Source: Corynebacterium singulare (GTDB taxonomy: Bacteria; Actinomycetota; Actinomycetes; Mycobacteriales; Mycobacteriaceae). Taken from it: a DNA stretch of 64,000 nucleotides. The position numbers and the translations under genes were made by a program. The DNA is taken from the NCBI RefSeq assembly GCF_000833575.1, contig NZ_CP010827.1:1599993-1663992 (forward strand), written 5' to 3'. How positions within the stretch are numbered: the stretch's first letter is position 1; each line of letters begins with the position of its first letter. Shown one piece after another: positions 1-64,000 of this stretch. Below the pieces are notes generated by a model, which searched no databases, was not told where the DNA came from, and was given only the letters and a program-made list of their open reading frames with translations.

Positions 1-168
<168 letters not shown>

Positions 169-205
169 CTAGTCAGCGCTCAACTTTACCTGCCACGGGC
201 TACGC

Positions 206-1564
206 TTATCGACGCCGCCCCCGAATGATGTCCCGCAACCGACCTAAATAGTCACGCACGCGCTTTTCCGCGCCGTGGTCGGTGGGGTGGTAATAGGTGG
301 CGTCGACAAGCGCGTCTGGCAAATATTGCTGCGCCACCACGCCGCGCGGATCATCGTGCGGGTACGCATAGCCCACCGCATTACCTAGGCGCTTCGCACC
401 TTCGTAGTGCCCATCACGCAGGTGTGCCGGCACGTGCCCAATCTTGCCGGCCTGGACATCGGCTTGTGCGGCGTTGATAGCGTTGATAACAGAATTGGAT
501 TTGGGCGCTGTGGCCAGGTGGATGGTGGCTTGTGCCAGTGGTATACGCGCTTCAGGTAACCCAATGAGCGCGGCTGCTTCAGCAGCGGCCACAGCTGTAG
601 GAAGGGCCGTCGGATCCGCCATGCCAATGTCCTCAGACGCATGCACTATGAGGCGGCGGGCAATAAAGCGCGGGTCCTCCCCTGCCTCCACCATGCGGGC
701 CAAGTAGTGCAAGGCCGCATCGACATCGGAGCCACGGATCGACTTGATAAATGCAGAGACGACGTCATAATGCTGGTCTCCGTCACGGTCGTAGCGAACA
801 ACGGCCCGGTTGACGTTGGCGGTGAGAATGTCCGTGGTAAGTTCCTCGCCATCAGGAACAGCCTCAGCAGCCGCTTCCAGATACGTCAGAGTGCGCCGAG
901 CATCTCCCCCGGCGAGCAGCACGAGTTGGTCAAGGGCTTCATCACTCGCAGTGATTCTTCCGTTGAGGCCTCGCTCGCTTGCCAGGGCGCGCTCGGCAAG
1001 GGTGCGAAGCGCAGCGTCATCGAGTGGCTGCAGATGGCACAACAAGGAACGCGAAAGTAGCGGAGCAACGACAGAGAAGGACGGGTTCTCCGTGGTGGCG
1101 GCAACAAGCAGGACGGTGCGGTTCTCTACCGCAGCGAGGAGCGCATCCTGCTGTGTCTTGGAAAAGCGGTGAACCTCATCAATGAAAAGAACGGTGCGGC
1201 GTCCCTCAATAAGCTCGCGGCGCGCGTGGGTAATGACTTCACGGACTTGCTTAACGCCGGAGTCCAGCGCAGACAAACCCACGAAATTGTCTCCCAGCGA
1301 AGCCGCGATGAGGGAAGCCAGAGTGGTCTTGCCGGTACCGGGCGGGCCGTACAAGATAACGGAGGCGTCGCCAGAGCCCTCCACCAGACGCCGCAGCGGA
1401 GTTCCCGGCTCCAGCAAATGCTGCTGCCCCACCACCTCGTCCAAGCTCTGGGGCCGCATGCGCGCAGCCAACGGCGAACCGGAATGCGTAGCGAACATAT
1501 CCGCACCGGCGGCAGCTGGAGGTTGGGCGGCGGGCTCATCGCCGAAAAGCGACCCTTGACCCAT
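206..1564 (-). CDS. rarA: Replication-associated recombination protein RarA (MgsA), AAA+ ATPase
   Basis: A 452-residue AAA+ ATPase related to clamp loaders and RuvB that acts at stalled replication forks. Walker A (GPPGTGKT) is at about residues 73-80 and Walker B (LFIDEVHRF) at about 126-134, followed by sensor 1 (AATTENPSF) and the C-terminal tetramerisation region typical of the family. Length matches the family. The N-terminus carries QGSLF at residues 3-7, which resembles a beta-clamp binding pentapeptide (QxxLF); that function is inferred. Its ATG overlaps the stop codon of the upstream kinase-like gene in TGATG, so the two are probably translationally coupled. It corresponds to M. tuberculosis Rv2559c by sequence type and position. 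Confidence 0.93.
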
Positions 1565-2811
1565 CAGGACTCCCGCAGACGCCCGGCTACCTGCCGGCCA
1601 AACTCAGACACAGAGCCGCAACCATCACTCTGGCACTGTGCGGCAAAGCGCGACAATGCCTCAAACGTTTCATAAAGATCACGACGGATGAGTACTTCAT
1701 CTTCAGTGAAAGGGCCGTGGTCCGAAGGCCGCAGGAGTGAGCGCTTCGGGTCGTGGTAGACATCCGCATTGCCCTCGGCCAATGCCACCACACCTTCAAT
1801 ACCGCCGGCATACATGGTGGTAACACTGGACAGAGCCCAGCCGATAATGCAGGCGACGATGAGCTCATGCAGCGTCTTTTCATCCGCGAGCTGCGGCCAG
1901 ACATCCACGATGCGGCGCTGCCAGGCGTGGATAAACACCTCTGCTTCGTCATCCGTGATGGGACGAGTAAAGAGAAACTGCGGGAACCCGGCTACCACGC
2001 AGGCGACGTCGAAGCCCACATTCCGAAAGCCTGCCCATTCGTAGTCCAGGAACGTCACAGTCTCGCCCACAATGATGTTGTCCGGAGACAAGTCAAAGGG
2101 GGTGAAAGCGCGGTTTCGGCCGGAGCTCAGGTTCTTCGTCGCCTCGCGGGCACGTTCCAGCACGTGTTCCGAGGGCTCAATGCCTGCCTCGCGGAGGATT
2201 TCGGCGCCGATAAGGATGGATTTTTGCAGCGAATCATCCCGCAATGCCTGGTGCTCAGCATATTCCGGATGATGACGCAGCTGACGGTTGAGCAGCGCGT
2301 CGTAGTCTTCCTTGCGGCTGGCTGTCCCAGCATGCATTTTGCCCAGCGCGCTGCCAAGACCTCGGAGCAGGTCACGACGCTCATCCTCGCCGCTGCGGGC
2401 AAGAGTGTCGGCAAAAGTGTCGCCATCACCGGCGTCAGACAGCACGAGAATGCGCTTATCGACGTCGTGGGCGAGCAACACCGGCCCCGGCCGCACCTCC
2501 TCAGACAGAGAGGTGGTGAACTGATATGCCACGACTTCCCGAAGCAGTGCTGCGTCGTCGATGGTGTGGCCAGTGACTGGGTTGTATTTAATAACAACAG
2601 AGCGGTACGGAAAGAAAGCACTGGGGGCGGTACGCGCGCGGACCACGACGGCATTACCGGAGCCGCTGAGGGTCTCAATATCGCTCAATTCCGGTTCGCC
2701 GCCAAAGCGGCGCGAGAGCATCTGCGATGCCTCCGCCACCACGGTACTTTCGACTGATCCCTGCTCCACAGCATTCACTGGCTCGTCTGCCTCCACTTGT
2801 CTTTGGCTCAT
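1564..2811 (-). CDS. Aminoglycoside phosphotransferase-like kinase of unknown substrate
   Basis: A protein of about 415 residues with a protein-kinase-like fold of the APH/choline kinase type. The nucleotide-binding region (residues about 30-110) has an [11 protein letters not shown] glycine loop and VVIKYNP carrying the likely lysine. The catalytic-loop equivalent reads FDLSPDN, followed by FLDYEWAG for the metal-binding Asp. The usual HxDxxxxN is altered: the His position is Pro. The ATG at 2811 is chosen because upstream codons encode unlikely low-complexity sequence and a GAGG lies 12 bases upstream; the frame could open at 2895. It is translationally coupled to rarA. The substrate cannot be told from sequence. 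Confidence 0.65.
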
Positions 2812-2944
2812 CGATGGTACTCGCCTCACAGCTGACATGTGCGACGCACCTACACATAGATGCGTCGCACTAGCGTGGCTCGAGGCCGGCCTCAAGACTT
2901 TTGGCTGCTAACGCAGCCTGCCGTCACTTATTCTGCCTTTACCT

Positions 2945-4768
2945 CTATTGTGCCTCTACCTCGTCCTTTGCGGACTTATCAGCTTTCGCAGCCTTTTCTG
3001 GCTTGAAGTCCACGCCGGTTTCCTTGCGCTGCGCCGCCGGGATGGTGCCAGGGGCATCGGTCAGCGGGTCAACGCCGCCGCCGGACTTCGGGAAAGCGAT
3101 AACGTCGCGGATGGAATCGAAACCACCGAGCAGGGAGACGATGCGGTCCCAGCCGAAGGCGATACCGCCGTGCGGCGGTGCACCGTACTGGAATGCGTCC
3201 AAGAGGAAACCGAACTTCTCCTGCGCTTCCTCCTCGCCGATACCCATGACGTCGAAGACACGCTTCTGTACATCCTGGTTGTGAATACGGATGGAGCCAC
3301 CACCGATCTCATTGCCGTTGCAGACAATGTCATAGGCGTACGCCAAGGCCTCGCCCGGCTCCTTATCAAAGGAGTCCATGTACTCCGGCTTCGGAGAGGT
3401 GAAAGCGTGGTGGACAGCGGTCCACGTGGAGTGTCCCAGAGCCACGTCGCCAGAAGCAGTTGCGTCGGCGGAGGGCTCGAACAACGGGGCATCTACAACC
3501 CAGGTGAAGGCCCAGTCGCCGTCCTTGATGAGGTCAAGCTTCTTAGCAATCTCGCCGCGGGCAGCGCCGAGAAGAGCGCGGGAAGACTTGGTGTCGCCTG
3601 CGGCGAAGAAAATAGCGTCACCCGGCTTCGCGCCAACGTGCTCAGCGATGCCCTCACGCTCGGCATCGGTGATGTTCTTTGCCACCGGACCGCCCAGGGT
3701 GCCGTCCTCAGCGATGGTGATGTAAGCCAGACCCTTAGCGCCGCGCTGCTTGGCCCACTCTTGCCAGGCATCGAACTGGCGGCGCGGCTGGGAGGCACCA
3801 CCATCCATAACTACTGCGCCAACGTACTCATTCTGGAAGACACGGAAAGTCGTGTCCTTGAAGAACTCTGTGCACTCGGTGATCTTGATGTCAAAACGCA
3901 AATCCGGCTTGTCAGAGCCGTAATACTTCATGGCATCGGCGTAGGTCATACGCGGGATCGGAGTGGTGATCTCGTAACCGATGAGCTTCCACAGGGCAGA
4001 CACGATTTCCTCTGCCAACGCGATAACGTCATCCTGGTCCACGAAGGACATCTCAACGTCAAGCTGAGTAAACTCCGGCTGGCGGTCTGCGCGGAAATCC
4101 TCATCACGGTAACAGCGGGCGATTTGGTAGTAACGCTCCATTCCGGAGACCATGAGCAGCTGCTTGAACAGCTGCGGAGACTGCGGCAAGGCATACCAGC
4201 TGCCCGGCTTCAAGCGAGCCGGAACGAGGAAGTCGCGAGCACCTTCCGGGGTGGAACGCGTCAGGGTCGGAGTCTCAATCTCGGTGAAATCGTGGCTGTC
4301 CAGTACCTGACGGGCGGCGCGGTTGGCGGCCGAGCGCAGGCGTAGAGCCTCAGCCTGACGCTCGCGACGCAGGTCCAGGTAGCGGTATTTCAGGCGGGTT
4401 TCCTCGCCTACTTCACCGGAGGAGGACGGGTCATCGATCTGGAACGGCAGTGCTGCAGACTTGTTAAGCACCTCGAGTTCGGTGACGTTGATCTCAATCT
4501 CACCGGAAGCCAGGTTCGGGTTCGCGGAACCTTCCGGACGCGGCTCGACTACACCGGTGACCTTGACGCAGTACTCGGAGCGCAGATCGTGGGCACGCTC
4601 GGCCACGTCAGTCTCGCGGAAAACAACCTGGGCAACACCAGAGCGGTCACGCAGGTCGATGAAGATAACACCGCCGTGATCGCGACGGCGAGCCACCCAA
4701 CCCGTCAGCGTGACGGTCTCCCCCGCCATCTCCTTGCGCAGTTCGCCTGCCAAATGTGTACGCAGCAC
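2945..4768 (-). CDS. aspS: Aspartyl-tRNA synthetase, probably non-discriminating (Asp/Asn)
   Basis: A class II synthetase of 607 residues. It has an N-terminal OB-fold anticodon-binding domain (residues about 1-105), a catalytic core with motif 2 ([20 protein letters not shown]), a bacterial GAD insertion domain, and motif 3 ([10 protein letters not shown]). The C-terminus is a Lys/Ala-rich tail ([12 protein letters not shown]). Residue 31 is His (RRRDHGG), and a Gly (RPEG) sits near residue 80. In characterised enzymes these residues accompany relaxed tRNA-Asp/tRNA-Asn specificity, so Asn-tRNA is probably finished by GatCAB (inference). It is followed by the kinase-like gene and rarA, as in related actinobacteria. 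Confidence 0.95.
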
Positions 4769-4971
4769 GTTTGTTCAATCCCTTCTCATTGTTGACGCTC
4801 ATGCCCACCCACGCCACGCGTAAACAGCACGCGCCGAGGAGCACAAGAACTTGAACGGCCCAAGTCTACCGCCCCTACCGCACGCGCTCAGCGCTGGGGG
4901 CAGGCGAGGCTAGTGGCGCTGCTCCCCGCGCAGTCCCACTCGGTTGCGTTCCTTGTGGCAAAATCTTGTCC

Positions 4972-5865
4972 ATGACTTTCAAATCTGGCGCAAGTTTTGA
5001 CGGCAAGCGGGCCAGCTCCGGCGGACGCGGCCGTGGCGGAATGATTGCCACCGGTGGCGGCGTTGGCTCCCTCCTCCTCATCGGTCTCTACCTCCTCCTC
5101 GGTGGCGATCCGGGTGCTATCACCGGTAGCCAGTCCCAACCGGACCAAACCCAGGTCGGCCCTGAGGAAAGCGGCGAGGATGCATTCGCACACTGCAAGA
5201 CGGCGGAAGATGGCAACGAATACGATGACTGCCGCGTGATGTTTGCCGCCCAGTCCGTAGACAAGGTCTGGGAAACTGTACTGCCAGAGCAGGCGGGACT
5301 AGATTACGTCGAACCCGGCCGCGTCATTTTCAGCAACACCACGGTGACTGGCTGCGGCCAGGCCTCCGGCGCAACGGGACCTTTCTACTGTCCAGCCGAT
5401 GAATCGGCCTACTTCGATACCGCATTCTTTGACCAGCTCCGCAACTTCGGAGGTGAAAACGCTCCGCTCGCACAGATGTACATCGTGGCCCACGAGTTTG
5501 GCCACCACATCCAGAAGATCGAGGGCACTCTAAGTCTTTCCAATTACAACGACCCCGGCGAGGACTCTAACGCCGTCAAGATTGAGCTGCAGGCGGATTG
5601 CTACGCAGGCCTGTGGGCGCACTATGCCGATGAAGGCGAGGACGCCCTGCTGGAGACCATTACCGAACAGCAGGTGACGGACGCTGTGAACACCGCCCGT
5701 GCGGTGGGCGATGACAACATCCAGCGCCGCTCTGGTGGCGAGGTCCGCCCAGATACGTGGACCCACGGATCCTCCGAAGACCGCGCAAAGTACTTCTTGG
5801 CGGGCTATGAGTCAGGCAAGATGGAACAGTGCGATACCTTGGAACGCGGTGTCTACAAGTCTTAA
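4972..5865 (+). CDS. YpfJ-type neutral zinc metallopeptidase, membrane-anchored
   Basis: A 297-residue predicted zinc metallopeptidase of the YpfJ family. It begins with a short glycine- and arginine-rich cytoplasmic segment, followed by one membrane helix (residues about 30-45, GGVGSLLLIGLYLLL), so the catalytic domain should face outward. The zinc-binding HEFGHH motif is in the middle, and ELQADCYAGLWAHYA downstream supplies the third ligand. The ATG at 4972 is preferred over a TTG six bases upstream. There is no Shine-Dalgarno, but CAAAAT ends seven bases before the ATG, so a leaderless mRNA is possible. A strong terminator follows at 5921-5958. The physiological substrate is unknown for the family. 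Confidence 0.85.
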   Translation: MTFKSGASFDGKRASSGGRGRGGMIATGGGVGSLLLIGLYLLLGGDPGAITGSQSQPDQTQVGPEESGEDAFAHCKTAEDGNEYDDCRVMFAAQSVDKVWETVLPEQAGLDYVEPGRVIFSNTTVTGCGQASGATGPFYCPADESAYFDTAFFDQLRNFGGENAPLAQMYIVAHEFGHHIQKIEGTLSLSNYNDPGEDSNAVKIELQADCYAGLWAHYADEGEDALLETITEQQVTDAVNTARAVGDDNIQRRSGGEVRPDTWTHGSSEDRAKYFLAGYESGKMEQCDTLERGVYKS

Positions 5866-5920
5866 GCAGACTATAAGTCTTAATCATCTGTGAGCGGCTC
5901 CCGAGCCACCCACCACCCCA

Positions 5921-5958
5921 GTGCGCAGCCCCATTCGTGCAGTGCTGCGCACTTTTTT
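5921..5958 (+). terminator. Rho-independent terminator of the zinc peptidase gene
   Basis: GTGCGCAGC (5921-5929) pairs perfectly with GCTGCGCAC (5944-5952) and is followed by six T residues. It lies inside the open frame that extends upstream of the phosphate permease, which argues against any permease start before 5958. Confidence 0.9.
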
Positions 5959-6189
5959 ATACCCACAGAGATGGGCGCCACAGCGCATAAGTTCGCACAG
6001 CGAGCAAAGGGTCAAATACTTAAAAAGTTTAAGGCCCTAGCTACGAGTTGTTCATCTGTTGTCCACTTCGGTTCTTTACGCTATTCGCGGCCCCGCCGAA
6101 CTGTGGCGGGTACCTCTCTATCTTTAAGCACTTGGCAAGCCCCTCCACGGTCCGTCGCGGAGCGGCTCCCTTTAGAAAGGAACGACGTT
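5959..6189 (+). promoter_or_regulatory. Upstream region and ribosome binding site of the phosphate permease gene
   Basis: Together with the terminator before it, this is a gene-free stretch of about 320 bases. AGAAAGGA at 6174-6181 is a good ribosome binding site eight bases before the TTG at 6190 and decides that start. An A/T-rich segment at about 6010-6035 and the area around 6050-6080 could hold the promoter, but I see no convincing -35/-10 pair and no clear Pho-type direct repeats. Confidence 0.5.
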
Positions 6190-7800
6190 TTGAGCACCGC
6201 CACACCGACGATGCCGGACCTTGAGAAGGTAAACGGCAAGAACAGGGATTGGATTTGGCACCTGTTCTTCGGCGTCCTCACCGCCGCCACCCTCGTCTTC
6301 TTCATCGTGTGGGGCAACGGAGAGATCGCCGATGGATCCAGCAGCATCCTCCTCGTTACCGCCATTATTTTCGCCCTCTTCATGGCATTCAACATCGGCG
6401 GCAATGACGTCGCCAACTCCTTCGGTACTTCCGTTGGCGCCGGCACCCTGTCTATGAAGCAGGCCCTTGCAGTCGCCGCCATCTTCGAGGTCTCCGGCGC
6501 CATCCTGGCCGGTGGCGAGGTGACGGATACCGTGCGCTCCGGCATCGTGGATCTCAATGCCATCGACGGCCTCGACCCGATGGAATTCGTCTACATCATG
6601 ATGTCTTCCCTGCTGGGCGCTGCAATCTGGCTGCTCGTTGCCACCCGCATGGGCTGGCCTGTTTCCACCACTCACTCCATCGTCGGCGGTATCGTCGGTG
6701 CTGCGCTTACCGTTGGTTTCATTACCGGCAAGGGCGGCATGGACATGGTTCAGTGGGGCGGCATCGGCAAAATCGCTATCTCCTGGGTCCTTTCCCCGGT
6801 CCTTGGCGGTATCGCTGCCTACCTGCTCTTCAAGTGGATTAAGACCTCTATCCTTGTCTACAACGAGTCTGCTGACCAGCGTCTGCGTGAGATTAAGACT
6901 CGCCGCGCTGAGCTCCGCAAGGAGCACAAGTCTCGCTTTGAGCGTATGAACGAACTGCAGCAGATTTCCTACACCAATGCGATGGCCCGTGACGCTGCCC
7001 TGACCTCCGAAGAGGACTACGACCCTGAGGCTCTCGAGTCCGAGTACTACCGCGAACTTCACGACATCAACAAGGATTTGGATGATGTCGATGCCCACCG
7101 CGCGTTGGAGAACTGGGTTCCGGTGCTCGCTGCATTGGGCGCCATCATCATTTCCGCAATGGTTCTCTTCAAGGGTCTCAAGCACACCGGTGTTGACTTC
7201 TCTACCCTGCAGAACCTCCTCGTCATGGGCATGGTGGGCGCCGCAGTCTGGATGGCTGTGTTCATCTTTGCTCGTTCCTTGAAGAAGAAGTCCCTGGATC
7301 GTTCGACCTTCCTTCTCTTCTCCTGGATGCAGGTCTTTACCGCATCTGCCTTCGCGTTCTCCCACGGCTCGAACGATATCGCTAACGCCATCGGCCCCTT
7401 CGCTGCGGTCTTTGACGTTCTGAAGACCAACCAGATTTCTGATGAGGTATCCGTCCCGCTGCCCGTTATGGTGTGCATGGGTATCGCGCTGATTTCTGGC
7501 CTGTGGTTCATCGGCCGCTTCGTTATTCAGACCGTGGGTTCTGGTCTGACTCAGATGCACCCGTCCTCTGGCTTCGCCGCTGAGCTGGCTGCCGCCGCCG
7601 TAGTCATGGCTGCATCCCTGCTGGGTCTGCCGGTCTCCTCCACCCACATCCTCATTGGTGCTGTTCTGGGTGTCGGTGTTGTCAACCGCGCCGCAAACTG
7701 GAACCTCATGAAGCCCATTGCCCTAGCGTGGGTTATCACCCTTCCGGCTGCAGCTGCTATCGCCGCTGTCACCGTCTCCGTGCTGCGCGTGGTCTTCTAA
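6190..7800 (+). CDS. pit: PiT-family inorganic phosphate transporter
   Basis: A 536-residue low-affinity phosphate:cation symporter of the inner membrane. The two duplicated PiT signatures are visible: [19 protein letters not shown] in the first half and [17 protein letters not shown] in the second. Two matching [13 protein letters not shown] and [13 protein letters not shown] motifs mark the halves. Between them is a charged cytoplasmic loop of about 110 residues ([18 protein letters not shown] and onward). The TTG start at 6190 has a well-placed AGAAAGGA; the open frame runs further upstream but crosses the previous gene's terminator. It is flanked by terminators, so it is probably monocistronic. 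Confidence 0.93.
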
Positions 7801-7810
7801 ACCACCGCCC

Positions 7811-7863
7811 GGCGCCACACCGCCCCGCACCCATAGTGGTGTTCGGGGCGGTGTCGCCGTTTT
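7811..7863 (+). terminator. Rho-independent terminator after the phosphate permease
   Basis: ACACCGCCCCG (7817-7827) pairs with CGGGGCGGTGT (7844-7854), extended by GGCG/CGCC at the base, with a GTTTT tail at 7859-7863. Confidence 0.85.
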
Positions 7864-7869
7864 GACCCG

Positions 7870-7883
7870 TACACTGGGGCGTC
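7870..7883 (+). promoter_or_regulatory. Putative -10 element giving a leaderless mRNA for the HEPN/CBS gene
   Basis: TACACT at 7870-7875 fits the corynebacterial TANANT -10 consensus and ends eight bases before the ATG at 7884. There is no Shine-Dalgarno, so transcription would begin at or next to the start codon. This is inferred from spacing alone. Confidence 0.5.
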
Positions 7884-8606
7884 ATGAGCGACAACACCCT
7901 AGCGCGCTTCTTTGCCGCCTTCAATGAGATCGAACAGTTCCTCCGTCAAGCTATCGGCGCGAAGAATTCCGATTCCTTTTGGTGGATAGTGGACCGCGCA
8001 CACGACAAACACCTCATGAGTAAACGCCAGGCCGAACAGCTCAAGGACTTTTCCAACCTGCGCAATGCCATCGCACATGGGCGCTATTATGATGGCGATC
8101 CCATTGCTACCCCGCATCCGCAGGTCCTTGAGCAGCTTGAAAACCTTCAGCGCCTTTTGACGGACCCTCCCACTGCCCAGTCTCTTCTCTCCGAGCGTGA
8201 GGTCACCACTCTCAGCCCCGAGGCAGACATTCTGGAGGCCCTCGCGCTCATCGATAGAACGGGATACTCCCAAATCCCCATCTATGATTCTGGAGTCTTC
8301 CAGGCGCTCCTCACCACCAATGTCATCGCGCGCTGGGTGGCGGCGGATTTAAGCGACGATGGGGTGATCAATGGGGCGTCGATAAGCGCGGTGCTCACGA
8401 TGGCTGAGAGCAAGGACCGTGCCGAGTTCTTGCCGCGCACCGCTACCGCGCAAGAGGTCGTCGATGTCCTCACCGACGTTGCCGCGGATGGCACTCACCC
8501 CAGCGCTGTCCTCCTCACCGAGGACGGCGAGCGCTCGCAGCGCCCGCTGGCCATTGCCACTCCCGCCGACCTTGCCACGCTTGTCGACGCCCTCGAGTGG
8601 GAATAA
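7884..8606 (+). CDS. HEPN-like plus CBS-domain protein, function unknown
   Basis: A 240-residue cytoplasmic protein. Residues about 1-75 are helical and contain LRNAIAHGRYYDG, in which R60 and H65 give the Rx4H spacing of HEPN domains. Residues about 85-240 look like a degenerate CBS pair: VTTLSPEADILEALALIDRTGYSQIPIYDSG is a good first half, and the second is weaker. CBS pairs usually bind adenine nucleotides. The start is the ATG that follows the TACACT element. The next gene begins 43 bases downstream and may be co-transcribed. Whether the N-terminal domain is a ribonuclease or only a structural HEPN relative cannot be said from sequence. Confidence 0.6.
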   Translation: MSDNTLARFFAAFNEIEQFLRQAIGAKNSDSFWWIVDRAHDKHLMSKRQAEQLKDFSNLRNAIAHGRYYDGDPIATPHPQVLEQLENLQRLLTDPPTAQSLLSEREVTTLSPEADILEALALIDRTGYSQIPIYDSGVFQALLTTNVIARWVAADLSDDGVINGASISAVLTMAESKDRAEFLPRTATAQEVVDVLTDVAADGTHPSAVLLTEDGERSQRPLAIATPADLATLVDALEWE

Positions 8607-8649
8607 CCCAGCCTCCGTTACTGTTGATGCGTCACAGGAAGGAGAAGCC

Positions 8650-9219
8650 ATGCGTTCACTAGTCATCGTCACTGCGGGACTGTCCACGCCGTCAACGACG
8701 CGTGCGCTTGCCGACACCCTCTCCACCGCCACCAGCGCGCACCTCCATGCGCGGGGCGACGAGGCGCAGGTGACCGTCATCGAGCTCCGTCAACTCGCGG
8801 CCGAGCTGGCACTCGCCATGACGGACTGGCTGGCTCCCACTCCGCTGCTCGATGCGGCCAAGGAGTCACTTATTGCTGCCGACGGTCTGATTGCGGTAAG
8901 CCCCGTTTTCCAAGGCAGCTATTCGGGATTATTCAAGATGTTTTTCGACACCCTCGATCCCCACGCACTGGACGGACTCCCTACGCTCATCGCCGCGACG
9001 GGTGGTTCACATCGTCATGCTCTCGTGCTGGATTACGCGCTGCGCCCGCTACTTAATTACCTGCATGCCACCGTCGTGCCAACCGGTGTATACCAAGCCG
9101 CCGAAGAGCTCGCCGCTGCCCCGGAGGTGGCAAACCCTGCGCTTGCCGCACGCATTGACCGGGCTTCTGGGGAGCTCACAGATCTCATGGCAGCACGGCA
9201 TATGCACTCTGTACTATAA
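8650..9219 (+). CDS. NAD(P)H-dependent FMN reductase (CE1759-type)
   Basis: A 189-residue flavodoxin-like protein of the NADPH-dependent FMN reductase family, probably supplying reduced FMN. The N-terminus MRSLVIVTAGLSTPSTTRAL replaces the usual GSxR phosphate loop. The ISPVF-like VSPVFQGSYSGLFKMFFD and the LIAATGGSHRHAL segments match the family. The ATG at 8650 has AGGAAGGAG five bases upstream, which decides against the longer open frame starting at 8419 inside the previous gene. Its donor or acceptor partner is not in the window. Confidence 0.8.
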   Translation: MRSLVIVTAGLSTPSTTRALADTLSTATSAHLHARGDEAQVTVIELRQLAAELALAMTDWLAPTPLLDAAKESLIAADGLIAVSPVFQGSYSGLFKMFFDTLDPHALDGLPTLIAATGGSHRHALVLDYALRPLLNYLHATVVPTGVYQAAEELAAAPEVANPALAARIDRASGELTDLMAARHMHSVL

Positions 9220-9255
9220 GGGGCGCTAACCACAAAGATTTTTCAGGAGGTTTCT

Positions 9256-10665
9256 ATGACTATTAGCGTGACCGATATCTTCTCCATCGGAATCGGACCG
9301 TCCTCCTCGCATACCGTGGGCCCCATGCGAGCGGCCACGGCCTTCTTAAAGTCCCTGCCATCGCATCCGGCCAAAGTTCACACGGAGCTGCGCGGCTCGT
9401 TGTCTGCTACCGGACGCGGCCACGCGACCGATCGTGCCGTGATCCTTGGTTTGGCAGGCTGGAACCCGCTCACCGTTCCTCTCGATGCGGAGCCGCGCGC
9501 CGATGCTTTTATCCCCGCCGAGGGCTCCATCTCGGGCCCCGCGGGCGAGGTCGAGTACAGCATTTCCTTCAACAACGAACCGGTTCCCGAGCATCCCAAT
9601 TGCCTCATCTTCACGGCGTGGGACGCTGACGGCTCTGTCCTGGCCGAAGGCGCTGAATATTTTTCTGTCGGCGGCGGCTTCATCCTTTCCCGAGAGGAGT
9701 TTGACGCCGAGTTGGAAACCGATTCCGGTGTCCCTGCCGGCGTTGCCGCCGCAACCACGGAAGACACCGTTCCCTATGACTTCCAGTCGGGCGAGCACCT
9801 CCTCGATCTCTGCGCAGCTAACGAGATGGCCATCTGGGAAGTTGTGGCCGCGAACGAGGCCGTCCTGCACCGCGAAGAGGGTGGCCTAGACTATGTCTAC
9901 CGCCACCTCGACCTCGTGTGGGACATTATGCGTGAGTGCGTCACCGAAGGAATTTCCACCAAGGGCATCCTGCCTGGTGGCCTTCGTGTAAACCGCCGCG
10001 CACCGAAGATGTACCAACAGCTTCTGGACAAGCAGAACGATGAAGCCTGCGGCCTGTCCGCTATGGAATGGGTCAACCTCTACGCGCTGGCCGTCAATGA
10101 GCAGAACGCGGCCGGCGGCCGCGTTATCACCGCTCCGACGAACGGTGCCTGCGGCATCATTCCTGCCGTGCTGCATTATGCACGTGACTTCATGGCGGAT
10201 TTCACCCGTTCTGACGCTCGCCGTTACTTGCTCACCGCGGGTGCCGTGGGCATCATCATCAAGTCCAACGCCTCAATTTCGGGTGCGGAGGTGGGCTGCC
10301 AGGGAGAGGTCGGCTCGGCCTCCTCGATGGCCGCCGCCGGCATGGCTGAACTACTTGGCGCCACCCCGGCGCAGGTCGAAAACGCCGCGGAAATTGCCCT
10401 TGAGCACAATCTCGGCCTCACCTGCGATCCGGTGGGCGGTCTCGTGCAGATTCCCTGCATCGAGCGCAACGCCATCGGTGCGGTCAAGGCCATCAACGCC
10501 GCTCGCCTCGCCCGCATGGGCGAGGGAACTCACTACGTCACCCTCGACAACGCCGTGCGCACCATGGCCGAGACCGGCCGCGACATGCTCTCCAAGTACA
10601 AGGAGACCTCGCTCGGCGGCCTGGCCAAAACGATGGGGTTCAGTGTGTCCCAGGTGGAGTGCTAA
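9256..10665 (+). CDS. sdaA: L-serine dehydratase, iron-sulfur type, single chain
   Basis: A 469-residue fused alpha/beta enzyme that deaminates L-serine to pyruvate and ammonia. It starts [20 protein letters not shown], the classical signature of the beta part. The later part has the cysteines expected to hold the [4Fe-4S] cluster ([30 protein letters not shown]). Length agrees with one-chain enzymes. AGGAGG lies six bases before the ATG. Its stop overlaps the hisS stop by four bases on the opposite strand, leaving no room for a separate terminator. Confidence 0.95.
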
Positions 10666-11939
10666 ACCAGCTGGCTGAGCTGCGTAACGACGTCCCCCAC
10701 AGGGATGTCGCGCTGCTCGTGCGCGCGCAGGTCCTTGAGAGCCACCGTTCCGGCCTCAAGCTCCTGGTCACCTAGGACAAGGGCGAAACGAGCATTGGCG
10801 CGGTCTGCGCCCTTCATCGCACCCTTAAGGCCGCGGTCACCAAAGGACATGTCTGCAGAAATACCTGCCTTGCGCAGGTCATTAATAATGACGGCCATTT
10901 TCTGCTTCGCCGCAGCGCCCATGGCGACGCCGTAGACGGCCACGCGCTCCTCGACGCCCTCGAGTTCCACGCCCTCTGCCTCCAGCGCCAACACTGTACG
11001 GTCTACGCCAAGGCCATAGCCGATGCCAGAGAGCTCCTGGCCACCTAGTTGGGACATAAGGCCGTCATAGCGGCCACCGCCGCCGATTCCAGACTGGGCA
11101 CCGAGCCCATCGTGAACAAACTCGAAACACGTCTTGGTGTAGTAATCCAGGCCACGGACCATGCGCGGGTTAATCTCATACGCCACGCCCATGTCATCGA
11201 GCAAACCGGTGACGGTCTCGAAATGCTCTCGGCACTCGTCGTTGAGGTGGTCAAGCATGAGGGGGGCATCGACAAGCTGCTCTTGGACCTCCGGACGCTT
11301 GTCATCTAACACGCGCAGCGGATTAAGCTCAGCGCGGGCCTTCGTTTCTTCGTCAAGGTCCAGCTTGAACAGGAAATCCTGCAGCTTCTCACGGTAGGCC
11401 GGGCGGCATGCATGATCACCCAAGCTGGTGAGCTCCAGACGGAACTGGCTCAGACCCAGGGAGCGGTAGGAACGATCCGCCAGTGCGATAATTTCCGCAT
11501 CCAAGGCAGGATCATCGACGCCGATGGCCTCCACACCCACCTGCTGAAGCTGGCGGTAGCGGCCCGCCTGTGGGCGCTCATAGCGGAAGAAGGGGCCAAA
11601 GTAGTTCAGCTTGACCGGCAACTGGCCACGGTCAAGGTTGTGCTCAATAACCGCACGCATGACACCCGCGGTACCTTCTGGGCGCAGGGTTACGGACCGA
11701 TCGCCGCGATCCGCGAAGGTGTACATCTCCTTCGAGACCACGTCCGTGGACTCGCCCACGCCACGAGCAAACAAGGACGTGTCCTCGAAGACGGGGAGCT
11801 CGATATGTTGGAAGCCAGACAGATGCGCCTGGTGCACGAAGGTCTCACGCACCTTGGCAAAGACAGCCGATTGCGGCGGAACGTAGTCCGGCACACCCTT
11901 GGGCGCGGACAGGGCTTTGAACTGCTTCTTATCACTCAC
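10662..11939 (-). CDS. hisS: Histidyl-tRNA synthetase
   Basis: A class II synthetase of 425 residues. It has motif 2 ([20 protein letters not shown]), the HisA signature [22 protein letters not shown], motif 3 ([15 protein letters not shown]) and a C-terminal anticodon-binding domain. It follows an MBL-fold hydrolase gene at a five-base gap, the same pair as Rv2580c/Rv2581c in M. tuberculosis. tpx, the hydrolase gene and hisS are probably one operon. Confidence 0.96.
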
Positions 11940-11944
11940 GCCCT

Positions 11945-12589
11945 TTAGAGTACATCCCCCGCCGCCACCAGAAACGGATTAGTCGCGCGTTCGCGCCGCA
12001 TCGTCGATGTCGGGCCATGACCTGGAAGGATGGCTAGGGCATCATCTAGCGCCCACACGGGACCACGGAGCGAGCGCTGCATCGCCGCATGGTCTGAGTG
12101 GGGTAAGTCTGTGCGGCCAATCGACCCCTTAAACAGCACATCCCCTGTCAAGGCCACATCTTCGGCAACCAGCATGACACAGCCCGGCGAATGGCCTGGT
12201 GCATGCGCAATCTCAAAGTCGAGCCCTGCCAACGTCAACGTTTCGCCACCAATGAGGTCGCGCCGATCCGCAACCTGCTTCATCGAGGCTGCATCAAACA
12301 GTAACTGTGATTGAGGGGATACCCCAGAGCCGTCGACAAGCATGAAGGCGTCATCGGGGTGGATGTACACCGGAAGGTCAAACTCCGCGGCATCCCTCGT
12401 GTGGTCGATGTGGCCGTGCGTGAGCACCACAGCCTCATACGTGAGGCCGTGCTCAGAGCCGAGCTCCGCCAGCCGCTCACGCGTGTGCATCCCTGGGTCC
12501 ACGATGAACGCACGGGATCCGTTAGCCACGACGTAGGTATTGGTCTGATAGGGACCAGCGGCAAACCCGTAGATTTCTGGAGAGCTCAT
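11945..12589 (-). CDS. Metallo-beta-lactamase-fold hydrolase, glyoxalase II-like
   Basis: A 214-residue MBL-fold protein. The metal motif [10 protein letters not shown] gives HxHxDH, with further ligands in [26 protein letters not shown] and LPGHGPTS. It belongs to the glyoxalase II-like/YcbL group. Hydrolysis of a thioester is plausible, but the substrate is not evident. The ATG directly abuts the tpx stop codon, and hisS follows five bases after its own stop. Confidence 0.85.
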
Positions 12590-13087
12590 CTACTTCAGCG
12601 CAGCCAGAGCCGCGTCATAATCCGGCTCAGTCGTCACTTCCGGGACGAGCTCGGTGTAGACCACCGTGTGGTCCTCATCCGTCACAATAACCGCGCGGGC
12701 AAACAGACCCTTAAGCGGAGAGCCTTCCAGAACCAGGCCAAGCTTATCGGCGAAGTCAGAGCGGAAATCAGAGGCGCTCACCACGTTCTCGATGCCCTCA
12801 GCAGCGCAGAAACGCTGTTGCGCAAAGGGAAGATCACGCGATACGGACAGGACGACCGTGTTGTCCAGACCTGCGGCCTTCTCGTTGAAGGTGCGCAGCT
12901 GGGCGGCACATACGCCAGTATCCACGGACGGGAAGCAAGACACCACGAGGCGCTTGCCGGCAAAGTCGGCCTTCGTGAGCTCTTCCATGTCGGTGCCGAC
13001 GAGGGTGAAGTCCGGGAGGGCCTCGCCTACCTTGGGAAGCTCGCCATTGGTGTGGGTGGGTTCATTCTTGAAATTAGTAGTAGCCAT
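12590..13087 (-). CDS. tpx: Thiol peroxidase (Tpx, atypical 2-Cys peroxiredoxin)
   Basis: A 165-residue peroxiredoxin that reduces peroxides with thioredoxin. The peroxidatic Cys is in [14 protein letters not shown] and the probable resolving Cys in [11 protein letters not shown]. Both motifs and the length fit Tpx. The start at 13087 ([10 protein letters not shown]) is chosen because the open frame further upstream runs antisense into the divergent cyclophilin gene. It is divergent from that gene and probably heads the tpx-MBL-hisS transcript. Confidence 0.93.
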
Positions 13088-13190
13088 GACACCCGAGCGT
13101 ACTGACGGGTGGGGCGGCGCGCCATAGAGAATGCTCATGCGGTTAAGATGAGTGGGTCGAAAAATCAGACCCCCTGTGGAGGAAACAAAG

Positions 13191-14051
13191 GTGTCTACCA
13201 ACAGCCAGCGCATGGATGATGCGCTCAACCAGCTCGATCGCGAGCTGAAATCCCGCGACCGCAAGCAGAAGACCCGCCCGCTGGGCGTCGTCATCGCCGC
13301 GGCAGTCGTCATTATCGCCCTCGTTGGCGGTATTTGGTTCCTAGCAACGCGCTCGGGCGACGAAGAAGAGATCCAAGCCCAGGACAGCTCTGAGGTTGAG
13401 ACCACCACCGAAGCCCCAACTGCCGAAGCACTCAGCGGCAAGCGTGAGAAGCCCTTGGACGAGACCGTGACGTGTGAGTACCCGGAGGCTGGCGACGCAT
13501 CCCGCGAGGTCCCCACCCCGAATGGTAAGAACATCCCGGCTAAGGGTGAGGTCACCGTGAATTTCGCCACCAAGCAGGGCGACATCGAGATGACCCTCGA
13601 CCGTTCCCTAGCTCCTTGTACCGTCAACGCCATCACCGACATGATTTCGGCTAAGTACTACGACGACACCGTCTGCCACCGTATGACGCAGGGCGGACTT
13701 TCGGTTCTTCAGTGCGGCGACCCGACCGGCCAGGGCGCCGGCGGTCCAGGCTTCCAGTTCGCTAACGAGTACCCGACTGATGAAGCTGACGACGCCGCAC
13801 TGGCGCAGTCTGCCATCTATCCGAAGGGTTCCATCGCCATGGCTAACGCTGGTGCAGACACCAACGGTTCACAGTTCTTTATCAACTATGATGACTCCGA
13901 ACTGCCACCGGCTTACACCTACTTTGGCAACCTGACCGACAAGGGGCAGAAGACCATCGATGCCATCGCAGCAAAGGGCGTCAAGGACGACGCTCCGGAT
14001 GGCGCTCCCGCAGAAGAGGTCCGAATCACTAAGGCGACCATCAAGAGCTAA
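13191..14051 (+). CDS. ppiB: Membrane-anchored cyclophilin-type peptidyl-prolyl isomerase
   Basis: A 286-residue protein. It has a charged cytoplasmic N-terminus, one membrane helix at about residues 30-52 ([21 protein letters not shown]), a Ser/Thr/Glu-rich linker, and an extracytoplasmic cyclophilin domain (about residues 120-286; [19 protein letters not shown]). This matches Rv2582. The GTG at 13191 has GGAGGA seven bases upstream, which decides against the in-frame GTG at 13152. Two Cys residues (TVCHRM, VLQCGDP) are present in the catalytic domain. A role in folding exported proteins is inferred from topology. Confidence 0.92.
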
Positions 14052-14076
14052 GCTTTCACCCCCGATACGGTGATTC

Positions 14077-14108
14077 ACCCCCGCTCACCCTGGGTGAGCG
14101 GGGGTTCC
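14077..14108 (+). terminator. Probable terminator of the cyclophilin gene
   Basis: A perfect inverted repeat, ACCCCCGCTCACCC (14077-14090) with GGGTGAGCGGGGGT (14092-14105), followed by a weak T tail (TTCCTT). Confidence 0.7.
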
Positions 14109-14270
14109 TTGTGTGGAGCGGGGGCCTCCCCGCCGCTACTGAGAATTTCTTAGTGTTGAGCTGTTGCTTTACCTCGCCTTAACCGCACCTGTCGCATGCA
14201 CATTTGGAAACCGCAGCTCACACGTAGCGGGCAGCTTCTACACAGAGTAAAAAACTTTTTGATTATTCTC

Positions 14271-14299
14271 TTGCAAATCGAGGACAGGCTCAGTAGCAT
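14271..14299 (+). promoter_or_regulatory. Putative sigma-A promoter of the small secreted protein pair
   Basis: TTGCAA at 14271-14276 and TAGCAT at 14294-14299 are separated by exactly 17 bases, about 43 bases before the first ATG. The preceding tract (14248-14268) is A/T-rich. Confidence 0.55.
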
Positions 14300-14341
14300 C
14301 TGTGAGGTCTTTGAAATTCCCGAGAACACAAAGGAACGAGA

Positions 14342-14722
14342 ATGAAGTTCTTCTCCCGCAAGGCGCTCGTCGCAGCTGCTACCGCAGCGACTGTTTCCCT
14401 GACCGGTGTATCCGTCGCGTCCGCTGAGACCACCACCGAGGAGACAAGCACCACCGTCGCTGAGACCACCGCAGATGGCACCACCTCCGAGACCACGACC
14501 ACCTCCGAGACCACCTCCACGACCTCGGAAGCACCTTCCAAGACTGCAGAGCCCACCCCGGAGAAGAACGAAGAGTCCTCCAGCGAAGAGGGTTCCTCCA
14601 GCACTGACATGAAGCCGAGCGAGATCCGCGACTGGATCGCTGTCTTCACCGCTGTTATCGGCGCTCTGGGCACTGCCTTCGCATTCTACGACCGCTACTT
14701 CAGCCCGAACGCCAAGAAGTAA
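14342..14722 (+). CDS. Small secreted Thr/Ser/Glu-rich protein, unknown function
   Basis: A 126-residue precursor that I do not recognise as a named family. Residues 1-27 are a signal peptide ending VSVASA. Residues about 28-93 are a low-complexity Thr/Ser/Glu linker. The last 30 or so residues are different: KPSEIRDWIAVFTAVIGALG followed by TAFAFYDRYF, probably an amphipathic or membrane-active helix, with a basic end. The next gene has the same signal peptide and a matching C-terminal segment, so the two are paralogues. AAGGA lies upstream of the ATG. An envelope role is inferred from export and repeat composition only. Confidence 0.8.
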   Translation: MKFFSRKALVAAATAATVSLTGVSVASAETTTEETSTTVAETTADGTTSETTTTSETTSTTSEAPSKTAEPTPEKNEESSSEEGSSSTDMKPSEIRDWIAVFTAVIGALGTAFAFYDRYFSPNAKK

Positions 14723-14759
14723 TCTTCTCATTCACCCCAACAAAGATAGGACACTCACC

Positions 14760-15011
14760 ATGAAGTTCTTCTCCCGTAAGTCCATCGTTGCCGCTGCTAC
14801 CGCCGCAACCATCGCTTTCTCCGGTACCGCTGTTGCTTCCGCTGCTCCGGTCGAGGAGTCCGGCTCCTCCAGCGACATCTTCTTCCTCTCCTCCGACGAC
14901 GAGGGCAACGTAAGCCCGAAGGAGATCCGTGAGTGGATCAAGGTTGTCACCTCCATCATTGGCGCCATGGATGACGCAATGCGTCTCGGCGACAAGCTGG
15001 CTGGCAAGTAA
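14760..15011 (+). CDS. Small secreted protein, paralogue of the preceding gene
   Basis: An 83-residue precursor starting MKFFSRKSIVAAATAATIAF, almost the same signal peptide as its neighbour, with cleavage likely after VASA. The mature part of about 56 residues lacks the long Thr linker but keeps the C-terminal block SPKEIREWIKVVTSIIGAMD, followed by a basic end. Shared positions include EIR-[DE]-WI, a Thr, and IGA. The gap to the first gene is 37 bases with AGGA before the ATG. A strong terminator follows, so the two form a small operon. No function is known to me. Confidence 0.8.
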   Translation: MKFFSRKSIVAAATAATIAFSGTAVASAAPVEESGSSSDIFFLSSDDEGNVSPKEIREWIKVVTSIIGAMDDAMRLGDKLAGK

Positions 15012-15027
15012 GGCCTTAAGCCTTTTC

Positions 15028-15056
15028 TCCCCCGCTCCGTGCGGGGGATTTTTTCG
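15028..15056 (+). terminator. Rho-independent terminator of the small secreted protein pair
   Basis: TCCCCCGC (15028-15035) pairs with GCGGGGGA (15041-15048), and six T residues follow at 15049-15054. Confidence 0.92.
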
Positions 15057-15101
15057 TTTTCGAGTTGCGGGGTTGGTGGGCCTGTTTTAAGCTTCGTGGC
15101 C

Positions 15102-16211
15102 ATGGGGGTACTAGAAACCTACTTCCACTACCGCAACTCGGGGATCGCGCTAGTGGAACAAGCCACCAGCTCACCCGATGAGCTCCGCGCGCTCGGCGCC
15201 GACCCAGCCGATGCCACTGAGCTTTCCCACCTCCACCGCACCTACTTCGGGCAAACCCGCTTCACCGGCAAACAACGCAAAGCACGCGCCGCCGCGATGG
15301 CACAACAACATAGCCTTAGCATTCTCACCCTGATCGAGTCCTACACCGCCAAAGTCAAAAAAGACCTCGATGCCTGGAACCTACGCATCAAGCTTGCCGG
15401 CACCCCCGCCCACAGTATCCGCCACGTCGCCACCAAGCGTTTAATGGAGCTTAAGTCCAAGCGCACCGCCAAACCCGGGGTACGCTTCACCTACCGCTCT
15501 AAGGGACCTAACTCCATCACCATCACCGACGCCCCGACCGTCATCGCCGACATCCGCGGAACCCTAGAATCCGTTAATAAAACAAACCTGCTTGATGCTG
15601 CCCGCACCGTCATTGTCACCGGTGGTATTGGCACCAAACCCGCCGTACATGCTCAAGTCGTTGTCACCCTCAACGAGCTCGACCAAATTATTAACGGTGA
15701 TGGGGAGGAAATAGAACTTAACCTCACCAACGGCGCACGCATGACCGGAGCAGAATTCTTAGCCTACAAGTTTGCCGAGATCGGCTACGCCACCATCATC
15801 CACCCCCTTGAAGGCCCAGTGAACTCTTATAGGATTAAGCGGCATGCCAGCTGGAAACAACGCATCAGCCTGGCTGCCGAATTCCAAACCTGCTCTAGGC
15901 CCGGCTGCAACAAACCAGCCGATTACTGCGAAGTCCACCACCTCATCCCCTGGCAAGCAGGAGGATTCACCAACCTCAAAAACCTCACCTTCCTATGCGC
16001 CTACCACAACGGCATTAACGACGATGACCCCAAACGCCCCACCGGGCGCGGCTACATGTTCCGACTGAACACCGGGGTGAGCTACATCCCACCCTGGGGT
16101 GCACCGATAACCGCCATGCCCGAATACCAAGAAGCCACAACCAGACTCGCCGCCGAACAAACAACAGGACAAGCCACAGGGCAACCACCCGACCCACCGG
16201 GTGCAGGCTAA
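15102..16211 (+). CDS. HNH endonuclease-domain protein of the actinobacterial 13E12/DUF222 type
   Basis: A 369-residue protein. Residues about 1-260 are a helical DUF222-like region. A C-terminal HNH nuclease domain follows (CSRPGCNKPADYCEVHHLIPW, then GGFTNLKNLTFLCAYHNG), with the zinc-binding Cys pairs and catalytic HH present. The ATG at 15102 is preferred; the open frame reaches 15039 but that part overlaps the terminator. Members of this family are multicopy and variable in actinobacterial genomes, and their role is unproven. Codon use is more A/C-rich than its neighbours, which hints at separate history. It looks intact. Confidence 0.8.
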   Translation: MGVLETYFHYRNSGIALVEQATSSPDELRALGADPADATELSHLHRTYFGQTRFTGKQRKARAAAMAQQHSLSILTLIESYTAKVKKDLDAWNLRIKLAGTPAHSIRHVATKRLMELKSKRTAKPGVRFTYRSKGPNSITITDAPTVIADIRGTLESVNKTNLLDAARTVIVTGGIGTKPAVHAQVVVTLNELDQIINGDGEEIELNLTNGARMTGAEFLAYKFAEIGYATIIHPLEGPVNSYRIKRHASWKQRISLAAEFQTCSRPGCNKPADYCEVHHLIPWQAGGFTNLKNLTFLCAYHNGINDDDPKRPTGRGYMFRLNTGVSYIPPWGAPITAMPEYQEATTRLAAEQTTGQATGQPPDPPGAG

Positions 16212-16352
16212 ACGCTCGCAATTAGGCAACGCGAGCACCGGAACGCCAAACCACGCACCCGCACCGCAACGCTGAAACCCGCCAACCACACCATGGTCAG
16301 CGGGCACATCAGCGATCCCACAGCTAGTGGAGGCACGCGCAGAGACGGCGAA

Positions 16353-16380
16353 ACCCGCCAACCAGAGGAGGTTGGCGGGT
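16353..16380 (-). terminator. Inverted repeat, probable terminator of the DUF421 gene
   Basis: ACCCGCCAACC (16353-16363) pairs with GGTTGGCGGGT (16370-16380), 24 bases beyond the DUF421 stop codon on the minus strand. The T tail is weak (TTTCG). Confidence 0.6.
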
Positions 16381-16404
16381 CCGTCGGTATTCGCTACAGC
16401 TCCC

Positions 16405-16989
16405 CTAGTTGTGAGAGTCGTCCTCCTCGACCTCTTCGATGCGTTCAGAGCCAAGGACGTCTTTGAAGACAGAGGCGTCGACAAGCTGGCCACGTCGAAT
16501 GACTGAAATCTGCCCGGTAGGTTCGAGAATCATCAGCTGGACGTCCGTACGACGGCCGAGCCCTGCCTTACGCACCGCTGAATTTACATCACGATCCGTG
16601 ATGTGAGCGAAGGCCATATTGTCCTCTTGCAGTTCTCCCTTATAAACGAGGAGCACTGGGCGACGATCGATGAACTTCGACCACCTAACGAACTGGCGGA
16701 AAGTACCAAAAGCAGCCTCAAGCAGCATGAGAGTGAAGAGGCCGATGACGCCCGCAGCCAGCGTCGGTGGATTTCCCACGATGACTCGCCCCGCCACAGC
16801 ACCGAACATAATGATGATGACCGCATCCGACGCAGTCATTGAAGTCAACACGCGGCTGCCAAAGAGCTTGACCAGAATCATGAAGGCTAGATAAATGCCG
16901 AAGGTTGCAACCATCACCACCGGAATGCGGTGAGATTCAATACCGAGCTGGTACATCGCTTCGCGTCCAAAAAGCCTCAAAGTTTCCAC
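16405..16989 (-). CDS. DUF421 (YetF-type) membrane protein
   Basis: A protein of about 194 residues with three predicted membrane helices in the first 90 residues (VVMVATFGIYLAFMILVKLF; AVIIIMFGAVAGRVIVG; AAGVIGLFTLMLLEAAFG). A cytoplasmic C-terminal domain contains RRPVLLVYKGELQEDNM and a terminal acidic stretch. This is the YetF/DUF421 arrangement; the biochemical role is unknown. The GTG at 16989 is chosen because AAGG precedes it and because the longer frame to 17040 overlaps the nucleotidase terminator. An ATG at 16956 is an alternative. Confidence 0.8.
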   Translation of the reverse strand: METLRLFGREAMYQLGIESHRIPVVMVATFGIYLAFMILVKLFGSRVLTSMTASDAVIIIMFGAVAGRVIVGNPPTLAAGVIGLFTLMLLEAAFGTFRQFVRWSKFIDRRPVLLVYKGELQEDNMAFAHITDRDVNSAVRKAGLGRRTDVQLMILEPTGQISVIRRGQLVDASVFKDVLGSERIEEVEEDDSHN

Positions 16990-17027
16990 AGTGCTTAACC
17001 TTACCTTTCCCTGGCAGCCACGCATGC

Positions 17028-17053
17028 AAAAAGCCCACACCGAAGTGTGGGCT
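17028..17053 (-). terminator. Rho-independent terminator of the 5'-nucleotidase gene
   Basis: On the minus strand AGCCCACAC and GTGTGGGCT form a nine-base-pair stem (17053-17032) followed by a run of T residues (17032-17028). Confidence 0.9.
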
Positions 17054-17069
17054 CACTGCGTTTAACGAT

Positions 17070-19226
17070 CTAGATGTTGAACTGCTTGCGCAGCTCCTCA
17101 ATCATCTGCTGGATCGGGGCCGGCAGTGCGGTGGTGGCGAAGCCGACGGTGGCCAGAACAGTCGCAATAGCTGCGGCCACTGCGGTGGTAATGCCAAGAC
17201 CCAGGCCCAGGCCAAAGGAGGAACCATCGAATTTGGAGCTAGCGTCCTTCTTCGGCTCGGTGGTCGGCTTCGGGGTCTCAGTCGGCTTCGGGGTCTCAGA
17301 CGGCTGTTCCGCCTTCTTCTCCAGAGCAATCGGCAGTACTGCCTCGGTGCCGGCATCGGTGGTGATGGTCAGCTTCTGGTCGCCCTCGAGGCCCTCCGGC
17401 AGAGTGAGCTTGAGAGTCGCGCGGCCACGCTCACCGAAGCCCTTGTCGTCTTCCTGAGCAGCGTTGTCGATGTCAGCCTCAGCCTTCACATCACCGAGAG
17501 CAACGGTAACCTTCTTCGCCTGCGGCTCCTCCTCATTGGAGTAGTTGAGGGAGGACAGGTCGATGGTGATTTCCTCGCCAGCCTTCAGCTCACCGGAAAT
17601 GTGGGCACCAATCTGGCCCTGGCCGGTGCGCACCTTCGACTCGCCAGAAGCGATGTAGTCAATCATGGCCTGGGTATCCATGTAACCGACGTCGTTACGG
17701 TTCTTGATCGAACCCGGCACGAAGAAACCGTCACCGCCTTCCTCAGTATCGCTCGAAGCAAGGAAGGAAGACAGAGCAACGGTGTAGTTCTTCTTCGGGT
17801 CGATAGGCTCACCGTCGATAGTGACAGACTTGACGCGCTCGCCCTGCTCAGCCTTCTGGTCATAGACCACGGAAACATTGCTGGACAGGCCCAAAGCCAG
17901 ACGCGGGCGGGACTGACCCGGCTTCCACTGATTCTCCAGTGCCTTGATGAAGTCTTCACCGCTAACCTCAGCCGTGATGACGGAGTTGCCGAACGGCTGG
18001 ACGGCGAAGATGTCCTTGTAGGTGACGTCGCCTTCCTTGAGGTCAGCGCGAACACCACCGGCATTCATGACGCCAAGGTCGATTTCCTTGTTGGTCTGCT
18101 TCGACAAAGCGTAGCGCTGACCATCAGCAATGAAGTTGTTGAGGGTGGACTCCACGCCGCGGTTGGTACCAGTATCTTCACCATCGTTAGAACCGCGGTA
18201 CATTGCCTTTTCAGTGGTGCCAGCGGTCTTGGAGCCCTCTTCGTCGGCTACCTTCTTGGCCTCGGCGACGACGGAGGCAACCTCTGCATCATCCTCCAGC
18301 CCCTTGAGAAGTTCGAAGGTCTCTGCATCCGCAACGTCGTACTGGGTGAGATCGACCTTGGTGATCTTCTTCTCTGCCTTGTCGTAGGTGATGTCGGCGT
18401 CGTTCAGCACCTTGCCGTATTCGTAGCCCTGTGCCCAGTACAGCGGCAGTGCGCCCTCACGGGCGACCTCGCCCTGGGTCTTCACGTGGGTGTCACCACC
18501 GAAAAGCAGGTCGACGTCCTTGTTGAAGCCCTCTGCAAACTGCTGTGCGTCCTCGTGCATGAGTGCGACAACAACGTCGGCCTCGCCGGATTCCTTCAGA
18601 CGGGTGGCTTCCTCATTCGTAGCCTTAACTGGGTCGGTGAACTCAATGCCCGGAATGGCAGCGGCGGATACCTTGAACTTGGTGTTCTCAGTGACGGTGC
18701 CGACGAAGCCGATCTTCACGCCATCGACTTCCTTCACGAAGGAAGGCTTGAGGAGAGGCTTGCCGTCTTTGGTCACGTTCGCACCGATAATCGGGAACTC
18801 AGACTCCTTGACGATGCGGTCCATCAGGTCCTCAGTGCCCTTGTCGAATTCGTGGTTACCCACGGCAGTGACATCGAGGTTCATGGTGTTGAGGGCCTCG
18901 TTGGTGTACTTATCCTCAGAAATAGCCGATACGAAAGCGGAGCCGCCCACGTTGTCACCGGAGGACGTCAGAGCGTACTCCTGGTCTTTGTTGACGTACT
19001 TGATGAGGGCAGCCATGCGGGCAGCGCCCATCTCGGTGTAACCGCTCAATTCCTTAGTGTCCTTGTCAAACTTCTCAGCCAGCTCGAGGTGGCCGTGGAA
19101 GTCAGTGAAGTTGGTGACGGAAATGGTCACCTGGTCGGCCTCAGCGGCGAACGCAGGCGCGCCAGAGACGGCAACGGCGGTAACGGTGGTGGCGGCCAGT
19201 AGCTGACCAAAGCGACGGAAATTCAC
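17070..19226 (-). CDS. Secreted bifunctional 5'-nucleotidase/metallophosphatase (UshA-like)
   Basis: A 718-residue exported phosphoesterase. Residues 1-27 are a signal peptide ending PAFA. The calcineurin-like domain has NFTDFHGHLE, TSSGDNVGGS, AVGNHEFDKG and FGGDTHVKT, which supply the two-metal site. The 5'-nucleotidase C-terminal domain includes VMNAGGVRADL and FGNSVITAEVSG. A Lys/Thr/Pro-rich spacer (residues about 635-665) leads to a C-terminal hydrophobic segment of about 40 residues and an amphipathic end (QQMIEELRKQFNI). No LPXTG sorting motif is visible, so the tail probably anchors it in the membrane. It releases phosphate from extracellular nucleotides by family inference. Confidence 0.9.
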   Translation of the reverse strand: MNFRRFGQLLAATTVTAVAVSGAPAFAAEADQVTISVTNFTDFHGHLELAEKFDKDTKELSGYTEMGAARMAALIKYVNKDQEYALTSSGDNVGGSAFVSAISEDKYTNEALNTMNLDVTAVGNHEFDKGTEDLMDRIVKESEFPIIGANVTKDGKPLLKPSFVKEVDGVKIGFVGTVTENTKFKVSAAAIPGIEFTDPVKATNEEATRLKESGEADVVVALMHEDAQQFAEGFNKDVDLLFGGDTHVKTQGEVAREGALPLYWAQGYEYGKVLNDADITYDKAEKKITKVDLTQYDVADAETFELLKGLEDDAEVASVVAEAKKVADEEGSKTAGTTEKAMYRGSNDGEDTGTNRGVESTLNNFIADGQRYALSKQTNKEIDLGVMNAGGVRADLKEGDVTYKDIFAVQPFGNSVITAEVSGEDFIKALENQWKPGQSRPRLALGLSSNVSVVYDQKAEQGERVKSVTIDGEPIDPKKNYTVALSSFLASSDTEEGGDGFFVPGSIKNRNDVGYMDTQAMIDYIASGESKVRTGQGQIGAHISGELKAGEEITIDLSSLNYSNEEEPQAKKVTVALGDVKAEADIDNAAQEDDKGFGERGRATLKLTLPEGLEGDQKLTITTDAGTEAVLPIALEKKAEQPSETPKPTETPKPTTEPKKDASSKFDGSSFGLGLGLGITTAVAAAIATVLATVGFATTALPAPIQQMIEELRKQFNI

Positions 19227-19396
19227 GGGAGTCTCCTGGGTATGAGAGGAATCTTACTCTCGTGTTTATAACGCATCGGTCACAATGACGCAGTGCTTCA
19301 CGACGCCTCCACCAGCCCCTTCATCCAATATTCACCTACGCGTCACCGAGGAGACAACCGCGGTTCAGCCATCACCCCCTGTAAAGGGGGAGCAGT

Positions 19397-21691
19397 TTAG
19401 GCAGTGACACGGTAGACGTCAAAGACCCCCTCGGTATTGCGCAGCGTGGTCATGAGCTGACCGAGTTGCTTAGTGTCCGAGACCGAAAAGGTGAAACGTA
19501 CCGTGGCGATGTGGTCGTCACCACGGTTGGAGGTCATCGACAGCACGTTAAGGCTCTGATCGCTGAAGATGCGGGTGAGCTCGAACAGCAGACCTTGTCG
19601 GTCGAGCGCCTCCAGCTGAAGAGTAGCGGAGAAGGCTCCCGAAGACTTCGGGCCGCCAGCCCACTCCACCTTCATCATGCGTTCCGGCTCGGACTTGAGC
19701 TTCTCCGCGTTATTGCAGTCCGCGCGATGGACAGAGACTCCCCCGCCGCGGGTGACGAATCCGAAGATGGCGTCGCCAGGCACGGGCTGGCAGCACTTGG
19801 CCAGCTTTGCCATGACATCCGGGCTGCCCTCGACCAAGATACCCGTACCGGCGGCGGAATCCTTGGTGTGTTGCGCACGTGAATTCTCAATCTCGCTAAG
19901 CGGAGTGCGGGAAGCTAAGGCATCAACGGCATCATCCTGGTCGCCGAACAGCGCCATGAGCTGATTGGCCACGTGTTGGGCTGAGACGTGACCGGCACCA
20001 ATCGCGGTATACAGCGAATCCACGTCGGGATGATGCAGCTGTTCGGCTACCTGCTTCATGGAGCTGGCAGTAAACAGTCGGTGCATGGGCAGACCACCGC
20101 GTTGGATCTCGGCTGCCAAAGCATCGCGACCTGCCTCGAGGTGTTCCTCGCGGCGTTCCTTGGCAAACCACTGACGCACCTTGGTCTTCGCGCGCGGGGA
20201 GACGAGGAACTCTTGCCAGTCGCGCGAGGGGCCCGCGTTGGGGTCCTTGGAGGTAAAGATCTCAACCTTGTCGCCGGATTTCAGCTCGGACTCCAGAGCT
20301 ACGAGCTTGCCGTTGACCTTGGCACCAATGCACCTGTGCCCCACCTCAGTGTGCACAGCGTAGGCAAAATCCACGGGAGTCGACCCAGCAGGAAGGTTGA
20401 CCACATCGCCCTTCGGGGTAAAGGCAAAAATCTGCTTGGCGGTGAGGTCATACCGCAGCGAGTCAAGGAATTCGTTAGGATCGGCGGCTTCCTTCTGCCA
20501 ATCCAGCAGCTGGCGCATCCACGCCATCTGATCCACTTCTTCCTGATGGCCCGAATTCTTGCCCTTAGTTTCCTTATAGCGCCAGTGCGCGGCCACGCCG
20601 AACTCGGCGTTATAGTGCATCTCGTGCGTGCGTACCTGGACCTCCAGGGTAGAACCGCCCGCGGCGATCACCGTCGTATGGAGCGACTGGTAGACACCAA
20701 AACGCGGAGAGGAAATGTAATCCTTAAAGCGGCCGGGAAGCGCCTGGTAGAGCGAGTGAACCACACCGATGGCGGCATAGCAGGAGTTGATGTCATCGAC
20801 CAAGATTCGGATACCAACGAGGTCGAAGATCTCCGCAAAGTCACGCCCGCGCACAATCATCTTCTGGTAAATCGACCAGTAGTGCTTCGGGCGGCCCATA
20901 ACCTCCGCCTCAATTCCGTTCTCTTTCAGAGCCTGGCTCACCTGGGCCTTAATCTCTTTGAGGGCGCGGTCGCGGGAAGGCGCTCGGTCGGCCACCATGC
21001 GCACGATCTCGTCGTACTTCTTCGGGTACAGGATGGCGAAGGCCAAGTCTTCCAACTCCCACTTCACGCTCGCCATACCCAGGCGGTGCGCCAGAGGAGC
21101 GATGACATCAAGAGTTTGACGCGCTTTCTTCGCCTGCTTCTCCGGCGGCAGAAAGCGCATCGTACGCATGTTGTGGAGGCGATCGCACACCTTGATGACG
21201 AGCACGCGAGGGTCGGTTGCCATCGCGACGATCATCTTGCGAATCGTCTCCGCCTCTGCAGCCGCGCCGAGGGCGACCTTGTCGAGCTTTGTAACGCCAT
21301 CGACAAGCCGGGCAACCTCCGGACCGAAGTCGCGGGTGAGATCCTCAAGCGAATAGTCCGTATCTTCCACGGTGTCATGCAGCAATGCCGCAGCAACCGT
21401 GGTGGTGTCCATGCCAATCTCCGCAGCAATAGTGGCCACGGCCAAGGGGTGCGTAATGTAGGGTTCGCCGGACTTGCGGAACACCCCCTCGTGCAGACGT
21501 TCCGCTGTGGCATACGCATTATTGAGCATCTCTGCGTCCGCCTTCGGGTGAAACTCCCGATGGATGGACATCAAAGGATCGAGTGCCGGGTTGATCTTCA
21601 CCCGGCCTCCGGTGAGGGACCGCGCCAGACGTGCGGACATGCCGCGCACGCCGCTCGGCCGCCACGCAGCCTTATCCTGCTTCTCAGTCAT
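19397..21691 (-). CDS. rel: Bifunctional (p)ppGpp synthetase/hydrolase Rel
   Basis: A 764-residue stringent-response enzyme. In order: the hydrolase HD domain ([17 protein letters not shown] and [13 protein letters not shown]) near residues 60-200; the synthetase domain ([37 protein letters not shown]) near 250-370; a TGS domain ([24 protein letters not shown]) near 415-475; and a C-terminal ACT domain. Both catalytic centres look complete. It follows apt at a 35-base gap, the same pair as Rv2583c/Rv2584c. A short CCCCCT/AGGGGG hairpin lies just past the stop but lacks a T tail. Confidence 0.97.
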
Positions 21692-21726
21692 GTATGCCTT
21701 TCGCGAAGTAGCTTAGGCATACAAGC

Positions 21727-22281
21727 CTAGTCCGCCGCGCCCATCTGATTCAGCACAACCAGCGGTTTTCCTTCAAGGCGCGCGCGTCCCTGCAGCCCGT
21801 TGACTTCCAGCACGACAACATTGCCAGCGACCTCTGCCCCAGCAGCCTCAAGCAACAGCTTGGCGCCGTAGAGGGTGCCACCGGTGGCAAGGACATCGTC
21901 GACAAGCACGATGCGCTTGCCCTTGATGTCGATACCACTGTCAGGAATCTCCAGTGCCGCACTGCCATACTCCAGCTCATACTCTTGGGTGAGCACTGGC
22001 GGCGGCAGCTTGCCCTTCTTGCGGATGGCCAAGATTCCCATGCCAAGCTTGTACGCCACAGCAGATCCAAGAAGGAAGCCGCGAGCATCGAGGCCACCCA
22101 CCATGTCGGCGCCGAGATCCTCACAGGCCTTGGCCAGACCATCAACCACTGCAGTGAAGCTTTCTGCATCCGCCAAAACCGGCGTCAAATCTTCAAAAAG
22201 TATGCCTTCTTCCGGGAAGTCTTGGACAAGGCGAACCTTGTCTTTCAAAGCTTGTGCTGCTGCAGCGTAAATCTCGCTCAC
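21727..22281 (-). CDS. apt: Adenine phosphoribosyltransferase
   Basis: A 184-residue purine salvage enzyme converting adenine and PRPP to AMP. The PRPP motif is [13 protein letters not shown], with [16 protein letters not shown] and an ERxxK-like [10 protein letters not shown] flexible loop. Length fits. The start is a GTG at 22281 whose GTGA overlaps the TGA of the upstream lipoprotein gene, preceded by GGAAGAG; the longer frame to 22341 would run through that gene. Translational coupling is likely. Confidence 0.94.
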
Positions 22282-23891
22282 GACTCTTCCTTTGCTTCGG
22301 TTTCTTCGTCTTTGGTGTCGGCCCAGCGGTCGAGGTTCCATCCGATGCCCGCAGGGCCAGTGTAAGGCACGACGCCAGTGACAGCGCGATCAACAATAAA
22401 GGTACGCGGCTGAGCGGCAACCGGAATAGAAGGTAATTCCTCCCACAGACGTTGTTCCAAGTCATGGAGGGAGCGGGAATTCTTCACGCTTGAGTTCGGC
22501 GCGGAATACTCATGCATCGGATCTACAGCACCGAGAAATACGTCGATGCCCGGCAGGCCCGTCGTGGGATCGGCATCTAATTGCTCGCGGGTAACTCGAT
22601 CACCAGAGCGATCCTCGATCGAGATGCCTGAAGCCTCACACACAGCGCGCAGCTCCTCAACCATGGCCGCATAGCGCGGGTTAGGAGCGAGATACCCCAC
22701 CCCGATGGTGGTTCCGGCCAGCCCTCCGGCAATGCTTGGCTCCACCGGCACCATGGTGAGCGAGGCCATCTGCGCCGCCACCGGATCATCGTGGCGCACG
22801 GTTCGCACCGTCACCGGCGGAACCTCCACCCCAGACTGTCGGCTCGCAGCTTCCGCCAGCCGCGGAGCATCAACACACGCGGCAAAGGCCTGGCGAGCCC
22901 ACGGCTCTGCCAGGACACCGTAGTCAGAAAAGGTCAAGGTGTCGGTCAATGTTCCAACCATCGGCGTCACATCGAAAGGATTCCCCTCCGCGTTGCGATC
23001 CAGCCATGCGGGATCCTTAAGATGAGATTCGGCAACACGGAGCTCCCCAGACTCGCGGAGAGCGGCGGCATCGGCCGTATCCGGCCAGACAACGACCGTG
23101 TCGAGTTCGGGTTTATCACCGTAATACGACTCGTTGGCCTTGAGCACGATGGCCCCCGACTCCTCAACCTTGTCAATGACATAGGGACCAAAGGATACTT
23201 GCAGTTCAGGGTCAAAATGACCAGGCTCAGTGGAAAAGCCTTCCCGCCACGTGTTGGCCACGTCCACCAACACGCTGGGGTCTTGAGAGTGCAAGGCTGC
23301 GTTGAGCTCTTCCATGCTCATATCGACTCGGCGCGCGATGGTGTGTGCCGGGAGGACAGTGCCGGATCCGAAGAGATAACGCCACCGCGATCCGGAGTCA
23401 GGCTGGAACCAGACCGTGAACTTCTTCGAGCCTGGTGCGCACTCGAGCGCCGCAATATCGTTCATCAGCGGCAGATGCGAGCCAAATGTCTCGCTCAGCA
23501 CGCCCGCGGTGAAAGACAGAAGGTAGTCATCACAGGTCACGGGGACACCGTCGGAGAAACGCGCCTGCTCGGTCAACGTGAAATCAACATGCGCTCCGGG
23601 GTGCTCGGCATCTGCTGGAAAATATTGGGCATCGGCAAGATCAGAATTAGGGATGATCTGACCCGCCGGTCCGGGGACGTACATCGAGGGATAGATGCGG
23701 CTCGACAGCTGGGCCGCACCGACCGCTTCACCCCAGTGCGTAGCGGCGTTGGTGCTGGCAAGGCGGGCATCGGTGAGGAGGCCGAAGTCGGGGGTTGGGG
23801 GGACGTCGTCAAGCGCTGCTTCCTGGGTATCCCCGCAGGCGGAGGCGGTCACCGCGATCGCGAGCAGTGCCGCCCCTAGTGAGCGTCGCAC
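22278..23891 (-). CDS. Solitary family 5 solute-binding lipoprotein
   Basis: A 537-residue lipoprotein of the peptide/nickel-type (SBP family 5) periplasmic-binding fold. The signal peptide ends in TASACG, a lipobox with Cys 19. Typical pieces are [27 protein letters not shown]-like [20 protein letters not shown] and the C-terminal WNLDRWAD. There are no permease or ATPase genes nearby. It sits between secF and apt, as Rv2585c does in M. tuberculosis, with gaps of three bases to secF and a four-base overlap with apt. The ligand is unknown. Confidence 0.85.
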
Positions 23892-23894
23892 GGC

Positions 23895-25031
23895 TTAGCG
23901 TCCTGGACGCCAAGAGGCGCTGCCGGTATCCTCACTGCGCGGCTGAGACGGTGCCGCCGGAGACGTCACGGTGCGCACGGCCTTATCAGACGTGTGAGCA
24001 CCGTTGGCAATTGCCGGACCAGCTGCGCGGTAATCCGCAACAGCGGCATTGTGCTTCTTCACGCTCTTACGCTGGTTGGCCAAGGTCACCAACAGCGTGG
24101 TGGCGAAGAAGATAGAGGAGAAAATGCCCTCGATGACGCCGATGAACTGGATCAGGGCCAAGTCGCGCAAGGTACCGATACCCATCAGCCAGATGGCGAC
24201 GACGAACAGCGCAATAATCGGCAGCGCAGAAATCACCGAGGTGGAAATCGAACGCATCACAGTTTGGTTGATGGCCAAGTTGGTGAGCTCCGCGTACGTC
24301 TTCGATCGCTGACCCTCCAGCCCGGAGGTATTTTCATCAACCTTGTCAAAAACGATGACCGAGTCGTAGAGGGAGAAGGTCAGCACGGTCAACAGACCGA
24401 TGATAACTGCCGGAGAGACCTCAAAGCCGAAGAGGGCATAGATGCCGGCGATGAAGACGCCGTCGAAGATGAGGGCCAGGATGGCGGCAAAAGCCATGTC
24501 GCGCTGCAGGCGCACGGCCACGTAGATAGTCGCGACTGCCAAGAAGATCGCCATGGCGATAATCATGCGCTTAGTGATGGACGAGCCCCACGATTCCGAC
24601 ACGGTAGAGGAACCGATAGCGTCAGGGCTTGGCTTACCGTTCTCATCCTCGACCTGGAATTTCTCGAAGATTGCCAAGCGGGCTTGGTCGACCTGTTCGT
24701 GGGAAAGCCTCTCAGAAGTCACTTCCAGAGTCTCTGAGGAGCCGGCGCCAACGATTTGCACAAGCTCCGGTTCAACGCCGGTAGCTTCGGTGAACGTCTC
24801 CTCCACCTGTTCAGTGGTGAGGTCACCCGCCGGCATCGACAGCTTAGTGCCGCCCTCGAAATCAAGGGACAGAGTAAAGCCACGGAGTGCAATCGCCAGA
24901 ATCGAGGCAACGAGGAGTACACCGGCAATGGTGTACCAGGTCTTGGAACGACCAACGAAATCGAATCCGCCCTCATCCTCATAGAGGCGGTCCATGCGGG
25001 AAATCTTGCGGGTGGTGGTATCGACAGCCAT
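23895..25031 (-). CDS. secF: Protein translocase subunit SecF
   Basis: A 378-residue inner-membrane protein of the SecDF export complex. It has an N-terminal helix (WYTIAGVLLVASILAIALRGF), a conserved FEGGTKLS loop, a periplasmic domain, and a helix bundle with the diagnostic LLTVLTFSLYDSVIVFDKVDEN and RSISTSVISALPIIALF. A Pro/Arg-rich cytoplasmic tail closes it. It is separated by three bases from secD upstream and three from the lipoprotein gene downstream. Confidence 0.96.
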   Translation of the reverse strand: MAVDTTTRKISRMDRLYEDEGGFDFVGRSKTWYTIAGVLLVASILAIALRGFTLSLDFEGGTKLSMPAGDLTTEQVEETFTEATGVEPELVQIVGAGSSETLEVTSERLSHEQVDQARLAIFEKFQVEDENGKPSPDAIGSSTVSESWGSSITKRMIIAMAIFLAVATIYVAVRLQRDMAFAAILALIFDGVFIAGIYALFGFEVSPAVIIGLLTVLTFSLYDSVIVFDKVDENTSGLEGQRSKTYAELTNLAINQTVMRSISTSVISALPIIALFVVAIWLMGIGTLRDLALIQFIGVIEGIFSSIFFATTLLVTLANQRKSVKKHNAAVADYRAAGPAIANGAHTSDKAVRTVTSPAAPSQPRSEDTGSASWRPGR

Positions 25032-25034
25032 GGT

Positions 25035-26936
25035 TTACTTCTCCTCGTCCGTAGCGGCCGCAATGGGCTTGGCGACGCCCCTCGGGGCATCACCAGTAGC
25101 GGGCTTCTCCGTGTCCGCCTTCTTGGCGTAATAACCGCGCTCGCGGCGCTCTTCCACCAGGTTGTAGATACCGCCAAGACCATTCATGGAAGGCTTAGCG
25201 TACACCGGGCGACGGCCAATAATCTGCATGATCGGGGCCATCACCAGGAAGGAAACCAGAAGGTCGAAGACCGTGGTCAAGCCCATGGTGAAGGCGAAGC
25301 CCTTGACCTCACCGATGGCCAAGAAGTAGACGACGACGGCACCGATAAGGGTCACGGCGTTACCGGTGACGATGGTCGAGCGTGAGCGCTCCCACGCAGT
25401 GCGTGTAGCCGAGCGGAAAGTGCGGCCTTCCAGCAGCTCATCCTTGATGCGCTCGTAGTACACCACGAAGGAGTCGGCGGTCGCACCGATACCGATGACC
25501 AAACCGGCCATGCCAGAAAGGTCAAGGGAGTAACCAATCCAGCGGCCCAGCAGGACCAGGGCGCCGTAGGTCAGAATGCCCGTCACAATGAGCAGGAACA
25601 GGGAGACCCATGACAGGAGGCGGAAGTAGTAGACGGCGTAGGCGGCCACGAGAATGAAACCAACAATGCCGGCGATGAGCGCGGCATCGAGGGCAGCCTT
25701 ACCCAGGGACGGCGGGACGGTCTCCACCGTGCCACCTGGCTCGCCGTTGGCGCCAGTGAAGGACAGCGGAAGCGCACCATAACGCAGGTTATTAGCCAGG
25801 TTCTGGGCTTCCTCCTGGGTGAAGTCACCGGTAATGGAGGTCGCGGAGCCCACCGGGGTCGCACCCTGAATGACCGGGGCGGAAATGACTGCGGAGTCCA
25901 GGGTGATGGCGACCTGCTTCTTCAGGTACTCCTGGGTGAGGTCGGCCCAGGTCTGCGAACCGTTGGGGCCGGTGCCCGTCTTGAACGCAAAGCCAATCTC
26001 CATCTGACCGGTCTGCGGGTTAAGGCCTCCGGTAATCGGCGCGTCAGTGTCGATTTCGTTACCGGTAAGGCGGGTGCCCTTGGGGTCGGTGATGCCCGCC
26101 AGCAGCGGGGCCGGATTCAGTACATAGGGCTGCTGGTTGGAGTAGTCACACGCCACCAGCGGCTTAGCCGGGTCGTCCGTGCCCGCCAACGGGTCGGTTT
26201 CAGCGTCACACGTCAACAGGCCAAGCGCTGCGGTCTGGGCGGTCGGGTCCTCGGACTGGCGGTCCTTGAGGAGTACGTCATTGACCTCATCGCGGCGCTG
26301 GTTCTCCTCGACGGAGTTAGCCGGCTTCGGCAACGGCGTGGCGCTGACAGTCGGCGCCTTGGACTTCTTCTCGTCCTTCTTCTCTGCATCCTTGCCTTCG
26401 GCCGCGGCGGCTGGATCATTCGCCGAGTTGAGCGCTTCATGGATGGAGGCCAACGCTTCATTGGCATGCTCAGGCGTAGTAATGCCGTACTTGACCCAGC
26501 GGTTGGCCATGTCGGTCATCGTCTTCTCAAGTTTCTCCAGTTCCGGCATCGGCTGCTCGCCTACCGGACGGAACAGCAGCTGGGAAGTCTGTCCCACTGC
26601 CTGCGCCTGGGAAGCATCCTCTCCTGGCACGGTGATGACCAGGGTGGAGCCGTTAATGACAACCTCGGAGCCGGACACGCCCATGCCGTTGACACGCTGC
26701 TCAAGGATGGTGCGGGCTTGTTGCAGCTGGTCCTGGGTGGGCTCGTCGCCCTGTGGGACGAGGGTGACACGGGTACCACCCTGAAGGTCGATGCCCAGCT
26801 TCGGCGTCGCCGACTTGTTGCCGGTCAAGAAAATGAGGGCATAAATCACAATGACAATGAGCGCAAAGAGCGCCAGAGCGCGCTTGGGCCATTGCCGTTG
26901 GCTGGTGCTGACACCACCACGTTTGGATGCGGACAC
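25035..26936 (-). CDS. secD: Protein translocase subunit SecD
   Basis: A 633-residue partner of SecF that uses proton motive force to help pull exported proteins across the membrane. It has a first membrane helix (ALFALIVIVIYALIFLTG), the D1 motif KLGIDLQGGTRVTL, a long periplasmic region with an Ala/Lys-rich insertion (residues about 170-205), and the C-terminal helix bundle with MAGLVIGIGATADSFVVYYERIKDE. It is followed directly by secF. The 186-base gap to yajC upstream holds no gene and may contain a promoter. Confidence 0.96.
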   Translation of the reverse strand: MSASKRGGVSTSQRQWPKRALALFALIVIVIYALIFLTGNKSATPKLGIDLQGGTRVTLVPQGDEPTQDQLQQARTILEQRVNGMGVSGSEVVINGSTLVITVPGEDASQAQAVGQTSQLLFRPVGEQPMPELEKLEKTMTDMANRWVKYGITTPEHANEALASIHEALNSANDPAAAAEGKDAEKKDEKKSKAPTVSATPLPKPANSVEENQRRDEVNDVLLKDRQSEDPTAQTAALGLLTCDAETDPLAGTDDPAKPLVACDYSNQQPYVLNPAPLLAGITDPKGTRLTGNEIDTDAPITGGLNPQTGQMEIGFAFKTGTGPNGSQTWADLTQEYLKKQVAITLDSAVISAPVIQGATPVGSATSITGDFTQEEAQNLANNLRYGALPLSFTGANGEPGGTVETVPPSLGKAALDAALIAGIVGFILVAAYAVYYFRLLSWVSLFLLIVTGILTYGALVLLGRWIGYSLDLSGMAGLVIGIGATADSFVVYYERIKDELLEGRTFRSATRTAWERSRSTIVTGNAVTLIGAVVVYFLAIGEVKGFAFTMGLTTVFDLLVSFLVMAPIMQIIGRRPVYAKPSMNGLGGIYNLVEERRERGYYAKKADTEKPATGDAPRGVAKPIAAATDEEK

Positions 26937-27122
26937 AAAGATCTCCTGTGTTGTGAGGAACAGGGCTAAAACTCAAAGGTCATGGCGATGATAACTACAG
27001 CGTAGCTGAGGACTTCACCGCACTATGACTAAAGCACAGTCCATCATCGTACGTCATAGACCGCCGATTCCCTTAACAGACTTAAGGTGCGGCGCTCATC
27101 ATGTGACGAGCACAACTATTTC

Positions 27123-27455
27123 TTAGAGCTTGGGGAAGCGCTCGTCGGCATCGTCGGCCGCCGAGCCCTCAGTCTCCGAAGAGCCCTGGGAGACTGCTGC
27201 GGAGCGAACAATCGCCATCGTGTCGAACGTCATTACGGTGCCATCTTTGACTCGCAAATCAATCTGTTCACCGTGGGTTTCCACCACGGTGCCGTGCAGT
27301 CCACCTGCGGTGATGACGTCCTGACCCGGAGTCAGAGAAGACTGCAGCTCCTTCATTTGGTTCTGACGCTTACGTTGCGCGCGCATCGTCATGAAGCTCG
27401 GCAGAATAACAAGGACGGCGAGGACGAGGAGTAGAACTAGTTGAGTACCATTCAT
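27123..27455 (-). CDS. yajC: Preprotein translocase subunit YajC
   Basis: A 110-residue small membrane protein that associates with SecDF. It has one N-terminal helix (LVLLLVLAVLVILPSFM), a basic stretch (RAQRKRQ), the conserved LTPGQDVITAGGLHGTVVE domain and an acidic tail. It lies between ruvB and secD, the usual actinobacterial order. Confidence 0.94.
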   Translation of the reverse strand: MNGTQLVLLLVLAVLVILPSFMTMRAQRKRQNQMKELQSSLTPGQDVITAGGLHGTVVETHGEQIDLRVKDGTVMTFDTMAIVRSAAVSQGSSETEGSAADDADERFPKL

Positions 27456-27494
27456 AGAAGGCTAGTGTGCCAGAAATCCCACCGAACGGGCCAA

Positions 27495-28580
27495 TCAAAA
27501 CAGGCCGCCGCCTAAGGCTCCGTCCGGAGCTTCAAGGCCTAGGTGCTGCCACGCAGCAGCAGTCGCCACACGTCCGCGCCCGGTGCGAGAAATCATGCCC
27601 GCACGAACAAGGTAAGGCTCGCAGACCTCCTCAACCGTGGATGGCTCCTCACCCACTGCGATAGCTAGAGTATTCACACCCACAGGTCCTCCCCCATGGC
27701 CTTTAATGAGCGCCTCAAGTACAGCACGGTCGAGGCGGTCGAGCCCGCGTTCGTCCACGTCGAAGACTTTCAAAGCACCTTGTGCGGCAGCCACATCGAT
27801 GTGCCCATCACCATTGACCTCAGCGTAGTCCCGCACACGACGCAGCAGGCGGTTTGCAATTCGCGGCGTACCACGGGAACGCGAACCGATCTCCACCGCC
27901 GCATCGCTATCGATATCGACGTCCAAAATGGTGGCAGCGCGTGTAATCACCTTGGTGAGGTCCGAGGTGTGGTAGTACTCCATCTGCGCGGTGAAACCGA
28001 AACGGTCACGCAACGGCCCGGTGAGCATACCGGCACGGGTCGTGGCACCCACGAGAGTGAAAGGAGGAATCTCCAACGGAATAGAGGTTGCACCTGGCCC
28101 TTTACCCACGATGACATCGATACGGAAATCCTCCATCGCCATGTAGAGCATCTCTTCGGCTGGGCGCGCAATACGGTGAATCTCATCAATAAAGAGGACA
28201 TCGCCCTCCATCAAGTTGGACAACATCGCCGCCAAATCACCCGCGCGTTCCAGTGCAGGGCCGGATGTCATACGCAGGGACGTGCCCAGCTCCTGGGCGA
28301 TAATCATTGCCATCGTCGTCTTACCCAGCCCCGGCGGGCCCGACAAAAGCACATGGTCGGGCGTCACACCACGATTCTTCGCGCCATTGAGCACCAGTGA
28401 CAGCTGCTCCCGTACCTTGGGCTGGCCGATGAACTCGTCCAGGGACTTGGGGCGCAGCGAGCGCTCAATGTCATGCTCGCCCTGCTGCTCGCTCGCATCC
28501 ACGTCCTGATTGCGCGCCGGTGGCGCGGTGAGATCAAGGCCATCGGGAAGCTTGAATTCAGTACGTTCTACATCGGACAT
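27495..28580 (-). CDS. ruvB: Holliday junction branch migration helicase RuvB
   Basis: A 361-residue AAA+ motor that drives branch migration with RuvA. It has Walker A (GPPGLGKTT), Walker B (LFIDEIHR), sensor 1 (VGATTRAG), the arginine finger region (GPLRDRFG) and a C-terminal winged helix ([11 protein letters not shown]). The ATG at 28580 has AGGAG ten bases upstream; a GTG nine bases earlier (28589) is too close to that site but cannot be excluded. Order is ruvC-ruvA-ruvB with small gaps. Confidence 0.96.
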
Positions 28581-28593
28581 TGCTGCCACTCTC

Positions 28594-29202
28594 CTACTTC
28601 TTAGCGCCCAGCTGGCTCAGCGCTGCACGCAAAACCACTGGCGTGGCGGCATCAGGCTGCTCGCTCGCCACGGCTTCCACGATGGGGCGCGCCGCTTTGT
28701 CCGTGAAGCCCAGCCCCACGAGCGCCTCCACAACGTCGTCTACGACAGGTCCGCTGGCAGCTGGGGTGGTGGCCGGTGAGACGCCGGAAAGCGCCGGCGT
28801 AAACCCCGCCACTTTGTCCTTCAGTTCCAGTGCGAGGCGCTGCGCCATCCGTTTGCCCACGCCTGGGATCTTCTGCAACCTCGCAGACTCCTCCCCCGCG
28901 ATCGCCTGGGCCAAGTCACCAGCGCCCATCACGGACAATGCCGCAAGCGCCAGCTTCGGCCCCAAACCAGACACGGTTTGCAAGACGTGGAACATGTCGC
29001 GGTCATCTGTACTTGTGAATCCGTAGAGGGTCATGGAGTCCTCTTTGACCACCAGAGTCGTCATCACCCGCGCTTCCTCACCGCGCTGCAGGGTACCCAA
29101 GGTAGCCGGCGTAGCCAGCACCTTGTAGCCCACGCCCGCGCATTCAAGCACGACGTGATCGAGCTGGATATCGAGTACAGTTCCGCGCAAGGATGCAATC
29201 AT
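28594..29202 (-). CDS. ruvA: Holliday junction DNA-binding protein RuvA
   Basis: A 202-residue tetrameric junction-binding protein. It has an N-terminal OB domain ([20 protein letters not shown]), two helix-hairpin-helix motifs ([13 protein letters not shown] and [16 protein letters not shown]), and a C-terminal RuvB-binding domain ([16 protein letters not shown]). Length is normal. It starts nine bases after ruvC. Confidence 0.96.
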
Positions 29203-29211
29203 GACTCTTCC

Positions 29212-29826
29212 TTAGTTTCTCGTGGACGGTGATGGGCGGGACACGGATGCCGTACGCGGCGAGGAACCCCGAACCCCGCTTGTACGGGCGCCGGCCCCCA
29301 CTCCGGCGCTGGGATCGCTACCGCTTACCCATGCTAGGGCAGGCGCTCTCCAGCAGTGGCACACCGCCAACGCCAAAGCATCGGCCGCGTCCGCGGGTTT
29401 AGGGGCTTCGCTCAGCCCAAGAATACGGGTAATCATAGCCGTCATCTGTTTCTTATCTGCGCGCCCGTTGCCAGACACAGCCTTTTTGACTTCAGACGGC
29501 GTGTACATATGCACCGGGATGTCCCGCTCAGCTGCCGCAAGAACAAGGACTCCCACCGCGTGGGCGGTCTGCATAACCGTGGACACTTCACCACGTTCGA
29601 ATACGCGCTCGAGAGCCACAACGTGCGGCTGATAGTCATCCATCCATTCCCGCACAGCCACCGAAAGGCGCTTAAGACGCTCCCCCAAATCCTTGTCACT
29701 GGGCGTGCGCACCACACCAACGGCAATGGGGATAACTGCGCGACCACGCCCTGCTTGCACAACCGACAAGCCGCAACGCGTGAGCCCCGGGTCGATGCCC
29801 ATGACACGCAAACCCTCCAGGTTCAT
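29212..29826 (-). CDS. ruvC: Holliday junction resolvase RuvC
   Basis: A 204-residue endonuclease that resolves junctions. The RNase H-like core shows [12 protein letters not shown] with the first catalytic Asp, [11 protein letters not shown] with Glu, and the C-terminal [12 protein letters not shown] with the last Asp. The ATG at 29826 has AAGGAGG five bases upstream, which decides against the longer frame. The final 30 residues (Gly/Ala/Arg/Ser-rich) extend past the usual end. First gene of ruvCAB. Confidence 0.95.
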
Positions 29827-29932
29827 CGCCGCCTCCTTGCCGTTTACTACCACGAGCTAGTGTACACACACGTGTTCTAGTTCGGGCAACGATACTGACC
29901 GGCCCCAGAGGATTCAGCCGCGCAGGCGTACA

Positions 29933-30349
29933 GTGGCCCGCATATCTACACATTCAAAAGAATTGTCAGAATTCATCCGATCCCGCCACTCCCCACGAGC
30001 ATTTTTGCCGGACCCCATTCCGACTGACGTCATTGAGCAGGTGCTTATCGACGCCCAATCCGCCCCCTCCAATTCCAACACCCAGCCGTGGAACATCCAC
30101 CTCGTAGGTGGCCAGACGCTGAAGGACCTGAGCGCTGCTCTCATCAAGGAGTTCGACACCAAGGGCATCACTCCGGACTTCACCACTGACTACGGTGAGG
30201 GCGTTCACCCCCAGCGCTCGCAGCAGCTCGCCTCCATTACCTTTGGCAAGGCCGACGAGACCAGTCCGGTATTCAAGACCGATCCGGGCCGCGCGCCACT
30301 CTCGGAAACCGTGACGGTGCACGGCATCGACGGTCTTAGCTTGGCGTAG
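29933..30349 (+). pseudogene. Nitroreductase-family gene with its middle deleted
   Basis: An open frame of 138 codons that reads as two ends of a nitroreductase joined in frame. Residues about 10-75 carry the N-terminal flavin-binding features (IRSRHSPRAF, SAPSNSNTQPWNIHLV). From about residue 101 the sequence switches to a typical C-terminus (ASITFGKADETSPVF, then RAPLSETVTVHG). Intact relatives have about 200-230 residues, so roughly 80-100 residues between QRSQQ and ASITF are missing. These include most of the helical core and dimer interface, so the product is unlikely to bind FMN normally. The start GTG at 29933 has no clear ribosome binding site. It sits alone between ruvC and yebC. Confidence 0.7.
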
Positions 30350-30362
30350 CTAGGACGCACCT

Positions 30363-31118
30363 CTAGTCAGCATCGAGCTCAGCGACGACCTCATCGCTGA
30401 GATCCATGTTGGTGTACACGTTCTGGACATCGTCAGAGTCCTCGAGCGCGTCGATGAGGCGGAAAATCTTACGTGCGTCATCGGCCTGCAGCGGCACCTC
30501 AACAGAGGCGCGGAAGTCGGTATCGGTGTCATCGACCTCAATATCGGCTTCTCCCAGAGCCTCGCGCACAGCCGGAATATCACCCGGGGCGCAGGTAATC
30601 TCGAACTTCTCGCCGTTATCCTTGACTTCTTCTGCACCGGCTTCCAGTACGGCGAGGAGAATGTCATCCTCGCTCTGCTCGCCCTTCTCTACGAAGACAA
30701 GGCCGGTGCGCGAGAACATGTAGGCCACAGAGCCCGACTCACCCAGATTGCCGCCGTTCTTGGACATCGCCGTGCGAACGTCGGTAGCAGCGCGGTTGCG
30801 GTTATCCGTCAGGCACTCGATGAGCATGGCCACACCATTAGGGCCATAGCCTTCGTACATAATGGTTTCCCAGTCGGCACCGCCAGCTTCCTCGCCGGAG
30901 CCACGCTTGCGGGCGCGCTCAATGTTGTCATTCGGAACCGAGGCCTTCTTGGCCTTCTTAATCATGTCATCGAGGGTGGGGTTTGCCGCGGGATCGCCGC
31001 CGCCGGTGCGTGCCGCGACCTCGATGTTCTTAATCAGCTTGGCAAACTCCTTGCCACGCTTGGCATCGTTAGCCGCCTTCTTGTGCTTGGTAGTTGCCCA
31101 TTTGGAGTGGCCTGACAT
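30363..31118 (-). CDS. YebC/PmpR-family protein
   Basis: A 251-residue protein of the YebC family, which acts as a DNA-binding regulator or, as shown more recently for relatives, in translation of difficult sequences. It starts [20 protein letters not shown], the family hallmark. It has [39 protein letters not shown] and an acidic C-terminal domain. Length fits. Position between tesB and ruvC matches M. tuberculosis (Rv2603c). Confidence 0.93.
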
Positions 31119-31202
31119 GTCATCCCTTTCGACGTGGATGTGTGAAACTGTTGCAATTATACGGCCCCACCGCCGCCCCCATCACACGGGGTGCCCCGCT
31201 TC

Positions 31203-32066
31203 TTACACGTTCTGCCAGTTGCCGTTCGCTGTCGTTGCGTCGACATCATCCCGAAGAGTGCGGGTCAGCCCTTCTTGCATGGCCACGGCGACGAGCTCAC
31301 CGCGCTGGTTGAAAATCTTGCCTTGCGCCAAGCCCGTACCCGTCTGAGCCGACGGCGACGTCTGGGAATAAAGCATCCACTCATCCGCTCGCACAGGGCG
31401 CAGGAACCACAGCGAATGGTCCAAACTCGCCAACTGAATGCGGTCGCCTTGGTGAGGGAGGAGCGCGGTGCGGATGAGTGTCATGTCTGACATGTACAGA
31501 AGTGCCGCTTGGTGAAGGGACTGGGGGGCGTCGGCAAGCAAGGCCCCTGTGTTGCGGAACCAAATGTGGCGGAAACCCGCGCCCGTCGCTTCCGCGGCGG
31601 AGGCATCACGATCGGCCTCCGGAACTAAGCGAACGTCCCAATCCTCCCATTCCTTGAGGATAATGCGAGTGGAATAGGGTGATTCCGTGATAGTTTCCGG
31701 GGCGGGAACCACGGGCATGGGGTCCTGGTGGTTCGGCCCAGTGTCGCCTGATTTATGAAAACTGGCGATGAGCACAAAAATGAGCCGTTCGTCCTGATAG
31801 ACGCGCACATGCCGGGTGGCAAAAGAGCGACCGTCCCGCACCCGCTCCACGCGGATAGTCGTAGGCTGGCTGGAATCGCCAGGGCCCACAAAATAGCAGT
31901 GCAGGGAATGAGCGAGCTTTCCCTCGACGGTGAGCTGCGCCGCATGAAGCGCCTGCGCCATCGTTTGGCCACCAAATGTTCGTTCAATGTAGGAGGGAAC
32001 AACGGGGCTGCGGAACTCAACGTCGCTCACCTGCTGAATATTTACCGCCTGAGCCACCGATGCCAT
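31203..32066 (-). CDS. tesB: Acyl-CoA thioesterase II
   Basis: A 287-residue double hot-dog thioesterase that hydrolyses acyl-CoA. It has RTFGGQTMAQALHAAQLTV in the first hot-dog and the C-terminal LASLDHSLWFLRPVRADEW and LVAVAMQEGLTR in the second, where the catalytic Asp/Ser/Gln set is expected. GAGGAG precedes the ATG. Matches Rv2605c by position. Confidence 0.92.
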   Translation of the reverse strand: MASVAQAVNIQQVSDVEFRSPVVPSYIERTFGGQTMAQALHAAQLTVEGKLAHSLHCYFVGPGDSSQPTTIRVERVRDGRSFATRHVRVYQDERLIFVLIASFHKSGDTGPNHQDPMPVVPAPETITESPYSTRIILKEWEDWDVRLVPEADRDASAAEATGAGFRHIWFRNTGALLADAPQSLHQAALLYMSDMTLIRTALLPHQGDRIQLASLDHSLWFLRPVRADEWMLYSQTSPSAQTGTGLAQGKIFNQRGELVAVAMQEGLTRTLRDDVDATTANGNWQNV

Positions 32067-32156
32067 TATCCACTCCTCACTTTCACACCTTTATGGCACG
32101 TGCCACACTAACTTCGCCCATACTACTCATAGGCTGGTCTGCCCCCGGATCATGCG

Positions 32157-32169
32157 TAGTATGTTCCGC
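32157..32169 (+). promoter_or_regulatory. Putative -10 element for a leaderless DUF3817 transcript
   Basis: TAGTAT at 32157-32162 ends seven bases before the ATG at 32170, and no Shine-Dalgarno is present. The inference rests on spacing. Confidence 0.45.
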
Positions 32170-32652
32170 ATGACTTCAACCACTCCGCATAGCGTGCACC
32201 GCGTGGCCGCCTACCTCGAGATGTTTACGTGGTCGCTGCTCATTGTGTCGATGATCCTCAAGTACTCCGGCACCACCGCAGCGCTAACCCCCTTTGCAGG
32301 CGGTATCCACGGCTTCGGCTTCCTGTGCTTCCTACTCATGACGGCCCTGGTGTGGATTAACAACCGCTGGTCGTTCGGCGTCGGAGTCCTTGGCCTCGTG
32401 GTCACAGTCATCCCGTTGGCCGCGCTTCCCTTTGCCATCTGGGTGTCCAAGCGCGGCCTCGTTGACGGCCCATGGCGCTTCGCTGATGATGCTGAGCCGC
32501 ACGGTTTCTTCGACAAGATTCTGGCGCAAGCTGTTCGCCACCCAGCTCGCACTGCCATCATCGGCCTCCTTGTCGTAGCCATCGTCTTTAGCGTCCTGCT
32601 AATGCTCGGCCCACCCGTCGATGTCGAGTCCGCCATTGAAAATAATCGCTAA
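32170..32652 (+). CDS. DUF3817 membrane protein
   Basis: A 160-residue protein with four likely membrane helices. The DUF3817 features are RVAAYLEMFTWSLLIVSMIL near the N-terminus, the GIHGFGFLCFLLMTALVWI helix, and LVVTVIPLAALPFAIWV. A last helix (IIGLLVVAIVFSVLLML) follows a basic loop. Function is unknown. In-frame ATGs at 32152 and 32161 are alternatives. Its end overlaps the start of the GT87 gene, so the two are probably co-transcribed. Confidence 0.8.
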   Translation: MTSTTPHSVHRVAAYLEMFTWSLLIVSMILKYSGTTAALTPFAGGIHGFGFLCFLLMTALVWINNRWSFGVGVLGLVVTVIPLAALPFAIWVSKRGLVDGPWRFADDAEPHGFFDKILAQAVRHPARTAIIGLLVVAIVFSVLLMLGPPVDVESAIENNR

Positions 32653-33901
32653 AGTCCCTGCTGTATGGGCCGGCTGGACTGCGGCCAGAGTCCTCCTCAT
32701 CGCCTTGCTCCTCGGCAACACCATGCCCGCGGGGGATCTCTACTACTACTTGGAAGGCGTCTACGGTGAGGATCCCTCCGCCATGACGGAGTATCCACAG
32801 CCGGGAACGTGGCCAACCATTATCCTCGCGTGGCTTACGGGTGATAACGGCGACACGTATCGCGTGGCGTTTACGCTCATGATGCTGCTTGCTGACGCCC
32901 TCTTCCTCGCCCTTCTCCTTCGCAACAATCACCAACGGCGGTCTGTTTTTGCAGCCGCGTGGTTCTGGGTTTTCTTTGGAACGGCAGTCGGCCATGTCTT
33001 TGTCTGGCGCCTCGATTTGTATCCCGGGCTACTCGTCGCAGGTGCTGGTGCTCTGCTCGCCACTCGGCCCCGCATTGCCTCTGCTCTTTTGGCCTGGGCC
33101 ACAGCGGTCAAACTGTGGCCGGGTGTTGTGGCCGCGGGCTTGGTCGGCCGTTCGACCTCGCGGTCGTCGTGGCAGCGCCTCGCGTCCTTCTTCGGCGCTA
33201 TCCTCGCGATCTGCGCGGCGGTCGCCTGCTTCAGCGGGGTGGAACGGCTGTTCTCTCCCCTGACCTATCAGGACGAGCGCGGCCTTCAGATTGAATCTCT
33301 CGCTGCCACGTTGTTTGTCTATCAGGCTCACCATCATCCAGGCGTGTGGGAAATGAACTACGCCGCCTCCAAGAGCTATGAAATCACCGGACCCGGTGTG
33401 GAGACCGCCCTAACCTTCAGCACCATTGCTCTAGCATGCGTCCTGGTGTGGATACTGGCTGTGGCTGCCGTGCGGTTTATTCGCGGCGGGTGGGATCCTC
33501 GTTCTACCGTGGTTTTCTTTCTTGCCGCCATTGTCCTGCTTATCGCTACAAACAAGGTGTTTTCCCCGCAATACATTGTGTGGATCGGCCCTATTCTTGC
33601 CGTAGCTATCCGCGCGGAAGTGCCTCTAGAGTCCGAGGCAGATCGGCGCCTAGCGCCACAGCGCACTGTTCTGAGAACCAGCATGGCTGCTCTCACTATT
33701 GGGGCAGCAGCGCTGGGAGCATACATTTACCCCTATGGCTACGACTATGTGTGGTTCTACGTGGGCGAGCAGGCTGCCCCCGTCTACGCACTCGTTGCTC
33801 GCAACGTGCTTATCCTCATCATGGCCGTCGTCGCACTTGTTTGGCACCGCCTAGAGTTCCGCGCCGCACGGATCGCAGAACGAGCGCCGCAGGTGGCTTA
33901 G
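32621..33901 (+). CDS. GT87-type (DUF2029) polytopic glycosyltransferase, substrate unknown
   Basis: A protein of about 426 residues with some ten membrane helices, of the GT-C superfamily that uses polyprenyl-phosphate sugars. An acidic first loop (AGDLYYYLEGVYG, then YPQPGTWP) is where GT-C enzymes carry the metal or catalytic Asp. AVKLWPGV and NKVFSPQYIVWIGP are motifs typical of GT87 mannosyl- or arabinosyltransferases. It lies beside the PIM operon, so a role in lipoglycan assembly is plausible but inferred. The ATG at 32621 overlaps the previous gene by 32 bases; a TTG at 32636 is possible. Its stop overlaps that of the convergent LemA-like gene by four bases. Confidence 0.75.
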   Translation: MSSPPLKIIAKVPAVWAGWTAARVLLIALLLGNTMPAGDLYYYLEGVYGEDPSAMTEYPQPGTWPTIILAWLTGDNGDTYRVAFTLMMLLADALFLALLLRNNHQRRSVFAAAWFWVFFGTAVGHVFVWRLDLYPGLLVAGAGALLATRPRIASALLAWATAVKLWPGVVAAGLVGRSTSRSSWQRLASFFGAILAICAAVACFSGVERLFSPLTYQDERGLQIESLAATLFVYQAHHHPGVWEMNYAASKSYEITGPGVETALTFSTIALACVLVWILAVAAVRFIRGGWDPRSTVVFFLAAIVLLIATNKVFSPQYIVWIGPILAVAIRAEVPLESEADRRLAPQRTVLRTSMAALTIGAAALGAYIYPYGYDYVWFYVGEQAAPVYALVARNVLILIMAVVALVWHRLEFRAARIAERAPQVA

Positions 33902-34356
33902 ACCTCTATCTGGTTGAGCTCAAAGAACTCCGGAAGCTTTGCCGTGCCACCCAATCGCAGCCACTTCACCGCCGGACGCAGGCGCAGCGCACGAGTATCG
34001 CTCACTGCTTCGTTGTAGAAGCGGTGAGCAAGATGGATGCGCCCTTCGGCGTCGGCAAGCAACGCGGGGAGTGTGTCAAAACGCTGCGCAAGCGCTGTGG
34101 ACAGCTCACGTTCCCGAGTCGTGCGCTCATCGAAATGGCCTTGGGCCAGTTCCGTGGACTCAGCACGGCTAGCGAGCGGCGCCAATTCGGGGGCGAGCGC
34201 ACTCACCACAGCTGCACGTCGATCCAGAGTCGCCTCCAGTTGTGCCAAGGCCGCATCAGTGCGGATATGGAGGGAATTGAGGCGCTGGGCGGTAAACAGC
34301 GCCCACATCGCGATGATGATCACCACGGCCAGAATGATGACTAGTTCAATGGCCAC
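33898..34356 (-). CDS. LemA-like membrane-anchored coiled-coil protein
   Basis: A 152-residue protein. It has an N-terminal membrane helix (LVIILAVVIIIAMWALF) followed by helical sequence with a LemA-like C-terminus (AHRFYNEAVSDTRALRL and LGGTAKLPEFFEL). The relationship to LemA is distant. Its ATG directly follows the pimA stop codon, making it the last gene of the PIM operon. Function unknown. Confidence 0.7.
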   Translation of the reverse strand: MAIELVIILAVVIIIAMWALFTAQRLNSLHIRTDAALAQLEATLDRRAAVVSALAPELAPLASRAESTELAQGHFDERTTRERELSTALAQRFDTLPALLADAEGRIHLAHRFYNEAVSDTRALRLRPAVKWLRLGGTAKLPEFFELNQIEV

Positions 34357-35472
34357 TTATTTCACCCGAACCTTCGTGCCATCAGCGACGGTTTCATACA
34401 CACGCATGACCGCGGCGGCGACATGATCCCAGTCATAGTCACGCGCGCGTTGAGTACCCGCTTGCGTCAAGGCGGCGCGCCTGTCTGGGTTCCTCACGAG
34501 TCCCTCCAATACCCGGGCCAAATCCGTGGCGTCACCATTCCGGAAGAGCACGCCAGCAGGTTCCTCGGACTCGCTGTTGCACACCGCCGCGAAGGCCTCC
34601 AGATCCGAGGCCACCACCGCGCAGCCAGCCGCCATGGCCTCCACGAGCACGATGCCAAAACTTTCTCCACCCGTGTTGGGGGCAACATAAATATCCGCCC
34701 GCCCCAGGATGGCTGCCTTTTCTGCATCACTAACGCGCCCCACGAAGTCCACGCCGGGAACGGTGCGCGGGTGCCCGCCCCCCATGACGGTTACGCGCAC
34801 CTTGTCGGGAAGAAGAGTAAGTGCTTCGAGGAGAATGTCCAAACCTTTTCGCGGTTCATCGAAGCGCCCCAAGAACACAATCTCCACAGGCTTCTCGCTG
34901 TCCACGTCGTCCCAGACGCGTGCGTTGGATTGTTGACGCTCACGGGCATACACCGACGTGTCCACTCCGTTTGGAATGAGGACTGGGTCACCTCCGAGTT
35001 GCTCCACCTGCCAGCGACGCGCCATCTCCGACACCGCAATCCCTCCCCGGATCTTCTCCAGGTACGGACGAAGGAATGGCTTGGCGAGGGTCAAGATGAG
35101 TGAGCTGGAGGCCGAAGCGTGATAGGTGGCCACGATAGGCCCGTGAACCATGGCCAAGGCCGCCATGGAGTAGCTCGGTGAGTTCGGCTCGTGAATGTGC
35201 AGGACATCAAAGTTCCCCTCACGGATGAAGCGCTTGATGTTGCGGCCAACGTGCGGTCCCATGGCCAGTCGCGCGACGGAGCCGTTGTACGTCAGAGGGA
35301 TCGCCCAGCCACCCTTACGCACAAAGCTGGGCACCTGCGTGCTTGACGACGCCGGCCCCAGCACCTCCACATCATGGCCCTGTTCGATAAACACTGTGGC
35401 CAAATCAAGGATGTGGGCCTGAACGCCGCCCGGCTCGTCGAAAGAGTAGGGGCAGACAATACCGATCCGCAT
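34357..35472 (-). CDS. pimA: Phosphatidylinositol alpha-mannosyltransferase PimA
   Basis: A 371-residue GT4 (GT-B fold) enzyme that transfers the first mannose from GDP-Man to phosphatidylinositol at the inner leaflet. It starts MRIGIVCPYSFDEPGGVQAH. Further motifs are HIHEPNSPSYSM, IPNGVDTSVY, FLGRFDEPRKGLDILLEAL, and the E-x7-E region GGESFGIVLVEAMAAG. Operon order thrS, HIT, pgsA, acyltransferase, pimA matches M. tuberculosis Rv2614c-Rv2610c. Confidence 0.96.
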   Translation of the reverse strand: MRIGIVCPYSFDEPGGVQAHILDLATVFIEQGHDVEVLGPASSSTQVPSFVRKGGWAIPLTYNGSVARLAMGPHVGRNIKRFIREGNFDVLHIHEPNSPSYSMAALAMVHGPIVATYHASASSSLILTLAKPFLRPYLEKIRGGIAVSEMARRWQVEQLGGDPVLIPNGVDTSVYARERQQSNARVWDDVDSEKPVEIVFLGRFDEPRKGLDILLEALTLLPDKVRVTVMGGGHPRTVPGVDFVGRVSDAEKAAILGRADIYVAPNTGGESFGIVLVEAMAAGCAVVASDLEAFAAVCNSESEEPAGVLFRNGDATDLARVLEGLVRNPDRRAALTQAGTQRARDYDWDHVAAAVMRVYETVADGTKVRVK

Positions 35473-35487
35473 GGTCGTCTCCTCTCC

Positions 35488-36417
35488 TTACTTTGTCAGC
35501 GTAGGCGGTCGACGACGCTGCATCTGACGTAACTGGCGGCGCCTATCCACATCCTCATTCCACTGTGGCTGCAGCATGTGCCAATCTGCAGGGTGCTGAC
35601 GAATGTTCTCGGCAAAACCATCGGCCATGCGCTGGCAGGTTTCCTGCAGCGTCGTGACTTCCACTTCTGGGCTGACAGTAAGGCCCCAGCCCTCACCATC
35701 GAAGAAGGAATGCACCACATGAAGTGCGGCACCGGTTTCTATGGCGAGTTGCGCTGGACCGGCAGCAACGTTGGCCTCCTCCCCCATGAAATCCACAGTC
35801 ACGCCCGTCCGGGTGAGGTCGCGGTCGGCCAGTAGGCAGACCACGCCACTACGCTCCAACGTTTCTTTGAGGCGCGGGTACGGCGAGGCGGAGCCTCCGG
35901 TCAAGGGCACGACGGTGAAGCCGAGGCTCTCGCGGTAATCCACGAAGGCGTCGAAAAGCACCTCCGGCTTCACTCGCTCGGCGACTGTAGTGAATCCGCC
36001 GTAGTGGTTCACACAAAACACACCCGCCATATCCCAGTTGCCTGAATGCGGCAAGGCAAAGATGACCCCGCGCCCCGAGGCGATCGAGGCATCCGAATGC
36101 TCCTTGCCTCGCATGCCCGTCAGCAGGCGTTCATGGAGCCGAGGATCGGAATGAATCGCAGGAAGGCGGAAAGCCTCGAGCCAATAGCGCATGTAGGAGC
36201 GCATAGAATCCCGCACGAGTTCGCGGGTGACGTTTTCGGGTCCGACGACGCGGCTCAGGTTACGGCGCAACTGCTCCATGCCTTTGCCGTTGTCACTGGC
36301 ATAGTCAGCACCCCGCTCAAAGAGCCACGCAGCTAGGGGCCGCGGAAGGTAGCGCACAATACGCCAGCAGGCAATATATCCGGCGGCAGCAAGGCGCTCC
36401 CGATCCATGAATGCCAT
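35488..36417 (-). CDS. Phosphatidylinositol mannoside acyltransferase (PatA-type)
   Basis: A 309-residue lysophospholipid-acyltransferase-like protein (LpxL/HtrB-related) that acylates a mannose of PIM. The acyltransferase motif is ALPHSGNWDMAG (H-x4-D), followed by VVPLTGGSASPYPRLKETLE and VVCLLADRDLTRTGVTVDFMG. The N-terminus is an amphipathic membrane-binding segment. It corresponds to Rv2611c by place and type. Fifteen bases separate it from pimA. Confidence 0.92.
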   Translation of the reverse strand: MAFMDRERLAAAGYIACWRIVRYLPRPLAAWLFERGADYASDNGKGMEQLRRNLSRVVGPENVTRELVRDSMRSYMRYWLEAFRLPAIHSDPRLHERLLTGMRGKEHSDASIASGRGVIFALPHSGNWDMAGVFCVNHYGGFTTVAERVKPEVLFDAFVDYRESLGFTVVPLTGGSASPYPRLKETLERSGVVCLLADRDLTRTGVTVDFMGEEANVAAGPAQLAIETGAALHVVHSFFDGEGWGLTVSPEVEVTTLQETCQRMADGFAENIRQHPADWHMLQPQWNEDVDRRRQLRQMQRRRPPTLTK

Positions 36418-36449
36418 TGCGAGTCTCTCCCTCTCAGGTCAGAAATGCT

Positions 36450-37076
36450 TTAAAGGTCCTTCATGAAACGGGACTTGGTGTCCTGGCGCGCTGCTTGCCG
36501 CATCCTCTGATAGATGGTGAACAATGAGCCTACCGCCAGCAGCCACAGCGAAATTTCCAGGGCATACGGGACGCCGAGGCCTTCCAGCCCCACGCCGCCC
36601 AGACCAAGAATAAGGCGCTCAGGTCTTTCGACGAGCCCGCCAACCATGGTGAAACCGGAAGCCTCACCGCGGGCCTTGACATAGGAGATCACCTGAGAGC
36701 TGACCAACACCACCATGCAGGCGGCGAAATTCACGGGGTGAGCATGATCGACATACACCATCCAATAAGCAATCGCAGCGAAGAGTGCCCCATCTGTGAT
36801 GCGATCACAGGAGGCATCGAGCGTTGCGCCAAACTTCGAACCACCCGTCGTCAGGCGCGCCATTGTGCCGTCGAGCATGTCAAAAGCGGCGAAAAGGCCT
36901 GACAAGACTGCTGCCGCAAAGAGGTGATCCAGCGGTATAAGGATGACGGAAATAGCGATAGTAACAATGGTTCCGACCACGGTCACTACGTTTGGCGTCA
37001 AGCCCATCTTGAGGAACAGCTTGGCCACGGGTACTACGACCACGGCGGCGGGCTTGCGCCCATGAACACTAAGCAT
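36450..37076 (-). CDS. pgsA: Phosphatidylinositol-phosphate synthase (CDP-alcohol phosphotransferase)
   Basis: A 208-residue integral membrane enzyme joining CDP-diacylglycerol and inositol phosphate. The CDP-alcohol motif DGTMAR...G...D...D is complete in FDMLDGTMARLTTGG and SKFGATLDASCDR. About six helices follow. The ATG at 37076 gives the family's usual N-terminus (MLSVHGRKPAAVVVVPVAKL) and overlaps the HIT stop codon by eight bases. Upstream codons belong to the HIT gene in another frame. Confidence 0.93.
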   Translation of the reverse strand: MLSVHGRKPAAVVVVPVAKLFLKMGLTPNVVTVVGTIVTIAISVILIPLDHLFAAAVLSGLFAAFDMLDGTMARLTTGGSKFGATLDASCDRITDGALFAAIAYWMVYVDHAHPVNFAACMVVLVSSQVISYVKARGEASGFTMVGGLVERPERLILGLGGVGLEGLGVPYALEISLWLLAVGSLFTIYQRMRQAARQDTKSRFMKDL

Positions 37077-37647
37077 GCGCTTCTCCTGGAATGAGTCCCT
37101 CGGCGGCGAGCTCCTCCCACCCCTGCGCCAGCAGGGAGCGGGTATCTTTGAGGAGCTGGGGCAGCACTTTGACTCCATCCACAATAGTCATGAAATTAGA
37201 ATCTCCACTCCAGCGCGGCACAATATGCATGTGGAGATGCTGACCCACAGATCCTCCCGAGGCGCGTCCCAGGTTAAACCCAGCATTGACCGCGTCAGGG
37301 CCGGACACCTTCTTGAGAACCCGGATGGCAGCCTGGGCAAAGCGGAAAAGCTCCTGGGATTCCTCCTCGGTGAGGTTCTCCAGTTCCGATTCTTGGCGGT
37401 ACGGGATGACCATCATGTGGCCAGCGTTGTAGGGGTACAGGTTGAGCACGCAATAAACAAGCTCACCGCGGGCCACGATGAGGCCGTCTTCGTCCGACAT
37501 CTGCGGGATCTCCACAAACGGATTGTGGGCTGTCTTCGGCACGTCACCGGCTCCGCCTTCCCGCTTGATGTAGCTCATGCGGTACGGCGCCCACAGGCGC
37601 TCTAGGCGGTCGGGGGTTCCCAGGCCGGTATCGACGTACTCTTCCAC
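37069..37647 (-). CDS. HIT-family nucleotide hydrolase/phosphorylase
   Basis: A 192-residue histidine-triad protein. The triad is GQHLHMHIVPRW (HxHxHxx). YNAGHMMVIPYRQ and NAGFNLGRASGG are also typical. The M. tuberculosis protein in this position (Rv2613c) is an Ap4A phosphorylase, so the same reaction is likely here (inference). It precedes pgsA with overlapping ends and follows thrS by 54 bases. Confidence 0.9.
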   Translation of the reverse strand: MEEYVDTGLGTPDRLERLWAPYRMSYIKREGGAGDVPKTAHNPFVEIPQMSDEDGLIVARGELVYCVLNLYPYNAGHMMVIPYRQESELENLTEEESQELFRFAQAAIRVLKKVSGPDAVNAGFNLGRASGGSVGQHLHMHIVPRWSGDSNFMTIVDGVKVLPQLLKDTRSLLAQGWEELAAEGLIPGEAHA

Positions 37648-37701
37648 TCTTCGTTGTCTCCCTTCAGCGATTCTTATGATGTCCTCTCAACCATGTCGCG
37701 T

Positions 37702-39765
37702 CTAGACGCGCTCGGCGATGGTGTCCTTGGTCGGCTGGTCATTGTTGCGCTCACGGACCCACGCCTCAATGACGTTCACCGCGGCATCCACCGGCACACC
37801 GTTGACCTGGGTGCCATCGAGGAAACGGAAGGACACGGCACCGGCTTCCACATCGCGTTCACCGGCCAGCAGCATGAACGGCACCTTGCCGGTGGTGTGG
37901 TTGCGAATCTTCTTTTGCATGCGGTCATCGGACGTATCGACGTCGGCACGTAGGCCGCGAGCACGGAGCTGTGCACACACGTCTTCGAGGTGCGGCGCAA
38001 AAGTATCGGCAACGGGGATGCCGACCACCTGGTGCGGAGCAAGCCAAGCCGGGAAGGCACCCGCGTAGTGCTCAAGAAGCACGCCGAAGAAGCGCTCGAT
38101 AGAACCGAAGAGCGCGCGGTGAATCATGATCGGGCGCTGCTTGGTGCCATCGGACGCGGTGTACTCCAGCTCAAAGCGCTCCGGCAGGTTGAAGTCCAAC
38201 TGCACGGTGGACATCTGCCAGGTACGGCCGATGGCGTCACGGGCCTGGACGGAAATCTTCGGGCCGTAGAATGCGGCACCCGCCGGGTCCGGGACCAGGT
38301 CAAGGCCAGACTTTTCTGCCACCGACTGCAAGATCCGAGTAGAGCGCTCCCAAATTTCATCGGAGCCGACATACTTATTCGGGTCCTTGGTGGACAGCTC
38401 CAGGTAGAAATCATCCAAGCCGTAGTCCTTGAGCAGGGAGATGATGAACTCCAGCACCTTGGTCAGCTCTTCCTCGAGCTGCTCGGGGGTGCAGTAAATG
38501 TGGGAGTCATCCTGGGTAAAGCCGCGCGCACGAGTCAGGCCATGGATCACGCCGGACTTCTCGTAGCGGTAGACCGTACCGAACTCGAAGAGGCGCAGCG
38601 GAAGCTCACGGTAGGAGCGGCCGCGAGAGGCGAAGATGAGGTTGTGCATCGGGCAGTTCATCGGCTTGGCGTAGTAGTCCTGCGGCTGCTTGGTGCAGTT
38701 GCCTTCCTCATCCCATTCACCGTCAAGCTGCATCGGCGGGAACATGCCATCGGCATAGAAATCGAGGTGACCAGACTTCTTAAACAGGTCTCCCTTGGTC
38801 AGGTGCGGAGTGGACACGAAGGAGTAGCCGTCCGCGATGTGGCGGCGGCGCGAGTGCTCCTCCATTTCCATACGCACGGTAGCGCCGTTGGGGTGGAAGA
38901 CTGGGAAGCCAGAACCGATCTCATCCGGGAAGGAGAACAGGTCTAGCTCGGCGCCCAGGCGGCGGTGGTCGCGCTTTTCTGCTTCTTCCACCATCGTCTT
39001 GTAAGACTCAAGCGCCTCCTTGGATTCGAAGGCGGTGCCGTAGATGCGCTGCAGGCCAGCCTTGGACTGGTCACCGCGCCAGTAGGCAGCCGAGGAACGC
39101 GTCAGCGTAAACGCCGGGATGTACTTGGTGGTCGGCACGTGTGGGCCACGGCAAAGATCAAACCACTCCACCTCACCGGTGCGCGGGTTGATGTTGTCAT
39201 AGTGGGTCAGGTCACCTGAGCCTACCTCAGCGGCCTCATCAGAATTCGGGTCCACGTTACCCTTGTCCTGCACTAGCTCCAGCTTGAAAGGCTCGTTCGC
39301 CAGTGCTTCTTCAGCTTCCTCAGTGCTGGCGTAAACGTGGCGCTCGAAGCGCTGACCGCCCTTAATGATCTTCTTCATCCGCTTCTCAATCGCTTTGAGG
39401 TCTTCAGGGGTGAAGGGCTCTGCGGTCTGGAAGTCGAAGTAGAAACCATTCTCAATGGCCGGGCCAATGCCCAGTTTGGTGCCCGGGAATTCTGCCTGAA
39501 CGGCCTGTGCCATGACGTGGCCACAGGAGTGGCGGATGACGGCACGTCCGTCTTCTTCGCAGGCGGCAACAGGCGTGAACTCGGCATCAGTATCCGGGGT
39601 GTGGGAGAGATCGTAGAGGGTGCCGTCAGCACCGCGGACAACGACGACTGCTTCGGGGCCCTTGTTCGGCAGCTCATGCTCGCGCATAGCTGCTCCCACG
39701 GCAGTACCGGCCGGGACCGTAATGGGCTCATAGTTCACCGGGACTGCTGGAATCATTTCCGCCAT
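37702..39765 (-). CDS. thrS: Threonyl-tRNA synthetase
   Basis: A 687-residue class II synthetase. It has an N-terminal TGS domain, an editing domain with [13 protein letters not shown], and a catalytic core with [20 protein letters not shown] (zinc Cys) and [20 protein letters not shown] (motif 2). The C-terminal anticodon domain contains [12 protein letters not shown]. The ATG at 39765 (MAEMIPAVP) is chosen with GGAG upstream; the longer frame is only 19 codons. The upstream gap of 93 bases is too short for a T-box leader. Confidence 0.95.
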
Positions 39766-39858
39766 GACCTGTTGCGCTCCTTTGCGCTCACGCGCCGCTC
39801 GACATACCTGGCCGAGCAGCACTCATCGAGAAAGTTACAGCGGCTTAGTCTACCCCTC

Positions 39859-41124
39859 TTAACTGCGGATGAGCGATTCGCCCCAGAAGGTTCCGCCATC
39901 AGTTCCGGCGGGTACATAGTAGACAGCGGAGCCAATATGGGTAATCCACTCATTGAGGCGATCCGCCTCATCAAGGCGAGTCTGAATGGGTTCAAACTGT
40001 TTCGACGGATCCTTCTGATAACAGATGAACACCAAACCTGCGTTGCTCAGCTCACCGCGGGCAGTGGTTTCTGGTGTGGGTGGAAGGTTGTAGTTAAACG
40101 CGCGGCGAAGGAGTTTCTGTTCAGGGTGATCCTTGGGCGGATGTGCACGGGCAACATGTGAGTTGGGGTCGATAGCTTTAAGCCCGAACTCATTGCGCGC
40201 ATCCAAGTCCACAGGGTCGAATTCATCCTGAGCACCAATCGGCGCCCCAGTATCCAACGTGCGGCCGGTAGCCGTTTCGCGCGCGTCGCGGTCCAATTGC
40301 TCCCAAGTATCCAAATTCATATGGATACGGCGCACTACCATGGCGCTTCCCCCGGCAAAGGGCCCCTTCTCAATCCATACTTGTTCGGCGAAGTCCTCAT
40401 CCTCGCGCGGATTCACGGTTCCATCAACTTGGCCGAAAAGGTTGCGCGCGGTGGTGCCCTTAGGGACGGAACCATAGGCGTGACTAAACCCTTGCTGCAC
40501 CCATGCCACCTCGACATAGTCCTTGCCAGCGCGAACCATGTGCCGAAGAACATGGGCTGCCGTGAGCGGATCATCGCTGCAAATCTGCAACACAATGTCC
40601 GTCTGTCCCCATTCGGGGCGAAGATCATCGTGTGCGAAAGAGCGTAGAGGGCGCAGCCACTCAGGCTTCTCAGCACCTAGTACGTTGAACAAACCTTCAC
40701 CCCAGCCACACGTGACGGTGAGGTTAGCTGGAGTCACGGCAAGTTCGGGTTCAAGGCTGCCTAGCGGGTTTTCACCTGTGCACAGACGGCGAGCATCTTC
40801 AGTCCACAGCCTCATGAGTGCTGTTGCACCACGGGCGGAGGTTTCCTTCTTCAATTTAAAACCCACCAGCTCCACGTGAGCTTGAATTGGGGTTTGGATT
40901 CCTGCTTGGTGCTGGCCATCAAAGGCGATGATGTCACCACCCATGGTGTCTTCGACGCCCTCGGGACCCGTACTCCCGGCATCACCGGCCTGTGCTGAAT
41001 CGGGGTTAGCCGCGATGCTGTCAGCGTCGTCTTGAGTACAGCTGGCCAAAGCCATTGCACTCGCGGCCACAGCACCGCCAGCGAGTAATCCGCGCCGGCT
41101 GACAGGTTCCTCGAACCCGCTCAT
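39859..41124 (-). CDS. Tat-exported Dyp-type haem peroxidase (EfeB-like)
   Basis: A 421-residue secreted peroxidase. The N-terminus SRRGLLAGGAVAASAMALAS carries a twin-arginine signal with a lipobox-like ASC. The DyP signature is present as FGQVDGTVNPRED (the GxxDG Asp), and the proximal haem His is likely in NSHVARAHPP. A YKDPSKQF-like stretch (CYQKDPSKQFEPIQ) near the end is typical of EfeB. No efeU or efeO genes flank it; instead PCu(A)C and CopC genes lie upstream on the same strand. Possible roles are peroxide removal or haem iron release. Confidence 0.9.
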   Translation of the reverse strand: MSGFEEPVSRRGLLAGGAVAASAMALASCTQDDADSIAANPDSAQAGDAGSTGPEGVEDTMGGDIIAFDGQHQAGIQTPIQAHVELVGFKLKKETSARGATALMRLWTEDARRLCTGENPLGSLEPELAVTPANLTVTCGWGEGLFNVLGAEKPEWLRPLRSFAHDDLRPEWGQTDIVLQICSDDPLTAAHVLRHMVRAGKDYVEVAWVQQGFSHAYGSVPKGTTARNLFGQVDGTVNPREDEDFAEQVWIEKGPFAGGSAMVVRRIHMNLDTWEQLDRDARETATGRTLDTGAPIGAQDEFDPVDLDARNEFGLKAIDPNSHVARAHPPKDHPEQKLLRRAFNYNLPPTPETTARGELSNAGLVFICYQKDPSKQFEPIQTRLDEADRLNEWITHIGSAVYYVPAGTDGGTFWGESLIRS

Positions 41125-41186
41125 TGTTCACCTTTCTGTATGCGTCTTCTGCCCTATCGGGTTTCTACAGCCACGTGGCGGGCGTG

Positions 41187-41846
41187 TTAAGAGTGGTCAG
41201 CATGGCCAGCGTGCTCTGCATGATCGCCGTCGTCATGATGTTCGCCGTGTTCGCCATGCTCCATGCCCTGCATGTCACCGTAGTTTTCATCACCGGCACC
41301 AATCGAGCGAACGGGGATGTCACCAAGCTCTATTGAGGAACCGTCCTCGAGCTTGAGCGTCATCGTCACGGTTTCACCAGCCATGATTGGTTCGGCTACG
41401 CCCATGAGCATGAAATGGTAGCCACCGGGTTCGAGCTCGACAGACTCGCCGGCGGGGATGTCGAAACCATCGGCCTTTTCCTGCATGACACCGTCAACGA
41501 CCTCATGAATCTGGTACTGCTTCGCCTCGATGGAAGAGGTAAAGCCTTCTACTTTGAGATCCTTGTCCGTGGTGTTGTGCAGCGTGCCGAAGATCGAAGT
41601 CATATCGGCACCTTCCTCCATTGCGCGCACGACGCCATCCTCAAAGGTAATGCTCGCGTCCTCGGAGCCGTCCTTCTGAGCAGCACTAGCATCCGCCGAC
41701 GCCCCAGCGTCTGCATCAGTAGTAATCCCAGCGCCAGGAGTCGCTACGGTGGAATCTTCTTCGCTGTTCGAGCAACCGGACAAGGTCAGGCTAGCGGCGG
41801 CAAGGGCAGCCACGGAAGTACGAATAAAGGTACGGGATGTCAGCAT
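41187..41846 (-). CDS. PCu(A)C-type copper chaperone lipoprotein with His-rich tail
   Basis: A 219-residue exported protein. The signal ends LTLSGCSNS, a lipobox. After an Asp/Ala linker the PCu(A)C domain shows VRAMEEGADMTSIFGTLHN, QYQIHEVV and GYHFMLMG, giving the Met/His copper ligands. The last 30 residues are a metal-binding tail with MEHGEHGEHHDDGDHAEH. It probably passes Cu(I) to, or stores it for, an envelope enzyme. It lies between the CopC-like gene and the DyP gene on the same strand with gaps of 60-70 bases. Confidence 0.9.
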   Translation of the reverse strand: MLTSRTFIRTSVAALAAASLTLSGCSNSEEDSTVATPGAGITTDADAGASADASAAQKDGSEDASITFEDGVVRAMEEGADMTSIFGTLHNTTDKDLKVEGFTSSIEAKQYQIHEVVDGVMQEKADGFDIPAGESVELEPGGYHFMLMGVAEPIMAGETVTMTLKLEDGSSIELGDIPVRSIGAGDENYGDMQGMEHGEHGEHHDDGDHAEHAGHADHS

Positions 41847-41914
41847 GGGACATGCCTTTCTGAAGCGGGGTTTCTGTAAGGAAGAGGGAAAAGTGCTAGC
41901 GCCGAAATTGGCTC

Positions 41915-42517
41915 TTAGGATTCACCATTAGAACGTCGGGTCTTAGCGCCGAAGACGAAAACAACCGCTACCACGACGAGCACTGCACCAAGGCCAACGA
42001 TCCACTTCGCTGGGCCAGACAGCGCGCTGAGCGGCGCGTCGGAGTTTTCTTCTTGATTCTGGCCGTTGCCTACTTCGTCTGCGCCATCGGAGGAACTGCC
42101 TGCATCAGCGGTATCCCCGGCGGAGGTATCACCATCTGAGGCAACGGTGAATTCAACAGATCCCAGCGTAGAGTGACCATCGGAGGACGTAATGCGAAAT
42201 CCCACCTGGTAGTCACCATCGCCGGGTTCAACGTCTTGGGGAACATCTACGGTGAGGTTGCGACCGTCAATGGTAGGTTCGGCGTCGAAAAGCACGGTTC
42301 CCGTGTCTTTCTCGCTGACAGCAAACGTGTTGAAGGTGTCCTTCGGGATGCCGGAAAACTCCAGAGTGATCTCACGTGGAAACTCTTCAAGTGGAGTGTC
42401 ACTCACCACGTTGCCACCAATAACCGAATCGTGAGCCACCGCCATCGGCGCAGAAAGGCCAAGCATGAGGCTTGTGGATCCGGCGGCGAGAGCGGTCATG
42501 ACCTTACGCAGCTGCAT
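41915..42517 (-). CDS. CopC-domain copper-binding protein with C-terminal membrane anchor
   Basis: A 200-residue exported protein. The signal peptide ends MAVA, leaving His as the mature N-terminus (HDSVIGG), the first copper ligand in CopC proteins. The beta-sandwich domain ends SSDGHSTLGSVEFTV with a second His. An acidic Ser/Gly/Asp linker leads to one membrane helix (WIVGLGAVLVVVAVVFVFGA) and a basic end. It is the first gene of the copC, PCu(A)C, DyP series. AAAGGAG lies 11 bases before the ATG. No CopD domain is attached. Confidence 0.9.
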   Translation of the reverse strand: MQLRKVMTALAAGSTSLMLGLSAPMAVAHDSVIGGNVVSDTPLEEFPREITLEFSGIPKDTFNTFAVSEKDTGTVLFDAEPTIDGRNLTVDVPQDVEPGDGDYQVGFRITSSDGHSTLGSVEFTVASDGDTSAGDTADAGSSSDGADEVGNGQNQEENSDAPLSALSGPAKWIVGLGAVLVVVAVVFVFGAKTRRSNGES

Positions 42518-42715
42518 CGTGTGGACAACTCCTTTGCTCGGATGAAACTTTTGATTGATGTTCCCTCATCCTATCGCCGGGAGGGACACGCTAGCCAATC
42601 CTTCCCCGCGCGGAATGCACGAGGTTACTCAGTAGTCGCTGAGACGAGGAAGAAAGTTCCCCGCCGCAGCGAAAGCTATTGAAAAAGGTTTCATCGCGAG
42701 CGTTTACTACACGTT

Positions 42716-44800
42716 TTACCTTCCACGGCCTCGGAGAAGAAATACCAGGAGGATGATGGTGGCAAATAAGAGAATGAGTCCCGCCGCCCCCAAGGCGTAA
42801 AGAAGACCACTCATCATTTTGCCAGACTTGTCATCAGCACCACGGGCTTGGTCCTTCGTCTCTGTCTTGTTTTCGTCCGAAGGGCGTGGCTCTTCAGTCT
42901 TGTCACTGACAGGCTCATACTTCGGCCCCTGGATTGGGTCACCCAGCACCTTGGAGGTGAGGTAATACTTCATGGTGGCACGCTTGTCAGAGGGGTTATC
43001 TTCGCCCTCCCCCGATTCATCTCCCTTACCACTGTCCAAGGTCACCACAATGTAGTAATCACCCTCCAACCAGTTCGCGTTGCCATAGGAGTTCGCCGCA
43101 TTTGAGCTGAAACGGTTGCTAAAAGCAACAGGCTTGGACGCCGAAGCTGACCCTTCGTCCCCCTCCTTGGGCCAGATTAAATTCTCAGGCTCCCCAGCTT
43201 CCTCCCGAACTGGATTGAGGATAGCCACGTCAAGGAATGAGTATTGGAGTGCCTGCTCGTCCGAGACCTCACCAGCTTTGATTGCGGCAGCCAACTGCTG
43301 GCCTTCCTTCATAGGGACCTTGTAGACGTGCGCTTCGCCCTGCACAATGTCGGTTTCGATGGTCTGTCCACTGCGAAGCTCCGCGGCATTGTTAAACCAG
43401 TTTCCGGGAGCCATCTGTTCAGCGCCGTTGGCGTTGGCATGGAGTTCACCGTCCAGCTCGCTGCTGAGACCGCTGACGAGTTCGTCCTTGTTGGATACTG
43501 GGTCAACGCGGTGAAGCAGGATCTCCACGTCAAAGGGCTCATCGACCTTGTATTCACCTGCTCGCATCGCGGTCAAAACCAAGTCGCCCTGGCAATTCTC
43601 GGAACCGATTTCGTAGGTATAAGCGCTAGCGCTAGGCAGGGCATCAGATCCGATACCAGGGAGCGCACTGTCCGAGTCAGCTGTGCACTCATCTGAGCCT
43701 TCGTCACCACCATGCGTGCCCGTCGGCGGTTTTGTGCCATCACCGAAAAACGTCTTCAAGTACAACCTATCCGGTGTTCCTACTGCTCCTTCGAGAGTCT
43801 TGTACATCGTCGCCACATAACGCTCGCCTGGTTTGACGGGGATAGACCATGACTCCGCGTGGAAGTCGGTGCGCGAATCCTTGCCGCCATTCGGCGGGGC
43901 ATCCAACTCAGCCCGGAAGATGAAGTCCTCCCCGGACTCCCACCGCGGCAGCTCCGTAGGCGTTGAGATGTCTTCGCTACCCTCGATCTGTTCCACATTG
44001 GACTCATAAATGTTTGCCGCACGCCCAGCGGCCTTCTTAATCATTGCCGCCAGGGAATCTGCATCATCCGCGTCGAGATACTCGCCGCCTGCGGCATCTG
44101 CGATACAGGAAAGCTCCTTGCGAGCCTCCTCATCGACGTTAAAACCAATGGTGTTGATGACGAGGTCGATGCCCTTTTCATGGAGTTCTTTAGCCACCTC
44201 ACATACTGGCGGCGGCGCGCAGGTGTCGATTCCGTCAGACACCAGCACGATGGTGCCGTGCTGGCCACCCAATTCCTCGGCTGCCTTTTTCAGGGAATCT
44301 CCAATCGGGGTATACCCCTTAGCCTGGAGTGCATCGATGGGACCTGTAAACGAATCCCCTACGTCCTTCTTAGGGCCGCTCACCACGTGAATATCGCGGC
44401 ATCCTTCTTCTTGATTCTCCGGGGCCTCGTCGACCGTTCCGCCGTAGGTAACAAGCCCGAGCGGAATGGTTCCACCCAACTCATGTACAAAATTCTTGGT
44501 CGCGTCTTTTGCTGCATCCAGACGCGTCTGACCACCAGCATCTTGCGCGTTCATGGAACCAGAGGAATCCAACACCAACATTGTTGCACCACTGTTTTCA
44601 TCCACGGGAGCGACTTCCTCAGAGCGCGGGACCGAAGATGTTTCAGAGGCGGAAGAATCCGAATCAGTTACACCAGTGGGGTTCTGTGCGCGGGCAGGAA
44701 CTACGGCTGCCCCTAGTGTCCCCAAGAACACCAGCAGCGTAACAAAGATAAGAGCAAGCCAGCGCTGACCTGGTGCTGATCGTGTGGGCAGAGTTGTCAT
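42716..44800 (-). CDS. Secreted von Willebrand factor type A protein, membrane-anchored
   Basis: A 694-residue exported protein. The signal peptide (QRWLALIFVTLLVFLGTLGA) ends ARA. The VWA domain (residues about 60-240) has an intact MIDAS motif, LVLDSSGSMNAQD, and VLVSDGIDTCAPPP. It is followed by beta-rich extracellular regions and a C-terminal helix (LLYALGAAGLILLFATIILLVFLL) with a basic end. The ATG at 44800 gives the signal peptide; the open frame continues into a tRNA gene, which is not coding. An adhesion or protein-complex scaffold role is typical of VWA domains, but the target is unknown. Confidence 0.85.
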   Translation of the reverse strand: MTTLPTRSAPGQRWLALIFVTLLVFLGTLGAAVVPARAQNPTGVTDSDSSASETSSVPRSEEVAPVDENSGATMLVLDSSGSMNAQDAGGQTRLDAAKDATKNFVHELGGTIPLGLVTYGGTVDEAPENQEEGCRDIHVVSGPKKDVGDSFTGPIDALQAKGYTPIGDSLKKAAEELGGQHGTIVLVSDGIDTCAPPPVCEVAKELHEKGIDLVINTIGFNVDEEARKELSCIADAAGGEYLDADDADSLAAMIKKAAGRAANIYESNVEQIEGSEDISTPTELPRWESGEDFIFRAELDAPPNGGKDSRTDFHAESWSIPVKPGERYVATMYKTLEGAVGTPDRLYLKTFFGDGTKPPTGTHGGDEGSDECTADSDSALPGIGSDALPSASAYTYEIGSENCQGDLVLTAMRAGEYKVDEPFDVEILLHRVDPVSNKDELVSGLSSELDGELHANANGAEQMAPGNWFNNAAELRSGQTIETDIVQGEAHVYKVPMKEGQQLAAAIKAGEVSDEQALQYSFLDVAILNPVREEAGEPENLIWPKEGDEGSASASKPVAFSNRFSSNAANSYGNANWLEGDYYIVVTLDSGKGDESGEGEDNPSDKRATMKYYLTSKVLGDPIQGPKYEPVSDKTEEPRPSDENKTETKDQARGADDKSGKMMSGLLYALGAAGLILLFATIILLVFLLRGRGR

Positions 44801-44925
44801 AGAGAGGTGTCCACTTCCTTGAAATGAGATGGTTGTGATAAACACCATAGACAAAAGACTCAGAAGCGTCCCTCGCTGTGGGGAAGGTTCCCCCGCCACC
44901 CGCCTGCGGCGTGATGAAAAGATTG

Positions 44926-44964
44926 AAGGGCGTCTTACCTTTTGTGGAAAGACGCCCTTTTCGT
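44926..44964 (-). terminator. Terminator of the minus-strand tRNA cluster
   Basis: AAGGGCGTCTT (44926-44936) and AAGACGCCCTT (44949-44959) form an 11-base-pair stem directly after the last tRNA-Gly. On the minus strand the 3' arm is followed by CAATCTTTT. Confidence 0.75.
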
Positions 44965-45039
44965 GGAGCGGATGACGAGACTCGAACTCGCGACCCTCAC
45001 CTTGGCAAGGTGATGCGCTACCAACTGCGCTACATCCGC
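44964..45039 (-). tRNA. tRNA-Gly (GCC), copy 1
   Basis: 76 bases including an encoded CCA. The acceptor stem GCGGATG/CATCCGC is perfect, the anticodon loop is TTGCCAA (GCC), and the T-arm is GCGAG TTCGAGT CTCGT. It reads identical to the two other Gly copies in the cluster. Confidence 0.95.
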
Positions 45040-45083
45040 GTGGCAAGCAGAAGCTTGCCGCGGGCTCCTCTAAGGAAACCCTG

Positions 45084-45155
45084 TGCGCGATACTGGGATT
45101 GAACCAGTGACCTCTTCCGTGTCAGGGAAGCGCTCTCCCGCTGAGCTAAACGCGC
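45084..45155 (-). tRNA. tRNA-Val (GAC), copy 1
   Basis: 72 bases without encoded CCA. The anticodon stem-loop CTTCC CTGACAC GGAAG gives GAC. The acceptor arms GCGCGTT and ATCGCGC pair except for a U-U at the sixth pair. Confidence 0.92.
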
Positions 45156-45189
45156 TCGCAGCACCCTAGAGTGGGCGCCAGCATTTTGA

Positions 45190-45259
45190 GGTGGAAACGG
45201 GAATCGAACCCGTGTGCACGGTTTTGCAGACCGTTGCCTCACCACTCGGCCATTCCACC
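45190..45259 (-). tRNA. tRNA-Cys (GCA)
   Basis: About 70 bases without encoded CCA. Acceptor GGTGGAA/TTCCACC, anticodon loop TCTGCAAAA with GCA, and T-arm CGGG TTCGATT CCCG. It lies between the two Gly-Val units. Confidence 0.93.
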
Positions 45260-45290
45260 GTGGCGATACCGCCTCACACACTACATGTGC

Positions 45291-45366
45291 TGGAGCGGAT
45301 GACGAGACTCGAACTCGCGACCCTCACCTTGGCAAGGTGATGCGCTACCAACTGCGCTACATCCGC
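45291..45366 (-). tRNA. tRNA-Gly (GCC), copy 2
   Basis: Reads the same as copy 1, with encoded CCA. It starts 38 bases upstream of copy 2 of tRNA-Val in genome coordinates. Confidence 0.95.
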
Positions 45367-45404
45367 ATTCGAAACCAGGCCCGGTTTCTAGGACAAAGTC
45401 CTTG

Positions 45405-45476
45405 TGCGCGATACTGGGATTGAACCAGTGACCTCTTCCGTGTCAGGGAAGCGCTCTCCCGCTGAGCTAAACGCGC
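45405..45476 (-). tRNA. tRNA-Val (GAC), copy 2
   Basis: Reads identical to copy 1, including the U-U mismatch in the acceptor stem. The spacer to the neighbouring Gly copy contains a small GAAACC/GGTTTC hairpin, possibly a processing site. Confidence 0.92.
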
Positions 45477-45515
45477 TTATGGTGTTATCAAGGCCTGCCA
45501 CACTAATGGAAGCCT

Positions 45516-45591
45516 TGGAGCGGATGACGAGACTCGAACTCGCGACCCTCACCTTGGCAAGGTGATGCGCTACCAACTGCGCTACATCCGC
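45516..45591 (-). tRNA. tRNA-Gly (GCC), copy 3 (first transcribed)
   Basis: The same 76-base sequence as the other Gly copies, with encoded CCA. It is the promoter-proximal gene of the cluster, which is transcribed in the order Gly, Val, Gly, Cys, Val, Gly. Confidence 0.95.
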
Positions 45592-45631
45592 ATTGCACGT
45601 TCCCGGCTGGTGTGCCGTGGTGCGAGTAGAA

Positions 45632-45660
45632 ACATTATCGTGCGCCGCCGCAGTTTCCAA
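45632..45660 (-). promoter_or_regulatory. Putative promoter of the tRNA cluster
   Basis: On the minus strand TTGGAA (45660-45655) and TAATGT (45637-45632) are separated by 17 bases, about 40 bases before the first tRNA-Gly. The rest of the 306-base gap to the next tRNA (45661-45897) shows no gene I can support. Confidence 0.55.
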
Positions 45661-45897
45661 ATCCGCAGCCCACGGCAACATTTCCGACCCTCCCTTACAG
45701 TCGCAGCTTACATCGATGTGATTGGGGCTGTTGGTGCCCGCTGTTGCCCGTCCCCACGATACTGAGCGCCCCACGATACTGAGACTGCGACGGCCGCACC
45801 GAGCCAGACCGAAACCAAGCTAATCCTCCGAAAGTATGGTTGAGCTGGACGATTAGGCCGTTATCTGACACGCGGTGTAGCTTAAGGGCTGCGCCAA

Positions 45898-45969
45898 GGT
45901 TCTATAGCTCAGTGGGAGAGCGTTCCGTTCACACCGGAAAGGTCGCTGGTTCAATCCCAGCTAGGACCA
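45898..45969 (+). tRNA. tRNA-Val (CAC)
   Basis: 72 bases without encoded CCA. The acceptor GGTTCTA/TAGGACC has one G-U pair. The anticodon stem-loop TTCCG TTCACAC CGGAA gives CAC, and the T-arm is GCTGG TTCAATC CCAGC. It reads GUG codons and is a separate transcription unit on the plus strand. Confidence 0.94.
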
Positions 45970-45975
45970 CAGCTT

Positions 45976-46004
45976 AAACCGCAGCCTAGCTGCGGTTTTC
46001 TCGT
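45976..46004 (+). terminator. Terminator of tRNA-Val (CAC)
   Basis: AAACCGCAG (45976-45984) pairs with CTGCGGTTT (45990-45998), followed by TCTCGTTTT. Confidence 0.8.
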
Positions 46005-46068
46005 TTTCATACCCGCCGAACATGACACCACACAAAAGGTTCCGCCCAAACACGTAGGCTGGGGCATC

Positions 46069-46719
46069 ATGAGTGACACCACATTGATTGACACGCTGCT
46101 TGGCCCCGACAGCGAGGGAGTTCGCCTCATCGCCGTCAGTACACTGCACGGCTCAGCCACTATTGATGGCACGTCCGACCCCATGGGCAACGAGGCCGAT
46201 GGAGAGCTTTTTGCCGCGCTACGCGAGTGGGCAGATGTTGCTGTGGTGGGGTCGGGAACGGTGAAGGCGGAGGGATATGAGGTGGCGACAAGCACGCGCC
46301 TAGCCGTATTGAGCCAGTCACTCGACTTTGCAGGATTCGAAGAGTTCGTCGCCGGCGGCCCCATTATCCTGACCCCCGAGGAGCGCATGACGTCCGCCGA
46401 AGCACAGCAATTAGAAGCTGCCGGCGCGGAGCTCGTGAGCACCGGAACCGGAAGCGTCACCGAAGCCATCGCTGCACTGCGCGAACGCGGCGCAACGCGC
46501 ATCTCCTGCGAGGGCGGGCCATCCATCTACTCCGCGTTCATCGAATCCGGACTACTGGATAAGCTCTACCTGACCATAGATCCACATATCTCGCCATCCG
46601 TGGAGAAGCCCGTTGTGGACGGCACTGCCACCTCCCCGGCACTACGACTGGAGCTGGAGAACGCCACACCCGTCGACAGCACGGTGTTTCTGCGCTACCG
46701 GCGCATATCCACCCCGTAA
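46069..46719 (+). CDS. RibD C-terminal-domain (pyrimidine reductase family) protein
   Basis: A 216-residue NADPH-dependent reductase of the DHFR-like RibD_C family. RLIAVSTLHGSATIDGTSDP binds the cofactor start, ADVAVVGSGTVKAEGY is the central loop, and ATRISCEGGPSIYSAFIESG is the diagnostic GGP motif near the C-terminus. It is the counterpart of Rv2671 by position, before aftC and msrB. TAGGCT (46055-46060) ends eight bases before the ATG and suggests a leaderless transcript. The substrate (riboflavin precursor or dihydrofolate-like) is not decided by sequence. Confidence 0.85.
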   Translation: MSDTTLIDTLLGPDSEGVRLIAVSTLHGSATIDGTSDPMGNEADGELFAALREWADVAVVGSGTVKAEGYEVATSTRLAVLSQSLDFAGFEEFVAGGPIILTPEERMTSAEAQQLEAAGAELVSTGTGSVTEAIAALRERGATRISCEGGPSIYSAFIESGLLDKLYLTIDPHISPSVEKPVVDGTATSPALRLELENATPVDSTVFLRYRRISTP

Positions 46720-46730
46720 ACTCTCATGTC

Positions 46731-47927
46731 GTGACTTCTCTGGCCCCACCTTCCCTGACCACTGCCCGCCTGTGGACAGCCGCCGCGTGGCCGGCCGCCG
46801 TCATACTGGTGCTTCACCGAGTCTTCGTGCTCGCGTTTACCGGCACGGTGACGGATGATTTCGGCACGGTTTACCGCGCTATTCGCCGCTTCTGGGAGGG
46901 CATTCCTGTGTATGAACAGGACTACTCCTCCGTGGAGCCGCTGTATCTCTACAACCCTGGAGCAACGCTCCTCCTCTCCCCCATGGGGGCAGTGTCCGAG
47001 GAACACGCGCGCTACGCCTTCATCCTCGCCAACGCAGCAGCCATCATCGCAGCCTTAGCGCTCCTGACGCGCTACGTGGGGCGCAGTCTGCGCGGGCCCG
47101 TATGGCCGGTCAGCATCGCAGCGGCCTTCGCCACAGAATCTGTTGCCAACACCCTTGTTTTCACTAACATCAACGGCCTGTTATTACTCGCCATGGCCGC
47201 GTTCCTCGTGCTGCTAGATCGGCACAGCTGGGCCGCAGGTCTCTGCATCGGGCTGGCCATCCTTGTTAAGCCCCAATTCGCACCCCTACTTTTCCTCGCG
47301 CTCGTTCACAAGCGCTGGTGGGTACTGGGCCTCGGCATAACCGTTCCTGTAGTTACCAACCTGATTGCTTGGCCACTTGTTCCCGGCACGGAAGGCTTCC
47401 GCGCGCACCTTCTCCCTTACCTAGCCACCACCCGCGACTACGCGAACGCGTCTTGGCCGGGAGTACGAGCTTACTTTGATCTGCCAGGTACGCTTTATTA
47501 CCCCATCTGGCTGTTCTTCGCCCTGCTCTGCGCTGCAGCCATCCTTGGGCTTCTACGCTGGCGAGACTCCGAGCCCGAATTCTGGGCACTGAGCACCACC
47601 GGAATCATCATGGTCGGTATTTTCTTTCTCTCCTCCTTGGGCCAGCAGTACTATTCCATGTGGCTCTTCCCCATGATGTTCACGGTGCTGCTAACGCGTT
47701 CGGTATTTCACTCGTGGGGTGCATGGCTAGCAGCAATTTTATTCTTGGGGCCGTTCGAGTGGACGTCGTCAAGCATGCCCACCGCAGCACAGTGGATGAG
47801 CGTCTTCATCGCCACTATCGGCTGGGGATTGCTCATTATTGTCACCGCGTCGTCCGTCGCCGGCTGGTGGACAGCAGAGCGCAGTACTGGCCCGCGGCCT
47901 AGAGCGGACGATAAAATCCGAGCATGA
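46731..47927 (+). CDS. aftC: Alpha-(1->3) arabinofuranosyltransferase AftC-like (GT87)
   Basis: A 398-residue polytopic GT-C enzyme that adds branching arabinofuranose from decaprenyl-phosphoarabinose to arabinogalactan and lipoarabinomannan. It has the acidic first loop TGTVTDDFGTVYRAI, VYEQDYSSVEPLYLYNPGAT, ILVKPQFAPLLF and LSSLGQQYYSMWLFP. Its place between the ribD-like gene and msrB matches Rv2673 (aftC). The GTG at 46731 is preceded by TAAACT ending eight bases upstream, so it may also have its own leaderless promoter. Its stop overlaps the msrB start in ATGA. Confidence 0.8.
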   Translation: MTSLAPPSLTTARLWTAAAWPAAVILVLHRVFVLAFTGTVTDDFGTVYRAIRRFWEGIPVYEQDYSSVEPLYLYNPGATLLLSPMGAVSEEHARYAFILANAAAIIAALALLTRYVGRSLRGPVWPVSIAAAFATESVANTLVFTNINGLLLLAMAAFLVLLDRHSWAAGLCIGLAILVKPQFAPLLFLALVHKRWWVLGLGITVPVVTNLIAWPLVPGTEGFRAHLLPYLATTRDYANASWPGVRAYFDLPGTLYYPIWLFFALLCAAAILGLLRWRDSEPEFWALSTTGIIMVGIFFLSSLGQQYYSMWLFPMMFTVLLTRSVFHSWGAWLAAILFLGPFEWTSSSMPTAAQWMSVFIATIGWGLLIIVTASSVAGWWTAERSTGPRPRADDKIRA

Positions 47928-48337
47928 CCAATTTTAAGCTCATTGCAGATACCGAATGGCGCAAGCGGCTTTCACCCGAAGAGTATTACGTCCTGCGCGA
48001 AGCCGGCACCGAACCGCCACACGTTGGCGAATACACCAACACCACCACCGAGGGCGTGTACTCCTGCAAAGCGTGCGGCGCAGAACTTTTCCGCTCGACC
48101 GAAAAATTCGAGTCGCACTGCGGCTGGCCGTCGTTCTTCTCCCCGCTTGCCGGCGACACAGTCATTGAGCGCGAGGACAACTCACTCGGTATGCGCCGTA
48201 TCGAGGTGCTCTGCGCGAATTGCGAGTCACACTTGGGCCATGTCTTTGAAGGCGAGGGGTACGATACTCCGACCGATCTTCGCTACTGCATCAACTCGAT
48301 CTGCCTCGACCTTGAAGAAAAGCCGGTGGAAGACTAA
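47924..48337 (+). CDS. msrB: Peptide-methionine (R)-S-oxide reductase MsrB
   Basis: A 137-residue repair enzyme. Zinc Cys pairs are in YSCKACGAELF and VLCANCESHLGHVF. The catalytic Cys is in RYCINSICLDL, and CGWPSFFSPL is the substrate pocket. It is translationally coupled to aftC by ATGA. A hairpin at its 3' end separates it from convergent chdC. Confidence 0.95.
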   Translation: MTNFKLIADTEWRKRLSPEEYYVLREAGTEPPHVGEYTNTTTEGVYSCKACGAELFRSTEKFESHCGWPSFFSPLAGDTVIEREDNSLGMRRIEVLCANCESHLGHVFEGEGYDTPTDLRYCINSICLDLEEKPVED

Positions 48338-48352
48338 ACCTCCCACCGGCTT
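48320..48352. terminator. Possible bidirectional terminator between msrB and chdC
   Basis: AAGCCGGTGG (48320-48329) pairs with CCACCGGCTT (48343-48352). It spans the msrB stop and lies 22 bases from the chdC stop. A/T flanks are short on both sides. Confidence 0.6.
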
Positions 48353-48374
48353 CGCACGGTAGCCTTCGCGCACC

Positions 48375-49076
48375 TTAAGGCAAGATTTCCATCAGCTCGG
48401 CGACGTCCTTAACACGGCGGCCGGTGTGGAACGGAATCTCCTCGCGCACGTGGTGACGGGCCTCGGTGTAGCGCATGAGATACATCAGATCCACGATGCG
48501 GTGCAGCTCCGGGGCTTCAAAAGCGAGAATCCATTCATAATCCCCCAAGGCGAAAGCTGGCACGGTGTTAGCGCGCACATCCGGGTAGTCGCGCGCCTGC
48601 ATACCGTGCTCCATGAGGATCCGGCGGCGCTTCTCCTCATCCATGGTGTACCAATCGTAAGAGCGCACGAATGGGTACACTGAAATCCACTCGCCCGGCT
48701 CCTCGCCCATGATGAAGGACGGCAGATGCGACTTGTTGAACTCAGCTGGACGGTGCAGCGCGTTACCAACCCACGTCACTTCGGAAACCTGCCCCAGGAC
48801 GGTCTCACGGCGGAAGTCAGCAAAGGCCTTCTGAATATCAGCAAACTCCTCCGCATGCCACCAAATCATAAAGTCAGCGGACTCACGCATGCCGGACAGG
48901 TCATAGATACCACGCACGGTAACCACACCGGTCTCTGCCAGATCGGAAAAGAACTTCTGCGCCTGTGCGATAGCGTCTTGACGCTCCGAGCCCAATGTAC
49001 CAGGGATGACCTGAAATACCGCGTGCTGCGAATACCGCTGGACCTTGTTGAGCTCGTTGAAGTTGACCTTCGACAT
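48375..49076 (-). CDS. chdC: Coproheme decarboxylase ChdC (HemQ)
   Basis: A 233-residue enzyme for the last step of the coproporphyrin-dependent haem pathway of Gram-positive bacteria: decarboxylation of coproheme to haem b. It has DFMIWWHAEEFADIQ and YPFVRSYDWYTMDEEKRR with the expected catalytic Tyr, and ARHHVREEIPFHTGRR at the end. The ATG at 49076 has AAGGAG seven bases upstream, so the 15 upstream codons are not used. Position matches Rv2676c. Confidence 0.93.
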   Translation of the reverse strand: MSKVNFNELNKVQRYSQHAVFQVIPGTLGSERQDAIAQAQKFFSDLAETGVVTVRGIYDLSGMRESADFMIWWHAEEFADIQKAFADFRRETVLGQVSEVTWVGNALHRPAEFNKSHLPSFIMGEEPGEWISVYPFVRSYDWYTMDEEKRRRILMEHGMQARDYPDVRANTVPAFALGDYEWILAFEAPELHRIVDLMYLMRYTEARHHVREEIPFHTGRRVKDVAELMEILP

Positions 49077-49202
49077 GCGTAATCTCCTTGCTCGGAAGCG
49101 ACTGAATTTCTTATCCATCATAAGTTGTAGGCCCAGCCTTGCGCCACTAGCCTACGGCGCGCCTTCCCCCTCCACGGGCGTAGAGCTAATACCTTGTTCC
49201 CC

Positions 49203-49868
49203 GTGAGCAATTCTGACGTTTCTTCGCGCACCCGGGCAGGGGCACCGACCAACCTGCATGATCGTGCCACCTCCGCCCCAGGTTCTCAGACTACAGAGCC
49301 CACGACTCCGGCTGCTTTCACTGAAGCCGTTGAGTCCCTTCATGCCGCGCAGCTTCGCCCTGAAATCACCCTGGGTACCATTCGTCCACCGCAGCGCCTT
49401 GCGCCGTTTAGCCACGCCATTGGTCTAGAGGTCTCGCGCGCGGGTCAGGACGCAGACATCGTCCCTACGGACTCCGAGGGTGACGCCTTCGGGCGCCTTA
49501 TTCTTCTCCACGATCCAGGCGCTGAGGAGGCCTGGGAAGGCGCGATGCGCCTCGTGGCCTACATCCAAGCCGACTTGGACGATGCGGTTGCCGGGGATCC
49601 GCTTCTTCCCGACGTCGCCTGGGAATGGCTCACCGAATCCCTTGAGCTGCGTGAGGCTAGCCACACCAACTTGGGTGGCACGGTGACCTCGACCGCCTCT
49701 GTGCGCTTCGGCGAAATTGGTGGTCCGCCGCACGCCTACCAACTCGAGATGCGCGCCTCGTGGACCGCTGAGGGTCTCGACCTGGCCCCTCACGTGGAGG
49801 CCTTCGCACAGGTCCTGGCTCTTGTTGCCGGCCTTCCACCCGAAGGCGTGGCCGAGCTCGGCCGCTAA
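49203..49868 (+). CDS. DUF3000 family protein
   Basis: A protein of about 221 residues of unknown function. Residues about 1-40 are Ser/Thr-rich. The conserved part has RPEITLGTIRPPQRLAPFSH, GRLILLHDPGAEEAWEG and LPDVAWEWLTESLELREASH. It always precedes the RNase D gene in mycobacteria (Rv2680/Rv2681), as here. The GTG at 49203 is preferred to a TTG nine bases upstream; neither has a clear ribosome binding site. Confidence 0.82.
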   Translation: MSNSDVSSRTRAGAPTNLHDRATSAPGSQTTEPTTPAAFTEAVESLHAAQLRPEITLGTIRPPQRLAPFSHAIGLEVSRAGQDADIVPTDSEGDAFGRLILLHDPGAEEAWEGAMRLVAYIQADLDDAVAGDPLLPDVAWEWLTESLELREASHTNLGGTVTSTASVRFGEIGGPPHAYQLEMRASWTAEGLDLAPHVEAFAQVLALVAGLPPEGVAELGR

Positions 49869-49907
49869 GCACTGCGCTTCGAGAAAGCTCACCAAGGAGG
49901 TCCAGGG

Positions 49908-51140
49908 ATGACCGAACTGCGCCGCGTTCCTCGCGACGGCACGCCGAAGGTGTTGACGTCCCCGCGCGATTTCCAGGCCGCCGCGGCCCGCTTGGAGGCC
50001 GGCAGTGGGCCCTTCGCCATCGACACCGAACGCGCATCAGCATATCGCTTTGATGACCGTGCCTTCCTCGTCCAGATTCGACGAGAAGGCGCAGGTACTG
50101 TCCTGCTCGCCCCTGAACATCGCCGCCCTGATTTCACGGCAGCGCTCGCCCCAGTCCTCAATGGACAAGAGTGGGTCATTCACGCCGCGCCATCTGATCT
50201 TCCCTCCTTGGCATGGCTAGGCCTTTACCCGGGGACGCTCTTCGACACAGAGCTCGCCGCTCGCTTCGCTGGCTTCCCGCACCCCAACTTGGGAGCCATG
50301 GTGCTGGAGCTTTTCGACGTCGAACTGGAAAAAGGCTACGGCGATTCTGACTGGTCCGAAACCCCCATTCCGCGGCAGTGGCGCAACTATGCAGCGTTGG
50401 ACGTAGAGCTCCTCAACGAGCTTGCTGTGACGCTGCGCGATATCCTCGCCGAGGAAGAAAAGCTGGATTGGGCCTACGAGGAGTTCGACCACATCGCAGC
50501 AGAACACGCCGACATCACCGCCCCAGAGCCGCGTTCGTGGCGTGATCTCAAGGGCGTGTCCTCACTCAGGTCACGTGAGCAACTCGCTGTGGCACGTGAA
50601 CTGTGGCAGCGCCGCGAGTCCATCGCGCGCTCGCAGGACGTTGCGCCCAACCGCCTCCTTCCCCACCGTGTTCTCGTTGAGATCGCTCGCCGGGTTCCTC
50701 GCACGCCCAATGACATCAACAAGATCAAAGGCTTCCCGCGCCGTCGTGGCGGGGCCACCGTGCAGTGGCTGGATGCCGTCACCACGGCCACGTCGAGCCC
50801 CAAAGAAAACTGGCCCTCCCCGTTGCGCAGCCCCCGCCCAGTGCCGTCCAAGTCTGTCTTCACCCGCGAGTTTCCGGATCTCTGGGGGCTCTACCAGGAC
50901 ATCCGCAGCGATGTCGAAGCACTGGGTGAGGAACTCACCATGAGTTATGAACTTATTCTCAAACCCAGCATCGTGCGCGCGGCAGTGTGGGCAGCTTTGG
51001 GCCCTGAGGGCGGTATTGCCGGCGAGATACGCGATCTGGACGATATCCCCGGATTCCTGCACGCCCAAGGTGCGCGCAACTGGCAAGTGGACTTAGCCAC
51101 GCCGCTCATCGCTGACGGGCTCGTCTCCTTCCGCGGCTAG
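49908..51140 (+). CDS. Ribonuclease D-type 3'-5' exonuclease with HRDC domain
   Basis: A 410-residue DEDDy-family exonuclease. The DEDD residues are visible in PFAIDTERASAYRF (Exo I), VIHAAPSDLPSLAWLG (Exo II) and YAALDVELLNELAV (Exo III). An HRDC domain follows (residues about 215-300; VARELWQRRESIARSQDVAPN) and then a C-terminal extension. It is likely to trim structured RNAs. AAGGAGG stands before the ATG. Its 3' end converges with dxs at a 15-base gap. Confidence 0.92.
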   Translation: MTELRRVPRDGTPKVLTSPRDFQAAAARLEAGSGPFAIDTERASAYRFDDRAFLVQIRREGAGTVLLAPEHRRPDFTAALAPVLNGQEWVIHAAPSDLPSLAWLGLYPGTLFDTELAARFAGFPHPNLGAMVLELFDVELEKGYGDSDWSETPIPRQWRNYAALDVELLNELAVTLRDILAEEEKLDWAYEEFDHIAAEHADITAPEPRSWRDLKGVSSLRSREQLAVARELWQRRESIARSQDVAPNRLLPHRVLVEIARRVPRTPNDINKIKGFPRRRGGATVQWLDAVTTATSSPKENWPSPLRSPRPVPSKSVFTREFPDLWGLYQDIRSDVEALGEELTMSYELILKPSIVRAAVWAALGPEGGIAGEIRDLDDIPGFLHAQGARNWQVDLATPLIADGLVSFRG

Positions 51141-51155
51141 CGCGAACGCACGAGG

Positions 51156-53108
51156 CTAGGCTTCGTTCGACGTTTCTTCTTCCTCGCTGCGTACTGCAAC
51201 CCACTCGCTGATGGACGTCGCGATGCCCTGCGGGGTGAGACCAAATTCCTCGAGTAATTCTCCACGGCTAGCGTGCACTGGGAACACTCCCGGAACACCG
51301 AGGCGGTGGAGCGGAGTATCCACGTCTGCGGCATCAAGTGCCTCGGCCACCATCGAGCCAACCCCACCGCGGAGCAGGCCGTCCTCGACGGTGACAACAA
51401 GGTCATGGTCGGCAGCCAGCGCCACGATGGACTGCGGTACCGGCACTGGCCAGCGAGGGTCTACAACGGTCACGTTGAAGCCTTGCGCCTCCAGCAGCTC
51501 GGCAGCGCCCAAAGAGCGCGTGCTCATCGCGCCAATAGAGACGATGAGGACGTCAGTTGCCGTGGTTTCATGGGAGGCATCGCCAGACTCCTCAATGCTG
51601 TCCGTCGCGTCGGAATAGCGCAGGATATCCACGCCGTCATCCAGGCGCTTCAGCTCGTCGGTATCATCCAACAAATTGCCTTTGGGGAAACGCACGACGG
51701 TAGGGCCATCATCAATAGCAATGGCCTCGTTGAACAGCTCACGCAGGCGGGCACCATCGCGCGGCGCAGCAATGCGCATACCAGGAACAATACTCATGAG
51801 TGCCATGTCCCATACGCCGTTGTGTGATGCGCCGTCAGAGCCCGTCACGCCTGCGCGGTCTAGCACGATGGTAACCGGCAACTTGAGCAGCGCGATGTCC
51901 ATGATCACTTGGTCCACCGCACGGTTGAGGAAGGTAGAGTACACCGCCACCACCGGGTGCATACCGGCCAGTGCGAGACCAGACGCGGAAGCCATAGCGT
52001 GTTGTTCCGCGATGCCAACATCGAAGAATCGTTCCGGGAACTCATCCTGGAATGGTGCCAAACCTGTAGGTCCAGCCATGGCGGCAGTGATAGCGACGAT
52101 GTCCTTGCGTGCGTGGCCGGCCTTGATGAGTTCTTCAGAGAAGGCTGCGGTCCAGCCCGGCTGCTTCTGACCCTTGGACACGCCTGTGACCGGGTCGATC
52201 GCTCCCGTAGAGTGCATCTGGTCCTTGGGCTCATTAACCGCGGGGGCAAAGCCGTGCCCCTTCTCCGTCACGGTATGGACGATAATGGGGCCCTCGTAAT
52301 CACGGGCGTAACTCAGCGCACGCACGACGGCATCAATATCATGACCGTTGATTGGGCCGACATATTTGATGCCCAGCTCGGGGAACATCTCAGTGGGCAT
52401 AACAGTAGACTTCACGCCCTCTTTCATAGCGTGAAGAGCATCAAAAGTACGCTCACCTACCCAGCCCATAGACTTCAGGCGCTTTTTGCCCAACTCCATG
52501 AATTCGTCATAGCCATGCTGGGCGCGGATGCGGCCAAGGTTCTCAGACAGACCACCAATGGTGGGCGAATAAGAACGGCCGTTATCGTTGACCACGATGA
52601 CAACGTTGCGGTCCTTATCCGCAGAGATATTGTTCAATGCTTCCCAGCACATGCCGCCGGTCAAAGCACCATCGCCAACAACTGCCACGGCGTTGCGGTG
52701 GGATTCCCCACGAATCTTAAAGGCCTTGGAGAGGCCGTCGACCGTGGACAGCGCAGCCGACGCGTGCGACGATTCCGTCCAGTCGTGTTCAGACTCCGCT
52801 CGGTCGGTGTAGCCGGACAGCCCGCCTTTCTGGCGCAGAGTGTCGAACTGTGCGGTGCGGCCAGTCAGCATCTTGTGAACATAGGACTGGTGTGACGTAT
52901 CGAAAACGATGGGATCCCGCGGGGAATCGAATACACGGTGAATTGCCACGGTGAGCTCGACCACGCCCAAGTTCGGGCCAAGGTGGCCGCCGGTAGCGGA
53001 GACCTTCTCAATTAGGCGCTGGCGGATATCCGCCGCAAGCTCAGCCAACTGCGTCTTGCTCAGAGCCTTGAGATCGGCTGGCGATTCAATGGAATCCAGA
53101 ATGCTCAT
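51156..53108 (-). CDS. dxs: 1-deoxy-D-xylulose-5-phosphate synthase
   Basis: A 650-residue thiamine-diphosphate enzyme that condenses pyruvate and glyceraldehyde-3-phosphate at the start of the MEP isoprenoid pathway. It has [18 protein letters not shown], the ThDP motif [26 protein letters not shown] [13 protein letters not shown], and the transketolase pyrimidine domain ([20 protein letters not shown]). The start ATG at 53108 fits the family; a longer frame to 53153 exists. Only one dxs is in the window. Confidence 0.95.
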
Positions 53109-53208
53109 AGAGCTGCCGTCAACCCCTTCATCGTTTGTTCTTTTCTTTACCACCGTACCCGCTTACACGAGCATGACGGCAATTGTCCGATGTTCATCCG
53201 CGCCCCGG

Positions 53209-54483
53209 TTAGGCTTGGGGAACCAGCAGCGCCAAGGTCTCAAAGTGATGCGTCCCAGGAAAAGCATTGATCATGGCCAGGCGGTGCAGGTGGTAGCCGC
53301 GCTCGGACCAGTAAGCGAGATCACGGGCGAAGGTTGCCGGGTCGCATCCCACATGCACGACCTTGCGCGGCGCAGCGGAGGCCACAGCTGTAATAACGTC
53401 TGCGCCTGCGCCCGTGCGCGGTGGGTCCAAGATCACCGTGGACGGCTGTGGAAGCTGGGCTGCGACCTGCTCAACCTTGGCGGTACGGAACTCAACATCG
53501 ATGCCATCAAGCCCCGGCTGCGTCCCAGCGGCAGCCGGTGAGTAGTCCACTGAGTAGACCGTTGTCTGTCCACCTTTCGGCGCCGTGACCTCCGCTAGCG
53601 CCGGCACAAACAGGCCAACTCCGCCGTAGAGGTCCCATGCGGTGCAGTGTGCAGCGTCCCCAGCGTCTACTGTGTCTGCATCCTCCGCAGCTAGCCATTC
53701 ACGCGCAATACGCGTGTACGTATCAGGGGCGGCAACATGTGCTTGCCAAAAGGCCGTCGGCGGAAAGCGGAACTCGTGGCCGTCAGCACGCTGCACCACG
53801 TCTGTGGTGGGAGCTTCGATGACTTCTCGGACAGTTTCCACTCGGCGTCCGCGCGATGCCTTTCGTGATTCGACAACGTGGCGGTTGCCATCGCTATCGA
53901 TGACAGCAATAACTTCCGCGCCTGGGGTGAAGGTACGTGCGTCGCGGCCCACGAGACCGTCGACAAGCCCTGGCACCAACTGCGTACACGCCACATCCGT
54001 GATGAGTTCAGTGGAACCGCGCTTGCGGGTTCCGGCTCGCCCGTGCTTGTCGACACCCAGCCTTACCCGCGTACGCCATCCCCTCTGGGGCTCCAGGTCG
54101 ATGCTGTCAACCTCCGGGGTGGTTTCGATGCGTGCAACACGGCGCAACTGGTCGAGCAAGACCTCAACTTTGATTTCAGGCTCTACGGCCGGATCCAATT
54201 CGGCAAAATCGCAGCAACCGGCACCGCGCTCTGCTGCAGGGCAGGATGACTCAACACGGTGGGGCCCGGGCTTCACGACGGCGGTGAGGTCAGCCTCCAC
54301 GAAAGACTTCTTCACCTTGCGAGCAGTGACAATGAGGAGGTCTCCAGGAAATCCTCCCGCGACGAAACACACTCGACCGTCTGGGGCTGAGCCAATTCCC
54401 ACCCCGCCGTGTGCCATGCGCTCAATGGAGATGTCAAAGGATTCTCCCGTGCTTACGTTCACGGCAGCCTCAGTTTCACTCAT
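53209..54483 (-). CDS. TRAM-domain class I RNA (uracil-C5) methyltransferase
   Basis: A 424-residue SAM-dependent methyltransferase of the TrmA/RlmC/RlmD group. It has an N-terminal TRAM domain (ISIERMAHGGVGIGSAPDGR), a Cys cluster (SCPAAERGAGCCDF), and the catalytic DPPRTGAG with the nucleophilic Cys in VVHVGCDPATFARDL. The target could be tRNA U54 or a rRNA uridine and cannot be decided. Start ATG at 54483 overlaps the DUF3159 stop by eight bases. Matches Rv2689c by position. Confidence 0.9.
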   Translation of the reverse strand: MSETEAAVNVSTGESFDISIERMAHGGVGIGSAPDGRVCFVAGGFPGDLLIVTARKVKKSFVEADLTAVVKPGPHRVESSCPAAERGAGCCDFAELDPAVEPEIKVEVLLDQLRRVARIETTPEVDSIDLEPQRGWRTRVRLGVDKHGRAGTRKRGSTELITDVACTQLVPGLVDGLVGRDARTFTPGAEVIAVIDSDGNRHVVESRKASRGRRVETVREVIEAPTTDVVQRADGHEFRFPPTAFWQAHVAAPDTYTRIAREWLAAEDADTVDAGDAAHCTAWDLYGGVGLFVPALAEVTAPKGGQTTVYSVDYSPAAAGTQPGLDGIDVEFRTAKVEQVAAQLPQPSTVILDPPRTGAGADVITAVASAAPRKVVHVGCDPATFARDLAYWSERGYHLHRLAMINAFPGTHHFETLALLVPQA

Positions 54484-55285
54484 CGACGGTCTCCTTGCCG
54501 TTACTGTCGCTGTCCTTACGTTGGTCTTCAGTCGTTGCGCCTTCTGCATCTTCAACAGCAGCGTTAGCGCGGCGCACCATCCAGATGGTGAGAAGGGTCA
54601 CTACACCGGTCAATGGCCAGCCCATGAGGATTCTGACTATGCCTAAGGTGGTCGTTGCGTCGGCGGCGTAGAGCGCGCGCTGCACTACAAAGCGGGCGAT
54701 AAACACCACGGCCCAGCCAGCCGTGGCCCACGCGTAAGCATGACGGGCCTTGCGGACCGTCCGCCAGCTCATGTCATCGCCGTTGAGGCCTTTCCACACA
54801 ACGCCAACGAGCGGCCAGCGCGCAATGATGGAAATGACCGCAATGATGAACAACACAAGCGACATCCAAATGCCGTACAGGAAGTACCCCTTAGCATCCC
54901 CGGTAAACCAAGCGATTGCGGCACAAATACCCACCCCCAGCAAGCCAGAAAGCGCCGGCTGCAGGGTTTCCTTGCGCACGAGGCGCCACACGCTGATGAG
55001 CAGAGCGACGCCTAGCGCCGCAATAAGTGCCGGCCCCAGCCCCCACACATTGTTGACGGGGATAAGAACAAGCACCGGAAGAGTTGCTGACACGAGGCCA
55101 GTGAGACCTCCCATCTGCTCCAACAGCGAGGGTTCTTCCTCGGTCTCCCCTGTAGCATTGTCTGCTTCTAAGCCTTGGGCGGCGACCGATGACGTCGCTT
55201 CCTCGTGAGACTCTGCCGGTTCACGGTGTGCGTTCGGCTCGCGCTCCGGCGGCGACCCGCCCAAGCCAGGATTCGGTGTAGTCAC
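54476..55285 (-). CDS. DUF3159 membrane protein
   Basis: A 269-residue protein of unknown function. An acidic Gly/Glu/Ala N-terminal tail (about 60 residues) is followed by six likely membrane helices (LVSATLPVLVLIPVNNVWG; LIAALGVALLISVW; GLLGVGICAAIAWFTG; GIWMSLVLFIIAVISIIA; AWATAGWAVVFIARF; VRILMGWPLTGVVTLLTI). It sits between DUF3710 and the RNA methyltransferase, as in mycobacteria, and probably shares their transcript. Confidence 0.82.
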   Translation of the reverse strand: MTTPNPGLGGSPPEREPNAHREPAESHEEATSSVAAQGLEADNATGETEEEPSLLEQMGGLTGLVSATLPVLVLIPVNNVWGLGPALIAALGVALLISVWRLVRKETLQPALSGLLGVGICAAIAWFTGDAKGYFLYGIWMSLVLFIIAVISIIARWPLVGVVWKGLNGDDMSWRTVRKARHAYAWATAGWAVVFIARFVVQRALYAADATTTLGIVRILMGWPLTGVVTLLTIWMVRRANAAVEDAEGATTEDQRKDSDSNGKETVDE

Positions 55286-55312
55286 GTGTGTGAGTAATCC
55301 TTATCGGTGGAA

Positions 55313-56251
55313 TTAGTTCTTGTCAGTACCGTCGAGATCGCGCAGCTGCTCGCGAGCCTGTGCTTCTGCCGGACTTTCGTTCTCAGCGTGTGCTGCAGCC
55401 TCCTGGGCTGCGCTGTCACTAGTGCTAGCAGCGTCCGCCTCTTGCTGGCGCTGCTGGAGCGCCTGCTTTACCTGATCAGCCAGTTGCTGCGGCAGCATCA
55501 CCGGCAAGGAGCTTCCGGCCAGAATAGGATCCTCGCCACGGTAGATGAACGTACGCGCAACAACCTCGCGGCCTAGCTGCGCGAGCTCCTCTTCCTTGCC
55601 TGCCGGTGCGGCCAGAGTCAGGCGGTACATCCAGCGTGGTCCCTCCACACCAATGATGCGGATACCACCCTTGTCGCTGGTCCCCACAATTTCAGAACCC
55701 CATGGGCCATCGTCCAGCTGCGCCTTGAACCCATCAGATTCCAAGCCATTGATGATGTCGGATGCGGACTCTGCCCACTGCCCCGGAGTGCGTGGCGCAG
55801 CAAAGGCAACTGGCGTCATGCGGCCGTGCGGGGTGAGGATGTGGAGCATGCGAGGGCCATCCTGCCCCATCTCTACCTGAACCTGAGATGCCTTCGGCAG
55901 CGGGATACGCATTGAACCAAGGTCCAGTAAACCTACCGAGAAATCCTCAAAGTTAAAGTCGGCGATATCGACGGTATCGCCATCGTAGGGGCCCATCTCG
56001 CCATTGACGGCGTCGTGAGCCACAGCCTTGACGGTTGGGCCCTGTGCATCATCATCGTCACCAAGCGACCCGGTGGAGCTTGCTGCGCTTGTCGCAGCAG
56101 TGCCGGCCGTCGCTGCGGAAGATTCCTGGGAAGCTGCAACGTCGGCCTCCTCTGCTACTGGGACTGCTGCTTCTTGGGCAGCCTCCTTCTGCTGGATGCC
56201 AGCGTCCTTGTCGTCGTCCTTGTTTTTCTTGCCAAAGGGCCACATCGCCAT
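55313..56251 (-). CDS. DUF3710 family protein
   Basis: A 312-residue soluble protein of unknown function. A Lys/Asp and Ala/Ser/Glu-rich N-terminal region (1-85) precedes the conserved domain: VKAVAHDAVNGEMGPYDG, LDLGSMRIPLPKASQVQVEM and GPRWMYRLTLAAPAGKEEE. The end is Gln/Ala-rich and acidic. It follows dut by 66 bases and is conserved beside dut in actinobacteria (Rv2696c). Confidence 0.85.
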   Translation of the reverse strand: MAMWPFGKKNKDDDKDAGIQQKEAAQEAAVPVAEEADVAASQESSAATAGTAATSAASSTGSLGDDDDAQGPTVKAVAHDAVNGEMGPYDGDTVDIADFNFEDFSVGLLDLGSMRIPLPKASQVQVEMGQDGPRMLHILTPHGRMTPVAFAAPRTPGQWAESASDIINGLESDGFKAQLDDGPWGSEIVGTSDKGGIRIIGVEGPRWMYRLTLAAPAGKEEELAQLGREVVARTFIYRGEDPILAGSSLPVMLPQQLADQVKQALQQRQQEADAASTSDSAAQEAAAHAENESPAEAQAREQLRDLDGTDKN

Positions 56252-56317
56252 TCTCTGCGCCTTTCTGTTTTCCGTGTTGTCTCGAACTGTGATCGTGTGG
56301 GGCGTGTAGGAAAATCT

Positions 56318-56794
56318 CTAGTTCACGCCGGTGGAGCCGTAGCCGCCGTCGCCGCGCGTGGTGTCATCAAGCTCCTCGACCTCGCTGAAGCCCACGAGTT
56401 CCACGCGCTGGATAACAAGCTGCGCAATGCGCATGCCGCGCTCGACCTCGAAGGTTTCCGCGGGATCGTGATTAATGAGGCACACCTTAATCTCGCCACG
56501 GTAGTCAGCATCAACCGTGCCAGGAGTGTTCACTACGGAGATTCCATGCTTGGCAGCAAGACCGGAGCGCGGATGGATCAAACCTACCGTGCCAAGTGGC
56601 AAAGCAAGGGCAATACCGGTGCTTACGAGAGCGCGCTCACCTGGACGCAAGGTGACGTCGTGAGCTGCGTACAGGTCAGCGCCTGCGTCACCGCGGTGTG
56701 CGCGCTTAGGCAACGGCAGTTCCTTGTCCAGGCGCTTGACCTTGACATCACCAAAGGGACTTGCCGGATCTACGAGAGGATGTTGCTCATTCAC
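56318..56794 (-). CDS. dut: Deoxyuridine 5'-triphosphate nucleotidohydrolase (dUTPase)
   Basis: A 158-residue trimeric dUTPase that keeps uracil out of DNA and makes dUMP. All five motifs are visible: DAGADLYA (1), [11 protein letters not shown] (2), [13 protein letters not shown] (3), [10 protein letters not shown] (4), and a glycine-rich end [10 protein letters not shown] (5). The GTG at 56794 gives the normal length; the open frame reaches 56833. The motif 5 region ends at the C-terminus as expected. Confidence 0.95.
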
Positions 56795-56927
56795 TCGGCC
56801 CAGCCTACCTTGTCCCACGTGCCTGGGCCCCACGTGCTAGGGGCCTCGGTGTTCTGTTGTTCCTCTTCTCTCGAGCTACACCATGCAGTACTGCCCGGGG
56901 TGTTAGGCCGCACCACCGTGGAATGAC

Positions 56928-56941
56928 TAGAATCTGTGGCC
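56928..56941 (+). promoter_or_regulatory. Putative -10 element giving a leaderless DUF3093 mRNA
   Basis: TAGAAT (56928-56933) ends eight bases before the ATG at 56942 and only two bases before the alternative GTG at 56936. This favours the ATG as the real start. Confidence 0.55.
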
Positions 56942-57472
56942 ATGACTTCCAGTTCCTCGCCTGCCGAGCAGACTTCGTCTACTGATTCCCCGACCGTTCT
57001 TTACCGCGAGCGCCAGTGGGTGCCGTGGTATTGGTGGCTGATGGCAGCCTTCGTTGTGGTGATCAGCGTCGCCACGGTTAGCTTAAACCGTGGCATTCTG
57101 TGGGTGATTATTCCCGCCATTCTGCTGTCCGTCATCGCTGTGTGGGTTCTGCTGACATGGTCAAATACCGTCGTCCAAGTGGAACGGGATACCGACGGCA
57201 CGCGCTGGTTGACTGTCAAAGATGCACAACTGCCGCACGACGTGGTCTCACGCAGCACCACGGTTCCGGCTACCGCGCGTCGCAATGCACTGGGACCACA
57301 GCTGGATCCAGCCGCATTCATTGTCACCCACGGCTGGGTACCAGAACACGTCATGCTCGTGCTCGATGACCCCGAGGACCCCACCCCTTATTGGCTCATC
57401 AATTCAAAGAACCCAGAGCAACTGCTTGCTGCGTTTGTTCCCGAGCAGGCACGCCCCACGGCAGCGAACTAG
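56942..57472 (+). CDS. DUF3093 membrane protein
   Basis: A 176-residue protein of unknown function. Two membrane helices (WWLMAAFVVVISVATVSL and ILWVIIPAILLSVIAVWVLL) follow LYRERQWVPWYWW. A C-terminal soluble domain carries LDPAAFIVTHGWVPEHVMLVL and DPTPYWLINSKNPEQL. These are DUF3093 hallmarks. It is divergent from dut and convergent with DUF4193, as Rv2698 is in M. tuberculosis. Confidence 0.85.
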   Translation: MTSSSSPAEQTSSTDSPTVLYRERQWVPWYWWLMAAFVVVISVATVSLNRGILWVIIPAILLSVIAVWVLLTWSNTVVQVERDTDGTRWLTVKDAQLPHDVVSRSTTVPATARRNALGPQLDPAAFIVTHGWVPEHVMLVLDDPEDPTPYWLINSKNPEQLLAAFVPEQARPTAAN

Positions 57473-57556
57473 TTCTCGCCGCTCCTCCAACGGGCCTGGA
57501 ACATAGCCGCTTCGCCTCAGCAACGAACGACGCGGGGACTGGGAACTAAACGAAGC

Positions 57557-57847
57557 TTAGGCGCAGTCCATGCAGATAAGCTCGCCGTCCTCTTCGTGAT
57601 CCAAGCGCTTGTTGGACTGGACAAGGAAGCACACCGAGCAGGTGAACTCGTTTTCCTTGCGAGGAACGACGGTGACGTTAAGTTCTTCACCGGTGAGGTC
57701 TACTGACGGCGGCTCGAAAGCCTCGACAATCTCGCCGTCATCATCCATGCCGTTGTTGTCATTTTCCGCTGCCTTCAGGCCCTCGAGAGAATCAGCCTCG
57801 AGCTCGTCTTCAGCGCGGCGACGCGGTGCGTCGTAATCGGTGGCCAT
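57557..57847 (-). CDS. DUF4193 zinc-ribbon-like acidic protein
   Basis: A 96-residue protein of the actinobacterial DUF4193 family. The N-terminus is MATDYDAPRRRAEDELEADS. A very acidic middle precedes two Cys pairs, FTCSVCF and LICMDC, which probably bind zinc. Function is unknown. It is present in this position (near sigA) across actinobacteria. Confidence 0.88.
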   Translation of the reverse strand: MATDYDAPRRRAEDELEADSLEGLKAAENDNNGMDDDGEIVEAFEPPSVDLTGEELNVTVVPRKENEFTCSVCFLVQSNKRLDHEEDGELICMDCA

Positions 57848-58172
57848 AGTGTTTGCCCCTGTGAGTCAGATCGATAGGAATGTGTATTTATCGACGGCAT
57901 ACTAAACCACGAGCGCCCCTGTGTCACACTCGCCTCGCCGCGGGGGAGGCAATCTCTCCACCCCCGCCCTGCTCACACAGAACATTACCCCAGCGTATCG
58001 GTTATAAAAGTGGCCTTTAATGTTCACAGGATATTTCCCTTGATCCACCTCACAGTGGAGGATGTTCCACGTTCACTGTCGCCTTTCACTATCGATTTTC
58101 ACTGTCGTCGATACCACCACTGCGGATACCATCTGCACACATCTGCGAGTCCACGTGCCTAAACTAGAAACC
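57848..58172. promoter_or_regulatory. Divergent intergenic region of DUF4193 and ppgK
   Basis: A gene-free stretch of 325 bases. TAAACT at 58160-58165 ends seven bases before the ppgK ATG and is a good -10 for a leaderless mRNA. CACTGTCG/CACTATCG-like direct repeats occur at about 58073-58110 (TTCACTGTCG and TTTCACTATCG, then TTTTCACTGTCGTCG). Their function is unknown; they could be an operator or chance. No other feature is supported. Confidence 0.45.
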
Positions 58173-58958
58173 ATGACTGCGCAACACTCAGAGCACGACG
58201 TACCTCACCATGAAGGCCACTCTTTCGGAATCGACGTCGGAGGCTCCGGCATTAAGGGGGCGGAGGTCGACCTCGCCACAGGTGAGTTCGTGGGCGACCG
58301 CCTCAAAATCGCCACGCCCAAGCCTGCTACCCCGCAAGCTGTGGCCGAAGTTATCGCCCACATCGTCTCTGAGAAAGGCTGGGATGGCCCTGTAGGCATC
58401 ACTATGCCGTCCGTAGTCAAGAATCAGGTTATTCGCAGTGCCGCAAACATTGACAAGTCGTGGATTGGCATCGACGCTCAAGAGCTATTTGGTGCATACC
58501 TTGATGCTCCTTTCACCGTACTTAATGACGCTGACGCAGCCGGTCTCGCCGAAGTTGCCTACGGCGATGACATCGCACGTACCGGCCCGGTCATCTTCCT
58601 CACCCTCGGTACCGGCATCGGCTCGGCATTCCTCCTTGATGGTCAACTCTTCCCCAACACGGAAATTGGCCACCTGATCGTGGGAGAAAAAGAAGCAGAA
58701 CAACAGGCATCGTCCGCAGTGAAGGATCGTGAGGAACTAAAAACCAAACAATGGGCCAAGCGCGTTAACCGCGTCCTCCACGACTACGAAGCGTTGTTCA
58801 ACCCTTCGGCCTTCATCATCGGCGGTGGAATCTCCCGAAAATTTGACAAGTGGGGCGAGTACCTCAGCATCGACACCCCAGTTGTTGCAGCTCAGCTCCG
58901 CAATCGCGCCGGCATTGTTGGCGCCGCTATGGCCGCAAAGGAAGGAATCCGACCATAA
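58173..58958 (+). CDS. ppgK: Polyphosphate glucokinase
   Basis: A 261-residue ROK-family kinase phosphorylating glucose with polyphosphate (and ATP). The phosphate-1 loop is [17 protein letters not shown], the catalytic Asp is in [15 protein letters not shown], and phosphate-2 is [13 protein letters not shown]. The Lys-rich [15 protein letters not shown] is typical of PpgK. Start ATG at 58173 is favoured by the -10 element; upstream codons do not look coding. It lies directly before sigA, as in mycobacteria (Rv2702/Rv2703). Confidence 0.94.
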
Positions 58959-59018
58959 CAAGCACTGCCTGTAACTTTCTCAGTTGACCCCAGTCACCGC
59001 CTATAAGCGGAAATGATC

Positions 59019-59024
59019 TATACT
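59019..59024 (+). promoter_or_regulatory. Putative -10 element upstream of sigA
   Basis: TATACT at 59019-59024 is a near-consensus -10. A TTGACC lies at 58984-58989, too far for a standard spacer, so the -35 is unclear. The 201-base gap suggests a leader of about 130 bases. Confidence 0.45.
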
Positions 59025-59159
59025 GGGCTGTCGATTACCCATTATTCAGCGGCGCGCCTCTCCTGCTCATCGTGGAGGCGGGCTAGCATCGGGGACTAGT
59101 TGCGATGACTTTGCGCTTCCCCATATTTTCCACCTAGAGAGCAAGTCGAAAGGGCGTAC

Positions 59160-60650
59160 GTGGCAGCCACTGATTCTTCAGACCAGGTACTCGGTGAAGG
59201 CGAGAGCACCTCCGAGGCATCTGCACCTGCACAGAAGACCGCCAAGAAGACGGCAAAAAAGACCGCTAAGAAGACGGCAAAGAAAACGGCTAAAAAGACT
59301 GCGAAGAAGACAGCCAAAAAGACCGCCAAGAAGACGGCGAAAAAGACGGCTAAGAAAACCACTCGCAAGTCTGCGCAGAAGGCGACAAAGAAGACAGCCA
59401 AGAAGACTGTCCGTAAGTCTGCGGCCAAGAAGGCAACCTCGCCAGAGGACAACGCTGACACTGAGGCACTCGAGTCTTCGGATGACCTCCACGAGGATCA
59501 AACCGACGAACTGGATACTGATGCGGCCGATGACGCCGACATGGACTTCGACCCGGACAGCGATGACATCGATGATGATGACGAGTTCGGCGATGAAGGT
59601 GAAGACCTTGACGGTGAGGACTCCGATGAGGACGAGGACGATGGATCCTCTGTCTGGGATGAAGACGAGTCTGCTGCTCTGCGCCAGGCGCGCAAAGACG
59701 CAGAATTAACCGCTTCTGCAGACTCGGTTCGTGCCTACCTCAAGCAGATCGGTAAGGTTGCCCTGCTGAACGCTGAGCAGGAGGTCTCCCTGGCAAAGCG
59801 TATCGAGGCTGGACTTTATGCCCAGTACCGCATGGAGCAGATGGAAAAGGCGCGAGCTGAGGGCGACAAGGGCGCCAAGCTCTCCCCTATGGAAAAGCGT
59901 GACATGCGCGCCATTGCTCGTGATGGACGCAAGGCGAAGAACCACCTCCTCGAGGCCAACCTCCGCTTGGTCGTCTCTTTGGCCAAGCGCTACACCGGCC
60001 GCGGTATGGCATTCCTGGATCTCATCCAGGAGGGCAACTTGGGCCTCATCCGTGCCGTGGAGAAGTTCGACTACACCAAGGGCTACAAGTTCTCTACCTA
60101 CGCCACCTGGTGGATCCGTCAGGCCATTACCCGCGCTATGGCGGATCAGGCCCGCACCATCCGCATTCCGGTTCACATGGTGGAAGTCATTAACAAGCTT
60201 GGCCGCATTCAGCGCGAGCTGCTGCAAGATTTGGGCCGTGAGCCAACTCCGCAGGAGCTGGCCAAGGAAATGGACATCACCGAGGAAAAGGTGTTGGAGA
60301 TCCAGCAGTACGCTCGCGAGCCTATTTCCTTGGACCAGACCATTGGTGATGAGGGCGACTCCCAGCTGGGTGACTTCATCGAGGATTCTGAGGCTGTGAT
60401 TGCAGTCGACGCGGTGTCGTTCACCTTGTTGCAGGACCAGCTCCAGGACGTGCTCACTACCCTTTCCGAGCGTGAGGCAGGCGTTGTCCGTTTGCGCTTC
60501 GGCCTCACCGATGGCATGCCGCGCACTTTAGACGAAATCGGTCAAGTCTACGGCGTTACTCGCGAGCGTATTCGCCAGATCGAATCAAAAACCATGTCGA
60601 AGCTACGCCACCCATCGCGTTCCCAGGTCCTGCGCGATTACCTGGACTAG
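59160..60650 (+). CDS. sigA: Primary RNA polymerase sigma factor SigA
   Basis: A 496-residue principal sigma factor. Residues 26-65 are ten perfect KTAK repeats, continuing in a less regular Lys/Ala region to about 90. Residues about 92-170 are extremely acidic. The conserved core then has region 1.2 ([20 protein letters not shown]), 2.1-2.4 ([39 protein letters not shown]), 3 and 4.2 ([20 protein letters not shown]). The GTG at 59160 is the only start that includes the repeat region with sensible upstream sequence (AAAGG). Confidence 0.96.
59235..59354 (+). repeat. Ten 12-bp tandem repeats encoding KTAK in sigA
   Basis: Ten consecutive AAR-ACN-GCN-AAR units. The amino acid sequence is perfect, but third bases vary (acc/acg/act/aca, gcc/gca/gct/gcg), so the array is maintained at the protein level and is not a recent slippage product. 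Confidence 0.9.
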
Positions 60651-60670
60651 ACAAGCACGACAATCAAAAA

Positions 60671-60708
60671 TTTTGCGGCGAAGATGCGACAGCTTCTTCG
60701 CCGCTTTT
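60671..60708 (+). terminator. Rho-independent terminator of sigA
   Basis: GCGGCGAAGA (60675-60684) pairs with TCTTCGCCGC (60695-60704), followed by TTTT. A run of A and T precedes it. Confidence 0.9.
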
Positions 60709-60806
60709 CGCATTCCCTCACGAGTACCGAGGCTCGGTGGTCAATGGGCACCAGGACCCACGTCTGTAACCCCAACAGCCCAATCATGAACATGGGGGCA
60801 AAGGGA

Positions 60807-61068
60807 TCAGTCGCGGTCCCAACCCAGCCTAATGATCAATGCCAGCATCGCCATGAGTAGTGGCGTGTGCTCGGGGCGACGGCCTTCGGCAGGGAGCAGG
60901 GCCACGACAGCTAGCGCGGCAGCACCCGCTCCTGGCCCAGTTGTGAGCACTGAGAGCAAAATCCCAACGACAAGGCGATGAACACAAGCACCAGCGCCTG
61001 CAACGACCACGGATTCGGAGCTGGGTACGCTTCCTTCTGCGGCGGCGCGTTGGGTTCAGCACCTACAA
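60807..61068 (-). pseudogene. Decayed small membrane protein gene at the IS insertion site
   Basis: Read on the minus strand, frame one gives VGAEPNAPPQKEAYPAPNPW and then a hydrophobic LQALVLVFIALSLG. At a GGG run (TTGGGATTTTG) the coding continues only in another frame: ILLSVLTTGPGAGAAALAVV, ALLPAEGRRPEHTPLLMAML and ALIIRLGWDRD to the stop at 60807. One missing G would restore a single two-helix protein, so this looks like a one-base frameshift. No start codon is found upstream. The same sequence with the same frameshift is present in the second repeat copy (62743-62960). The family is not recognised. Confidence 0.5.
60851..61068. repeat. 218-bp direct repeat, left copy (long target duplication of the IS)
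   Basis: Begins CCATGAGTAGTGGCG and ends CAGCACCTACAA. It reads identical to 62743-62960. It abuts the left inverted repeat of the IS exactly, as a target duplication should. The left neighbour base pattern differs outside it. Confidence 0.92.
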
Positions 61069-61079
61069 CCTGACTTAGG
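61069..61079 (+). repeat. Left terminal inverted repeat of the IS
   Basis: CCTGACTTAGG, 11 bases, a perfect match to the reverse complement of 62732-62742; homology decays beyond. Confidence 0.9.
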
Positions 61080-61196
61080 TCATGGGTGGGTGAGTAACGT
61101 CACTCTTGACACTGTTACCTGTTGGTTTTCATCGGCGGGGAGGAATTTTTCCGCACTAAGTGGGTAGTGCCGGGGGTGTTCAGTAGTCTGATTTTT

Positions 61197-62726
61197 GTGA
61201 GTCCTTATATTCGCACCGTCAAGACCGCTTCTGGGGCGACGGCGGTGCAGGTGGTGTTCTCTGAACGCAAAGGTGCGAAAAGGATGAAGCATATCGGCTC
61301 AGCACATTCAGAGTCTGAGCTTGCGCTTTTAAGAGCTGAAGCTCAACGCATCGTCGATGGTGACCAACTCGCAATGGACTTCGGCGAGGTGAAACACATC
61401 CCACCGGCAACAGGCAGCGTTTCCAACCCGCTGCCGGTAGTCGGTCAGCGTGCCGGATACTTGCTGGACTGTATTGATGCGTGTTTCAACGAGTTAGGCC
61501 TTGCTGCAGCAAGCGGTGATGATCCGGTGTTTCGCGATCTGGTGCGTGCCCGGATCATCCATCCCGGCTCAAAGCTGGATTCCATCGAGACTCTTGCCGA
61601 GGTTGGCATCACCAGCGCAAGCTACCGCACTATCCAGAGGCGTCTTCCCACCTTCGCGACCGAATCGTTTGGGGAGACACTAACCCAAGTGTTGGCCCAT
61701 CATGCAGGTATCGGGCCAGGCGCATTCATCTTGTACGACGTGACCACCTTGTACTTTGAAACCGATACTCCTGATGAGCTTCGCAAACCCGGGTTTTCCA
61801 AAGAGCGCCGTGTAGAGCCACAAATCCTTGTCGGGCTGCTTACTGATGCCACCGGGTTTCCACTGCATGTTGGCGCGTTTGCTGGCAACTCGGCAGAAAC
61901 CCACACGATGCTGCCGATGATCACACGGTTCCAAGAGGCCTACCAGCTCGACGAGGTCACCGTCGTTGCTGATGCAGGCATGTTTTCAGCAGCGAACAAA
62001 CAAGCACTCATTGACGCAGGGCTGCACTACATTTTGTCGGTGAAAACCCCCACCGTGCCAGAGGTAATTGAAACCTGGCGGCGGGAAAACCCCGGTGAAG
62101 ACTACACCCACGGCCAGATCTGGACACAAGCCTCGGCAAGCGATGGGCGCAAACACACAACCCCGAATACGGTGACGCATTACCAGTACTCCCACGATCG
62201 GGCTAGGCGCAGCCTGCGCGGAATCAAAGAGCAAGTCGCAAAAGCTAAACGGGCTGTTGACGGCGATATCGCTATCAAGCGTAACCGCTATATCGATCTT
62301 TCCGCTCCGAACAAGAAGGTCAACTACGCTCTTGCTGCCAAACACCGAGCCCTAGCCGGAATTAAAGGCTATGAAACCGACCTGACCGCTCTTGACGCCC
62401 AGGAGGTTATCGGGCATTACCGCAGGTTATTCAACATTGAGAAATCGTTTCGGATGTCGAAATCAGACCTGAAAGCACGCCCAATCTACGCCAGGAAACA
62501 AGACTCGATCACAGCACATCTCAATATTGTGATGGCAGCACTAGCCGTGGCCCACCTGATGGAGACCCGCAGTGGTCAATCCATCAAGCGCCTCGTGAGA
62601 ACACTCAAGAAATACCGCAGCTTTCAACTCGTCATTGGTGACGAAACCATTCACGCCGCCGTACCACTCCCGCCCGACCTCACCGCCACCATCCAGGCAA
62701 TCACCGGCCACGAACTTCCGCACTAA
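61197..62726 (+). CDS. IS1634-family DDE transposase
   Basis: A transposase of 509 residues if the GTG at 61197 is used (VSPYIRTVKTASG, like the usual start of the family); the open frame begins at 61122. The DDE triad fits LYDVTTLYFETD (Asp about 181), VVADAGMFSAANK (Asp about 259) and RRLFNIEKSFRMSK (Glu about 415), the last with the YREK-like Y..RF.IE.SFR arrangement of IS4-superfamily enzymes. There is no frameshift or internal stop, so it may be active. Confidence 0.9.
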   Translation: MSPYIRTVKTASGATAVQVVFSERKGAKRMKHIGSAHSESELALLRAEAQRIVDGDQLAMDFGEVKHIPPATGSVSNPLPVVGQRAGYLLDCIDACFNELGLAAASGDDPVFRDLVRARIIHPGSKLDSIETLAEVGITSASYRTIQRRLPTFATESFGETLTQVLAHHAGIGPGAFILYDVTTLYFETDTPDELRKPGFSKERRVEPQILVGLLTDATGFPLHVGAFAGNSAETHTMLPMITRFQEAYQLDEVTVVADAGMFSAANKQALIDAGLHYILSVKTPTVPEVIETWRRENPGEDYTHGQIWTQASASDGRKHTTPNTVTHYQYSHDRARRSLRGIKEQVAKAKRAVDGDIAIKRNRYIDLSAPNKKVNYALAAKHRALAGIKGYETDLTALDAQEVIGHYRRLFNIEKSFRMSKSDLKARPIYARKQDSITAHLNIVMAALAVAHLMETRSGQSIKRLVRTLKKYRSFQLVIGDETIHAAVPLPPDLTATIQAITGHELPH

Positions 62727-62731
62727 ATTGG

Positions 62732-62742
62732 CCTAAGTCAGG
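62732..62742 (-). repeat. Right terminal inverted repeat of the IS
   Basis: CCTAAGTCAGG, the reverse complement of the left end; it starts five bases after the transposase stop codon. Confidence 0.9.
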
Positions 62743-62960
62743 CCATGAGTAGTGGCGTGTGCTCGGGGCGACGGCCTTCGGCAGGGAGCAGGGCCACGAC
62801 AGCTAGCGCGGCAGCACCCGCTCCTGGCCCAGTTGTGAGCACTGAGAGCAAAATCCCAACGACAAGGCGATGAACACAAGCACCAGCGCCTGCAACGACC
62901 ACGGATTCGGAGCTGGGTACGCTTCCTTCTGCGGCGGCGCGTTGGGTTCAGCACCTACAA
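62743..62960. repeat. 218-bp direct repeat, right copy
   Basis: Reads the same as 60851-61068 at an offset of 1892 bases. It abuts the right inverted repeat. The following 120 bases to the dhaM stop hold no gene I can support. Confidence 0.92.
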
Positions 62961-63080
62961 GAGAACACTGCTGGGTTACGCATCACGCCTTAGGTAAATA
63001 TGCAGGAGGTCTCCTTCTTTGCGGGGGACGTTGTCCACTGTTCTGGTTCTCCCCTGCAGATCCGATGTCGCGTCGTGAGC

Positions 63081-63791
63081 CTAATCGTCGAGACCAGCTG
63101 CGATAGCATCGGCAATCTGATCGATGATTTCCTTGTCCCCTACAGCACCGCTCACCGTGATGGAAGCACCTTGAGTGGCACCGAGCGACATCAGCATCAT
63201 CGCCGAGTCTGCCTCGGCTTCTTCACCGCCGAAGGCAATGGTGATGTCGCCCTCAGCCTCCGCGGCGATCTCAGCAACCTTCGACGCGGGACGGGCGTGG
63301 AGTCCTGCTTCATCGGTCACCGTCACTGCGCGGGAATACTCACCGTCACTGTTCGTTCCACGTTCACTATCTGCTTCTGCAGATTTGGCGTCCTGTGGCG
63401 CAGCGAAAACCTCGATTGCCCTTCCTGCGGCCGCGGACACAGCGTCTAGATCGTCACCTTGCTGGGCGGCGGTAGCAGCAGCGATGGCTGCTTCCACCAA
63501 CGGGGCATCAACAAACCGAACCGAGTCATCCTCTAGGAACTCAAGTACAGATTCCACAGTCATCGTGGCCGATCCCAAGTCAGTGAGCACAACCACACCT
63601 AAGTCTTGTCCAAGGACTTCCTTAATGGCTCCTTCAATGAGGTCATAAGACGTGCCGATTCCGCCGCCCTCGAGGCCGCCGGCAGCGCGGATTGTGACAT
63701 CGGCCGCCATTTGGGTCGAAAGCTCCGCCAAGCCTTCTGCGAGCTTTGCCGAGTGTGACACCAGAACAAGTCCTACTATTGGCTGGGCCAT
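63081..63791 (-). CDS. dhaM: PTS-dependent dihydroxyacetone kinase phosphotransferase subunit DhaM
   Basis: A 236-residue fusion of an EIIA-mannose-like domain and an HPr-like domain that carries phosphate from the PTS to DhaL-bound ADP. The EIIA active His is His 13 (VLVSHSAKLAEG), followed by GTS and DLGSATMTVESVLEF. A charged linker (residues about 132-152) joins the HPr domain, whose phospho-His is His 165 (AGLHARPAS). AGGAGA is seven bases before the ATG. It lies two bases after dhaL. Confidence 0.93.
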   Translation of the reverse strand: MAQPIVGLVLVSHSAKLAEGLAELSTQMAADVTIRAAGGLEGGGIGTSYDLIEGAIKEVLGQDLGVVVLTDLGSATMTVESVLEFLEDDSVRFVDAPLVEAAIAAATAAQQGDDLDAVSAAAGRAIEVFAAPQDAKSAEADSERGTNSDGEYSRAVTVTDEAGLHARPASKVAEIAAEAEGDITIAFGGEEAEADSAMMLMSLGATQGASITVSGAVGDKEIIDQIADAIAAGLDD

Positions 63792-63793
63792 GG

Positions 63794-64000
63794 CTACGTC
63801 TCCTGTCCCGCGGTCTCGGCAGCATCGGCCGCCGCGGCAATGAAGAGAGCCGTGGATGCGGCACCTGGATCCTTATGCCCAACCGAGCGCTCGCCCAAGT
63901 AGGATGCTCTCCCCTTGGTGGCAACCATCGGGACAGTGGCCTCCGCGCCCTCCGCTGCAGCCTCTGCTGCAGCGCGCAGAACTTCCGCGGGGTTGTGGCC
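63794..64000 (-). CDS. dhaL: Dihydroxyacetone kinase ADP-binding subunit DhaL, C-terminal part
   Basis: The last 68 residues of DhaL; the gene continues past the window end. Diagnostic pieces are MVATKGRASYLGERSVGHKD and PGAASTALFIAAAADA, the C-terminal nucleotide-binding segment. The stop is two bases before the dhaM ATG, so dhaL and dhaM are one operon and dhaK should lie further out. Confidence 0.9.
   Translation of the reverse strand, partial: GHNPAEVLRAAAEAAAEGAEATVPMVATKGRASYLGERSVGHKDPGAASTALFIAAAADAAETAGQET

Follow-up and report, generated by a model that had tools for sequence, protein, structure and literature searches.

The two junctions of the long duplications flanking insertion sequences (IS) of the IS1634 family tend to differ, one being targeted and the other untargeted, and this asymmetry, read from the sequences of natural insertions, appears to be a new observation. 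According to the general view, a DDE transposon joins its two ends to the target in a single concerted step and so yields a fixed short duplication, a rule that the IS1634 family breaks. The element that we describe is itself of a known kind; its interest lies in the pairing of a targeted with an untargeted joint, a rule supported by the statistics of natural insertions. Unequal joints, together with 5-bp and long duplications from one transposase, turn the coupling of strand transfers into a concrete question that can be tested in vitro. Moreover, an insertion can duplicate as much as 1.27 kb of host sequence, which is enough to copy gene parts or promoters. A passage of a 2008 review states that no model for the long duplications had been proposed (PMC2266710), and no later one was found in a literature made up mostly of papers free of subscription, including passages of PMC11004492, PMC3053259, PMC11708052, PMC9392320 and PMC10359463.

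The element and its insertion site

The window (the whole stretch of 64,000 nucleotides of Corynebacterium singulare DNA that was analysed) contains at 61069-62742, on the plus strand, an IS1634-family insertion sequence of 1674 bp, whose borders were set by its inverted ends and by the two repeat copies touching them. Its termini, CCTGACTTAGG...CCTAAGTCAGG, are complementary at 11/11 bases and, when the left inverted end (CCTGACTTAGGTCA, 61069-61082, plus strand) is compared with the right one (62729-62742, minus strand), at 13/14. The preliminary description of an element with inverted ends between two 218-bp repeats was exact: the left (60851-61068) and the right (62743-62960) copies of the duplication, which have no strand of their own, are identical at 218/218 positions in a base-by-base alignment. 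Repeat detection gives 219 bp instead of 218 because base 60850 (G) is the same as the last base of the IS. Chance could hardly produce a perfect repeat of this length, and when the 2.83-Mb genome was searched, the 218-bp segment occurred only at the two places flanking the IS. The insertion occurred between sigA (59160-60650, plus strand) and a DhaM-like gene (63081-63791, minus strand), and the three small frames present at this site have no Pfam match. In the N-terminal part of SigA, 12-bp repeats at 59235-59438 encode a lysine-rich KKTA stretch.

The transposase (61122-62726, plus strand) starts with a TTG, as listed, and its frame is open across 534 amino acids, in agreement with the intact look noted at the outset. 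The IS1634 assignment made at the outset is confirmed by a match of 346.3 bits to the NCBIfam model NF033559.2 (IS1634), for a cut-off of 100; the NCBIfam models of IS4 and IS701 give weak matches below their cut-off. The DDE residues D206, D284 and E440 are invariant in an alignment of nine sequences and nearly invariant in 51 proteins; in the former alignment, Y433 and K447 are also invariant and L436 occupies the place of the arginine of the YREK motif. The element thus agrees with the traits given for the family in passages of the review (PMC2266710): a DDE triad with the YREK arginine usually absent, a length of 1500-2000 bp, ends of the form C-----YT, which CCTGACTT fits, and duplications usually of 5-6 bp that become long and variable (8-514 bp) for IS1549 and IS1634, as they are here. 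Recent transposition is suggested by the open frame and by the presence, in one genome, of three copies that are 98-100% identical. The predicted structure of the transposase (mean pLDDT of 54) was too poor for a fold search, and a sequence search of the PDB gave no relatives at E up to 1.

Length and origin of the duplications

Searching the same genome showed that this IS is present four times, flanked by perfect duplications of 218, 1198, 281 and 79 bp. At the scale of the genus, IS DNA was matched in 64 of 242 genomes (two candidates scored per genome), and we fetched 60 loci from 21 of the genus genomes with good copies, plus others from other Actinomycetota and from plasmids. The first 60 loci contained 63 elements, from which L105 and L114 (a 212-bp duplication, outside the 75 insertions described below) were excluded beforehand, and a clean long duplication was present in 45 of the 61 remaining Corynebacterium elements. 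The other 16 were L101, L102, L116, L118, L120 (twice), L126, L127, L129, L130, L131, L136, L137, L142 and L143 (twice), among which L129 has a 5-bp duplication, while L102 (89% over 816 bp) and L116 (37/39) are aged long duplications. A second set, made of 20 loci picked for a visible long repeat and of 12 later ones, yielded 30 insertions after L171 and L258 failed.

Altogether, 75 unique clean insertions carry long duplications of 23 to 1267 bp, with a median of 144 bp and a middle half of 79-289 bp; ten exceed 514 bp and eleven do not exceed 45 bp. A shifted exponential and a lognormal fit this distribution alike, so that its shape favours no particular mechanism, and no helical period was found in the lengths. 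The duplication of the window, singled out at first for its length, is therefore an ordinary one, given this median and the 1198 bp present in the same genome. Its length and perfection had been read as the record of a recent insertion, but perfection is usual (70/75), so that a perfect repeat is compatible with a young insertion and does not give its age. IS1634-type elements with long duplications were also found on plasmids of Persicobacter (33 bp) and Aliarcobacter (680 bp), and the phenomenon is consequently not confined to one phylum.

Several other structures were met during this survey. On the C. faecale plasmid pCFAEC45971a (L217:4350-9545, corresponding to L120), a pair of identical IS1634-family copies encloses two genes for SMR-family transporters and one for a TetR-family regulator; the unit, with a perfect 513-bp repeat at its outer borders, resembles a composite transposon flanked by a long duplication. 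Units of about 500 bp, in which positions 1-187 of the IS are joined directly to positions 1382-1674 with 68-71% identity, were found at G182:C6:52306-52806, G171:C1:36829-37329, G080:C1:2135827-2136327 and G150:C1:1540556-1541056 and are probably non-autonomous relatives of the IS with an internal deletion. Finally, matches to its first 91 bp occur in pairs about 350 bp apart at G115:C17:85429-85885, G155:C35:38222-38692 and G015:C1:667545-667978. At two of the three sites a fragment of the right end adjoins one of the matches, and these pairs are possibly small derived elements.

The initial claim that the duplication was made by the insertion is borne out by relatives of other insertions, in which the segment is present once, and the site of the window found no match in the 60 other genomes sampled. 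The 147-bp segment duplicated at L228 exists as one copy in plasmid pDF02 (L232), where both flanks are present, and the 102-bp segment of L226 is likewise found once, in L233, with about 450 bp of the left flank and the right flank; L234 presents a single copy of about 590 of the 678 bp of the L230 segment, without the right flank. For the 1198-bp segment of the C. singulare genome (L085), a G043 locus (95%) contains 1181 bp, with about 107 bp of the left flank, once, and shorter parts are found once each in loci of G178 and G158, all three comparisons being made on short loci with two candidates scored per genome. A 586-base query for the empty site of the window matched its own genome only among 61 genomes (9 candidates scored per genome), in a sample without G116 and G075, two genomes where the IS is matched at 94-95%. 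This lack of an empty site in the 60 other genomes would suit an IS landed between pre-existing tandem repeats, a reading that deserves practically no credence in view of the four copies in one genome, each bordered directly at both ends by a perfect repeat of its own, and of the single copies of all or most of the segments of L228, L226, L230 and L085 in relatives.

Target motif at the two junctions

Both cut sites of every insertion were read inwards, starting in the flank and continuing into the duplicated segment. Among the first 46 insertions, a T at +1 together with an A at +5 was present at 29 of the 92 ends, for 3.7 expected, and was prominent on both sides. To judge from their sequences, these sites resemble the plain 5-bp targets of relatives, roughly YNNNR: in a list of 20 such duplications compiled by hand (L216 was left out as doubtful and 6-bp cases were unused), Y was found at position 1 in 17, R at position 5 in 19 and TNNNA in 7. 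Counting the TNNNA ends per insertion was possible for 73 of them, since L194 and L195, which are included in the 75, have masked flanks: exactly one end was of this type in 39 insertions, both ends in 2 and neither in 32, meaning that the motif is a preference. The 39 partner ends present T+1 in 10 cases and A+5 in 8, which is the background. They are not fully plain, as G-3 is present in 19/39 (p 0.006) and G is rare at +1 (p 0.018), two uncorrected values which may indicate that the partner ends have some weak preference themselves.

The scores of the two ends are anticorrelated when all 75 insertions are compared with random re-pairings (p 0.00036 and 0.00032 on the two measures used). The second set of 30 gave 0.00012 and 0.0018, and the first set of 45 alone gave a weak effect (0.08 and 0.035); because the idea of asymmetry predates the fetching of L235-L274 and postdates that of L177-L231, the second set is only partly independent. 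When the insertions are divided into thirds by length, both measures show a clear effect in the middle third only (0.004/0.005), the shortest giving 0.058/0.27 and the longest 0.14/0.048. A two-class fit, which was better than in 100/100 re-pairings, describes the primary end as T (.74), T (.59), A (.44), any base and A (.72). Applied to the window, this fit places the putative primary junction at the left end of the IS, on TACAA (61064-61068, reading TTGTA, of the TNNNA type, on the minus strand), which recurs at 62956-62960, and the putative secondary junction at the right end, on CCATG (62743-62747, plus strand), which is without TNNNA and recurs at 60851-60855.

The marked junction is not tied to one particular end of the IS (28:28). 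Taking the origin from dnaA and assuming the terminus opposite, we found no link between the primary side and the direction of the replication fork (28:24, p 0.68) or between IS orientation and replication (32:23, p 0.28). Microhomology did not rise above expectation at either junction, and primary and partner 5-mers were no more alike than re-paired ones.

Short and long duplications occur with identical or closely related transposases. The G027 element, with identical transposases, has 5 bp (TCAAA) at L241 and 44 bp at L242; transposases that are 96% identical go with 5 bp at L224 and 93 bp at L257, and those that are 82% identical with 5 bp at L222 and 102 bp at L226. On a tree of 51 rows, the long and short labels need 6 changes, which is fewer than in any of 500 shuffles. 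In G490, a 5-bp duplication was observed in five of the six fetched copies, the sixth being without clear ends. Other family members present 6-bp duplications centred on TTAG or CTAG (L192, L193, L204, L215, L260, L262-L264 and L274), such as TTTAGT, GTTAGG, TCTAGG and GCTAGC.

Models of insertion and related elements

We favour, with moderate confidence, an asymmetric insertion of the IS1634-family DDE element as the origin of the long duplications, a mechanism inferred from the statistics of natural insertions. In these insertions one IS end, which may be either one, tends to join a 5-bp target that matches TNNNA (TTANA), and the other joins 23-1267 bp away, without that motif and nearly always in the orientation that duplicates the intervening stretch. 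The transpososome would take its normal 5-bp target and transfer one 3' end, the second strand transfer would occur further along the opposite strand, with a relaxed sequence need, instead of 5 bp away, and a host polymerase would copy the stretch between the joints by strand displacement. The length of the duplication would then be the distance between the two transfers and not a fixed stagger. Finding a complete 5-bp target at one of the joints points to the assembly of a normal target complex there; the partner, which lacks the motif and is at least 23 bp away, points to a different way of making the second joint. This distance might be set by a moving polymerase, by unwinding of the DNA or by loop capture; lengths of 45 bp or less are hard to obtain with loops of bare duplex DNA and easier with unwound DNA. 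The version with the moving polymerase is a hypothesis in which the transfers are uncoupled: the first end would join a TTANA target, the polymerase would displace a strand and the second end would join, without sequence choice, at the advancing front or near it, the length reflecting the delay. We hold this particular version as possible and tentative.

Rather unlikely, in our opinion, is an insertion involving two molecules, in which the ends join sister chromosomes at offset positions and one daughter inherits a duplication and the other a deletion. This scenario would explain long variable lengths without unwinding, and it would also account for the three clean copies without duplication found on chromosome-size contigs (L105, L118 and L137, a choice of ours from which L127, L129, L131 and L136 were excluded as nested, interrupted or degenerate) and for the presence of exactly one TNNNA end in five of the six duplication-less copies examined. 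These three copies, however, face 55 long-duplication insertions on the same contigs, which argues against a free choice between sister chromosomes (p 0.008 even on the assumption that five of six deletions disappeared), and the scenario does not by itself explain the unequal junctions. The six copies with no visible duplication are L105, L118, L126, L127, L101 and L137, of which L101 and L126 are near contig ends; at L118, the right flank was absent near the left flank in the eleven relatives' loci compared. The duplication-less copies could be deletion products or IS-IS recombinants.

The long duplications might also have arisen in two steps, an ordinary 5-bp duplication being lengthened later when one of the IS ends underwent a further event. 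Such an origin would yield one motif junction and one plain junction, and the same element is known with 5-bp and long copies, but it predicts mostly 5 bp among young insertions, whereas in Corynebacterium the long copies far outnumber the 5-bp ones (45/61 versus L129, with L241 in another genome of the genus), making it improbable. A split target, where each end independently uses its own 5-bp site, would place the motif on both sides once the ends are pooled; with both ends TNNNA in only 2/73 and with anticorrelated end scores, it is very unlikely, and its symmetric form, favoured at first, was given up on account of this anticorrelation. The preliminary description had evoked a staggered-cut or repair-based mechanism that is poorly understood; the duplications are indeed unexplained, but a single staggered cut fits poorly because of the statistical difference between the junctions and of the lack of a helical period in the lengths. 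One long cut by a single rigid complex could formally give any length and is hardly credible in view of these two features and of the spread from 23 to 1267 bp. End joining was also considered, and is argued against by the lack of excess microhomology and by the exact IS termini, the latter being presupposed by the duplication search itself.

The asymmetric insertion proposed here concerns an element whose nearest counterparts are IS1634 from Mycoplasma mycoides and IS1549 from Mycobacterium smegmatis, which belong to the same family and likewise present long variable direct repeats. They differ by their hosts, and the repeats described here are longer, 10/75 being above 514 bp, compared with the 8-514 bp given in the corresponding passage of PMC2266710. 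Other members, for example the G490 elements with ends CCTGACTCGTGCC, share the NF033559 transposase family and similar ends but, unlike the present element, have a fixed short duplication of 5 or 6 bp. The IS4 family proper (IS10, IS50/Tn5 and others) has related DDE transposases, for which passages of the same review describe duplications of 7-13 bp and a YREK motif with its R (PMC2266710); the present element departs from it on both points, with L436 at the place of this R and a duplication of 218 bp.
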